A DNA stretch of 46,295 nucleotides from Lachnospiraceae bacterium (GTDB lineage Bacteria > Bacillota > Clostridia > Lachnospirales > Lachnospiraceae). This document shows positions 1 to 46,295 of the stretch, piece after piece. The notes under the pieces are model-generated. The model saw only the letters and a list, made by a program, of their open reading frames with translations, was not told the origin of the DNA and did no database searches. Location of the stretch: NCBI GenBank assembly GCA_024698555.1, contig JAILRI010000235.1, forward strand, positions 1 to 46,295. The letters run 5' to 3'. The first letter of the stretch is position 1. Every line of letters starts with the position of its first letter. Made by a program: the position numbers and the translations under genes.

Positions 1-251
1 TTGCCTGCTTATCCCGATAGCACACGCCTGAAAGCCTCGCCGTAGCCCGCTACGTCTGCGTTTTCAGACATGTACTCTCGGGCAAGCATTCGGCGCATTA
101 GTCCAGTTATTTCGCGATCGATGTACTAGGAGAACCAAGGATCCGCGAGCTTGCGACAGGAGCCGGCTTGCCGGCTCTCGATGTCCAATTGCAACGAGTA
201 GGAGGGTGCAAGCTGCCTCTTACCAGATTACTAAGGAAGTGAGATAGATAA
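1..251. other. Left-edge intergenic region with nested hairpins
   Basis: No confident gene is seen. Bases 1-90 can fold into nested stems: 7-10 with 84-87, 13-17 with 78-82, 28-33 with 62-67, and 41-45 with 50-54 around a 4-base loop. A second hairpin pairs 160-166 with 171-177 around CTTG, extended by 155-158 with 182-185. On the minus strand a frame stopping at 9-11 reads as a protein-like 29-residue tail from an ATG at 96-98, so part of this may be the end of a decayed upstream gene. No match to a named RNA family was recognised. Confidence 0.4.
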
Positions 252-458
252 ATGAAAATAACAGTAGCAGGGGAAAAGAAGGAAGTAGCTGACGATCTGA
301 GTGTCGCGCAGCTCATCGAACAGGAAAATGTGGAAACTCCGCAGTATGTAACAGTTTCGGTAAATGAGGAGTTTATCGATGCGGAGGCTTTTGAAACCCA
401 TCAGCTGAAAGAAGGAGACGAGGTCGAATTCCTGTATTTCATGGGAGGGGGACGTTAG
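252..458 (+). CDS. ThiS/MoaD-like sulfur carrier protein with extended C-terminus
   Basis: This is a 68-residue beta-grasp (ubiquitin-like) sulfur carrier of ThiS/MoaD size. Such proteins carry sulfur as a thiocarboxylate on a C-terminal Gly-Gly after adenylation by a ThiF/MoeB-type enzyme. The sequence ends FMGGGR, so at least one residue lies beyond the Gly tail. In the CysO/Mec+, QbsE/QbsD and HcyS/HcyD systems such extra residues are removed by a JAMM protease, and one is encoded two genes downstream. The stop lies two bases before the E1 gene, so the two are surely cotranscribed. The acceptor of the sulfur is not in the window. A role in thiamine synthesis is less likely because no thi genes accompany it. 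Confidence 0.85.
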   Translation: MKITVAGEKKEVADDLSVAQLIEQENVETPQYVTVSVNEEFIDAEAFETHQLKEGDEVEFLYFMGGGR

Positions 459-460
459 AA

Positions 461-1270
461 ATGGCATTTACCAACGAACAGCTCGAACGTTACTCCAGGC
501 ATATCATTTTGAAGGAGATCGGCGCGAAGGGTCAGAAGAAGCTTCTGAACGCGAAGGTATTGATTATAGGCGCCGGGGGCTTAGGTGCTCCCGCAGCCCT
601 CTATCTTGCCGCGGCGGGTGTAGGGACCATAGGCATAGTCGATGCGGACGTAGTGGATCTGTCCAATCTGCAGAGGCAGGTGATCCATACCACGAACGAT
701 ATCGGCAAAAAGAAGGTGGAATCGGCAGCCGAAACTATGCGTGCCATCAATCCGGATGTTAATGTGAATACCTACTATGAGTTTGTAAGCAGTGCCAACA
801 TCATGGATCTGATCAGGGATTATGATTTTATCCTCGACGGGACGGATAATTTTCCGGCGAAATTCCTGATCAACGATGCCTGTGTAATGGCAAAAAAGCC
901 TCTTTCTCATGCCGGGATCATCCGGTTTAAAGGACAGCTCACTACCATCATTCCCGGCGAGGGACCCTGCTACCGCTGTATTTTCAAAAATCCGCCCCCG
1001 AAGGATGCGGTTCCTACCTGTAAGCAGGCAGGCGTTATCGGCGCTATGGGTGGCGTGATAGGCTCGCTTCAGGCCATGGAGGCAGTCAAATACATCACCG
1101 GGGTCGGGGAGCTGTTAGTCGGATATCTCCTGACCTATGACGCTTTGAAAATGGAATTTCACAAGATCAAGCTCCCGCCGCGCGGAAAAGGCTGCGCGGT
1201 CTGCTCCGACACTCCGTCGATCACCCAACTGATCGATTATGAGCAGGCGGTATGTGACTTGAAGCATTGA
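461..1270 (+). CDS. ThiF/MoeB/HesA-family adenylyltransferase (E1-like)
   Basis: This 269-residue protein is an E1-like enzyme that adenylates the C-terminal glycine of a ubiquitin-like sulfur carrier. The ATP-binding GAGGLG lies at residues 38-43, followed by D62 and the NLQRQ motif near 69-73. The DGTDN motif is at 126-130. Two Cys pairs for structural zinc are C170/C173 and C245/C248. The likely catalytic cysteine is C187 in PTCKQAG. The length is normal for MoeB/ThiF, and there is no C-terminal rhodanese domain, so sulfur must come from another protein. The TusA-like protein downstream is the obvious candidate. The start is two bases after the carrier stop, with a GGAGG-type ribosome site inside the carrier gene. 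Confidence 0.92.
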   Translation: MAFTNEQLERYSRHIILKEIGAKGQKKLLNAKVLIIGAGGLGAPAALYLAAAGVGTIGIVDADVVDLSNLQRQVIHTTNDIGKKKVESAAETMRAINPDVNVNTYYEFVSSANIMDLIRDYDFILDGTDNFPAKFLINDACVMAKKPLSHAGIIRFKGQLTTIIPGEGPCYRCIFKNPPPKDAVPTCKQAGVIGAMGGVIGSLQAMEAVKYITGVGELLVGYLLTYDALKMEFHKIKLPPRGKGCAVCSDTPSITQLIDYEQAVCDLKH

Positions 1271-1392
1271 TCTGCCTGAAAAAATTAGGAACCGGCGCAG
1301 CTGTTGCAAATGAATCGTTCGGGCGGTACATTGAATGAAAAAACAGTAAAGCCCGTATTGAAGAAACATCACTAAAAAGACAGCAGGATATC

Positions 1393-1821
1393 ATGAAAAT
1401 AACGATAAAAAAAGCAGATTTCGACGAAATGTACCGTTATGCGCTCTCCCAGCGTCCGGACGAGGCTTGTGGACTTGTTGCCGGAATTCAGGATGAAGAA
1501 GGCAATCGCGAGATAAAAAAGGTCTATTATCTCACCAACACGGATCACACCAATGAGCATTTTACGATCGATCCCAGAGAACATTTAGCTGCGGTCAAAG
1601 ATATGAGGGCGAACTCTATTATACCGCTCGGAAACTGGCATTCGCACCCTGAATCTCCTTCACGTCCTTCCGAAGAGGACAAAAGGCTTGCCAATGACAG
1701 TAACGCGACCTATCTTATTCTTTCGCTGGCAGAGGAGGAGCCCGTGCTCAACGCTTTCCATGTGGAGGGACCGCAGGAGGCCAGGACAGTCCGCAAGGAA
1801 GATCTGGTCATAGCGGGGTAA
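1393..1821 (+). CDS. JAMM/MPN+ (Mov34, M67) metallopeptidase
   Basis: A 142-residue JAB/MPN metalloprotease with all catalytic residues present: E24 in DEACGL, the zinc ligands H83 and H85, S93, and D96 of the HxH-x7-S-x2-D signature. Prokaryotic members of this family (Mec+, QbsD, HcyD) trim residues that follow the Gly-Gly of a sulfur carrier, or release an amino acid formed on it. The carrier here has a residue beyond its glycines, which fits a trimming role. The gene lies 122 bases after the E1 gene in the same orientation, with nothing convincing in the gap. Confidence 0.9.
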   Translation: MKITIKKADFDEMYRYALSQRPDEACGLVAGIQDEEGNREIKKVYYLTNTDHTNEHFTIDPREHLAAVKDMRANSIIPLGNWHSHPESPSRPSEEDKRLANDSNATYLILSLAEEEPVLNAFHVEGPQEARTVRKEDLVIAG

Positions 1822-1917
1822 ATGTTACCGGTGATATTATTTTCTTTTTTATGTGATGGAGTACAAAATAACTGCGATATAAGCAGATGCTCCTGCAGAT
1901 ATGGAGGTATATAAAAC

Positions 1918-2163
1918 ATGGCGGATTTTCAGATTGATGACAGGATAGATATCACTGATGTGACCTGCCCCATAACCTTTGTGAAAACAAAGGTGGCTTT
2001 AGAAGAGCTTGAAGAGGGAGAGGTCCTGCAGGTCCACTTAAATGACGGTGAGCCGGCTCAGAATGTGCCCCGGAGCATCAAGGAGGAAGGGCACGAAATA
2101 CTTAAGTTCGTCGATAATGGTGACGGTACACATGAGCTGTACATCAGAAAAGTGGGGGACTAA
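1918..2163 (+). CDS. TusA-family sulfurtransferase
   Basis: An 81-residue protein with the TusA signature: Cys-Pro at residues 17-18 followed by a helix and a conserved lysine (CPITFVKTK). The Cys of the CPxP-like motif carries persulfide sulfur from a desulfurase to an acceptor. Standing beside a sulfur carrier and its E1, it is a plausible sulfur donor to the adenylated carrier; that link is inferred from context. A good ribosome site (GGAGG) precedes the ATG. It is the last gene of the cluster because a strong hairpin terminator follows within 20 bases. Confidence 0.88.
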   Translation: MADFQIDDRIDITDVTCPITFVKTKVALEELEEGEVLQVHLNDGEPAQNVPRSIKEEGHEILKFVDNGDGTHELYIRKVGD

Positions 2164-2181
2164 AGTATCATGGTGAAATAT

Positions 2182-2224
2182 ACAGGCAGCATGCCAATGT
2201 GAAAGTTGGCATGCTGCCTGTTTG
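2182..2224 (+). terminator. Terminator of the sulfur-carrier cluster
   Basis: A perfect 16-bp stem (2182-2197 with 2206-2221) encloses an 8-base loop and is followed by a short T-rich stretch. It lies 18 bases after the tusA stop and separates the cluster from the next promoter. Confidence 0.85.
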
Positions 2225-2312
2225 AGTTCACGATATGCCTGTGGGAGAGATTGTAAACCCTGCGGAAGAAGATATCAAGAGGTAAAAATGCTTTACGAAG
2301 GTCGAAAACTCA

Positions 2313-2341
2313 TTGATAAATTCAAAAAAGTATGTTATCAT
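2313..2341 (+). promoter_or_regulatory. Sigma-70-type promoter for the thrH-to-cmpB gene run
   Basis: A -35 TTGATA (2313-2318) and a -10 TATCAT (2336-2341) are separated by exactly 17 bases. The site lies 36 bases upstream of the thrH ATG. It could drive the whole run of ten closely spaced genes up to 13352, since no clear terminator was seen inside. Confidence 0.65.
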
Positions 2342-2376
2342 AGTAAATTGGATATTTCTTGACGGAGGATACTGAG

Positions 2377-2976
2377 ATGAATATAGTTTGCCTGGATTTA
2401 GAGGGAGTACTGGTTCCCGAGATATGGATCGCGTTTGCCGAAGCGAGCGGGATACCTGAGCTGCGGAGGACTACCCGTGATGAACCCGATTATGATAAGC
2501 TCATGAAACAGCGTATTGCCATACTGCATGAACATGGTCTGGGACTGAAGCAGATACAGGAAACCATAGAGAAGATAGATCCCATGCCCGGAGCTAAGGA
2601 GTTTTTGGATGAGTTGAGAGCGATCACTCAGGTGATCATCTTAAGTGATACCTTTACACAGTTTGCAACGCCGCTCATGCGGAAGTTGGGATGGCCCACC
2701 ATATTCTGCAATACGCTGGAGGTAGCCGAAGACGGGAGTATCGCCGGCTACAGGATGCGCATAGAAAAGTCGAAGCTGACTACGGTTAAGGCTCTGCAGT
2801 CTATCGGTTATGAGACCATTGCGGCGGGCGACTCCTATAACGACTTAGGGATGATCGAGGCAGGCAAGGCAGGTTTCCTCTTTAAGAGCACCGAGCAGAT
2901 CAAGGCGGATCATCCGGAACTGCCCGCATTTGAGGAATACGCTGATCTCCTTGCTGCTATTAAAAAAGCGCTGTAA
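2377..2976 (+). CDS. thrH: ThrH-type phosphoserine phosphatase / phosphoserine:homoserine phosphotransferase
   Basis: A 199-residue HAD-superfamily phosphatase. The nucleophile motif reads DLEGVLVPE, the ThrH form in which the usual DxDG is DxEG. Motif II is the SDT near residue 90, a conserved lysine follows, and motif IV is GDSYND. ThrH dephosphorylates phosphoserine and can pass the phosphate to homoserine, linking serine and threonine synthesis. The ATG at 2377 is chosen because GGAGG (2364-2368) sits eight bases upstream; an in-frame TTG at 2359 lies upstream of this site and is unlikely. The next gene begins three bases after the stop. Confidence 0.9.
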   Translation: MNIVCLDLEGVLVPEIWIAFAEASGIPELRRTTRDEPDYDKLMKQRIAILHEHGLGLKQIQETIEKIDPMPGAKEFLDELRAITQVIILSDTFTQFATPLMRKLGWPTIFCNTLEVAEDGSIAGYRMRIEKSKLTTVKALQSIGYETIAAGDSYNDLGMIEAGKAGFLFKSTEQIKADHPELPAFEEYADLLAAIKKAL

Positions 2977-2979
2977 GAC

Positions 2980-4080
2980 ATGATCACCAGAAATATTCCC
3001 TGTTTTGATCTTCGCGGGATCATGAACAGCGGTCAGATATTCCGGATGTATGAGCCAAAGGACGGACATTTCGTGGTGTACAGTGCCGGCCGCCGGCTGG
3101 AACTGACGCAGCAGGGCGAAGAAGTGACGTTTTTCTGCAACGATGACGAATTTGAAGAATATTGGAGACGCTATTTTGACCTGGACAGGGACTATGCTGC
3201 CATGGTAAAGACTGCGCTTGAAAGCGGCGATGCTTTTGTGGCGGCTGCCTGTGAGTCAAAAAGCGGCATAAGGATACTTCATCAGGATCTTTGGGAAATG
3301 CTTATCAGCTTTATTATTTCCCAGCAGAAGCAGATACCTTCCATCCGCAGATGTATAGAAGGTCTGTGCGCAAGGTTCGGTGAGAAGAGGATTCTGCCGG
3401 CGGGGAATGCAGTGACCTATGCGGAGTCAGCGCATGGAGCTTCATCACAAGAATCGCAGTCCGTTGATGACGCAGTATGGTATACGTTTCCTGCTCCGGA
3501 AGCGATCGCTTCTGCCGGGCTCGATGGACTTAAAGGCCTGTCCCTGGGATATCGGGAAAGATATATATATGAGACAGCTGTAGAATATTCGCATAAGGAA
3601 GCAGAAGCTGCGAATGCAGAAAACATGGGGCTGAAACAGGCTTTGGAATTCTTAAAGTCATTTACCGGGGTCGGAGATAAGGTCGCCAACTGCGTAGCGC
3701 TCTTTGGAGCCGGGTATGTGGATGCGTTTCCCATAGATACGCATATTAAGGACATCCTGTATCGTGAGTATTATTCCGTACGTACTTCTGAAGAATGCGG
3801 TATAACACTGAAAGAATCGGGAATAAAACAAGAAGATTCAGAAATAATGCAGAAGGAATCCTGCTTAGCCCGGAAAGAATACAGTGCAGCAAGAAAGGGC
3901 TCCGGCATAGCGCAGAAACAACGCGGCGCAGCGCAGAAACAGGGCGTCATGCCGCAGAACAAACTCACTCAGACGGATTATGAGAAGCTGGCGGATATGC
4001 ATTTCAGTAAATATGCCGGTTACCGCGGCATCGTACAGCAGTGGATATTCGCTTACGAGCTGGACAGAGTAAAAAAGTGA
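2980..4080 (+). CDS. 8-oxoguanine DNA glycosylase (OGG1-type HhH-GPD) with heptad-repeat insertion
   Basis: A 366-residue base-excision glycosylase/AP lyase of the OGG1 branch. An N-terminal OGG-like domain is followed by the HhH-GPD core (FTGVGDKVANC, with the Schiff-base lysine in GDK, and the catalytic aspartate in FPIDTHI near residue 253). The C-terminal helix pair HFSKYAGYRGIVQQWIF completes the fold. Two stretches do not belong to the family: a polar insert near residues 148-165, and eight tandem 7-residue units at 271-326 placed between the core and the last helices. The core residues are intact, so activity may be retained if the insert loops out. It is tightly coupled to thrH upstream and yitT downstream. 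Confidence 0.88.
   Translation: MITRNIPCFDLRGIMNSGQIFRMYEPKDGHFVVYSAGRRLELTQQGEEVTFFCNDDEFEEYWRRYFDLDRDYAAMVKTALESGDAFVAAACESKSGIRILHQDLWEMLISFIISQQKQIPSIRRCIEGLCARFGEKRILPAGNAVTYAESAHGASSQESQSVDDAVWYTFPAPEAIASAGLDGLKGLSLGYRERYIYETAVEYSHKEAEAANAENMGLKQALEFLKSFTGVGDKVANCVALFGAGYVDAFPIDTHIKDILYREYYSVRTSEECGITLKESGIKQEDSEIMQKESCLARKEYSAARKGSGIAQKQRGAAQKQGVMPQNKLTQTDYEKLADMHFSKYAGYRGIVQQWIFAYELDRVKK
3790..3957 (+). repeat. Eight tandem 21-bp units inside the glycosylase gene
   Basis: The stretch divides exactly into eight 21-bp units encoding heptads, such as KESGIKQ, EDSEIMQ, KESCLAR, KEYSAAR, KGSGIAQ and KQRGAAQ. Each unit tends to start with Lys/Glu-Glu and end with Gln/Arg. The units are diverged at the DNA level, most conserved at their purine-rich GAAA-like start. 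The array keeps the reading frame. Confidence 0.8.
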
Positions 4081-4109
4081 AAGTCAGGGAACTAAAATAG
4101 CAAACAGAT

Positions 4110-4985
4110 ATGCTGGAATTGATAACGAAAAAGAGTCTTGTCAGAGACATACTGTTCATACTGGCAGGTACGCTCGTGATGGCTGTCGCCATCAACAGAA
4201 TATACGATCCGATGGAGCTGGTCACGGGAGGGATCACCGGCCTGGGTGTCATGATAAAACATCTTTCGGCCAGGTGGCTGGAGAACGGGATCCCGACCTG
4301 GCTGACATATGCGGTCTGCAATATACCAATACTTATTGCGGCTTTAAAGGTGCTCGGTTTTAAATTTGTGTCAAAGACCGTATTTGCGGCGTCCATGCTG
4401 ACCGTCTTCCTTTCACTGATACCGACCGAACCGCTTTTTGAGGCAGATTATCTGTTGTCTGCGGTATTCGGGGGAGTGCTGTCGGGGGTCGGCACAGGTC
4501 TGGTGTTCCTTACCATGTCCACCACAGGCGGAACCGAGACTCTGGGCATGCTGCTTCAGAAGAAGTTTCCATACTATTCCGTGCCCCGGCTGCTGCTGAT
4601 CATAGACGGGATCATAGTCCTGGCGGGAGCCTTGTCATTCGGACTAAACAAGGCGCTGTACTCAGTAATAGCTGTGTATGTAGTATCAAAGGTATCAGAT
4701 GGCCTGCTTGAAGGTATGAAATTCGCGAAATGCGCGTTCATCGTGTCGGATAAGTATGAGGATATAGCGAAAGAGATCATGTTTGCCCTCGACAGGGGAG
4801 TGACGGGGCTGGACGGAGAAGGAATGTATACGCATGCCGACAAAAAGCTGCTGTTCTGTGTCGTAGGCAAGAAAGAGATCGTTAAGCTTCTCGATATCGT
4901 ATATGCGGCAGATCCGCAGGCATTTGTGACCATAAATGATGTACGTGAGGTGTGGGGAGAAGGCTACGGGGCTTTTAAGGGATGA
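4110..4985 (+). CDS. yitT: YitT-family membrane protein (DUF161/DUF2179)
   Basis: A 291-residue integral membrane protein with the YitT layout. Five to six hydrophobic segments carry the family motifs (NRIYDPMELVTGGITG near the start and TGGTETLG in the middle), followed by a soluble DUF2179 domain from about residue 205 with the ending FVTINDVREVWGEGY. The molecular role of the family is not established. It sits 29 bases after the glycosylase and 24 bases before the HD-GYP gene. No strong ribosome site precedes the ATG at 4110, so translation may depend on upstream readthrough. Confidence 0.9.
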   Translation: MLELITKKSLVRDILFILAGTLVMAVAINRIYDPMELVTGGITGLGVMIKHLSARWLENGIPTWLTYAVCNIPILIAALKVLGFKFVSKTVFAASMLTVFLSLIPTEPLFEADYLLSAVFGGVLSGVGTGLVFLTMSTTGGTETLGMLLQKKFPYYSVPRLLLIIDGIIVLAGALSFGLNKALYSVIAVYVVSKVSDGLLEGMKFAKCAFIVSDKYEDIAKEIMFALDRGVTGLDGEGMYTHADKKLLFCVVGKKEIVKLLDIVYAADPQAFVTINDVREVWGEGYGAFKG

Positions 4986-5009
4986 AAAAGCGAGAGAGAG
5001 GAACTGTTA

Positions 5010-7172
5010 ATGATTAAAGATTCTGATAAGAAAGACAACGCCGATACAAGGCCGGAAAAGGCAAAGAAGTATGGGGGAGGCACAAAAAGACGCGAGCCCT
5101 CAAAGATCATTTATGTCCTTTTTCTTCTGATATACCTTGTTACGACTTTATCTATGACGCGGGTCGCGGGTTCCCAGGAGGTTATCGTTCTGAATCAGGG
5201 AAGTGTGATCATTCCGGTAGTTACCCTGAACGGAATTTTGTCTCCTCTGGCCAATATATGCATCATTTTCATGGTGGTATTTTTTGGCAAACTGGGATTT
5301 ATAACTTCACTTACTCTGCTTTTGTTCCAGTTTCCGATGCTTATCAGGAGCATCTTTTTCATGCATAATACGAGCAGCGCGGCAGGTCTGTTCTCCAATG
5401 TTTTTACGATCATTACGGTTATTCTGATCTACAGGCGTAATGTGACGATAGAAAGATATCAGAAAAATGAAGTTGAAAATCTGCGGGCGCAGCGCGGCTT
5501 TACCGAGAGGCTCTTCGAACAGACCGCAACAGCCTTAGTCGGAGCGATCGACGCAAAGGATGAGTATTCTCACGGCCATTCCGAAAGGGTCGCGGAATAC
5601 GCGGAGAAGATAGCAAGAGAAGCCGGAATGAGCGATGAGGAATGTCGCAGGATATATTATGCCGGTCTGCTGCATGATGTAGGCAAGATAGGTATAGCGG
5701 ACAATATCATCAATAAAAACGGCAAGCTGACTCCGGAAGAGTATGAGGTGATCAAACAGCATCCGGTTATGGGCAATCAGATACTTACCAGCATCAGCGA
5801 ATATCCCTATCTGAGCATAGGTGCTCATTTTCACCATGAGCGTTATGACGGCAAGGGATACCCTGACAGGTTAAAAGGCGATGATATTCCGGAGATCGCG
5901 AGGATCATTTCAGTCGCGGATGCCTATGACGCCATGACATCCAACCGAAGCTACCGCGATGCCATCCCCCAACAGCTGGTACGAGAGGAGATAGTCAAGG
6001 GAGCAGGGACGCAGTTTGATCCCGAATATGCCAAGATCATGCAGCATCTGATAGACCTTGACAGTGAATACAAGATGAGGGAACGCACTGTCGCAGGTAA
6101 TCTCGCAGGGCGGGACGAGCTGGTATGCGGTATTTACAGGGGTGAGGTTTCCGACGGTATACTTCTGACACAGAACATGACCGGCATTCACCTGAAATTC
6201 AAACCCGAAGGAACGGCGCCCGATGGTACTGTCTCACGTTCGCCCGCGATCATCCTGTTTGATTCGCTGGACGGTAGAGTGCATGAGTCTGAGAAGCTGA
6301 TCAGGGAACTGGCGTATTTTGAATATGGTGAAATATGGCTGGACGGACATGTTTCCGAAAAGAACGTCAGACGTACCCAGGTGCTGGAATTTGAAAAAGA
6401 CGCGGAAAAAACCAGATCCCGTTCGCGTGACAAGGAAACGGTTTATGATATAGAAGCGGTAAATATCAATGATCATGTGCTGATCAGGATCGATGACAGC
6501 CGGAAGATAACCGAGGTTACCCTGGCGCTTCCCGACAGCTCCAGATACGCGTATATCGGACTTACCGGCGAATACTGCCGTATCAGTGAGATAGCTGTCA
6601 GCAGGTCGGAAATGCCCGTAAGTAAAGACTATATCTCAAGGATAGCGGATCCGATCAGTTATCTGAACGGTCCGGCCGGTGATATTCCCAATATTCAGAT
6701 CGATGGGAGCAGATCGGCAGCCACAGACGGTATTGCGATCACAGACGGCATGACTGTCAGCTTCCATACTTTAAGTCTGCCTACGGCAAGGCTTATCTGG
6801 CATTGTCCGTATATCGTGATCTTCAGTTCTGATGATAAGAAGGTTAAAGGAAAAAATTACAGAGAATACGCGCTCACCCGTCTGGACGGAGAGAACTGGG
6901 ATGTGGACGGGTTTGCCGAGAATAAGCTTATCGTTAACAGAAATGATGATTTCGAAGGCTGGGATGCCTGGAAAAAAGCGTGCAAGGAAGGCTTTGACTG
7001 TGTTGTCAGTTTTGGGCGCGCCGGCAATAAGATATCGGTCACTACCGAGAATCAGGGGCTGTATGTTAAGAATACTACAACTCTTCCGGATGGGACCGGC
7101 GAGGTTTACGCTGCGCTGACCGGTGATCAGGTGGCGCTTACAAATATCAGGATTCAGGGAGGTAATGCATGA
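5010..7172 (+). CDS. Membrane-anchored HD-GYP domain protein (probable c-di-GMP phosphodiesterase)
   Basis: A 720-residue protein. A charged cytosolic start is followed by about four hydrophobic segments between residues 32 and 141, a short helix, then an HD-GYP domain. The metal-binding HD is at 222-223 in [20 protein letters not shown] at 275-285, and [15 protein letters not shown] at about 304-318. HD-GYP proteins hydrolyse cyclic di-GMP or related dinucleotides. The C-terminal half (about 365-720) is rich in beta-strand-like sequence and was not recognised. Its stop overlaps the potA start in ATGA, so it is translationally coupled to the polyamine importer. It could sense envelope or polyamine state, but that is inference. 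Confidence 0.88.
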
Positions 7173-8731
7173 AAAAGCTCGTGCAGTTCAGAAATATAGT
7201 CAAGTCCTTTGATGGACAGGTGATCCTTAAAGGTATCAATCTCGATATATATGAAAATGAGTTCGTAACTCTTTTGGGGCCTTCAGGGTGCGGTAAAACC
7301 ACGCTTTTGCGTATTCTGGCGGGATTTCTTGAGCCCGATGAGGGAAGCGTCATCTATGACGGTGTGGATATCACGGCTCTGCCGCCCCATAAGCGGGATC
7401 TGAATACCGTTTTCCAGAAATACGCGCTGTTTCCGCACATGAATGTGTTTGATAATGTGGCTTTCGGGCTGAATATCAAGAAAGAACCCAAGGATCTGAT
7501 CACCCAGAAGGTTACCCGTATGCTGAAGCTCGTAGGACTTGAGGATTACGGCAAACGCGGTGTAAGTGAAATGTCCGGCGGACAGCAGCAGCGTGTCGCC
7601 ATCGCCCGCGCCCTCGTTAACGAGCCCGGTGTCCTGCTCCTCGATGAGCCTTTGAGCGCGCTTGATGCCAAACTCCGCAAGGAAATGCAGAGGGAGCTCA
7701 AAAAGATACAGCAGGAAGTAGGCATTACCTTTATCTTTGTTACTCATGACCAGGAAGAGGCTCTGACCATGTCGGATAAGATCGTGGTCATGAAAGAGGG
7801 CGAGATACAGCAGATCGGCTCACCTACGGATATCTACAATGAGCCGGCAAACCGCTATGTCGCCAACTTCATAGGAGCCAGCAATATCGTGGACGGTACC
7901 ATGCTCGATGACTGCAAAGTCATGTTCGGTGACAAGACATTTGAGTGTGTGGACAGAGGCTTCGCGAAAAATGAAAAGGTTGATGTGGTCATCCGCCCCG
8001 AGGATCTCGATATCGTTCCCGTAAGAGACGGAAAGCTCAAAGGAATAGTCAGAAGCGTACTCTTTAAGGGAGTTCATTATGAGACAGTTGTAGAAACAAA
8101 GGCCGGTACTTCCATCCAGGTGAAAATGTATGTTTCCAATGATAAGCCCGTGCTTAACGAGGAAGCTCATGAAATGATGTCTGCCAATGATTTTTATCTG
8201 GACGAGGATGATGTGGAGGAGATTACCGACGCGTATATCATTGACCGTGCTGATGCGCAGGCCTGGAACCCGGACAATGACGAACGTATATCCATAGTAA
8301 GGGTTGAACACGATATCAAAAAGGAGAACGGTACTTATCCGGTGACCTTCTTTACGGCGGCAGGAACCTCCTATACGGCCAACATGATCGTGGAGGATAT
8401 AAACAGGGCCGTGGATGAGGAATTCGGCGAGGAGATATATGCCGTTAATTTCTTCAAAAAGGTGGATGAGATCCAGGAAAGTATGGTGCTGGATACCGAC
8501 CTGAAGATCTGGGCAAATGCCGTTGCATACGATCTCGAGGACGGAAGCCCGGTGGAGATCACGGATGTCGAGTATGATTTTGACCCTGAAACCATACTGC
8601 CCGGCGCTTATACGGTGACCTTTAAGACCCTGGGATATGAGTACAGGGTGGATACCACGGATCAGACGGAAGTAGGAAGCGCGGTAGGGCTTACCTTCAC
8701 GCCTGAAGACATACATGTTATGAGGAAATAA
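7169..8731 (+). CDS. potA: Spermidine/putrescine ABC transporter ATPase PotA, with insertion in its C-terminal domain
   Basis: The ATPase of a PotABCD polyamine importer. Walker [10 protein letters not shown] is at 37-45, the signature SGGQQ at 136-140, and Walker B LLLDEP at 156-161, with an H-loop THDQEEA. Family members are about 350-380 residues; this one is 520. The extra roughly 150 residues interrupt the C-terminal TOBE-like domain, between the [10 protein letters not shown] region and [10 protein letters not shown], after which the family ending resumes ([19 protein letters not shown]). The insert has two Ig-like-looking stretches ([17 protein letters not shown] and [10 protein letters not shown]). 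The start overlaps the HD-GYP stop; potB follows after five bases. Confidence 0.92.
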
Positions 8732-8736
8732 AGTAG

Positions 8737-9576
8737 ATGAAACAATTTCGCAAAATGACCTACCCCTATGTGGTATGGATATCTGTCATGATCGTAATGC
8801 CGATGCTCCTGATAGTGTTTTACGCATTTACGAAGCAGGGCAATTCGGTAACGCAGTTCTCATTTACCCTGGAGAATTTCAAGCGCTTCATTACCGATAA
8901 GGTATTTCTGGAAGTACTGGGACGCTCCTTAAGAGTAGCCCTGACCACCACAGTGCTTTGTGTGCTGTTAGGCTACCCCGCCGCGTACTATATAGCCAGA
9001 TGCAGCGAGGGGCTCAAGATGAGGTGGGTACTGATCATCACATTTCCGACCTGGATCAACATGCTGGTGCGTACATACGCATGGATCGGGATCCTGCAGG
9101 ATGACGGCGTGATCAACCATTTCCTCGGATTTTTCGGTATAGGTCCGGCCACCATGCTTTATACCGAATTTGCGGTAGTACTTGGTATGGTTTATAATTT
9201 TATACCCTTCATGATACTGCAGATCTATACGTCGTTGACCAAGATGGATCACTCTCTTATAGAGGCTGCGCAGGATCTGGGAGCGGACAGCTTCAAGTGT
9301 TTTACCAAGATCACCCTTCCGCTGTCCATACCCGGAGTCATCAGCGGCATCACGCTGGTGTTCCTGCCTGCTGTATCGTCCTTCTGTATCCCCAAGATGC
9401 TGGGGGGTGGGCAGTATGTGCTGGTCGGCAATCTGATCGAATCGCAGTTTCTGACATCCGGCGACTGGAATTTCGGAAGCGCGATCTCCCTTATAATGGC
9501 CATTATCATCATGATATCCATGTATATCACGAAGAAGGTCGATACGACTGAGGTGGCGGAAAGGAGCGCGACATGA
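8737..9576 (+). CDS. potB: Spermidine/putrescine ABC transporter permease PotB
   Basis: A 279-residue inner-membrane permease with about six transmembrane segments and the binding-protein-dependent EAA loop (EAAQDLGADSFKCFTKITLPLS near residues 175-195), which docks onto PotA. The short N-terminal cytosolic stretch and the SFCIPKMLGGG motif are typical of PotB. The 3' end overlaps potC in ATGA, pointing to coupled translation of the two permeases. Confidence 0.93.
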   Translation: MKQFRKMTYPYVVWISVMIVMPMLLIVFYAFTKQGNSVTQFSFTLENFKRFITDKVFLEVLGRSLRVALTTTVLCVLLGYPAAYYIARCSEGLKMRWVLIITFPTWINMLVRTYAWIGILQDDGVINHFLGFFGIGPATMLYTEFAVVLGMVYNFIPFMILQIYTSLTKMDHSLIEAAQDLGADSFKCFTKITLPLSIPGVISGITLVFLPAVSSFCIPKMLGGGQYVLVGNLIESQFLTSGDWNFGSAISLIMAIIIMISMYITKKVDTTEVAERSAT

Positions 9577-10379
9577 GAAAGAAAAAACGCATAGGCTCCA
9601 CTGCTCTGATGATGCTGCTGGTACTGTTTTTCTACGCTCCGATACTGTATACGGTCATATTTTCATTCAATGACAGCAGGTCTCTTACCAGATTTGCGGG
9701 CTTCTCGCTTCAGTGGTACTCAAAGATGCTGGGTGACCGTACCATGATGGAAGCAGTATTTTACACGATACTTACGGCTGTGCTCGCGACTTTGATCTCT
9801 ACAGTGGTCGGAACTGTCGCCGCCATAGGTCTGTCAAAATCTCACAAGATCATGAAGAACATCGTGAGCCAGATCAATGATCTGCCCATCATGAATCCGG
9901 AGATAGTTACCGCGATCGGTCTGCTCATGCTGTACAGCGCGGTCCATGTCAGAAAAGGTTTCCTGACCATGCTGCTCGCACATATCATGTTCTGTACGCC
10001 GTATGTGATCTTAAGCATCATGCCGAAGCTGAGGACTCTCGATCCGAATCTGGCTGACGCGGCGATGGATCTGGGCGCAACGCCGTTTCAGGCGCTGGTA
10101 AAGGTCATAGTACCCCAGGTCAGACCCGGTATCATCAGCGGCGCGCTGATAGCGTTCACCATGAGTTTTGACGATTTCGTTATCTCGTATTTCGTGACTG
10201 GTAACGGAGTATCCAATATTTCCATCATAGTCTATACCATGTCGAAGCGTATCAATCCGTCGATAAACGCGCTGTCGTCCCTGATCATCGTGATAATTTC
10301 GGTATTTTTGCTTTTGAGCAATATAATACCCGCTGTGGCACAGCGGAAAGATAAGAAAGATACAACAGGAGGAAAGTAA
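9573..10379 (+). CDS. potC: Spermidine/putrescine ABC transporter permease PotC
   Basis: A 268-residue permease, partner of PotB. It has an N-terminal membrane segment, the PotC motif FSFNDSRSLTRFAGFSLQWY in the first outer loop, and an EAA loop (DAAMDLGATPFQALVKVIVPQ near 160-180). SFDDFVISYFVTG in the later part is also typical. It overlaps potB by four bases and is followed one base later by potD. Confidence 0.93.
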   Translation: MRKKKRIGSTALMMLLVLFFYAPILYTVIFSFNDSRSLTRFAGFSLQWYSKMLGDRTMMEAVFYTILTAVLATLISTVVGTVAAIGLSKSHKIMKNIVSQINDLPIMNPEIVTAIGLLMLYSAVHVRKGFLTMLLAHIMFCTPYVILSIMPKLRTLDPNLADAAMDLGATPFQALVKVIVPQVRPGIISGALIAFTMSFDDFVISYFVTGNGVSNISIIVYTMSKRINPSINALSSLIIVIISVFLLLSNIIPAVAQRKDKKDTTGGK

Positions 10380-10380
10380 A

Positions 10381-11433
10381 TTGAAAAAAGCAGGAAGGAT
10401 CGTATCTATTGTTTTGATTTTGGCAGTGTGCTTCGCGTTCACTGCGTGCTCGCAGCAGAAGAAGCTCAAGCTCTTCATTCCCGGCGAGTATATGTCGGAC
10501 AATTTTGTTTCGGACTTTGAGAAAGAGTTCGGTGTAAAGGTGATCGTGGAATATTTTGATTCCAACGAGATGATGTATACCAAGCTGGCCGCAGGCGATT
10601 CCTATGATGTGCTGGTTCCCTCGGACTATATGATCGAGCGCCTTTTGAAGGAGAAGCTGCTGCAGAAGATAGACAGAACAAAGATCACGAATTTTTCGAA
10701 CCTGTCGGACCAGGTCTTAGGACTTGACTATGACCCCGCCAATGAGTACTCGATACCTTATTTCTGGGGAACCGTGGGTATTGTATACAACCATGATCAT
10801 GTAGATAAAGCGGATCTGGAAGCGAAGGGCTATGATATCTTAAAGGATACCCGGTACTCAGGCAAGATCTATATGTACGATTCCGAAAGAGACAGCTTCA
10901 TGCTTGCATTCAAGCAGTTGGGATATTCGTGCAATACCGACAATGAGGATGAAATCAATGCCGCGTATGAGTGGCTGGTTGAGCTCAACAAAACGATGGC
11001 TCCGATCTATGTGACTGATGATGTCATCGACGGCATGATCAACGGTACCAAGGATATGGCCATAGTCTACAGCGGCGACGCGGTTACCATCCTTTCCGAA
11101 AATGAGGATATGAGCTACTTTACACCTGATTGCGGCACCAACGTATGGTGTGATGCTTTTGTCATTCCTGCCAATGCGGAAAACGCCGATCTGGCACATG
11201 AATTTATCAACTATGCTATAAGATATCAGGTTTGCAAGGACAATACCCTTGCGGTGGGTTATGCTTCTCCCAATGCCCAGGTACTTGAGGAAATGACCGC
11301 CGAGGATGGCGAGTACGCGGATAATGAGGCATACCTGCCGAGAAACAATCCGAAGGATGAAATTTTCCATGACAATGAGAACCTGCGCAAGAAGCTGTCG
11401 GAGCTGTGGATCAAGGTAAAGGCGGCTAACTGA
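10381..11433 (+). CDS. potD: Polyamine-binding lipoprotein PotD
   Basis: A 350-residue extracellular substrate-binding protein. The signal peptide ends in a lipobox with the acylated cysteine at about residue 23 (AFTAC), so it is membrane-anchored. PotD-like motifs follow: LFIPGEYMSDN, YDVLVPSDYMIERL, YSIPYFWGTVGIVYN and MAIVYSGDA. The start is a TTG at 10381 with a good ribosome site (AGGAGGAAA) at the end of potC. It delivers spermidine or putrescine to PotBC. The stop overlaps the next gene by one base. Confidence 0.92.
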   Translation: MKKAGRIVSIVLILAVCFAFTACSQQKKLKLFIPGEYMSDNFVSDFEKEFGVKVIVEYFDSNEMMYTKLAAGDSYDVLVPSDYMIERLLKEKLLQKIDRTKITNFSNLSDQVLGLDYDPANEYSIPYFWGTVGIVYNHDHVDKADLEAKGYDILKDTRYSGKIYMYDSERDSFMLAFKQLGYSCNTDNEDEINAAYEWLVELNKTMAPIYVTDDVIDGMINGTKDMAIVYSGDAVTILSENEDMSYFTPDCGTNVWCDAFVIPANAENADLAHEFINYAIRYQVCKDNTLAVGYASPNAQVLEEMTAEDGEYADNEAYLPRNNPKDEIFHDNENLRKKLSELWIKVKAAN

Positions 11434-12083
11434 TGGGCGCGGCCGAAACCAGGGAGAAGATCCTCAAAATTACCACCGACCTGATCTTGGAACGCGGCGG
11501 CGACTTAAACGCGGTGACCATCCGCAAGATAGCCGCAAGGGCGAAGATAGGCGTAGGACTGGTAAACCACTATTTTGAATCAAAGGAGCAACTGGTCTGC
11601 CAGTGTATTGATTCTGTGTTCAGGGAACTTTTTGAGATGCTGACCGGAACTGCTGACGGGGAATCCATCCTCGCCAGCGGTGACGAGATCACGAGGGATG
11701 AGGCGACTACCAATGCCGCGAAAGCGGTCATGAGCTTCCTGATCAGTCACGAGGCGATCGCAAGGGCTGCTCTGCTTCGTGACGCAGAGAATCCCTCCGG
11801 TCAGGATTATACCTCAAAGCTTGTGGATGCTTTCGCGTATGCGATGGCAGACCATAAGAAGATCGAGGAGGTCCGCAGCAATCCCCGGATGAACGAGCGC
11901 ATGAAAAACCAGTTCATAGAGCATTTTGTCAATGAGCAGAGGATCAAATCCTTTATGATCATTTCCTCTGTCAAGGAAGCATTTATAAGGCGTGAAAGCG
12001 TGAAAGAGACTCTGTCCGCGGATCTGACCGATGAGGAAGCCCGGGATGAGTTCATGGAATCGCTGATGGAGCAGCTGCTCTGA
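11433..12083 (+). CDS. TetR-family transcriptional regulator
   Basis: A 216-residue regulator with an N-terminal TetR helix-turn-helix (about residues 8-55: TIRKIAARAKIGVGLVNHYF, then ESKEQL) and a helical ligand domain. The ATG overlaps the potD stop (TGATG), so it belongs to the polyamine operon and may be its local regulator; no operator was identified. It differs from the XRE/Cupin PuuR-type regulators often tied to pot genes. Confidence 0.88.
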   Translation: MGAAETREKILKITTDLILERGGDLNAVTIRKIAARAKIGVGLVNHYFESKEQLVCQCIDSVFRELFEMLTGTADGESILASGDEITRDEATTNAAKAVMSFLISHEAIARAALLRDAENPSGQDYTSKLVDAFAYAMADHKKIEEVRSNPRMNERMKNQFIEHFVNEQRIKSFMIISSVKEAFIRRESVKETLSADLTDEEARDEFMESLMEQLL

Positions 12084-12110
12084 ATACACGTCTTTTTACG
12101 GAGGTGGAAG

Positions 12111-13352
12111 ATGAGTTACACCCTTTCACATTTGGCCTTTTTCTTTATTATTTATTCGACTATAGGCTGGTGCGGCGAGGTAATGCTCGCAACCTATAAT
12201 CAGCGCAAATTCGTAAACCGGGGATTCTTAAACGGCCCGGTCTGTCCTATTTACGGAGTGGGCGGCAATGTCGTCATTTTATGTCTGACTCCTTTCATGG
12301 AAAGCCTGCCGGCTCTGTTCTTCGGCTCCATGCTGCTGACGACCGTGCTGGAACTGGTGGTGGGCTGGACGCTCGAAAAATATTTTCATCAGAAATGGTG
12401 GGATTATGATAAGGAAGTGCTGAATTTCAAAGGCTATATCTGCATAAGATTTTCTATCATATGGGGAGTTGCCTGTACGCTGGTGATGAAGGTACTGCAT
12501 CCCGCGGTCATGAAGCTGTATGAGAAGATCCCTGCCGAGGCGCTGCCGCCTCTTTACGCGGCGTATTATTCCATATTCGCGGTAGACCTCATCATCACAG
12601 TGGCCGATCTGGCCAAGATCAGAGCCATAGTGGTTGCGACCAACGATCTCGATCATATCCTGAACAAGGTTTCCGAGATGGTGGGAAAGGGGCTTTCCGA
12701 CGGAACCTTAAAAACTCTCGAGTCCTATGACAGGCAGAAAGAGCGGTTTGAGGCCCAGATCGAAAAGATGGGACTGCCTGATGTGATAGAAGCCGGAAAG
12801 AATAAACTGGCAGCAGGCAAAGACAAACTGATGGCGGGGCTGGAAAACCTCACTTCTCCAAAGGGCGAACCCGGAGCAGCCGAATTCGGACATATACATA
12901 GCTGGAACTGGATAGTTGGTGAAAAAGTAAAGCGCATGGCAGGATGGAAAGGGTTTATCGCGCTACGGGACGGTTTTTCTAAGGACAGGACTGAGGAGCT
13001 TCATGACGAAGCACTCCGCGAGGAGGCTCTGGAGCGCTGCCTGGATGAGCTTGCGGATGAAGGCGCGCCGCTGTCCAAGGGCGAGGGCTTTGAAACCGAA
13101 AAAGGCCGCATGGCTGCCTTTAAGGCCAAATGCGAAGAGATCTATGACAGGACTCTGGGCAGGCTCACGCGGCGGTTTGGTAAGGACTACGAGGAGGGTC
13201 AGCCCAGGCTTTCCTTTGTACAGAGACGTATGGCAAAGGCATATCCCAACCTCAATATCGATGTCGCAGGCAATCTGAACCGGCGCTTCAAGCGTCTCAG
13301 GGATTGGGCGGCACGTGTTAAGAATCTGTTTGACAGGGATGACGCGGCATGA
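12111..13352 (+). CDS. CmpB-family membrane protein (putative ABC transporter type IV)
   Basis: A 413-residue protein. The first 180 residues contain about five hydrophobic segments with the CmpB family motifs: STIGWCGEV, NRGFLNGPVCPIYG, WWDYDKEVLNFKGYICIRFS and WGVACTLV. From about residue 190 it becomes a long, charged, mostly helical cytosolic region. The family is called a putative ABC transporter permease, but its function is not established. A ribosome site (GGAGGTGG) precedes the ATG. It is the last gene of the run starting with thrH. Confidence 0.82.
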   Translation: MSYTLSHLAFFFIIYSTIGWCGEVMLATYNQRKFVNRGFLNGPVCPIYGVGGNVVILCLTPFMESLPALFFGSMLLTTVLELVVGWTLEKYFHQKWWDYDKEVLNFKGYICIRFSIIWGVACTLVMKVLHPAVMKLYEKIPAEALPPLYAAYYSIFAVDLIITVADLAKIRAIVVATNDLDHILNKVSEMVGKGLSDGTLKTLESYDRQKERFEAQIEKMGLPDVIEAGKNKLAAGKDKLMAGLENLTSPKGEPGAAEFGHIHSWNWIVGEKVKRMAGWKGFIALRDGFSKDRTEELHDEALREEALERCLDELADEGAPLSKGEGFETEKGRMAAFKAKCEEIYDRTLGRLTRRFGKDYEEGQPRLSFVQRRMAKAYPNLNIDVAGNLNRRFKRLRDWAARVKNLFDRDDAA

Positions 13353-13356
13353 GGTA

Positions 13357-13453
13357 AAACAGTTTTCACGGCTGTTTATGCGAGCCCGGATAGCCACTGA
13401 CGCGGCACGGGACACCTCCTTTTGCGGATTTCCCGCGCACCGCCTCGCATAAA
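13357..13453 (+). other. Structured leader or terminator between cmpB-like gene and alpha-galactosidase
   Basis: A 6-bp hairpin (13357-13362 with 13372-13377) could act as a weak terminator. It overlaps a larger fold: a perfect 10-bp stem (13375-13384 with 13444-13453) enclosing two inner stems, 13402-13405 with 13440-13443 and 13408-13412 with 13431-13435. The first small hairpin and the large stem compete for 13375-13377. The region ends 21 bases before the chosen galactosidase start, so it would lie in that gene's leader. It matches no riboswitch class I recognise. Confidence 0.45.
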
Positions 13454-13474
13454 GCGCCGGGCATGGAGATTAAT

Positions 13475-15781
13475 ATGAATATTGAATTCTTTGAGCAGGA
13501 ACGTATTTTTAAACTGGATACACCCAACACTACTTATATGCTGCAGATAGCGGATACAGAGGGGTTTCCGGTACATCTGTACTACGGACGCAGACTGAGA
13601 GATCATATTCTTGACGATCCGGCAAGGCTTAAGCTTCATCCTTTCATGCCTTCCAAAAATGAAAGGGAACGCTGTTCTTTTCTTGACTGTACCCCGTTTG
13701 AATACCCGAATCATGGGCTGGGCGACTACCGCGATGACGCGTTCAGCGTGATAAATCCCGATGGGCATACGGCTACTTCGCTTTCTTACAGTACACACAG
13801 GATTTACGACGGTAAGCCCGCAATTCCGGGGCTTCCGGCTACATTTGAGGGGAATGCCGTACAAAAGGGTGATACTGCGGTCTGTGCGGTAACGAATATC
13901 ACAGAAACCGGTTCAGATAGTACCGATTCACAGGAACGAGGCTGCAAAACGCTTGAGATCCTTTGTCTGGATGAGGCTAACGGTCTGGAAATCACGCTTT
14001 ATTACAGTGTTTTTGATGATAATGACGCGATCGTCCGCAGTGTAAAATTTAAAAATACAGGAAAATACAACAATATAAAGCTTACGAAAGCACTTTCTAC
14101 GTGCGTAGAATTATACGGGGCGGAATACGACACGATCTTTCTCCACGGCTCCTGGGCCAGAGAACGGTGGATGGACCGTCAGCCGCTGGGATACGGAAAA
14201 CATTCGGTTTCTTCGTGCCGCGGCGAGTCCAGCCATCAGGAGCATCCTTTTATCGCGGTATGCGAAAGAGGCGCGGATGAAGATCACGGTCATGTTTACG
14301 GCTTCAATTTCGTATATTCCGGCAATTTTATCGCACAGGCGGAGCGTTCCCAGTTCGATCAGGTCAGAGTGCTGATGGGGATCGATCCTGTAGATTTTAG
14401 CTGGAATCTGCGAGCGGGTGAGGAATTCCATACGCCTGAGGTCATCAGCGTGTTCTCGGCGGAAGGGATTGGTACCATGACACGGAATTTCCACGATCTG
14501 TACCGGAATCATCTCATACGCAGCAGATATCTGCACAGGAAGAGGCCGATACTGATCAATAACTGGGAAGCCACATATTTTGACTTTGATACCGACAAGC
14601 TCATTGCCATCGCGAAGCAGGCTAAGGAATACGGCATAGAGATGCTGGTCATGGATGACGGATGGTTCGGGCACAGAAACGATGATAACAGCTCCTTAGG
14701 CGACTGGTATGTCAATGAAAACAAGCTTAAAGGCGGTTTGAAGCACCTGGTCGATGAGGTGAATGCGATAGGGCTTAAGTTCGGCATCTGGATGGAGCCG
14801 GAGATGATCAGCCCCGATTCGGATCTGTTCAGGGAACACCCGGACTGGGCTATACAGATTCCGGGGCGGAAACCTACCCTGAGCCGCGCCCAGCTGGTAC
14901 TTGATCTTTCGCGTAAGGAGATCAGGGATTATGTATTTTCACAGGTGGAAAAGGTCCTTAAAAGCGCTCATATCGAGTATCTGAAATGGGATATGAACAG
15001 ACAGCTCACAGATCTGGGCAGCTCCGGGCTCGATAAAGATTCGCAGGGCGAACTGTTCCACAGATATGTGCTGGGAGTGTATGAACTGCAGGAAAGGCTG
15101 GTCAGCGAATTTCCCGACCTGCTTCTGGAGAACTGTTCCGGAGGCGGCGCGAGATTTGATCCCGGCATGCTGTATTACAGCCCGCAGATCTGGACTTCTG
15201 ACGATACCGACGCGATAGAAAGACTTGCGATACAGCAGGGTACAGCGCTTATTTATCCGCTTTCCACCATGGGGGCGCATGTGAGCGACTGTCCGAATCA
15301 CGCGGTTGGAAGGGTCACGCCGTTTGAGACCAGAGGTTATGTGGCGTTGGCCGGCACCTTTGGTTACGAACTGGATGTGACGAAGATCCCGAAGGCCGAT
15401 CAGGAGATGATACCGAAGCAGGTGGCGATGTACCATAAGTATAACGACCTGGTGCGGGAGGGTGATTATCTGCGTGTGGCATCATATCAGGAGAACCATG
15501 AATGGGACTGCTGGGAAGTGGTCTCAAAGGATAAATCGGAGGCTCTGGTCACATTGGTACAGGTACTCAACCACGCGAATATGAAACCCCGTGTGGTAAA
15601 GCTCAAAGGACTCGATCCCGACAAGACTTATTCTTTGCGGTATTTTGATATCGGGACAGGTAATGAAACCGATGAGGAGCTGGTACTGGGCGGCGATGTC
15701 CTTATGTATGCCGGTATAAACATGACCGGCGCCTATAACGGTGATTTCAGGTCGAGGCTGCTGCATCTTAAAGAGATATAA
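13475..15781 (+). CDS. Alpha-galactosidase, glycoside hydrolase family 36
   Basis: A 768-residue cytosolic GH36 alpha-galactosidase with no signal peptide, so it likely acts on imported raffinose- or melibiose-type oligosaccharides. The nucleophile is D506 in YLKWDMNR and the acid/base D576 in WTSDDTDAIERL. The 70-residue spacing between them fits characterised GH36 enzymes. The substrate-site motifs MVMDDGWFG and ENCSGGGARFD are present. The ATG at 13475 is preferred over the in-frame ATG at 13463 because GGAG (13465-13468) sits six bases upstream. No sugar transporter is encoded beside it; the next genes are an ABC exporter. Confidence 0.93.
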   Translation: MNIEFFEQERIFKLDTPNTTYMLQIADTEGFPVHLYYGRRLRDHILDDPARLKLHPFMPSKNERERCSFLDCTPFEYPNHGLGDYRDDAFSVINPDGHTATSLSYSTHRIYDGKPAIPGLPATFEGNAVQKGDTAVCAVTNITETGSDSTDSQERGCKTLEILCLDEANGLEITLYYSVFDDNDAIVRSVKFKNTGKYNNIKLTKALSTCVELYGAEYDTIFLHGSWARERWMDRQPLGYGKHSVSSCRGESSHQEHPFIAVCERGADEDHGHVYGFNFVYSGNFIAQAERSQFDQVRVLMGIDPVDFSWNLRAGEEFHTPEVISVFSAEGIGTMTRNFHDLYRNHLIRSRYLHRKRPILINNWEATYFDFDTDKLIAIAKQAKEYGIEMLVMDDGWFGHRNDDNSSLGDWYVNENKLKGGLKHLVDEVNAIGLKFGIWMEPEMISPDSDLFREHPDWAIQIPGRKPTLSRAQLVLDLSRKEIRDYVFSQVEKVLKSAHIEYLKWDMNRQLTDLGSSGLDKDSQGELFHRYVLGVYELQERLVSEFPDLLLENCSGGGARFDPGMLYYSPQIWTSDDTDAIERLAIQQGTALIYPLSTMGAHVSDCPNHAVGRVTPFETRGYVALAGTFGYELDVTKIPKADQEMIPKQVAMYHKYNDLVREGDYLRVASYQENHEWDCWEVVSKDKSEALVTLVQVLNHANMKPRVVKLKGLDPDKTYSLRYFDIGTGNETDEELVLGGDVLMYAGINMTGAYNGDFRSRLLHLKEI

Positions 15782-15806
15782 AATTTTTATGGAGGTATAC
15801 ACAGAG

Positions 15807-17678
15807 TTGATCAAGAGACTTCTTTCCTATGTCAAGGAATACAAGGGCGCATCTCTGGCGACGCCCTGCTTTATGGTCATTGAGGTCATCATGGAAATGA
15901 TCGTTCCGCTGATGATGGCATCCCTTGTGGATAACGGTATCGACAAGGGAGATATGAACCATATTTTGAAAATAGGCGGTTTCATGGTCATTGCTGCCGT
16001 CATCAGTCTGTTCGCGGGTATTTTGGGCGGTAAATACGCCTCAAAAGCCTCTACCGGATTTGCGAAGAATCTTCGTAAGGGAATGTTTGACCGTATACAG
16101 ACCTTCTCATTCGCGAACATTGACAAATTCAGTACTGCCGGTCTGGTGACCCGTCTTACCACTGATGTGTCCAATGTTCAGAATGCTTTTCAGATGGTTC
16201 TGAGAATGTGCATGAGAGCGCCGGCTACCCTGATCATCGCCATGGTCATGTCATTTTCGATCAATGTAAAGATTTCACTGATCTTCTTAGTGGCGATCCT
16301 GTTCCTTGCCTGCGTTCTGGCATTTATCATCTCTCACGCGACCAAAGCCTTTGAGCAGGCATTTCCCAAGTATGACGATCTTAATTCGAGCGTACAGGAA
16401 AATGTGTCGGCGATCCGTGTAGTAAAGGCTTATGTCCGCGAGGATCATGAGATTTCCAAGTTCAAAAAGGCCAGCAACAATATATACAAGATATTTACAC
16501 ATGCGGAAAACATCACGACCTTCACTGGACCGGTCATGAACCTTACTGTTTACACCTGTATCATGCTGATAAGCTGGATAGGCGCCAAGATGATCGTAAA
16601 CAGCCATCAGACCGAGCTTACCACAGGTAATCTGATCAGCCTTCTGTCATATAATATGGCCATTCTGATGAACCTGATGATGCTTTCCATGATATTCATC
16701 ATGATGTCCATGAGCATGGCAAGCTTCAAGCGTATCAATGAAGTGCTGACAGAGGTTCCGGACATAAAGAACCCGGAGCATCCTGTCTGGGAGGTGGCCG
16801 ACGGCTGCATCGAATTCGATCATGTGAATTTCAGATATAAGAAGGACGGCAATGAAAATGTCCTTTCCGACATCAATTTAAAAATCAAAGCAGGAGAGAC
16901 CATAGGCATCATCGGAAGCACGGGCAGCGCGAAATCCACCCTTGTAAACCTTATCAGCCGTCTGTATGACGTTAACGACGGTTCGGTAAAGGTAGGCGGC
17001 AGGGATGTCCGCGAGTACGATATAGAAGCGCTGCGTGATGAAGTAAGCGTGGTGCTGCAGAAAAATGTGCTCTTCTCGGGAACGATCATGGACAACCTTC
17101 GCTGGGGTCTGCGTAAGAAGCGCATGAAGGACGAAAACGGCAATATGGTCATAGTCCGTGATTTCGCGGGAGACGGACCGACAGCGGTTATGGGCAGTGA
17201 ACCCGAAGAAACCGAAGAAGAAAGAAAAGCATTTGAAGAAGAATGCAAGCGGGCATGCAGACTCGCCTGCGCTGACGAGTTTATAGATAAGATGCCCGAC
17301 GGATACAATACGCGTATCGAGCAGGGCGGAACCAATGTTTCCGGCGGACAGAAACAGCGTCTGTGTATCGCGAGGGCTCTGATGAAGAAGCCCAAGATCC
17401 TGATACTCGATGACAGCACCAGCGCCGTCGATACATCGACTGACGCGAAGATCCGCAGGGCTTTTGCCGAGGAGATCCCCGGAACCACCAAGCTGATCAT
17501 AGCGCAGCGTATCGCCAGCGTAAAGGATGCCGACCGTATCATAGTAATGGAAGACGGCAAGGTCAACGGCTTCGGCACTCATGAGGAATTGCTGGCAGGA
17601 AACGCTATCTACCGTGATGTTTATGAATCCCAGACCGGTGGAAGCGGTGATTTCGATGAAGCGGGAGGTGATCGATAA
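15807..17678 (+). CDS. Heterodimeric ABC exporter subunit with degenerate ATP site
   Basis: A half-transporter of about 623 residues: six transmembrane segments, then an ATPase domain. The Walker A is GSTGSAKST (370-378), with Ala before the lysine. The signature VSGGQKQR is canonical. The Walker B is followed by Asp instead of the catalytic Glu (LDDSTSAVD, D536), and the switch His is Gln (AQR, Q567). This is the degenerate half of a TM287/288-type heterodimer. An insert of about 35 acidic residues sits between the Q-loop and the signature. The TTG at 15807 has GGAGG 11 bases upstream; an ATG at 15789 is an alternative. The stop overlaps the partner's start. Confidence 0.9.
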   Translation: MIKRLLSYVKEYKGASLATPCFMVIEVIMEMIVPLMMASLVDNGIDKGDMNHILKIGGFMVIAAVISLFAGILGGKYASKASTGFAKNLRKGMFDRIQTFSFANIDKFSTAGLVTRLTTDVSNVQNAFQMVLRMCMRAPATLIIAMVMSFSINVKISLIFLVAILFLACVLAFIISHATKAFEQAFPKYDDLNSSVQENVSAIRVVKAYVREDHEISKFKKASNNIYKIFTHAENITTFTGPVMNLTVYTCIMLISWIGAKMIVNSHQTELTTGNLISLLSYNMAILMNLMMLSMIFIMMSMSMASFKRINEVLTEVPDIKNPEHPVWEVADGCIEFDHVNFRYKKDGNENVLSDINLKIKAGETIGIIGSTGSAKSTLVNLISRLYDVNDGSVKVGGRDVREYDIEALRDEVSVVLQKNVLFSGTIMDNLRWGLRKKRMKDENGNMVIVRDFAGDGPTAVMGSEPEETEEERKAFEEECKRACRLACADEFIDKMPDGYNTRIEQGGTNVSGGQKQRLCIARALMKKPKILILDDSTSAVDTSTDAKIRRAFAEEIPGTTKLIIAQRIASVKDADRIIVMEDGKVNGFGTHEELLAGNAIYRDVYESQTGGSGDFDEAGGDR

Positions 17679-19786
17679 TGCCCGGACCCGGACCTCGTAG
17701 TCTACCCAGGGGTATGAAACCTACGGTTGAAAACCCCGGTTTGATAGTTAAAAGATTGTTAAAATACATGATTTTAGACAATCTCGCACTATGGATAGTA
17801 GTTGCGGTATGTATCATTACTACCGTACAAATGATGACGGTACAGGGAACCCTTTTTACCAGGACCCTTATCGACGGCTACATCCTTCCGCTGCTTAAGT
17901 CGGAGAATCCCGATTTTACACCTCTCGCGCATGAGATATTCCGTGTATCGGGCTGTGTGCTGATAGGTATCATCGCGGCATTTATACAGCAGCGTGTCAT
18001 GGTAGTCATCAACCAGGGCTTCATGAGAAAGCTGCGTGACGATATGTTCGGGCACATGGAGACCCTGCCGATCAAATATTTTGATACTCACGCTCACGGC
18101 GATATCATGTCGCTGTACACCAACGATGTGGATACCATGCGCCAGATGATCAGTCAGAGCGTACCCCAGCTGATCAACAGCGCCATTACCATAGTGAGTG
18201 TTCTGATCTCCATGATCATTCTGAACGCGCCGCTGACACTTGTCTCTCTCGTCATGATAGGCGTGATGCTGATCGTTACCAAGAAGGTTTCCGGTTTAAG
18301 CGGAAAATTCTTTAAAAAACAGCAGACAGACTTAGGTGCTTTAAATGGCTTTATCGAAGAGATGATGTCGGGCCAGAAGGTGATCAAGGTGTTCTGTCAC
18401 GAGGATGAAACGATCCGCGATTTTGACGGGCTGAATACCGCGCTGTGCGACTCATCGTACAACGCTAATCGCTATGCCAATATCATTATGCCTATCAACG
18501 CCCAGCTTGGCAATGTGAGCTATGTGGTGGTAGCGATAGTGGGCGGACTTATGGCCATAAAGGGCTACTGGGGCTTCAGCTTCAGCCTCGGAGCTTTGGC
18601 CAGCTTCCTGACATTTAACAGGAACCTCAACATGCCTATCAACCAGATAAGCATGCAGGTGAACTTCATAGTTATGGCGCTTGCAGGCGGAGAACGTATC
18701 TTCAAGCTGATGGATGAGAAGCCTGAGGTGGATGAAGGCTACGTGACTCTGGTCAATGCCAGAAGGCTTGAAGGCGCTGAGCTGGAAGAGTTCAACAAGA
18801 AGGCTGAGGAAGCAAGGAAAGCGGCAGCCGCCAAAAACGGCGGCAGTGTCGAAAAGAGCGCAGCTGTTAATACTTCCAAAATGGAGGCTGAGGACAGACT
18901 GAAGATCGACGAGGCACGAAAGGCTATTAACGGTGGAAATGCGGTAGCCAGCACGCCCATAGGTGACCCGGTTACCGAAACGGAGGAAAGAACGGGAATC
19001 TGGGCATGGAAGCACTATCATAAGGCCGATGATACTACTACATATGTAGAATTAAAGGGAGATGTAGTCTTTGATGATGTCGATTTCGGTTATACCGAGG
19101 AGAAGATGGTACTGCATGATATCAAGCTGTTCGCGACGCCCGGCCAGAAGATCGCTTTCGTAGGCTCTACCGGAGCCGGCAAGACCACCATTACCAACCT
19201 GATCAACCGTTTTTACGATATTCAGGACGGTAAGATCAGATACGACGGTATCAATGTAAACAAGATAAAGAAAGCCGATCTGAGGCATTCACTGGGCATA
19301 GTTCTTCAGGAAACCCACCTTTTTACCGGAACGGTTATGGACAATATCCGTTACGGTAAGCTGGACGCGACCGACGAAGAGGTGATCGCGGCGGCAAAGC
19401 TTGCCAATGCCCACAGCTTCATAAGGAGACTGCCTGACGGCTATAATACCATGCTGACCGGCGATGGAGCGAACTTAAGCCAGGGACAGCGTCAGCTTCT
19501 GGCCATAGCGCGTGCCGCAGTTGCCGACCCGCCCGTATTGATCCTGGACGAAGCTACATCCTCGATCGATACACGTACCGAGAAGCTGGTGCAGGAGGGT
19601 ATGGACAAGCTCATGAGCGGCAGGACGACATTTGTTATCGCCCACAGGCTTTCTACGGTCAAGAACAGCGACTGTATCATGGTACTCGAACAGGGACGCA
19701 TCATCGAACGCGGCTCCCATGACGAGCTGATAGCCGCAAAGGGCAAGTATTTCCAGCTGTATACAGGAAACTCGATCACGGCGTGA
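17678..19786 (+). CDS. Heterodimeric ABC exporter subunit with canonical ATP site
   Basis: The 702-residue partner half-transporter. Six transmembrane segments occupy the first 330 residues. A charged, Ala/Lys/Glu-rich linker of about 70 residues (roughly 360-435) precedes the ATPase domain. Its Walker A is GSTGAGKTT, the signature LSQGQRQ, the Walker B LILDEATSSID with the catalytic Glu, and the switch histidine is in IAHRLSTV. It therefore supplies the hydrolysing residues missing in its partner. The start overlaps the partner's stop (TAATG), with GGAGG at 17664-17668. The last 295 bases are overlapped by the antisense read-through of the truncated ribokinase gene. Substrate unknown. Confidence 0.92.
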   Translation: MPGPGPRSLPRGMKPTVENPGLIVKRLLKYMILDNLALWIVVAVCIITTVQMMTVQGTLFTRTLIDGYILPLLKSENPDFTPLAHEIFRVSGCVLIGIIAAFIQQRVMVVINQGFMRKLRDDMFGHMETLPIKYFDTHAHGDIMSLYTNDVDTMRQMISQSVPQLINSAITIVSVLISMIILNAPLTLVSLVMIGVMLIVTKKVSGLSGKFFKKQQTDLGALNGFIEEMMSGQKVIKVFCHEDETIRDFDGLNTALCDSSYNANRYANIIMPINAQLGNVSYVVVAIVGGLMAIKGYWGFSFSLGALASFLTFNRNLNMPINQISMQVNFIVMALAGGERIFKLMDEKPEVDEGYVTLVNARRLEGAELEEFNKKAEEARKAAAAKNGGSVEKSAAVNTSKMEAEDRLKIDEARKAINGGNAVASTPIGDPVTETEERTGIWAWKHYHKADDTTTYVELKGDVVFDDVDFGYTEEKMVLHDIKLFATPGQKIAFVGSTGAGKTTITNLINRFYDIQDGKIRYDGINVNKIKKADLRHSLGIVLQETHLFTGTVMDNIRYGKLDATDEEVIAAAKLANAHSFIRRLPDGYNTMLTGDGANLSQGQRQLLAIARAAVADPPVLILDEATSSIDTRTEKLVQEGMDKLMSGRTTFVIAHRLSTVKNSDCIMVLEQGRIIERGSHDELIAAKGKYFQLYTGNSITA

Positions 19787-20892
19787 TCATACAGATAGTG
19801 CTTACGAAAGGAGTTTAAAATGTCTGAAATACACAAGATTATCATAGACAGCGATACTGCGGGGGATGACGTTGCGGCGCTGATATTGGCTGCCAAAAGT
19901 CCCACGGTTGATATTCTGGGTGTTACAGTACTTGCAGGCAATGTTTCTCTTGAACAGGCCGCAAAGAACTCGCTGGCAGCGCTGGAGCTGGCAGGAAGCA
20001 GCGCGCCGGACTTTTCGGTGGATATGCCGGCTGCCGTATTGGAGAAACGCAGTGCTTCAGTATAACTCATCCCGGCGGACAGAGCGTATGCAAACGCTCC
20101 GTTCATGGTATCGCCCGCGCCGGTGGTATCGCATACTGTAGCTTTTATGGCAGGGATCTGCACATATTCTTTGTCATAGCCGGCCACACCTTTGGAGCCG
20201 AGGGTAATGATCAGGCGTCCGCGGAACTTTTCTATGAGTTCTTCTACAGGCGTAGTCTCGTCGCCAAGGACTATGCGCGCCTCATGTTCATTGGGTGTGA
20301 AAAAGCTCACCATGTCCAGCAGGGAAGCATCCACCGGTCTGGCAGGCGCGGGATTATAAATGATGATACGGTTAGTCTCCGGAGAAAGTGCAGAGTTATC
20401 TGTTTTACTTATATGATCGTGCTTAGCCGGCTCAGTCATGCGCGAAACGGCGTAAGCTACGGTCTCAGCCGGGATCTCGTTTTGCAGCAGTATGATATCC
20501 GCCTCCAGGATCGCGTCCAGATGCCTGTCGATGTACTCTTCTGTGACCAGTGCGTTTGCGCCGGGAATGACCGTGATGGCGTTATCGTTTTCCGCAACCA
20601 CGATCATTGCTATGCCGCTGGATATGTCCTTCACAGTGTCTATATGACCTGTCTTTACGCCATTGGTCTGCAGATTCTCGATAAGACGGCTTCCGAAACC
20701 GTCATCACCCACACATCCGAACATGGTCACATCACCACCGAGGCGCGCCGCAGCAACTGCCTGGTTGGCTCCCTTGCCGCCCGGAACATATCGCATGGAT
20801 GTTGCGCTTATAGTTTCACCTGGGCGCGGGATACGAGCGGCTGTAGCCGTCATATCCATATTTATGCTTCCTATCACCGCAATTTTCTTCAT
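19492..20892 (-). CDS. rbsK: Ribokinase, C-terminus replaced by antisense read-through
   Basis: Residues 1-297 are a PfkB-family ribokinase, which phosphorylates ribose at O5. It has GSINMDMTATAARIPRPGET and GGKGANQAVAAARLG at the start and the anion hole/catalytic DTTGAGDTMNGAF at 255-267 (base D261). Ribokinases end some 10-20 residues after this point. Here the family sequence stops at about A297 (position 20002), and the frame runs on for about 169 residues through the antisense of the nucleoside hydrolase remnant and of the ABC exporter 3' end. All catalytic residues are kept, so activity is possible if the tail is tolerated. GGAGG lies ten bases before the ATG. It pairs functionally with the lost nucleoside hydrolase, which would release ribose. 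Confidence 0.85.
   Translation of the reverse strand: MKKIAVIGSINMDMTATAARIPRPGETISATSMRYVPGGKGANQAVAAARLGGDVTMFGCVGDDGFGSRLIENLQTNGVKTGHIDTVKDISSGIAMIVVAENDNAITVIPGANALVTEEYIDRHLDAILEADIILLQNEIPAETVAYAVSRMTEPAKHDHISKTDNSALSPETNRIIIYNPAPARPVDASLLDMVSFFTPNEHEARIVLGDETTPVEELIEKFRGRLIITLGSKGVAGYDKEYVQIPAIKATVCDTTGAGDTMNGAFAYALSAGMSYTEALRFSNTAAGISTEKSGALLPASSSAASEFFAACSRETLPASTVTPRISTVGLLAANISAATSSPAVSLSMIILCISDILNSFRKHYLYDHAVIEFPVYSWKYLPFAAISSSWEPRSMMRPCSSTMIQSLFLTVESLWAITNVVLPLMSLSIPSCTSFSVRVSIEDVASSRINTGGSATAARAMARS
19820..20065 (+). pseudogene. Truncated inosine/uridine-preferring nucleoside hydrolase
   Basis: The first 62-63 residues are the N-terminus of a nucleoside N-ribohydrolase. The calcium-binding motif DSDTAGDDVAAL (residues 10-21) and LGVTVLAGNVSLEQAAKNS are clear. 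The family is about 310 residues, so roughly four-fifths is missing. From about 20006 the frame reads the reverse strand of the neighbouring ribokinase and stops at 20065. The gene has a normal ribosome site and starts 33 bases after the ABC exporter. The remnant lacks most of the fold and should be inactive. Confidence 0.85.
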
Positions 20893-20947
20893 ACAGGTAG
20901 ATCCTCCTTAATTTGCAACTATTCAGATAACATTTCAGCACCCTCAG

Positions 20948-20978
20948 CCGGATAGACACATCAAACATGTCTATCCGG
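20948..20978. terminator. Perfect hairpin between ribokinase and molybdopterin-binding gene
   Basis: An 11-bp perfect stem (20948-20958 with 20968-20978) with a 9-base loop lies 34 bases past the stop of the minus-strand molybdopterin-binding gene and in front of rbsK. There is no T-run on the minus strand, so it may be a weak terminator or a processing site. Confidence 0.4.
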
Positions 20979-21011
20979 TAACGGACGATTACTTTAGTTA
21001 GCTAAATTCTA

Positions 21012-22067
21012 CTACTTCCCGAATCCACAGTTCGGAAATGTGCAGGTCTCGCAGCCCAGACACATACCGCCGGTTCCGAGGGCAGCTATTTCTGCTCCGG
21101 TTACGATGTCGTCCGCCATGATACGGGGAAGTATGAGGTCGAAGATGGTCCTTCCATGGAACATCACGCACCCGGGCAGCCCCATAACGGGGATATTACT
21201 TACGTTTCCGGCGGATGAACTGTTATAGTAAGCAAGCATGAACATCGCCCCGGGAAGTACAGGCGCGCCATAACAGACTACTTCGGCACCGGTGTTGCGA
21301 ATGGCCAGCGGTGTACGGTCATCCGGGTCTACACTCATGCCCCCGGTACAAAGTACCAGATCGGCTCCGTAAGAATTAACCGCCCGTAAGATTTCTTCTG
21401 TTATTTTTTCATGATCATCTCCGGGAGTTGCCTTGTAAACTATCTCAGTATCGTATTCAGAAAGCTTCCCTTCAATGACCGGAGTAAAGGTATCTTTTAT
21501 CCTTCCCTTCAGGATCTCGCTTCCGGTAGCGATGACAGCGGCTTTTTTGTGTCTGAAAGGAAGAACCTTGTACAATGGGCCGGATTTACATTTGTCCTTT
21601 ACGGCCAGGAGCTTCTCTTTTTCGATCACCAGCGGAATGATCCGGGTTCCTGCGATCTTGTCTCCCTTTTTTACGGGGAAATTGCCGTGCCTTGAGGCGA
21701 TCATCATCTCTCCGGCGCTGTTTACAGCCAGTACGCCCGCTTCATCTGTCTTAAGCAGACCGTCACACTCTGCGAAGAGCTCGATCTTGCCTTCTTTAAC
21801 ATTACCGCGATACAGATTTTCACCCTGACACAGATCACACAGAAAAGAAGCGGCATCATCTTCATGGATCACATCATTGCCGCCGTCTTCGCCCAGTTCC
21901 AGCACATAGACGTTTTCCTTGCCGCAGTCCAGCAATACGGGAATATCCTCTTCCCTGATGATATGTCCTTTCCGGAATACGGCATCCTTTGTAACATCTT
22001 TAATGATCTGAGTTATGTCGTGGCACAATACCTTGCCTACAGCATCTTCAGTCTTTACCAGCTTCAT
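21012..22067 (-). CDS. Molybdopterin-binding protein (MoeA/MogA-like domain)
   Basis: A 351-residue protein with a MoeA/MogA-type molybdopterin-binding domain in its second half (AAVIATGSEILKGRIKDTF, ATPGDD, then LVLCTGGMSVDPDDRTP). The C-terminus has a Cys cluster (GMCLGCETCTFPNCGFGK), as in the clostridial proteins that accompany molybdenum hydroxylase genes. It probably handles the molybdenum cofactor. No other cofactor or molybdoenzyme gene is in the window, so it may be an orphan here. The ATG at 22067 is chosen because GGGAG sits six bases upstream; ATGs further upstream lack this spacing. Confidence 0.85.
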   Translation of the reverse strand: MKLVKTEDAVGKVLCHDITQIIKDVTKDAVFRKGHIIREEDIPVLLDCGKENVYVLELGEDGGNDVIHEDDAASFLCDLCQGENLYRGNVKEGKIELFAECDGLLKTDEAGVLAVNSAGEMMIASRHGNFPVKKGDKIAGTRIIPLVIEKEKLLAVKDKCKSGPLYKVLPFRHKKAAVIATGSEILKGRIKDTFTPVIEGKLSEYDTEIVYKATPGDDHEKITEEILRAVNSYGADLVLCTGGMSVDPDDRTPLAIRNTGAEVVCYGAPVLPGAMFMLAYYNSSSAGNVSNIPVMGLPGCVMFHGRTIFDLILPRIMADDIVTGAEIAALGTGGMCLGCETCTFPNCGFGK

Positions 22068-22140
22068 ATACATCTCCCGCAAAGTATCGGTAATGAACGA
22101 GGATCGACGTAGCTGCCGCCGATCCTCGTAAATCAGTCTG

Positions 22141-24900
22141 TTAATCGATCTGCTTGAACTTTACACTCTTGTCAACGCCGGAAGCCTTGATCAGATTGAC
22201 GATCCGTTCAAATTCTTCCTTAGTGGCGGCGTTGATCTTGAACTGTGCGTTCTTGGCTATTCCTGCGAAAGCCTTGGGTGATATCTGTGTGATACCCGAA
22301 CTGAGCACGATGGTCTTCAGATCCTTGGCGTTCTGGAATGCGCCCTTGCCGATGGTGGTAATGGTATCGGGAAGGGTGATCTTCTTGATCGAGCTGTTCT
22401 TGAGCGCGCCCTTGCCGATGGTGGTAACCGCGAAACCCTTGACGAATGCAGGGATAACAGCGGTCTTACCCTTTGTGTCATAATCGGTAAGCTTGATACC
22501 GTCGTCCTTTGCGGAGGTAAATTCCTTTACGACCTCATCGCCGTTGGGTTTGTCGGTCTCAAGGGTGATGGAGAGCTTGCCGTTTGAGGCGATCTCAACT
22601 ACCTCGGCAACAACCTTTCCCGCCGTGCTGGTAGTAACGGTACTGGCGAGAGATGAGCCGTCGGCGTTCTCAACCTTGGTCTCAACGGTTTCGGTTCCCT
22701 TGTAATCCTTGGAAACAGTCTCTTCAGTCTTGCTTACGACCTTGCCGCTTGCGTCGAGCTGCTGAGTCTCGGTCTTTGAGTTGCCGTTCTTATCCTCGGT
22801 CTTTGTTTCAACTTCCTTGGTACCGTTCTTGCCGGTCTTCTCAGTCTTTGTTTCGGTGGTACCGTCCTTTTTCTCCGTCTTGGTGGTGGCAGTCACGGTG
22901 CCGTCCGCCTTCTTGTCTTCGGTCTGGGTGGTCTTGGTGCCGTCGCTGTTTTCCTTAACAGTAGTAGAGTTACTCGAACCGTCCTTATTCTCAGTCTTGG
23001 TGGTGGTCGAACCATCCTTATTCTCGGTCAGAGTGGTTTTCGTGCCGTCTGTAGTTTCAGTGGTGGTAGACTTGGTACCGTCAGCGCTTTCTGTGGTAGT
23101 AACCTTGGAACCGTCCTTGTTCTCGGTCGTAGTGGACTTGGAACCATCCTTGCTCTCAGTAGTGGTGGTCTTGGTTCCGTCAGTACTTTCAGTCGTGGTG
23201 GTCTTGGTTCCGTCAGTGCCCTCAGTGGTAGTGGTCTTGGTTCCGTCAGTACCCTCTGTAGTGGAGGTCTTGGAACCGTCAGCGTTTTCGGTTGTGGTAG
23301 TCTTGGTGCCGTCAGCGTTTTCAGTAGTGGTGGTTCCCGCAGTGGTGCTTCCCGTACCGTCCGTAGTGGTGGTTGTGGTATCGGCAGGAGCGGTATATGA
23401 GTAATCGCTGTAGGAAGGAACCGAGGTGGAGGCAGGCTGTTTCTTCTCTACCTTCATCCACATAAAGAAGAACTCATTGTCATTGATAGGGTCTTTCAGG
23501 GTTACAGGATAGGTTCCATTGGCGCTGTATTCGGCAACATTGGGCTTGTCGGAGTAGTCATTGTCAACGATATACCTGTAGCCGGATTCAAACGTATACC
23601 CCGCGGCACACTCAAATGTAAGGGTGAAATTACGTCCGTTGAACCAGATATCGATGTAATACTGCTTTTCATTATTGCCATCTACCCAGTAATCGTAAGT
23701 ATAGGCAGAAATCTTTGTATTGTCAGTGGCAGTTACGGTGATCTTCATCGCCTTATCTTTATCATTGTAGAAGGATATGGAAGAACCGTCCTTCGCGACA
23801 ACGGGAGGGATCTCCGAGCAGCCGAAATTGACCATAGTACGGCTCCATGACTGGCAGAGAATCTCAGGAGTGGTAAGGTCGGTCTCAACCTCTTCGGGCC
23901 AGGTTTCAATAGGCTCCCAGATTTTAACTTTACCGTTTTCGTGGAAGAGAGCCACATCATGGCGCTCCATGATCTCATGCCCCCATTCGTCATTCTCTCC
24001 GGTAGGAACGTCATAGAAGAGGACAAAGGTATTATAATCATTATTCTCAAATCCGGGTCCCAGCTTAAACGCATTCTTTATCGCGTCTTCGTTTCTTTCT
24101 ACTTCTACATTGAAGCCGTCGTTATCCCAGTAATTCTTTTTGAGCGAGGGATCGGGAACAACATACAGACTATCCCTGATGGAGCCATCGATGATGACGA
24201 AACCCATTGCTTCGTTATAGAAGTACAGCTTACCGTCGCTTTCGCTCCACGGACCTTTTATCGAAGCAAAAGGAAAGTTCACATAGAGCTTTTGCTTAAA
24301 GAAGGCTACGGAGCAATCGGCATGATCGCCTTTAGTGCCATCGGAATTTATAAAAGGTGCGTAATCAAAGGTATAATCACCCTGAGATCCACTATAATGG
24401 ATCCAGTCCTTCCCGTTAACATTGATTTCGGGAGAGCATATTCCGGCGTCATAACCCTCGTCAGGAAAATAATAAACTTTAACGGAGCTTTTTTTCGTGG
24501 TTACGGCTATGGCATATTCTTTATATTCATTTCCGTAGATACTGTGAATGGTCTCACCGATATTGTAGACGATCGCGCCGGGTGAAACCACGTAATTCGA
24601 CGGCGTGCCGTGTCCGTTTTCACCGCCGGTATTCGCATGGATCGCAATTTCTGTGATCGTATCGTCGTAGATCCTGAAACAACCGTTTGAGCACATTACC
24701 TGAACAAAACCATGATCCTGAGTATGATCACTTACATTCAGTAATTCGGTATACGTTTCAGGGTTATGGTCTCCCCAGAAGTAATAGGTATACTCCTCGG
24801 CTGCCTGCGCCTGTACGGTTCCGCCGCTTACCGGTACGCAGGAGAGTACCAGGCAGAATACGGCAAACAGTGCGATCAGTTTCTTAAAACTGCTGTTCAT
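22141..24900 (-). CDS. Secreted BspA-like LRR protein with Thr-rich repeat stalk
   Basis: A 919-residue surface or secreted protein. The signal peptide (KKLIALFAVFCLVLSCVPVSG) likely ends near AQAAEE at about residue 35. An uncharacterised beta-rich N-terminal region reaches about 480. A PSYSDYSYTAP linker and a Thr/Glu/Lys stalk of about twelve 11-residue units (consensus DGTKTTTTExx) span roughly 500-665. After further Thr/Lys-rich sequence, a BspA-type leucine-rich repeat domain (IGKGALKNSSIKKITLP, then IGKGAFQNAKDLKTIVL) closes the protein at about 800-919. No sortase motif or SLH domain was seen. The ATG at 24900 has GGAAGG eight bases upstream. A paralogue lies 4 kb away in the same orientation. 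Confidence 0.85.
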   Translation of the reverse strand: MNSSFKKLIALFAVFCLVLSCVPVSGGTVQAQAAEEYTYYFWGDHNPETYTELLNVSDHTQDHGFVQVMCSNGCFRIYDDTITEIAIHANTGGENGHGTPSNYVVSPGAIVYNIGETIHSIYGNEYKEYAIAVTTKKSSVKVYYFPDEGYDAGICSPEINVNGKDWIHYSGSQGDYTFDYAPFINSDGTKGDHADCSVAFFKQKLYVNFPFASIKGPWSESDGKLYFYNEAMGFVIIDGSIRDSLYVVPDPSLKKNYWDNDGFNVEVERNEDAIKNAFKLGPGFENNDYNTFVLFYDVPTGENDEWGHEIMERHDVALFHENGKVKIWEPIETWPEEVETDLTTPEILCQSWSRTMVNFGCSEIPPVVAKDGSSISFYNDKDKAMKITVTATDNTKISAYTYDYWVDGNNEKQYYIDIWFNGRNFTLTFECAAGYTFESGYRYIVDNDYSDKPNVAEYSANGTYPVTLKDPINDNEFFFMWMKVEKKQPASTSVPSYSDYSYTAPADTTTTTTDGTGSTTAGTTTTENADGTKTTTTENADGSKTSTTEGTDGTKTTTTEGTDGTKTTTTESTDGTKTTTTESKDGSKSTTTENKDGSKVTTTESADGTKSTTTETTDGTKTTLTENKDGSTTTKTENKDGSSNSTTVKENSDGTKTTQTEDKKADGTVTATTKTEKKDGTTETKTEKTGKNGTKEVETKTEDKNGNSKTETQQLDASGKVVSKTEETVSKDYKGTETVETKVENADGSSLASTVTTSTAGKVVAEVVEIASNGKLSITLETDKPNGDEVVKEFTSAKDDGIKLTDYDTKGKTAVIPAFVKGFAVTTIGKGALKNSSIKKITLPDTITTIGKGAFQNAKDLKTIVLSSGITQISPKAFAGIAKNAQFKINAATKEEFERIVNLIKASGVDKSVKFKQID
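22914..23335 (-). repeat. About twelve 33-bp tandem units coding the Thr-rich stalk
   Basis: The stretch is built of 33-bp units, each coding 11 residues of the pattern [ATKS]-DG-[TS]-K-TTTTE-x. Middle units are nearly identical and outer ones more diverged. The repeats are in frame and have no spacers, which separates them from a CRISPR array. Unit number is likely to vary between strains. Confidence 0.85.
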
Positions 24901-25068
24901 AAAGTCCACCTTCCTTTTGCTGAATTTTTGAATAAGCTTCATTATCACATCAAAACAGATGGTAATAAAAGTATGAATATGATATCACAATTTTATAAAA
25001 AATGGAACACTTTTAGTTGACTTTTTATTTTTTCTCTTCTTCTGGAGGGCGGCAGTTTCAGTAATTTT

Positions 25069-25097
25069 TTGACATACCAAACGTCATGTGATACCAT
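25069..25097 (+). promoter_or_regulatory. Promoter of the aldo/keto reductase gene
   Basis: A -35 TTGACA (25069-25074) and a -10 TACCAT (25092-25097) are separated by 17 bases, 62 bases before the ATG at 25159. The site rules out an upstream TTG start at 25069. Confidence 0.7.
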
Positions 25098-25158
25098 AAC
25101 TTCAAAGCAGGTATTCAGACGGACTTTTTTAAGCTTTGTTTATGGGGGGAGAAGCAGA

Positions 25159-26181
25159 ATGAAAAATATTACTTTGGGCAGGACCGGTATAGTTTCACCG
25201 CAGAACGCCTTCGGCGCGCTTCCCGTACAGCGGGTGGATACCGAAACGGCGGTCAGGATGCTGCGCAGGGCATATGAGGGCGGTATGACGTTTTTTGACA
25301 CCGCGAGAGCCTATTCGGACAGTGAAGAAAAGCTTGGCAAAGCCTTTGACGGTATGCGGGATAAGGTATTTATCGCCTCAAAAACCCAGGCGGATACTGT
25401 TGATAAGTTTTGGAAGGATCTGGAAACTTCGCTGCGTAACCTGCGCACGGATCATATAGATATTTACCAGCTGCATTGCGCGAAGCAGTGCTACAGGCCC
25501 GGGGACGGCACCGGATTGTATGAGGCGATGCTGCAGGCAAAGGAAAAAGGGATGATCCGGCATATCGGTATCACCGCGCATAAGATAGGCATCGCGGAAG
25601 AGATCGTGGAAAGCGGTCTGTATGAAACATTACAGTTTCCCTTCAGCTACCTTGCTTCGGATCGCGATATAAAGCTCGCCGAAGCATGCAGGGAGGCAGA
25701 TATGGGCTTTATCGCCATGAAGGGGCTATCGGGCGGATTACTTACCAATGCCGATGCCTGCATGGCATTTATGAGCCGCTATGAGGTGCTTCCTATCTGG
25801 GGGATACAGCGTGATGAGGAGCTGGAGGAGTGGCTTTCCTATTTTCATAAGGATGTGGCTATGAATGCCGACATCGAGGCATTTATACAAAAAGAGCGTG
25901 AGGAGCTGATGGGTGACTTCTGCCGCGGATGCGGATACTGCTCGCCCTGTACTGTCGGCATCCAGATCAATAACTGCGCCAGGATGGCTCAGCTGATCAG
26001 ACGCGCTCCTTCTGCACAGTTTCTGGAAAAGGAGTGGCAGGATCGCATGATGAAGATCGAGGATTGCGTCGACTGCGGGCTGTGCAAGACCCGATGTCCG
26101 TATGAGCTGGACATTCCTACGCTGTTGAGAAAGAATCTGTATGATTATAAAGAGATACTCGCAGGTCACAGGAAGGCGTGA
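25159..26181 (+). CDS. Aldo/keto reductase with C-terminal 4Fe-4S cysteine motifs
   Basis: A 340-residue protein. The N-terminal aldo/keto reductase barrel keeps the catalytic tetrad: D and Y in FFDTARAYS, K in IASKT, and H in YQLHCAK. The C-terminal part has two cysteine groups, CRGCGYCSPC and CVDCGLCKTRCPY, as in oxidoreductases with a ferredoxin-like domain. It is likely a cytosolic redox enzyme; the substrate is unknown. GGGGGGAG ends about eight bases before the ATG. The stop codon lies inside the first unit of an 18-bp minisatellite, so the 3' end is a repeat boundary. Confidence 0.9.
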   Translation: MKNITLGRTGIVSPQNAFGALPVQRVDTETAVRMLRRAYEGGMTFFDTARAYSDSEEKLGKAFDGMRDKVFIASKTQADTVDKFWKDLETSLRNLRTDHIDIYQLHCAKQCYRPGDGTGLYEAMLQAKEKGMIRHIGITAHKIGIAEEIVESGLYETLQFPFSYLASDRDIKLAEACREADMGFIAMKGLSGGLLTNADACMAFMSRYEVLPIWGIQRDEELEEWLSYFHKDVAMNADIEAFIQKEREELMGDFCRGCGYCSPCTVGIQINNCARMAQLIRRAPSAQFLEKEWQDRMMKIEDCVDCGLCKTRCPYELDIPTLLRKNLYDYKEILAGHRKA

Positions 26182-26345
26182 CGAAACCGTAAGGCATGAC
26201 GAAACCGTAAGACATGACAAAACCGGAAGGCAGGCAAAGCCGGAAAGCAAGACAAAACCGGAAGGCAGGCAAAGCTGAAAAGCACGATGAAAACGGAAGA
26301 CACAACAAAACCGGACAGTGCGGCATAACGGAATAAACTGACGAA
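26175..26345. repeat. 18-bp minisatellite at the 3' end of the aldo/keto reductase gene
   Basis: About ten head-to-tail units of 17-18 bp follow the pattern GGCATGACGAAACCGTAA, starting at 26175, 26193, 26211, 26229, 26246, 26264 and 26281. The first three units are near-identical and later ones drift. The reductase stop codon (26179-26181) lies in unit 1. The array fills nearly all the space up to the next gene. Confidence 0.85.
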
Positions 26346-26394
26346 ACCAGCAGCGCGTGTCATCAAACAGACATGGATAATATTGGGGGAAACC

Positions 26395-26718
26395 GTGGGA
26401 GACAGACTGACTGCAAAGGAATTGGAACGCTTGAACAATTCGGATCCGGAATGGTTTAAGAAGCTTATCGTTGAAAATGACCCGGTATTTTTACAGGAGA
26501 CCGTGGGTGAAAGGTTTTCAGGGCTGATGGAGAAATACGGGATGGCGCCTGCGGAGGTGATACGCAGGTCATTGCTCAGCAAGAGTTATGTTTACCAGGT
26601 GCTTAAAGGGGAAAGACAGGCATCAAGAGAAGTACTGATCAAGCTGTGCATTGCCATCGGATGCCCTTTACTTCAGAAGGAATCAGAGCGGTCTTACCCT
26701 TTGTATCATAGTCGGTAA
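26395..26718 (+). pseudogene. Truncated helix-turn-helix protein
   Basis: The N-terminal 90 or so residues look like a small XRE-like regulator. A helix-turn-helix is visible in PAEVIRRSLLSKSYVYQVLK, followed by GERQASREVLIKLCIAIGC. Homologues of this type continue with further helices, but near 26661-26669 the frame enters the reverse strand of the convergent secreted-protein gene and ends at 26718. The GTG at 26395 has GGGGGA four bases upstream; an in-frame TTG at 26383 is the alternative. Truncated proteins of this kind may still bind DNA, so inactivity is not certain. Confidence 0.6.
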
Positions 26719-28378
26719 GCTTGATACCGTTGCCCTTTGCGGAGGCAAATGCCTTTACGACCTCGTCGCCGTTGGGCTTGTCGGTCTCAAGGGTGATGGA
26801 AAGCTTTCCGTTTGCCCCGATCGTTACAACCTCTGCGACAACCTTGCCTGCCGCGGTGGTAGTTACGGTACTCTCGAACGATGAACCGTCAGCGTTTTCG
26901 GTAGTGGTGGTTTTGGTGCCGTCGGCGTTCTCCGTAACAGTGGTTCCTGCGGTGGAGGTGTCTGACGTACTTCCTGTGCCGTCTGTAGTGGTAGTAGTTT
27001 CGGCAGGAGCGGTGTAGGAGTAATCGCTGTAGGAAGGAACGGAGGTCGAGATCGCACTAAATGCTGCTTCTATCGATACGATATGCAGACCGTCAGGACG
27101 AACCTTATCGCGTGTAGCCTTTATCTTCTTATCGTTTTCGGTAACAACAGGCTCCATGTCATACTTAGTAGTAGTATTCTTCGGTAATTCCCTGATCTCG
27201 TATATATAGCCTGTATCACTCTTTTTGAGACTGTCAAGCGCTACGGCCGTACCGTCTATCTTGACAGAAGAGAGCTGATAACCGCTGGCGGGAGTAAAGG
27301 TGACATTTACGCCGTCTTTTAATTCCGCGCCCTGATATAACTGCTTAACAGTATTACCGACACGGTAGTAATCCATGCCCGCGGTCAGAGCTATACTGCC
27401 GGAACCGGTAGAAGAAGCCTCCACTACAAACTCGCTTCCGGGATCGGTCCAGCCGTTAGGTCTCCAGTCCTCACCCCATGAGGTGATCCAGGTACCGCCG
27501 TTCTCGTACCATCTCCAACTGGTCTGTCCGTCGATCTCAAACAGCGCGTACGTGATCAGATCATCGGGATTCCAGTAAACGAATATGAACAGGGGATCGT
27601 CTGTTGAGGGGGTATAGGTTACGGTATTGTTGGTCAGCTCTAAAACACCTTTTCCTTCGATGTTAAGAGTTGCGCCGGGATTCTCGGCCTCATAATTACC
27701 CATCATCAGTCTGCCGTTGCCGATCACCTGCACCTTGCCGGTGTTTGTGATGGTTAAGGTGGATCCGGGTCTGAAATAGAAGTAGTTGGGCTCTCCGCTG
27801 CCGTCATCTTCGCGTTCCTGATGTTCATCGATAAACGGGCAGTCATCAATGATCATGGTTCCTTTGATGATGGCTTCGCCGCCATCCTGGATGCTGATGC
27901 CGCTGGGGTCATAACGGTCAATGTATTCTATAGCACCGGGGGTAACGGGTTCCTGCCAGTGATTTTCAACACAATGGAATGTTACGCCGGACTCAACGAC
28001 CAGTCTCTGGGTACGGGGCCAGGCTTCAAACTTGGTATCGCCGCTTACGGTGATGGTGCCGAATACATAAGTCCACAGATCATGATCATCGGTTTCCTTA
28101 TTCAGCAGATAGTACGAGTCTTCGATCACGCGCATCCTGTGTCCATCGCCCGGAAGGGTTATGTTCTCATAATCACCATAATGTTTTCCGTAGACATAGT
28201 TACGAACTTCGTTATAATACTCATCGGACCAGTGATATTCACGTCCGTCACCGTGATATTCGGTGTTTTCGGGTTCGTCAGCCAGTGCCTTAACGGTTTC
28301 GCTGTTTGCCGGAACGCAGGTCAGCATCAGGCAGAATACCGCAAATAAAGCAATTAATTTTCTAAGTTTCACACTCAT
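26639..28378 (-). CDS. Secreted paralogue of the Thr-stalk protein, LRR domain lost
   Basis: A 579-residue secreted protein with a signal peptide closely like that of its paralogue (LRKLIALFAVFCLMLTCVP). The N-terminal 440 residues differ and look beta-rich. The PSYSDYSYTAP linker, a stalk cut down to two units, and the segment LSITLETDKPNGDEVVK through KGKTALIPSEVKG are shared. There the paralogue continues into BspA-type leucine-rich repeats, while this one ends seven codons later (IRWQCTA) in sequence antisense to the HTH gene. The LRR domain is therefore missing. The ATG at 28378 has GGAAGG upstream. It may be secreted but without its terminal binding domain. Confidence 0.8.
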   Translation of the reverse strand: MSVKLRKLIALFAVFCLMLTCVPANSETVKALADEPENTEYHGDGREYHWSDEYYNEVRNYVYGKHYGDYENITLPGDGHRMRVIEDSYYLLNKETDDHDLWTYVFGTITVSGDTKFEAWPRTQRLVVESGVTFHCVENHWQEPVTPGAIEYIDRYDPSGISIQDGGEAIIKGTMIIDDCPFIDEHQEREDDGSGEPNYFYFRPGSTLTITNTGKVQVIGNGRLMMGNYEAENPGATLNIEGKGVLELTNNTVTYTPSTDDPLFIFVYWNPDDLITYALFEIDGQTSWRWYENGGTWITSWGEDWRPNGWTDPGSEFVVEASSTGSGSIALTAGMDYYRVGNTVKQLYQGAELKDGVNVTFTPASGYQLSSVKIDGTAVALDSLKKSDTGYIYEIRELPKNTTTKYDMEPVVTENDKKIKATRDKVRPDGLHIVSIEAAFSAISTSVPSYSDYSYTAPAETTTTTDGTGSTSDTSTAGTTVTENADGTKTTTTENADGSSFESTVTTTAAGKVVAEVVTIGANGKLSITLETDKPNGDEVVKAFASAKGNGIKLTDYDTKGKTALIPSEVKGIRWQCTA

Positions 28379-28534
28379 GCTTTCACCTTCCTTTGTCTGT
28401 AATTTTGATCTTATACCGCTGTCCAAAACCGACCGGAACAACGATATATAATAAATTATATTGTAACATGTTTTTAATTACATTTGGTACGCTGCGAGCG
28501 GACTGAAAAAATCCAGCGGGCCTGGTATAAATCA

Positions 28535-28563
28535 TTGACAGAGAACGTGTTTTATGGTATCAT
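28535..28563 (+). promoter_or_regulatory. Strong promoter of the desulfoferrodoxin gene
   Basis: A consensus -35 TTGACA (28535-28540) and a -10 TATCAT (28558-28563) are separated by 17 bases, with the ATG 82 bases further on. This is among the closest matches to consensus in the window and suggests high expression. Confidence 0.75.
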
Positions 28564-28644
28564 ATCTGTAAAGTTAGGTGATAGAAAATAAGTATGTTAC
28601 CTGGTTTTGTCGGTGTTGAAGGTATTTGATCAAGGAGGTTTACT

Positions 28645-29019
28645 ATGGAGATGAAATTTTACCGCTGTCCCGTGTGCGGACAGATAGTCGCGATCGTGAA
28701 GAAGACCGGCGTGCCGGTAGTTTGCTGCGGCAAGCCTATGGAAGAGATCGTTCCGGGAACGACGGATGCTTCCGTAGAGAAGCATGTGCCTGTATTTGAG
28801 GTTAAGGATGGTAAAGTAACAGTGAAGGTCGGCAGTGCGGCTCATCCTATGGAGGCAGAGCACTACATCGAGTGGATAGCATTAAAGACCAAAGGAGGCA
28901 ACCAGCGCAAGTCGCTTAAGCCCGGTGATGCTCCCGAGGCTGTATTTGCCATCTGTGACGGCGACGAGGTTGAGGCGGTATACGCCTACTGCAACCTGCA
29001 CTCGCTGTGGAAGGCTTAA
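28645..29019 (+). CDS. dfx: Desulfoferrodoxin (superoxide reductase)
   Basis: A 124-residue two-domain superoxide reductase that reduces superoxide to hydrogen peroxide without making oxygen, as used by anaerobes. The desulforedoxin-like centre I ligands are C8, C11, C27 and C28. The catalytic centre II ligands are H47, H67, H73, C116 and H119, in EKHVP, AHPMEAEHY and CNLH. A lysine follows E46 at the usual position. GGAGG stands six bases before the ATG, and the gene has its own promoter and terminator, so it is monocistronic. Confidence 0.96.
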   Translation: MEMKFYRCPVCGQIVAIVKKTGVPVVCCGKPMEEIVPGTTDASVEKHVPVFEVKDGKVTVKVGSAAHPMEAEHYIEWIALKTKGGNQRKSLKPGDAPEAVFAICDGDEVEAVYAYCNLHSLWKA

Positions 29020-29048
29020 AGCTAACTATACACTAAGTAAACCAAAAG

Positions 29049-29085
29049 AAAAGGCTGCCGCGCATCCCTGCGAGGCAGCTTTTTT
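29049..29085 (+). terminator. Terminator of the desulfoferrodoxin gene
   Basis: A GC-rich stem (GCTGCC with GGCAGC, plus an inner CGCA/TGCG pairing) is followed by six T residues, 30 bases after the dfx stop. Confidence 0.85.
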
Positions 29086-29208
29086 GTGCGATAAGCGAAT
29101 GCCCTCAGTGCAAGCTTGCTTGCAGACTGAGGGCTGAGTGAACGGTCATCGAGAAAGCTCTGCTTTCGAGATGACCCATCGGATCGAGTAGGAGTCAGCC
29201 TACTCGAT
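29086..29208. repeat. Three-hairpin element with box GTGCGATAAGCGA (copy 1)
   Basis: The 13-base box (29086-29098) is followed by three consecutive hairpins. Hairpin 1: 29101-29109 with 29126-29134, containing an inner stem around CTTG. Hairpin 2: 29145-29150 with 29170-29175, a symmetrical GA/GA internal loop, then 29153-29158 with 29162-29167 around TCT. Hairpin 3: a perfect 10-bp stem, 29183-29192 with 29199-29208. The element lies between two convergent genes, past the dfx terminator. The box and first hairpin recur at 36872-36923. Confidence 0.7.
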
Positions 29209-29217
29209 ACAGGCAGA

Positions 29218-30939
29218 TCATTCTGTGCTCTGCAGCCTGTAATAGAAGCCCTTCTTTTCCATCAGCTGAGCGTGATTGCCCTGTTCGACTATCCTTCCTT
29301 CGTGAATGACGAGGATCAGGTCGGCGTTCATGATGGTGGAGAGGCGGTGTGCTATGGCAATGATGGTACGCTTGCCGGTAAGCTTCTGAATGGCTGACTG
29401 TATCTGGCGTTCGGTCTGAACGTCCACTGAAGCGGTAGCTTCATCCAAAATGATAATGGGACTTTGGCGTAAAATGGCGCGGGCGATGGCTACGCGCTGT
29501 TTTTGTCCTCCGGAAAGACGCAGACCGCGTTCTCCGACCTGAGTTTCGTATCCGTCGTGCATATTGAGGATATCGTCATGGATATTCGCTGCCTTCGCAG
29601 CCGCCTCTATTTCGTCAGGAGAAGCATCGGGGCGGGCATAGCCAATATTCTCGGCGATCGTCCCGTTGAAAAGGAAGGTATCCTGCAGCACAGGTGAAAT
29701 ACTGTGCCTTAAGGACTCAAGAGTGACCTTCCTGATATCCTGTCCGTCTATGAGTATCCGGCCTTCGGTAACATCATAAAACCGCGAGATCAGCTGGGAC
29801 ATGGTGGTCTTGCCAACGCCTGTGGGCCCCACGAGCGCTACCATCATGCCGGGCTCGCAGGAGAAGCTGATGTTGTTAAGCACGGGTATTTCATTTTCAT
29901 AATGGAATGACACGTTTTCAAATGTGATCGCTCCTTTTACGTCTTTCAGGTCGGCGGCATCCGGATCGTTTCTGATAGCCGAAGGAGTATCGAGGATCAG
30001 GGTCACACGTTCTGCTCCGGCCAGCGACTGCTGCAGGTTCTCAAGGAGGTTGGCAAGTCCCGATACGGGGGCGTAGAACAGCGACAGATACAGGACGAAG
30101 GCTACTATGTCCTCGATAGAGAGCTGGCTGCGATAGGCTAAAAGGCCGCCAAAGAATACCACCAGCACGGTTCCGGCAGAGGATAAAAGCTCCACGGTAG
30201 GATGAAAGATCGCGCTGGCTTTGAGCGCGCGGAGCATGGCCACTACCTGATCGAAGCTCTTTTTACGGACACGTTCTCCCTCATAAGCCTCCTGTCCGAA
30301 TGCCTGGATCTCGTGGAGACCGGACAGGCTGTCCTGCAGCTGCGCGTTCAGCTCGCCCATGACGCGCTGTGATTCCTTGAAATACGGACGGACCTTTTTG
30401 GCGAAGATCACGCCTGATATCAGTATCAGAGGGATCGGGCAGCAGGTGATGAGCGCGAGCTTCCAGTTGATGGTAAGCAGGATGATGAGCACCCCCGCAA
30501 AGGTTACGAGATTCGTGATGATATCGGGGATCATGTGGGCGTAAAGCAGCTCAAAATCACGGGTATCATTGACTACGCGGCTCATGAGGTCGCCTGTCTG
30601 CTTGTCATGAAAGAAACCTAAATCAAGGCTCTGGAGCTTGTTGTACAGGCGGCTGCGCAGGTCGCCGACCAGATACCATGCGGCGCGGTGAGCGAGATAA
30701 TTGCTTAAGAACCTGAACAATACGCGCAGCAGATAGAGTCCTAGCAGGAGCAGCGCCAGCATTTTCACAGTGCCCAGACCCTGCTCGTCCATCCCCTTTT
30801 CCACAATGCCTGTCATGGATGAGAGGACCTTCGGCGCGGACAGGTTGACTATCGTGAGACCGAAGGTGGAGAGGATAGCGATCACATACAGTCCTTTGTA
30901 GCGGGCGGCTTCCTTGGTGAGCTTCCAGAGAGTATTCAT
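29218..30939 (-). CDS. ABC exporter half-transporter (MsbA/MDR-like)
   Basis: A 573-residue exporter with six transmembrane segments fused to an ATPase domain. All motifs are canonical: Walker A GPTGVGKTT, signature LSGGQKQR, Walker B IIILDEATASVD and the switch histidine in IAHRLST. It can work as a homodimer. Its start overlaps the stop of the upstream MFS gene in ATGA, so both are in one transcript. A shared detoxification or export role is likely but the substrate is unknown. It ends 10 bases from hairpin 3 of the repeat element. Confidence 0.93.
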   Translation of the reverse strand: MNTLWKLTKEAARYKGLYVIAILSTFGLTIVNLSAPKVLSSMTGIVEKGMDEQGLGTVKMLALLLLGLYLLRVLFRFLSNYLAHRAAWYLVGDLRSRLYNKLQSLDLGFFHDKQTGDLMSRVVNDTRDFELLYAHMIPDIITNLVTFAGVLIILLTINWKLALITCCPIPLILISGVIFAKKVRPYFKESQRVMGELNAQLQDSLSGLHEIQAFGQEAYEGERVRKKSFDQVVAMLRALKASAIFHPTVELLSSAGTVLVVFFGGLLAYRSQLSIEDIVAFVLYLSLFYAPVSGLANLLENLQQSLAGAERVTLILDTPSAIRNDPDAADLKDVKGAITFENVSFHYENEIPVLNNISFSCEPGMMVALVGPTGVGKTTMSQLISRFYDVTEGRILIDGQDIRKVTLESLRHSISPVLQDTFLFNGTIAENIGYARPDASPDEIEAAAKAANIHDDILNMHDGYETQVGERGLRLSGGQKQRVAIARAILRQSPIIILDEATASVDVQTERQIQSAIQKLTGKRTIIAIAHRLSTIMNADLILVIHEGRIVEQGNHAQLMEKKGFYYRLQSTE

Positions 30940-32171
30940 GAGGCATTCCTTTCATTGGTGTGCTCCGGCCTGTAAGCCGGAAGATTCATGGCAACAAAGG
31001 CTATGGCTACCCCGGCGGCACATACGGCTGTACCGACGATCAGGGCGGTTCTGACAGAAAACAGATCGATGATCCTTCCGCTGATAAAGTTGGAAAATAC
31101 GCCGCCGAGGGTGATCGAGGTGGTAATGAAGGCCTGTCCCTTAACCTGATCGAGTTCCTCCATGGTCTCATTGACATAAAAGGCGGTGGCGGGGATAAAA
31201 ACCGCGTAAGCGAGCATCTGGAATGACTGGCTTAAGTACATGGCGGTCATACTTCTGGCAAAGACCAGTATGGCGATCTTGACCAGGAATGCTGTTCCCG
31301 AAATAAGCAGCAGAGCCTTTGAAGAAACCTTTTTGTGCACTATACCTATCAGAGCCATTACAGGAAGCTCAAGCAGGGCCTGCAGAAAATTGGAAAAACC
31401 AAGCTCCTTCTCGGCTCCGCCCAGCTCACGTATTATCTGTATCATAAAATCATTGATCATATTGTGGGCGAAATAGAAGCAGACTGACGCAATGATAAAC
31501 AGTGAAAATGCTGGATAAATCCCGATGAATTCTTTTAGATTGTTGTGAGCTTTGCCTTTGACGGCATCATCGGCTTTGACCGGATCAACGGTCGAACAAG
31601 GCGGGGTCTTGGGCATTTTGAAGGTCAGGATGACTAAAGCGGAAGCAGCCATCGCCGCGACCGTTACTGCCAGCAGCACCTGTACGCCGCGTCTTTCCAC
31701 TATCACACCGATAAAACCTGAAGTAACGGCAAAGCCCGCGGAACCTAAGCCTCTGGCCAGTCCGTACACAATGTTGCAGCCTGCTTTCCTGTATTCAAAG
31801 CACAGGGCGGTCATTACCGGCATGTAGGTGAACTGGATCATGTAGATCAGCGCGAACACTATGAAGATTACGGGCTTGTTATCCTGCGCGAACATGAGCA
31901 GCAGTGCCCCGGAAAGTATGGTGAGCACCGATATGAAAATGAATTTTTTGTTGGTGAGCCGGTTGGGCTTATCGATGATCCCGGCAACCAGCGGCTGTGC
32001 GAGCGATGAAGCAATGTTCGCGACAGCCAGCAGGATACCGACCTCGGTGTTGCTGAAGCCGTGAGCCAGCAGATACACGGCGGCGTATGCATGGATCGTG
32101 CAAAAAGCTACAAAATATGATATGTTCAGCAATGTATACCTGATCGTCCAGGATGCTGCAGAGTTTTTCAT
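30936..32171 (-). CDS. MFS transporter (MFS_1-like)
   Basis: A 411-residue secondary transporter with 12 predicted membrane segments. NTEVGILLAVANIASSLAQPLVAGIIDK in the first loop and the EYRKAGCNIVYGLARGLGSAG stretch resemble the LacY/HcaT-like MFS branch. The substrate cannot be read from the sequence. Translation is coupled to the ABC exporter by a 4-base overlap. The ribosome site is weak. A promoter is visible upstream at 32283-32255. Confidence 0.88.
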   Translation of the reverse strand: MKNSAASWTIRYTLLNISYFVAFCTIHAYAAVYLLAHGFSNTEVGILLAVANIASSLAQPLVAGIIDKPNRLTNKKFIFISVLTILSGALLLMFAQDNKPVIFIVFALIYMIQFTYMPVMTALCFEYRKAGCNIVYGLARGLGSAGFAVTSGFIGVIVERRGVQVLLAVTVAAMAASALVILTFKMPKTPPCSTVDPVKADDAVKGKAHNNLKEFIGIYPAFSLFIIASVCFYFAHNMINDFMIQIIRELGGAEKELGFSNFLQALLELPVMALIGIVHKKVSSKALLLISGTAFLVKIAILVFARSMTAMYLSQSFQMLAYAVFIPATAFYVNETMEELDQVKGQAFITTSITLGGVFSNFISGRIIDLFSVRTALIVGTAVCAAGVAIAFVAMNLPAYRPEHTNERNAS

Positions 32172-32254
32172 TTTCGACAGGTAGTCCTTTCATCACCGCA
32201 GGACAACCGTTCGCTGCTGACAGCGGACAGTTGCGTTAAGCGTTATTTCTATCG

Positions 32255-32283
32255 GGTATAACATAATAAAATGATGCCGTCAA
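32255..32283 (-). promoter_or_regulatory. Promoter of the MFS-ABC operon
   Basis: On the minus strand a -35 TTGACG (32283-32278) and a -10 TATACC (32260-32255) are separated by 17 bases, 84 bases upstream of the MFS start. Confidence 0.55.
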
Positions 32284-32319
32284 TGTAGTATATTGGCAAG
32301 CAGTTACGGCAAATATCCC

Positions 32320-32348
32320 TTGCGGAATCAGGATTTATTGTGTACAAT
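32320..32348 (+). promoter_or_regulatory. Promoter of the GH43 gene
   Basis: A -35 TTGCGG (32320-32325) and a -10 TACAAT (32343-32348) are separated by 17 bases, 52 bases before the ATG. It is divergent from the MFS promoter with about 37 bases between the two -35 boxes. Confidence 0.55.
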
Positions 32349-32400
32349 CATACGTAAAAGACTGATTTTGTTCAGCAAAAACTATAGGAGGGCTTACAAC

Positions 32401-33897
32401 ATGGCAAATCCGATATTACCTTTATGGGAATGTATTCCTGACGGCGAACCGAGGCAGTTCGGGAACAGAGTGTACCTCTATGGGTCGCATGACAGGTACG
32501 GCAGTGGTGAATTCTGCGACTATAAGCTTAAATGCTGGAGCGCGCCGGTAGATGACTTAAATCACTGGGTATGCCACGGACATATCTTCCAGACAAGACC
32601 TGATAACGACCATGAGTCAAGTGTGCCGCATACCGATCATGAGCTGTACGCGCCGGATGTGGTCGAAAAAGACGGGAAATACTATCTATACACGTATATA
32701 GCCGGTTCTAAGGGCTGTGTGAGTGTCAGCGACAGACCCGAAGGACCGTTTAAGTTCCTTTCGACGTATGAATACGCCCCGGAGGATGCGGGAGATTACG
32801 GTATTTATAACGATCCGGGCGTACTGGTGGATGTATTCGAAGATGCCGCCGGCGGCAAATCTTGCCGTGTTTTTGTTTACTACGGCTTTGAGGGTTCGAA
32901 CATGAACGAGCTCGACCCTGAAACCATGTACAAGGTACTGCCGGGAAGCTTAAAGAAACGGGTCATAGACGACAGGCGTGAGGTTCATCCCGAGCAGCGC
33001 TTCTATGAGGCCAGCTCTCCGAGAAAGATAGGAAATACCTACTACCTGATCTATTCTCCGAGAAAGGGCAGCAGGCTCGCTTACGCAACTTCTGATTCAC
33101 CGGTGGGACCTTTTACCTACCGCGGCTATATCATAGACAACGGCATTGATTATCCCGCAGGCAACAATCACGGGTCACTGTGCAGGGTGGGGGACCAGTG
33201 GTATGTATTTTATCACAGGATGACGAACAACACTATGTTCTCCAGACGCGCCTGCGTGGAAAAAGTTAACATACTTCCTGACGGGACTATCCCGCCGGTA
33301 GAGATGACCTCCCTCGGATTTGAGGAGTCTCTTGATCCCTATATGCCGGTGAAGGCTGAGACCGCATGTGTCCTGACCGGAGGCTGCTTTGTGACCGAGA
33401 AGGATCTGTTCAGACGTGTCATAACGCAGGTTAAGGACGGATGTGTGATAGGCTATAAATATTTCGATTTCGGTGAGGATGATTCCACAAAGACCATGGA
33501 GTTTGCCGTTAAGACAGGCGGAATGGGATGCCGGGGCAAGCTGCATATCATGATCGATGGAACCGGGGCAGATAGTGACATTTCGAAGCTCGCGACAGGC
33601 GGCAACGGAGGAGCCGCACCCGCGGCAGCCGCAGATTCCACCGGCGGCACCGGTACCGCTGATGTTCCCGAAACGGTTCCCTATGATTCCGTAGGAAATA
33701 AGCTTCCCGGAACGGAGATAGGTGTTGTGGAAACAGGGCTTGGTGACGGAATCTACCGCACCAGAGTAAAAAATGTGACCGGCCGCCATGCGCTCTATTT
33801 TGTCGCAGACCTGGACGTGAAGAGAGAAACCTGGCCCGGCAGCTTCTTTATCGACAGGGTCATCTGCGAACTCGAGGAGTTCGTATTCATGAAGTAA
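32401..33897 (+). CDS. Family 43 glycoside hydrolase with C-terminal carbohydrate-binding-like domain
   Basis: A 498-residue cytosolic enzyme. The five-bladed-propeller GH43 catalytic domain fills about residues 1-320, with RVYLYGSHDR, YAPDVVEKDGKYYLYT, NDPGVLVD and the probable general-acid Glu in FYEASSPRKIGNTYYLIYS. Members cleave arabinofuranosyl or xylosyl links in short oligosaccharides. A CBM6-like region follows, interrupted by a Gly/Ala/Thr-rich insert at about 400-428. No signal peptide is seen. The ATG at 32401 has AGGAGGG nine bases upstream. Exact substrate is undetermined. Confidence 0.87.
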   Translation: MANPILPLWECIPDGEPRQFGNRVYLYGSHDRYGSGEFCDYKLKCWSAPVDDLNHWVCHGHIFQTRPDNDHESSVPHTDHELYAPDVVEKDGKYYLYTYIAGSKGCVSVSDRPEGPFKFLSTYEYAPEDAGDYGIYNDPGVLVDVFEDAAGGKSCRVFVYYGFEGSNMNELDPETMYKVLPGSLKKRVIDDRREVHPEQRFYEASSPRKIGNTYYLIYSPRKGSRLAYATSDSPVGPFTYRGYIIDNGIDYPAGNNHGSLCRVGDQWYVFYHRMTNNTMFSRRACVEKVNILPDGTIPPVEMTSLGFEESLDPYMPVKAETACVLTGGCFVTEKDLFRRVITQVKDGCVIGYKYFDFGEDDSTKTMEFAVKTGGMGCRGKLHIMIDGTGADSDISKLATGGNGGAAPAAAADSTGGTGTADVPETVPYDSVGNKLPGTEIGVVETGLGDGIYRTRVKNVTGRHALYFVADLDVKRETWPGSFFIDRVICELEEFVFMK

Positions 33898-33922
33898 TTT
33901 TCCGGAAGACAGGATCATCGAT

Positions 33923-34399
33923 ATGAAAAACAACGATAAAACAAATGTCATGCGTGTATTGGACGCAAAAAAGACATTGTATGAGAGTCATACTTATGAA
34001 GCCGATCCGACTTTTACAGGAGAGCAGATCGCGGGGATACTCGGCGAGGATCCGGATAAAGTCTTTAAAACGCTTGTAACACAGGGCAAGTCCGGTCAGT
34101 TCTACGTGTTTGTGGTGCCGGTTGGGGAGGAGCTGGATCTGAAAAAGGCGGCAAAGGCAGCAGGAGAGAAGTCTGTAGCCATGATCAAACAGAAGGAGCT
34201 GCTGCCGCTTACCGGATATGTCCACGGCGGGTGTTCGCCGATAGGGATGAAAAAGCAGTTCAGGACATTTATTCATGAAACGGCCACGCAATATGAGAGG
34301 ATATTTGTGAGTGCCGGCAGGGTCGGATGCCAGATAGGGCTTGCTCCCGGCGACCTGATAAGCGTTGCGGGATGCGAGCCGGCAGATATAACAGTTTAG
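33923..34399 (+). CDS. ybaK: YbaK/EbsC-type Cys-tRNA(Pro) deacylase
   Basis: A 158-residue trans-editing protein that hydrolyses mischarged Cys-tRNA(Pro). The YbaK motifs are present: KTLVTQGKSGQFYVFVVPV with the conserved lysine, GYVHGGCSPIGMKK, and the C-terminal SAGRVGCQIGLAPGDL. The length is normal. It follows GH43 by 25 bases and precedes the fusion gene by 75 bases in the same direction, so it may be cotranscribed, although no functional link is evident. Confidence 0.93.
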   Translation: MKNNDKTNVMRVLDAKKTLYESHTYEADPTFTGEQIAGILGEDPDKVFKTLVTQGKSGQFYVFVVPVGEELDLKKAAKAAGEKSVAMIKQKELLPLTGYVHGGCSPIGMKKQFRTFIHETATQYERIFVSAGRVGCQIGLAPGDLISVAGCEPADITV

Positions 34400-34474
34400 C
34401 GGAGTGGAATAGAGCAGAAACAGTGAAAAGTTTTTACGCGGAATCATATACAGATCATGAGGGATAAGCAAGAT

Positions 34475-36775
34475 ATGTTCAATGCACACGATATTTCAAG
34501 AAATGCATGTCAGCTGTTCGGAGAACAGGCAAAGTGCGGTTACGACTGGTGGTGGCATTCGTTTACCGCCCGGCATGAGAAAACAGGTGTAGAAAAGGCT
34601 TTTTTCATAGAATTCTTTTTGTGCAACCCTGAGTATGGAGAGGAAAAGCCTGTATTCGGACAGCTTCCTGAGAACAGAGAGAAAGGGATCAAGCCTTCTT
34701 ACCTGATGGTAAAAGCCGGCTCATGGGGAAAGGACGCGGCTCAGCTGCATCGCTTTTTCGGCTGGAAGGAGATAAAGGTGGATTATGGCGTGCCGTTCCG
34801 CGTCAAGGCGGACGACTGCTTTCTCAGCGAGGATAAGACCAAAGGGTCGGTTTCGGTATCGGCAGAGGACGCAGCAGCGCACCCTGAATGGATGTGTCAG
34901 AGCGGGAGCATGGCATGGAAGCTCCATATAGACAAACAGGTTGCGTTTAACGTAGGTTATGGGGCTTCTGAACCGATGAGGGATCTGCAGGCGTTTGAGA
35001 TGTTCTGGCATGCGGAGGGCATGAAAACGGCATATGAGGGTGAAGTGGTCTGGAACGGGGAGCGGTACACAGTCGATCCTGAGACCTCCTTCGGATATGC
35101 CGATAAAAACTGGGGTAAGGATTTTACCTCTCCCTGGGTGTGGATCAGCTCCTGCAATCTTACAAGTGAGCTCACTGGCAGAAAACTGGAAAACAGCGTA
35201 TTTGACATAGGAGGAGGCCGGCCGAAGGTGGGTCATGTCGCCCTTGACAGGAAGCTTCTTTCAGCATTCTGGTATGAGGGAACACCTTATGAATTCAACT
35301 TTTCCAAGGTGTGGACGCACACGCAGACCGTATTTGACTGCCATGAGACCGATACGCAGATCATATGGCATGTGGAGCAGGCAAACCGTCAGGATCGCAT
35401 GGTGACAGATCTGACCTGTGAAAAGGAGGATATGCTGCTCGTCAACTATGAATCCCCAAATGGCGAAAAACGGCATAACAGGCTTTGGAACGGCGGGAAT
35501 GGACAGGGAACGGTCGAACTGTATCATGAAGGTGTACTAGTTGACAGGATCCGTGTTGAAAATGCCGGCTGCGAGTACGGAGAGTACGATGAAGAGGAAG
35601 AAAACGGGGAAGAGCGGGATGATGGCGAAAACTTCTTTAACCGTGTGAAGTCCGCAAACAGTGAAATGCTTGAAAATATCGGGATGGCTATAGAAGAAGC
35701 AAGAAAAGGCGTCAGGGACAGGATCGGTCAGCTTCATGACAGGCTGGCGGATAAAGATACAAAACAAGTGACGGATCGCGACGGAACAGCAGATGCGTGT
35801 AGAATGACTGATTCGGGGGAACCGGAATATACAGCAAATTTGCAGGAAGCTGCGAAGAAAATAAGATTTTTAGATTTACGGCATGTCACCTCAGCAGTAC
35901 GGGAAATGTGTATCGAGGCGAATCTGCGTCTGGCGCCTGATATGAAGGCAGCGCTGGAGAAAGCCTCACGGACGGAAACCGGTGAGCTGGGCCTGAAGAT
36001 CCTCGGACAGCTGGAGGAAAACCTGAAAATAGCCGATACCGATGAGATACCGATCTGTCAGGATACGGGTATGGCTGTTGTATTCCTGAAGGTCGGGCAG
36101 GATGTACATTTTACCGGCGGATCATTAAAAGATGCTGTCAATGATGGCGTAAGGCAGGGCTATACTGACGGATATCTCAGAAAGTCCGTGGTTTCGGATC
36201 CGCTTCTGAGAGAGAATACGGATGACAATACGCCCGCGATCATTCATACTGAAATCGTTGAAGGCGATGAGATCGAGATAACCATAGCGCCTAAGGGATT
36301 CGGCAGCGAGAATATGAGCAGGGTATTTATGCTCAAGCCGGCAGACGGTATCGAAGGAGTGAAAAATGCCGTGATCACCGCTGTTAAGGAAGCCGGTGCC
36401 AATGCCTGCCCGCCTATGGTGGTGGGAGTCGGGATCGGGGCGGATTTTGAAAAATGCGCGGTTTTGGCGAAAAAAGCGCTGACTGATGAACTAAATTCCG
36501 TTCACTCATACTACAATAGTAGTAAGAGCTGTGAGTTTGCTGCTACGACCGGGGCGAAGAATGGCAGAAAACAGCCGGATACCTCTTATCTTGAAGAACT
36601 TCAGAAGGATCTTTTCGATTCGCTTAACAAGCTCGATATAGGTCCGGGCGGAATGGGAGGCAAAAACACGGTTCTGGGCGTGAATATCGAGACATATCCT
36701 ACCCATATCGCGGGAATGCCGGTGGCTGTAAATATATGCTGCCATGTGAACCGGCATGTGACAAGGGTGCTGTGA
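34475..36775 (+). CDS. Tocopherol cyclase-like domain fused to fumarate hydratase alpha subunit
   Basis: A 766-residue two-part protein in one uninterrupted frame. Residues 1 to about 370 match the tocopherol cyclase-like (lipocalin-type) family: YDWWWHSFTA, YLMVKAGSWGKDAAQLHRFF, MFWHAEGMKTAYEGEVVW and FGYADKNWGKDFTSPWVW. About 90 acidic, helical residues link it to a class I fumarase/tartrate dehydratase alpha subunit from about 463 (FLDLRHVTSAVREMCIEAN). Possible Fe-S cysteines lie in PICQDTGMAV, GANACPPMVVGVG and DFEKC, and NIETYPTHIAGMPVAVN near the end is typical. A polar insert of about 20 residues sits after AKKALTDEL. The ATG at 34475 has GAGGGA ten bases upstream; 34457 is an alternative. 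The beta subunit follows at 36946. Confidence 0.88.
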   Translation: MFNAHDISRNACQLFGEQAKCGYDWWWHSFTARHEKTGVEKAFFIEFFLCNPEYGEEKPVFGQLPENREKGIKPSYLMVKAGSWGKDAAQLHRFFGWKEIKVDYGVPFRVKADDCFLSEDKTKGSVSVSAEDAAAHPEWMCQSGSMAWKLHIDKQVAFNVGYGASEPMRDLQAFEMFWHAEGMKTAYEGEVVWNGERYTVDPETSFGYADKNWGKDFTSPWVWISSCNLTSELTGRKLENSVFDIGGGRPKVGHVALDRKLLSAFWYEGTPYEFNFSKVWTHTQTVFDCHETDTQIIWHVEQANRQDRMVTDLTCEKEDMLLVNYESPNGEKRHNRLWNGGNGQGTVELYHEGVLVDRIRVENAGCEYGEYDEEEENGEERDDGENFFNRVKSANSEMLENIGMAIEEARKGVRDRIGQLHDRLADKDTKQVTDRDGTADACRMTDSGEPEYTANLQEAAKKIRFLDLRHVTSAVREMCIEANLRLAPDMKAALEKASRTETGELGLKILGQLEENLKIADTDEIPICQDTGMAVVFLKVGQDVHFTGGSLKDAVNDGVRQGYTDGYLRKSVVSDPLLRENTDDNTPAIIHTEIVEGDEIEITIAPKGFGSENMSRVFMLKPADGIEGVKNAVITAVKEAGANACPPMVVGVGIGADFEKCAVLAKKALTDELNSVHSYYNSSKSCEFAATTGAKNGRKQPDTSYLEELQKDLFDSLNKLDIGPGGMGGKNTVLGVNIETYPTHIAGMPVAVNICCHVNRHVTRVL

Positions 36776-36871
36776 GGCGTTAAATACGTATTTCTCTGTG
36801 ATCAATGCTGTACACGATCGTGCCGGGGAAGCCATTTTTGAAAGATGATTAGCGGCGTAAGGCCGTTTACT

Positions 36872-36923
36872 GTGCGATAAGCGAGAGGGCAGTTCCTTAA
36901 AGCTCGCTTCCAGAGAACTGCCC
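36872..36923. repeat. Box GTGCGATAAGCGA plus hairpin (copy 2), between fumarase subunits
   Basis: The box (36872-36884) is identical to that at 29086. Two bases later a 9-bp perfect stem (36887-36895 with 36915-36923) encloses a loop ending AAGCTCGCTTCCAGA, which matches 13 of 15 bases of the first copy. The stem sequence itself is entirely different. An alternative pairing of 36879-36885 with 36903-36909 competes with the main stem. It lies in the 170-base gap between the fumarase alpha and beta genes. Confidence 0.7.
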
Positions 36924-36945
36924 CGGCTAAAAATATGGAGGAAGT

Positions 36946-37563
36946 ATGGATCATCATATAAATCTGCCATTTACGGAAGAGGATCTTGAAAAGATCCGGC
37001 CTATGGACGTGCTGTATCTGACCGGAACCGTATATACCGCAAGAGACGCGGCTCATAAGCGGATGTTTGAGACTGTGATGAAGGAACTGGAGACCTTGGA
37101 CGGATCGGGGCCGGATACCGATTCGACATCTGCCGGTATGACTGTTGGGGATACGGGGGTGGACGGAACTATCATCACTGACGAGATCAGGGAGCGTATT
37201 GTCAAAGCCCTTCCGTTTGATTTAAGGGGCGCGGTGATATACTACTTAGGACCTACCCCCGCGAAGCCCGGTCAGGTTATCGGATCGGCAGGTCCTACTA
37301 CCTCCGGAAGGATGGACAGGTATACGCCGATATTGCTTGATCTGGGACTAAAGGGCATGATCGGCAAAGGAAGGCGTTCAGATGAAGTGACCGATGCTAT
37401 CCGTCGAAACGGAGCAGTCTATATGAGCGCAACAGGCGGAGCCGGAGCTCTTCTTTCAAAATGCATAAAAAGTTCCGAGATCATCGCGTATGAAGACCTC
37501 GGAACCGAAGCGGTCAGAAAACTGTATGTTGAAGATTTTCCCGTAACCGTGCTGATCAGGTAA
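36946..37563 (+). CDS. Fumarate hydratase (class I) beta subunit
   Basis: A 205-residue beta subunit of an Fe-S fumarase/L(+)-tartrate dehydratase, which interconverts fumarate and malate with the alpha subunit. Family motifs are clear: LYLTGTVYTARDAAHKRM, VIYYLGPTPAKPGQVIGSAG, PTTSGRMDRYTP, GMIGKGRRSDEV and MSATGGAGALLSKCI. A Gly/Asp/Thr-rich insert of about 25 residues (near 53-77) lies where family members have a short loop. The C-terminus, FPVTVLIR, stops slightly earlier than usual. GGAGG stands six bases before the ATG. The partner is the fused alpha subunit upstream. Confidence 0.93.
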   Translation: MDHHINLPFTEEDLEKIRPMDVLYLTGTVYTARDAAHKRMFETVMKELETLDGSGPDTDSTSAGMTVGDTGVDGTIITDEIRERIVKALPFDLRGAVIYYLGPTPAKPGQVIGSAGPTTSGRMDRYTPILLDLGLKGMIGKGRRSDEVTDAIRRNGAVYMSATGGAGALLSKCIKSSEIIAYEDLGTEAVRKLYVEDFPVTVLIR

Positions 37564-37571
37564 GCGCCGCG

Positions 37572-38597
37572 TTATCCTCTGATTGCCGCTTTTGCGCTTT
37601 CCAATGCTTCGATCAGTTTGTCACAGAATGCATCAAATTCAGGATCGGGAACCTGGCATTCCGGATGGGACAGGCAGTAATCAAGAGTCTTTCTGATGCC
37701 CTGCTCAAATCTTACATGGCAGGTAAAATCCGGGACCGCAGCTTTCAGTTTACTGTTGTCAAAGACCACGGAATTGGCCTTATCGCCCAGCAGGGAACCG
37801 TTAAAGTCGTAATCACTGACTTCGGCCAGATATTTTGAAGCTACATAATAAGGCTTGTATTCAACGCCCAGCGCGTCCGCGACCGCCTTAAAGATCTGGT
37901 TCCAGGTCAGCACTTCGTCGTTTGTGATCTGGAACGCCTCGCCGATCGCGTGAGGATTACCCATCAGTCCGATGAAGCCTCTTGCGAAGTCTTCGTTAAA
38001 GGTCATGGCCCAGAGTGAGGTGCCGTCGCCGTGAACGATCACGGGCTTGCTCTCCATCATGCGTTTTATTACCTGCCAGCTTCCCTTGTTCCCGTGAACT
38101 CCCATGGGAACATTTCTCTCGTCATAGGTATGGCTCGGTCTGATGATGGTGACCGGGAACCCTTCTTTTTCGTATTTTTCCATCAGAAAACGTTCACAGA
38201 GTATCTTGTTCCTTGAATATTCCCAGTAAGGATTTGCCAGCGCCGTACCCTCTGTGATCCGGTAATTGCTGCAGGGCTTGTTATATGCCGATGCGGAGCT
38301 GATATACATGTATTGTGCCGTTTTGCCTTTGAATAAACGGTAATCCCTTTCAACCTGCTGCGGTACGAACCCGATAAAATCACATACGCAGTCAAATTTA
38401 AGACCTTCAAGCTTTTTTGCTGCGTCACTTTCATCATTTATGTCCGCTTTTATGGTCTTAATGCCATCCGGAAGCTCACCGTCCCTCGAACCCCTGTTGA
38501 GCAGATAGAGCTCCCACTCAGGGTCCTTCGCCAGCGCCCTGGTGATAGCCATCGAAATAGTTCCTGTTCCCCCGATAAATAACGCTTTTCTTTTCAT
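37572..38597 (-). CDS. NAD-dependent epimerase/dehydratase-like (extended SDR) protein
   Basis: A 341-residue extended-SDR protein. The Rossmann motif is slightly unusual, GGTGTIS at about 8-14. The later SSASAYN and YWEYSRNK carry the Ser and Tyr-xxx-Lys of the active site, with the Tyr in EYSRNK. The IIRPSHTYDE motif and a substrate-binding C-terminal half follow. Such proteins act on nucleotide sugars or are atypical reductases; the substrate is not clear. The ATG at 38597 is chosen because GGAGG lies six bases upstream. It converges with fumarase beta with only eight bases between stops. Confidence 0.85.
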   Translation of the reverse strand: MKRKALFIGGTGTISMAITRALAKDPEWELYLLNRGSRDGELPDGIKTIKADINDESDAAKKLEGLKFDCVCDFIGFVPQQVERDYRLFKGKTAQYMYISSASAYNKPCSNYRITEGTALANPYWEYSRNKILCERFLMEKYEKEGFPVTIIRPSHTYDERNVPMGVHGNKGSWQVIKRMMESKPVIVHGDGTSLWAMTFNEDFARGFIGLMGNPHAIGEAFQITNDEVLTWNQIFKAVADALGVEYKPYYVASKYLAEVSDYDFNGSLLGDKANSVVFDNSKLKAAVPDFTCHVRFEQGIRKTLDYCLSHPECQVPDPEFDAFCDKLIEALESAKAAIRG

Positions 38598-38886
38598 ACA
38601 CATCCTCCTGTCAAGATATTGCCTGTGATCCTCAGCTTCCGATATTGCGTAAAAACAGGCGCTTATGAACCTTGGGAAGCCGGGAATGACACACCCAACT
38701 ACAGATTCAGTATACAGGAACAGCATTTTTATGGAAATGGATTATCTTGTGAACAGGCGGGAACTGACAGGAAAAGGTAAGATATGACACTATGATATGC
38801 AAGGAAGAGGTTTTTATCTGGAATTATTTTTGGGGTTCTTGTCGTTTACTATTTATATAAATATGATAAAAAATAAACAGGTGATG

Positions 38887-38915
38887 TTTACAAATAAAAA
38901 TTTATGATGTAAAAT
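38887..38915 (+). promoter_or_regulatory. Promoter with overlapping inverted repeat, HTH-peptidase/PIN pair
   Basis: A -35 TTTACA (38887-38892) and a -10 TAAAAT (38910-38915) are separated by 17 bases. TTTACA (38887-38892) and TGTAAA (38908-38913) form an inverted repeat spanning the promoter. It could be the autoregulatory operator of the HTH protein 23 bases downstream. Confidence 0.5.
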
Positions 38916-38937
38916 AAACGTAAAAGGAGATGGTGGC

Positions 38938-39975
38938 ATGTTTAACAAGAATCTTAAGTACTATAGATTGAAAAAGAATATGAGTAAGAAGGATTTAGCT
39001 GAAGTATGTGGCGTAACTCCGATGGCTATAACCAACTATGAGCAGGGTACCAGAAGACCGGAAATTGAAATCATAAATAAAATGGCGAAAGCCCTGGATG
39101 TTGGCGTGGCTGATTTTATCAGTTCGAGAAACGATAATTTGGTATTTGCTCATGGAGAGTTCAGAAAGAGTTCGCAGTTGACGAAATCACAGCAGGAATA
39201 TGTAAGGGAAGCTGTTGAAGAGTATTGCGGCAGATTTTTTGATGCTGTAGATTTCCTTGGTGGAGAATCGTTACCTTCACCACCGGATATACATTGCCTG
39301 AAATCATCCGGTGACTTTGAAAAAGATGCGGTTCAGCTTCGTAATAAGCTGTCGATTCCACAGAAGGGACCGATTGAGGATGTGATTGCTATGCTGGAGA
39401 ACCAGGGGATTCTGGTTATAATGCTTGACTTTGATAATCGCCATTTCTCTGGCATGAATGGCACAGTTAATGGATATCCATACATCGTGGTAAACAAGAA
39501 CATGACGGCTGAGCGAATCCGCTCTACAATATCACATGAGCTTACGCACATGATGTTTGAAAATGATGAGAATACAAACAAAGAACAATTTGCTACGGAA
39601 GTAAGCGGGGCTTTTCTGATTACAAGAGATGATATTGTTCGTGAGTTGGGTGTTCGCAGAAGGGCTATTACAAATGATTTCGCTCTTATATGTAAAGAAT
39701 ATGGGATTTCAATGTTTTTACTTGTAATGAGAGCATCACAGTCGAAGGTGATTTCTTCCAACGTAGCACAGAATTTTTATATTAAAGCTGGAAAGGCGGG
39801 GTGGAGGACGAACGAACCTACCAGGATAGAGAGAGAAAAGCCGTTACTTTTTGAGCAATTGGTTTTTAGAGCTATAAACGAAGAAGATATAAGTATTCAA
39901 AAGGGTGTGGAGCTGCTGCAAATTCCTTATACTGATGTGGAAAAAGGCTGTGCCTTGTGGAGGTGTGAGGTGTGA
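38938..39975 (+). CDS. XRE-family HTH protein with ImmA/IrrE-type Zn-peptidase domain
   Basis: A 345-residue protein with an N-terminal XRE helix-turn-helix (about 5-60; SKKDLAEVCGVTPMAITNYE) and an ImmA/IrrE-type metallopeptidase domain with HELTH at 200-204. Such fusions act as antitoxins or derepress mobile elements by proteolysis. The stop overlaps the start of a PIN-domain gene in GTGA, the arrangement of a toxin-antitoxin operon. AAGGAGATGG precedes the ATG. Composition is more AT-rich than neighbouring housekeeping genes, and codon choice (AGA, ATA, TTA) differs, suggesting acquisition. Confidence 0.88.
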   Translation: MFNKNLKYYRLKKNMSKKDLAEVCGVTPMAITNYEQGTRRPEIEIINKMAKALDVGVADFISSRNDNLVFAHGEFRKSSQLTKSQQEYVREAVEEYCGRFFDAVDFLGGESLPSPPDIHCLKSSGDFEKDAVQLRNKLSIPQKGPIEDVIAMLENQGILVIMLDFDNRHFSGMNGTVNGYPYIVVNKNMTAERIRSTISHELTHMMFENDENTNKEQFATEVSGAFLITRDDIVRELGVRRRAITNDFALICKEYGISMFLLVMRASQSKVISSNVAQNFYIKAGKAGWRTNEPTRIEREKPLLFEQLVFRAINEEDISIQKGVELLQIPYTDVEKGCALWRCEV

Positions 39976-40496
39976 AATATATCAGCAGTGACACGAACGT
40001 TTGGATAGATTTCTATAAAATCTCCAAGACACAGTTGCCTTTTAGGATGAACTGTACATATATCATGTTTCATGAAGCCATAGAGAAGGAGTTTCTATAT
40101 CCTGATGATTTGAAGTCCCAACTGATTGACGGTGGATTACTTGGAGTTGAACTTACTACAGAGGAATTATTCTATGCAGATGAGTTGTCGGGGAAGTATA
40201 AACGATTGTCTGTCTATGACAGGATTGCTCTTGCAATAGCCAAAAAGCGAAAAATAACCCTTCTTACCGGGGATAATGCTTTAAGAAAAGCTGCTGCATC
40301 GGAAAAGGTTAAGGTAATTGGTACTATAGGATTGCTGGACAGACTACTGAATGAAAAATGCATAGATAAAAAAGAGTACCGGGATTGCCTAGTGCGACTG
40401 AAAAGTCTTATAGGAAATGGTATCCGTCTCCCCGAAGCGGAAATAGAAGCCCGTTTATCTGAAAATGATGTTACGGATGAGGTTCTTCCGTTATAA
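39972..40496 (+). CDS. PIN-domain protein, probable toxin ribonuclease
   Basis: A 174-residue PIN-like nuclease. Likely acidic metal ligands are D7 (SSDTNVWIDF), a Glu in the 35-40 region, D83 (SVYDRIALAIAKKRK) and D101 (LLTGDNALRKAA). Most VapC toxins are about 130-140 residues; here an additional C-terminal helical stretch is present. It starts with GTG overlapping the stop of the HTH-peptidase gene, with GAGG just upstream. The pair is most simply a type II toxin-antitoxin-like module; activity is inferred. It converges with the DUF2804 gene. Confidence 0.82.
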   Translation: MKYISSDTNVWIDFYKISKTQLPFRMNCTYIMFHEAIEKEFLYPDDLKSQLIDGGLLGVELTTEELFYADELSGKYKRLSVYDRIALAIAKKRKITLLTGDNALRKAAASEKVKVIGTIGLLDRLLNEKCIDKKEYRDCLVRLKSLIGNGIRLPEAEIEARLSENDVTDEVLPL

Positions 40497-40502
40497 TTCC
40501 GC

Positions 40503-41576
40503 TCACCAGCGGTTCTCAACATACTCGCAGAAAGCGTACATGTCCCGAATCTCGAGTTTTGTGCCGTCGTCTAAGATCACGGAACCGCTCCAGAGCCCGT
40601 GAACCTGGTGGGAATGCATACGCATGACCAAAATGTTCAGATCTGAATGGTGGTCAGTAAACGGTTTCATCACCATATCAAACCGCCCGTCCTGGGAAAT
40701 GAAATGCCAGGGCTTCATATACCCGTCCGGCTTCGGAAATGTCTCCACGTCCACGGGTCCTATCTTATGCAGCTTCCCGTCATAGAACACGGCGGTTTCG
40801 GTAGCATTGCTCTCATCCCCGATGCCCCATGTTATCTCGAAGCCGAATATATGCCTGATCCCGGCAGCATCATCGATATATGTCGAGCCGTTGCCCCAAT
40901 ACCAGACAAGCGAGTAAGGCGTACACACCCTGCCCCAATCCATTACACAGAAAGCACGATCCTTCTTAAATTCAACAGTCTTGCCGGATGCGGCAAAATA
41001 CCCCTCCACCGGCATCGAGTTCTGTTTCGTGGTACAAAAATACCTGTCAGCTTTATTTTCAAACGGAAGTACGGTGGTGATATTTTCAAGTCCCGGCATG
41101 ATATCCATGGTAAAATGACACTTAACCTCTCCCATCTCGAACCGGATATCCCGCCTGTCAAAAAATGTTTCGGTCTCAAACAGGGCTTTCCCCACGCGCA
41201 GGCTCAAAGCACACTCCTCATCCCCCTTCGGCGGAAGCACGTACTTATCTTTCCCGCCGAGAAACGGACTCATCACGCTCGCTTCCACCACTCCGGTCTT
41301 TAGATTCACCAGTACGGCCGATGCATATCCTCCCAGTGATATATTTGCAAAGCTGATCTGCGCCATATACTCGCCATTCGCAATCTGGTAGAAATCCCAT
41401 TCCTTGCGCCTCATCTGGTGTTTTACAAGCCTGCGGTCATAGTCAAACACATTGTGTCTCGCCCATCCGGCGGCGAGCAGCGTCCCATCATCTTTAAGAA
41501 GAGGCGTAGGATCCGTGTATTCCTTCTGGATGCTTGTGAAATCCCCTTCCAGCCAGCTTTTATATGTTCTCTTCAT
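40503..41576 (-). CDS. DUF2804 family protein
   Basis: A 357-residue protein of the DUF2804 family, recognised from ARHNVFDYDRRLVKHQMRRKE near residue 40, EWDFYQIANGEY, and DWGRVCTPYSLVWYWGNGS in the middle. It is rich in Trp and beta-strand-like sequence, has no signal peptide, and no catalytic motif was recognised. The function of the family is not established. GGAGG lies six bases before the ATG at 41576. Its 3' end is seven bases from the PIN gene, and its 5' side borders a GC-rich palindromic repeat region. Confidence 0.82.
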   Translation of the reverse strand: MKRTYKSWLEGDFTSIQKEYTDPTPLLKDDGTLLAAGWARHNVFDYDRRLVKHQMRRKEWDFYQIANGEYMAQISFANISLGGYASAVLVNLKTGVVEASVMSPFLGGKDKYVLPPKGDEECALSLRVGKALFETETFFDRRDIRFEMGEVKCHFTMDIMPGLENITTVLPFENKADRYFCTTKQNSMPVEGYFAASGKTVEFKKDRAFCVMDWGRVCTPYSLVWYWGNGSTYIDDAAGIRHIFGFEITWGIGDESNATETAVFYDGKLHKIGPVDVETFPKPDGYMKPWHFISQDGRFDMVMKPFTDHHSDLNILVMRMHSHQVHGLWSGSVILDDGTKLEIRDMYAFCEYVENRW

Positions 41577-41606
41577 ATTGATCCTCCATGTCGAACGCTG
41601 ACCCTG

Positions 41607-41733
41607 GGGGACGGGGTTATAGGTTCATTTTGTTGTGAGTCAAGTTTGAACCGTTTTCCCCGTCCCCGTCGTTCTGCCCGTGGTTCTGAAGTTTGAACCA
41701 TTGACTCCGTCCCCATGGTTCCGTCCCCATGGT
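41607..41733. repeat. REP-like palindromes built on GGGGACGG...GGTTC
   Basis: A long imperfect palindrome pairs 41607-41616 (GGGGACGGGG) with 41658-41667, and 41621-41627 with 41646-41652 inside it. Downstream, on the minus strand, GGGGACGG recurs with GGTTCAAAC at a similar distance. A 14-bp unit CCGTCCCCATGGTT is tandemly doubled up to the stop of the next gene. The layout resembles REP elements linked to IS200-like transposases, none of which is in the window. Confidence 0.7.
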
Positions 41734-44298
41734 TCAAAATCTTATGATCTTCGCCTTCTTATCACCCATCTTGTCGATGATAGCGGCTTTCGGGTCGATC
41801 ATGCGCGGGCGGGAATGCCAGGTGCCCTCCGCCTCGCTGTAGGCTGACAACCATGCAAAACCGGGTAGCTGGGCGTAAGTGTTACGGTCGAATACTTTTG
41901 AATATTTCTCTGTAAATGTGCTTATCTCTATAAGTTTACCGTATGAAAACGCGAAAAGATTGTCGCTCACCTCAAAGCTGCCAACATAAGCGTTGAGACC
42001 GTCGGTAGCAGTCATCAGCCCAAAAGCTCTTGAATCCGTGGTCAGCCAGCCTAACATATACTCAATAGACCTCCCCTGTTCGGTAAAAAAGGGCTTTACA
42101 GTATACATATTTTCAAAACCGCTGAACAGTACCATATTATCCCTGTATGAAACATTTTTGAAAAGATGCGTATCCCTCCATGTCTGATCCCAGTTTGTAA
42201 ACATGTTGCCCATTACGCAGTATTCGGTCAAATTGCCCTCGATATGCATATCCTCAAGCATTCCGTCCAGGTATTCAAACGACTCGCAGGTCGGCCCCTC
42301 CTGATAACAGTGATGCGAGTAGCAGTTTATTATCTGTTCGAAACCACCGTTCATGTTAAATCCGCCGCCCATCAGATTAATGGAGGGAAACTCATCCCCG
42401 TAATAATATACTCCGCCGCCCATCCATTTGGCTTCGCAGTTCTGGAAAATAAGATGCTCGCCGGCTCCCCTCTCCCGGGTCGCTCCGCCGCAGACAGTCT
42501 GCGTGGAATATGCAAAACAAAGATTATCACAGGTTCCGTAATCATACATTCCCTGCATGAAGGAATGCGGGGTGCTCATCCGGATATCTTTATACAGCTC
42601 TCCGGGATTGCCCTCATCACAGCGCAGATACAAGTTTCCCGTAACATAAAGGGACGTACAGGTTTTTTTAACGAATCCGTCGGAAAACATCCACATCCTG
42701 TCATACGGTTCTTCCTTGTATTCAAGAGCCGGGAAAAAGCACATATTCTCCAGATGTTTTTTCACATCATATTCATCCCCGAGCCTGTAATTTTCTATAT
42801 CAATATATTTTTTGTCATCCCAGTAGGGTGTGTCACGCTTTGCATAAGCATCTCCGTCATCGAAGACTATCACGCCTACCTCGGGAGTTTTCTCATGATA
42901 CTTCCATATCTTTCTTCCATCCTTACCCTCATAGTACAGGGTCCATTTGTCCGCCCCCGACGAGTTGCCAAGCGAGCCGGAAAGCACCGGCTTAGGTCCT
43001 TCTCCGTATGCGGAAAATGTCAGCCGCTCCACATCATCGAATATCAGATATTCACATTCGTCCCATACCGAACCGCGCTCGAAGAATACGGCATCACCCT
43101 CATGCAGCTCTATCCATCTGAGCCTCTCTATCGTCTTAATTGGTGTTTCTTCACTCAGTCCGTCGTTATCATCATCACCGTTGTTTGAAACATAATAAGC
43201 GGTTCCGGTATAGGTTTTGCCCTGAATAAAGGTATCGCTCTTTACAATCTTGTTATCGGTGTTCAGTATCGCTTCCCTGCGTTCATCAGCTTTCTTTAAT
43301 ATTTCCTTTGCTTCGGGAGTTTCGAGCACCTTTTCCAGAATCTTCTCCGATGCTGCAAATGCCACTTCCTCATCAGACTCATAGAGCCTTACGACAGCTT
43401 CGACGGCATCCTTATATGTCAGATCTTCCTTGATGCGCCAGTCACCGTCAACAGGCTCCATAAGAGCAAAGCCCGTGATACAGGACTTTCTCCTTATCAC
43501 AAAGTAAAATGAGGCATTATCGATCCTCGAATACATGTGGCGATCTTCATAAAAAGGATCCACGTTTGATTTCACCGGTGTATCTATGCTGAACACAGGA
43601 TCCTCCCATGACGCATTGCTGCAAAAATCAAAATCTTCATAAGGATGCATGTGATCGTTAACAATATTCAGATCCACCGCTTCCGCCAGATAATGCATGG
43701 CCAAGAATGCCGCTTCGCGCTTCATCACAGTATCGGGAGCCTTTTTTGTAAGCTTGTTCCAGCCCTTAATGGCGGATGGCTTGTACAGTTTGATCATCCT
43801 GCCCGCCATTGCGCAAAAATCCTTATATGTTATGGGCTCCGCAGCCGCATCCGTTTCACTCATTCCGGCATCCGCGATCCCGTACCACACTGCTCTTTCG
43901 TACTCGGTCGCTGGAATGTCGTACCTGACCCTGACGGCGCATTTAAGCGTCTTTGATTTCTTCTTGCCTCCGGACATGTATATGACCTTGGCCTTCAAGG
44001 TCGCCTCACCGGCAGTTTTTCCCGTTATCTTCACCGAGCCCTTCTTTTTCGCGGAAAGCTTTATACAGTCCTTGTCTGCACCTGTAACTGTCCAGGTGGT
44101 CTTTTTTATGATCTTGGAATTCGCCAGTGATATCTTCTCACCATTGCCGACAAACACGGTCATTTTTTTTGATGTTAATGCAGGAGCAGCGGTAGCAGCT
44201 TCTACAGCTGTAGACTGCGAATGTGACACGCCTTCCGGCATTATCATAGCTATCGTTAATGCAAATATCAATAACAAAACGGTTTTTTTCAGCTTCAT
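41734..44298 (-). CDS. Secreted protein with Ig-like, S-layer-homology-like and parallel beta-helix regions
   Basis: An 854-residue exported protein. The signal peptide (KKTVLLLIFALTIAMIMPEG) ends near residue 35. A bacterial Ig-like region follows (about 40-125; GSVKITGKTAGEATLKAKV). The stretch around 150-175 (ITYKDFCAMAGRMIKLY) resembles an S-layer homology segment, which would tether it to the wall. From about 367 (YYVSNNGDDDNDGLSEETPIKTI) it reads as a right-handed beta-helix like those of polysaccharide lyases and surface enzymes; no catalytic residues were identified. AAGGAGG stands before the ATG. Its 3' end abuts the REP-like region. Confidence 0.78.
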   Translation of the reverse strand: MKLKKTVLLLIFALTIAMIMPEGVSHSQSTAVEAATAAPALTSKKMTVFVGNGEKISLANSKIIKKTTWTVTGADKDCIKLSAKKKGSVKITGKTAGEATLKAKVIYMSGGKKKSKTLKCAVRVRYDIPATEYERAVWYGIADAGMSETDAAAEPITYKDFCAMAGRMIKLYKPSAIKGWNKLTKKAPDTVMKREAAFLAMHYLAEAVDLNIVNDHMHPYEDFDFCSNASWEDPVFSIDTPVKSNVDPFYEDRHMYSRIDNASFYFVIRRKSCITGFALMEPVDGDWRIKEDLTYKDAVEAVVRLYESDEEVAFAASEKILEKVLETPEAKEILKKADERREAILNTDNKIVKSDTFIQGKTYTGTAYYVSNNGDDDNDGLSEETPIKTIERLRWIELHEGDAVFFERGSVWDECEYLIFDDVERLTFSAYGEGPKPVLSGSLGNSSGADKWTLYYEGKDGRKIWKYHEKTPEVGVIVFDDGDAYAKRDTPYWDDKKYIDIENYRLGDEYDVKKHLENMCFFPALEYKEEPYDRMWMFSDGFVKKTCTSLYVTGNLYLRCDEGNPGELYKDIRMSTPHSFMQGMYDYGTCDNLCFAYSTQTVCGGATRERGAGEHLIFQNCEAKWMGGGVYYYGDEFPSINLMGGGFNMNGGFEQIINCYSHHCYQEGPTCESFEYLDGMLEDMHIEGNLTEYCVMGNMFTNWDQTWRDTHLFKNVSYRDNMVLFSGFENMYTVKPFFTEQGRSIEYMLGWLTTDSRAFGLMTATDGLNAYVGSFEVSDNLFAFSYGKLIEISTFTEKYSKVFDRNTYAQLPGFAWLSAYSEAEGTWHSRPRMIDPKAAIIDKMGDKKAKIIRF

Positions 44299-44345
44299 AG
44301 AGGCCTCCTTGTTATTTAGCGGATTCCATAACGGTACGCAAATAA

Positions 44346-44351
44346 ATTATA
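44346..44351 (-). promoter_or_regulatory. Extended -10 promoter of the beta-helix protein gene
   Basis: On the minus strand TGATATAAT is an extended -10 (TGnTATAAT), with the hexamer at 44351-44346, 48 bases before the ATG. No good -35 is visible. Confidence 0.5.
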
Positions 44352-44379
44352 TCACATAATCTGTACAATATGCAGTTTT

Positions 44380-45675
44380 TTAAAAAAATACGCCGTCATG
44401 CTGGAAGGAGCAAGACGGGTGGGAAAGTCAACGGTTGCAGAGGAATTTGCAAGAAACAATTACAGATCCTATATCAGGATCGATTTTGCAAATATAAAAA
44501 AAAGATGTCCTTGAGGTTTTTGAAGATATAGCCTCCTTGGATATGTTCTTTTTGAGGCTTCAGGCTACAGCGAGGGTAACTCTGTATCCAGGCGAATCTG
44601 TTATTATTTTCGATGAAATACAAAGAGCTCCGCTTGTGAGACAGGCAATCAAGTATCTGGTGGCCGATGGGAGGTTCAGTTATATTGAGACCGGCTCTTT
44701 GATAAGCATAAAAAGGAATGTCAAAGATATCGTAATCCCTTCGGAGGAGTTTTTTATACAGGTCTACCCTATGGATTATGAAGAGTTTATGTGGGCAGTC
44801 GGGAATGACACCTACGATGTATTAAGAGAACTGTATAGGACAAATAAACCTGTCGGAGATGGGGCAAACAGAAAACTGATGAGAGATTTTCGCACATATA
44901 TGGCTGTGGGCGGAATGCCTCAAGCCGTGGAGGCGTATGTTAATGGGAATAATTTTGAGGCAATCGATAAAGTAAAACGCGCAATCTTAAAGCTTTACGA
45001 AGAGGATTTCTATAAAATCGATCCCAGCGGAAGGCTATCGAAGATGTACAATTCTATACCGAATCAGCTTTCTGCAAATAAAAAGAGATATGTAATTTCC
45101 AATGCAACAGGGAAAAGAATGACAAATAAAGACAAAGAAATATTTTCGGAACTTTTGAATTCAAAGACAGTTTTAATATCATATAATGTTACAGATCCGA
45201 ACATATCCCTAGGCGCTACTACAGATGAAGATTCATATAAACTCTATCTGTCTGATATCGGGCTGTTCACCACAATGCTTTTCAATTCCGTTGACAAGTT
45301 ACACAGAAAATTTACAGCAAATTACTGAGTGACAAACTGGACGCCAATCTTGGATACCTTTATGAAAATGCTGCGGCACAGATGATATCGGCGGCAGGAA
45401 ATAAATTATTTTATCACACCTGGAAAAAAGATGATGAGATCCATTTTTACGAGGTTGATTTTCTAATAGCCTCTAATGCCAAAATCGTGCCGATAGAAAT
45501 CAAATCATCAAACATAAACACGCATAAATCCATATTGGAATTTTGCCGCAAATATTCGAAAAAGGTGTACAGACAGTATCTGTTTTCGCAGAAGGACATT
45601 GGACACATGGAACAACTGAGCTTTAAACCTCTGTACATGATGCCGTTTGTTTTGGAAGAACTATCCGGAAAGTAA
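44380..45675 (+). pseudogene. DUF4143-type AAA ATPase, N-terminally truncated and frameshifted twice
   Basis: The remnant of an ATPase with a DUF4143 C-terminus. The family frame opens at about 44380 (KKYAVMLEGARRVGKST, Walker A) without the usual 20 or so leading residues, a start or a ribosome site. An 8-A run at 44496-44503 shifts the frame; with seven A the frame runs into DVLEVFEDIASLD and then the Walker B IIFDEIQRA. A second break is at the A run 45307-45310: one more A would give the family sequence KIYSKLLSDKL followed by GYLYENAAAQM. The last part ends normally (VDFLIA, PIEIKSS). These ATPases are common mobile or defence-related accessory genes. Homopolymer sequencing error could explain the shifts but not the missing start. 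Confidence 0.85.
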
Positions 45676-45708
45676 CTACCCTTCACGAAGTTTTGAAGCC
45701 GCCGTCAT

Positions 45709-45784
45709 GTTCAAATTGAACTACCGCCCCCGTCCATTCGGTTCCAATTCCCTGTCAAGAATGAGACCTTCTTGACAGGGAATT
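45709..45784. terminator. REP-like sequence and bidirectional hairpin terminator
   Basis: A 16-bp perfect stem (45746-45761 with 45769-45784), with a 7-base loop and A/T ends on both sides, sits between the converging ATPase remnant and the right-edge gene. The preceding stretch again contains the CCCCCGTCC and GAACTACC-type words of the REP-like family at 41607. Confidence 0.7.
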
Positions 45785-45852
45785 TATAGCAGGTTTAAGC
45801 TTTCTAAGCAACAGGCATCATTATAATACTCATTGACAAAGCACCTTTCTCA

Positions 45853-46295
45853 TCAAATATCGATTTTTTCTACCTCTATCAGCGGCAGTGTAACAGACGC
45901 GCCAAGAACCGTAGTATAGGTATATAGTCCTCTTGAAACTCCGTAGATTGTTATAATATCGTCATCTAGTATTCGCGCTGGTATCAGCGAACGATCAAAG
46001 TAGATGTATATTACATCATCATAGTATTGATCCCATGAATTCTTTTTTGTCGCAAGACGTATCTGGATTTCAGTGTCGACTTCATTCACCTGAAGCACCC
46101 TACCTGAAAACTGTACTTTTTTTCCTTTAAAATCATCCGGTTTTCTTGCTAGATCATTAAAGGTAATACCCGTATTATAGCCTTTCTTTTTCTCGGCTTC
46201 ACGTGCTGCTGCCTCTTCTGCCGCTTTCCTTTCTGCTTCTTCCTTTGCTGCTTTATCCGCGGCAGCTTTTTCCTCTTCAGCTTTTTTTGCAGCTT
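45853..46295 (-). CDS. C-terminal part of an Ala/Glu/Lys-rich coiled-coil protein (runs off the right edge)
   Basis: The frame is open from the right edge to the stop at 45853. The first 50 or so visible residues are a charged Ala/Glu/Lys coiled coil. A compact C-terminal domain follows: GYNTGITFNDLARKPDDFKG, VQFSGRVLQV, QIRLATKK and IYFDRSLIPARILDDDIITIYG. This domain is common at the end of Firmicute lipoproteins and membrane-anchored proteins, and its beta pattern looks like an OB-like fold; its function is not established. An internal GTG near 46098 is not the true start because coding sequence continues upstream. No start, signal or anchor is visible in the window. Confidence 0.75.
   Translation of the reverse strand, partial: AAKKAEEEKAAADKAAKEEAERKAAEEAAAREAEKKKGYNTGITFNDLARKPDDFKGKKVQFSGRVLQVNEVDTEIQIRLATKKNSWDQYYDDVIYIYFDRSLIPARILDDDIITIYGVSRGLYTYTTVLGASVTLPLIEVEKIDI

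Follow-up and report, generated by a model that had tools for sequence, protein, structure and literature searches.

A predicted CrtC/AttH-type barrel domain fused in frame to an Fe-S fumarase alpha subunit in two species of a Lachnospiraceae-type gut genus

Does an open frame that encodes two proteins of unrelated families represent a genuine fusion, and if so, how old is it and what holds the two halves together? The question is raised by a 46,295 nt stretch of DNA from a Lachnospiraceae bacterium (contig JAILRI010000235.1, referred to here as the window). The initial annotation of this DNA proposed that a tocopherol cyclase-like domain is joined to the alpha subunit of a fumarase, either as a functional tether or as the record of a deletion between neighboring genes. 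The genome of the window (G000) is a 3.15 Mb draft in 275 contigs, 94.18% complete with 7.85% contamination, and presumably metagenome-assembled.

The fusion gene and its parts

The frame is open from 34457 to 36775 on the forward strand and, counted from the ATG at 34475, runs for 766 codons to the stop at 36775. This ATG is preceded by a ribosome-binding site and corresponds in alignment to the position at which free-standing homologs of the N-terminal domain (the N-domain) begin (MFN..). The features of the locus are as follows.

33923..34399, forward strand: upstream neighbor, a Cys-tRNA(Pro) deacylase of the YbaK/EbsC type (TIGR00011), also found upstream of the fusion in a second species (G016)
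34459..34464, forward strand: ribosome-binding site GAGGGA, 10 bases 5' of the ATG at 34475; the upstream stretch forms a duplex of -7.7 kcal/mol with the 16S tail
34475..35587, forward strand: N-terminal domain, residues 1-371, a predicted CrtC/AttH/tocopherol-cyclase-like double barrel (PF14249, AlphaFold2, Foldseek, conserved columns)
35588..35860, forward strand: acidic linker, residues 372-462, with a predicted helix at 385-426 and a low-confidence stretch after it; 14 residues in G016
35861..35863, forward strand: site of the former fumA start codon, now ATA (Ile 463); the aligned site is a start codon in 12 of 12 unfused congeners examined
35861..36775, forward strand: alpha subunit of an Fe-S (class I) fumarase, residues 463-766, stop included (PF05681, PRK06246, conserved columns, PDB 7xky)
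36946..37563, forward strand: separate gene for the fumarase beta subunit, fumB (PF05683, 172.7 bits), with its own ribosome site (-9.3 kcal/mol)

The initial description of the locus holds in its main lines: the frame is open and matches both Pfam families, the beta subunit has its own gene, which begins 170 bases after the fusion gene, and the linker is acidic and partly helical. The helix comes from a model of the full-length protein that is weak (pLDDT 69.8, pTM 0.45, from 33 rows), in which the N-domain itself is poorly predicted and residues 426-460 have very low confidence. The term "tocopherol cyclase-like" can be kept for membership in a fold and for nothing beyond that, since the Pfam match is low-scoring and covers part of the model only, and the matching solved structures are of other proteins.

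The Pfam match, to Tocopherol_cycl (PF14249), covers residues 171-276 only, about 100 residues of a model of 335 positions, at 4.1e-7 and 29.9 bits against a cut-off of 26.6; it recurs, at E<=0.01, in 70 of 70 aligned members of the N-domain family. No NCBIfam model matched the N-domain at E<=0.01. The AlphaFold2 model built from the 70 family members is confident (pLDDT 92.7, pTM 0.91) and has a two-barrel fold. Foldseek found 14 chains of the PDB with E<=0.001 (from 1.6e-9 to 2.3e-6): AttH NE1406 (2ich), kievitone hydratase (7a0q), pericyclases including Fsa2 (7dmn, 7e5t) and a 25-phosphosteroid lyase (9fzn). I take these proteins to form one superfamily, to which CrtC would also belong. Since the matches are hydratases, cyclases and lyases of this kind, the N-domain family is, by its predicted structure, a distant relative of cofactor-independent enzymes that act on hydrophobic compounds. 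The N-domain shares with them the predicted fold and differs in sequence (7-13% identity, query TM-scores of 0.35-0.49) and in being fused to a fumarase. A profile search of PDB sequences gave nothing significant; its weak matches (E 0.3 to 2.5) include the phosphosteroid lyase and the kievitone hydratase chain 7a0q, along with unrelated enzymes.

PMC12402844 describes CrtC as a protein of two beta-barrels and postulates D268 as its catalytic aspartate. In the N-domain, D210, within a stretch (ADKNWG) that is invariant in the aligned homologs, is by inference a candidate catalytic acid. Kievitone hydratase adds water to a prenyl double bond, according to PMC5805349. A literature search of titles and the starts of abstracts turned up no paper on the N-domain family or on a barrel-fumarase fusion, and an idea concerning tocopherolquinol in Butyrivibrio found no support among the papers listed. 

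The remainder of the window contributes two observations of its own. About 3 kb downstream of fumB lies a gene for a DUF2804 protein (40503-41576, reverse strand; PF10974, 307.8 bits), for which no kinship with the N-domain was detected. On the reverse strand at 22141-24948 and 26639-28441 are genes for two large proteins, which by eye have related starts and threonine-rich, repeat-like stretches and are apparently secreted.

The C-terminal half is, as judged from conserved sequence, a complete alpha subunit of a class I (Fe-S) fumarase. Residues 473-763 match PF05681 (Fumerase; 1.5e-108, 362.6 bits against a cut-off of 25), the NCBIfam model for fumarate hydratase, PRK06246, is matched at 362.4 bits (cut-off 276), and PDB 7xky is matched at 1.2e-49. 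Each of the two fusions retains 76 of the 77 fumA columns that do not vary in a set of 22 free-standing homologs, taken from the 29 such rows listed. All four cysteines invariant in those homologs are kept (residues 479, 528, 645 and 756) and are candidates for the three ligands of a [4Fe-4S] cluster. The protein thus resembles a two-subunit class I fumarase (for example, chain A of 7xky) in its complete alpha subunit, its conserved cysteines and the separate beta gene downstream, but it differs in carrying a 462-residue N-terminal extension, consisting of another protein and a linker, and in having no start codon of its own for the fumarase part. Heterodimeric class I fumarases are described in PMC10602362. 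A search of G000 with the whole protein (E<=10) found no further fumA, and a search for class II fumarase (fumC) gave two weak matches, at 38.5 and 26.9 bits where the cut-off is 664.75, so the fusion is the only fumarase found in that genome. It is, in sum, a new combination of known folds.

Two length differences were noted in passing. Near 36490-36610 (about residues 672-705 of the fusion), fumA has an insertion of some 14-45 residues in 9 of 11 aligned rows from the genus, which is absent from rows of other genera and also from G018 and G014. In fumB, near 37080-37180, there is an extra stretch (about GSGPDTDSTSAGMTVGDTGVDG), giving a protein of 205 residues as compared to match spans of about 184-193 codons in congeners with full matches.

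A second species and the age of the fusion

Among 24 genomes of the genus, fumA matches are present in 20, some of them partial, and the N-domain in three: fused in G000 and G016 and free-standing in G021. The fusion therefore occurs in two of the 24. In G016, a single 356-codon frame on contig C90 comprises the N-domain from residue 334 onward, a linker of 14 residues (DETEEEKKASYFNL) and fumA. The first 141 bases of C90 are identical to the last 141 of another contig, C44, on which the remainder of the N-domain is found (89% identity). An exact overlap of this sort is typical of a k-mer assembler at a branch of its graph, so some alternative path exists in that sample. The fusion junction is shown by C90 alone, where the end of the N-domain and the linker together take up only 52 codons ahead of fumA. 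Upstream, the two genomes share a YbaK-type gene (85%; in C44 it precedes the N-domain by about 3.8 kb) and an ABC transporter (91%).

These results bear on two ways in which the fusion might have dissolved. A frameshift or hidden stop in the linker is not borne out, because a second, separately assembled species is in frame with a linker of different length. Nor do close strains turn out to have two separate genes: the closest genome found to have the N-domain, G016, is itself fused, and the fumA genes of the other congeners are unfused among the matches listed. The match in the unfused G021 that extended to query residue 414 is not linker homology; it is a read-through alignment past two TGA codons.

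The linkers (91 residues in G000, 14 in G016) were read, like the insertion in fumA, from an alignment with one misaligned row (L113). By eye they start alike (DEEEEN..FFNRV and DETEEE..YFNLV), which suggests that they derive from one linker that later gained or lost a large piece in frame. No convincing homolog of the G000 linker was found among the N-domain loci searched (best other E 0.28), and across the 24 genomes of the genus nothing but the linker itself scored better than E 0.18. The idea that the linker is a captured gene was dropped, since it has no homolog in the genus but itself. The single fumA column lost, G656A, is identical in the two fusions and is consistent with a common origin.

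Beyond the genus, I examined samples of the genomes of the family and the order, larger groups in which rare fusions may exist elsewhere. The N-domain is present in 56 of 397 family genomes, in which two other frames are long enough to hold both halves (G253, 701 codons; G397, 837 codons); both are ordinary genes that end at the C-terminus of the N-domain itself. A fumA gene is present in 310 of the 397, and among the matches listed no frame besides that of the window exceeds 364 codons. At the level of the order, 286 of 392 genomes have either half, and among the matches listed none besides the window's spans both. Two long fumA frames there are not fusions: in G721 (481 codons) fumA is an ordinary gene of 283 codons, and in G707 (434 codons) the frame belongs to the upstream gene, which stops 6 codons into the match. 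As a test of function, recurrence thus comes out in between, with two species of the same genus and no other genus among the matches listed.

The two species have diverged considerably. Identical residues number 331 of 371 in the N-domain, 257 of 304 in fumA and 146 of 193 in fumB. Codon differences within the N-domain are mostly silent (172, as against 40 that change the amino acid); random change would give about 164 changing codons (148 at the minimum in 500 runs) and 9.5 stops. The corresponding counts in fumA, made without simulation, are 136 silent and 47 changing. For ybaK, dS is 1.3 (YN00) to 2.0 (NG86). No finite rates were obtained for the N-domain, fumA and fumB, which I read as saturation, and silent sites appear to be near it. 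Both fusions keep all 75 of the N-domain columns that do not vary in 69 free-standing homologs, hand-chosen for spread from the 105 rows listed. By these comparisons both domains are under purifying selection, and the conservation of the barrel half implies that it still does something. With silent sites near saturation and a second species at hand, a recent deletion in a single strain, one of the readings first entertained, is ruled out. On the evidence of the sequences, the fusion is genuine and it is old.

The lost fumA start and the origin of the barrel

If the frame is fused, is the protein? The start of fumA was examined in 12 of the 18 genomes of the genus with unfused fumA (G011, G012, G013, G014, G019 and G023 being left out), and in all 12 the aligned codon is ATG, GTG or TTG, as compared to ATA in G000 and GTC in G016. 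Duplex energies at this site, calculated with the 16S rRNA tail, range from -6.8 to -10.4 kcal/mol for the 12 unfused genes and come to -4.3 in G000 and +0.8 in G016. Internal in-frame candidate starts give -1.1 to -3.5 kcal/mol, where the background has its median at -3.1 and its best 5% at -8.6, while the start of the N-domain gives -7.7 in G000 and -8.2 in G016. Since the fumA start codon is lost and neither fusion has a good ribosome site there, fumarase alpha is most probably translated only from the start of the N-domain, as part of the fusion. A weak in-frame GTG five codons into the fumA of G016 (C90:174; -2.9 kcal/mol) and the signal of -4.3 near the lost start in G000 leave some room for internal initiation.

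Before the unfused fumA start in G005, G009, G020 and G021 (L116, L115, L117 and L114), a G+C-rich, hairpin-like repeat can be seen by eye, perhaps a terminator or leader. It was not seen directly before fumA in the fusions.

The N-domain ends in the natural C-terminal motif of its family, GCEYGEY. A scan of genomes found 159 stretches that encode relatives of the N-domain; the best 80 served as loci, and one of these (L031) is G016, where the contig ends before the gene does. In each of the other 79, a stop follows no more than 14 residues after a C-terminus of the GCEYGEY type. In a search of the family that kept 30 loci, one of them the window, the other 29 are all free-standing, with tails of up to 25 residues. 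Because the free-standing homologs stop at this end, the N-domain is a complete copy of a free-standing protein, and fumA resumes where its normal start aligns. The free-standing gut homologs resemble it in sequence (55-83% identity) and in their conserved columns, and they differ in stopping 0-25 residues past the C-terminal motif and in having no fumarase gene in the available flanks: no match to fumA or fumB with E<=0.001 was found around the 80 loci, 40 of which have both full 6-kb flanks. A conserved neighborhood was sought and not found, the most frequent recurring neighbor, an ABC-type ATPase (named by eye), being present at only 8 of the 80 loci.

In a tree of the family, the fused pair (support 100/97) lies inside a group of 10 rows (99/91), the other eight of which are labelled Oscillospiraceae (five), Lachnospiraceae (two) and Erysipelotrichaceae (one). 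The pair adjoins the Oscillospiraceae rows with weak support (86/75), and the free-standing copy of the congener G021 belongs to another, distant group. The N-domain of the window is 67-74% identical to copies labelled Bacteroidales or Paludibacteraceae, though labels of metagenome bins can be wrong. The simplest reading of these relationships would be horizontal spread of the barrel gene. None of 72,556 plasmid records has a match to the N-domain. Two unannotated human-faecal records of "Bacteriophage sp." (MT837528.1 and MT838316.1) encode nearly full-length homologs, 37-38% identical, and may represent mobile carriers or bacterial DNA in virome assemblies.

How the fusion may have arisen and what it may do

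The explanation that as a whole I consider probable is an ancestral read-through fusion. A free-standing, horizontally spread gene of the lipocalin type (CrtC/AttH fold) would have arrived before fumA in an ancestor shared by the two species, which belong to one Lachnospiraceae-type gut genus. Read-through past the natural end of the barrel gene into fumA would have given one polypeptide, an arrangement that would have become fixed once the start codon and ribosome site of fumA had decayed. Fumarase alpha would since have been the C-terminal part of a two-domain protein, pairing as usual with the separate beta subunit. Both domains would be intact, side by side on a tether of nearly indifferent length, the fumarase half hydrating fumarate to malate and the barrel half binding or converting a hydrophobic compound. 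No examined genome has the intermediate, a barrel gene and fumA adjacent but unfused. In this explanation I infer that alpha is not synthesized separately, that it pairs with beta, that each half is active and works independently of the other, and that the steps took this order.

The halves may instead be coupled, the barrel binding a hydrophobic ligand or a membrane surface and thereby regulating, localizing or feeding the fumarase, in a protein that might hydrate two substrates. The fusion has been retained through near-saturating silent divergence with the invariant columns of the N-domain intact in both species, and the fold relatives of the barrel include a hydratase (kievitone hydratase) and a lyase, points that speak for such coupling; CrtC, of the same superfamily, is a hydratase too, hence the idea of two hydrated substrates. 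However, a linker that differs more than six-fold in length argues against tight or precise geometry, so that the side-by-side arrangement is preferred, and free-standing versions of each half are common, with no fusion seen in another genus and no fumarase match in the available flanks of the 79 other N-domain loci. Coupling seems to me unlikely on balance, and slightly less likely still is its more particular form, in which the barrel senses or converts a membrane- or plant-derived isoprenoid-like compound and so positions or tunes the fumarase, perhaps as a double hydratase. It is quite improbable that the DNA is fused and the proteins are made separately, by internal initiation or by cleavage of the linker. 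There are in-frame candidate starts in the linker and early fumA, and the long, low-confidence linker of G000 could be sensitive to proteases; but the energies of those starts are near or weaker than the background median and far from those of unfused fumA, no candidate in the linker or the first fumA codons is common to the two species (the only shared ones are two ATGs within the fumA core, at fumA residues 15 and 27), and the linker of G016 has merely 14 residues. An artefact of assembly or sequencing is hardly credible, even with both genomes being metagenome assemblies and that of the window so fragmented and contaminated: the frame is kept in two assemblies despite the different linkers, and the start codon is lost at the same aligned site, to different codons, which excludes a sequencing error, a lost stop or a chimera.

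The locus amounts to a natural experiment: proteins of no shared ancestry were merged into a single chain, fumA was left with no start of its own, and the fusion has persisted through an almost complete replacement of silent sites and a change in linker length. It points as well to an uncharacterised and apparently horizontally spread family of double-barrel proteins, widespread in gut bacteria, with ruminants the source of many of the records. And it offers a cheap test case for whether such fusions persist because of what they do or because of the difficulty of undoing them.
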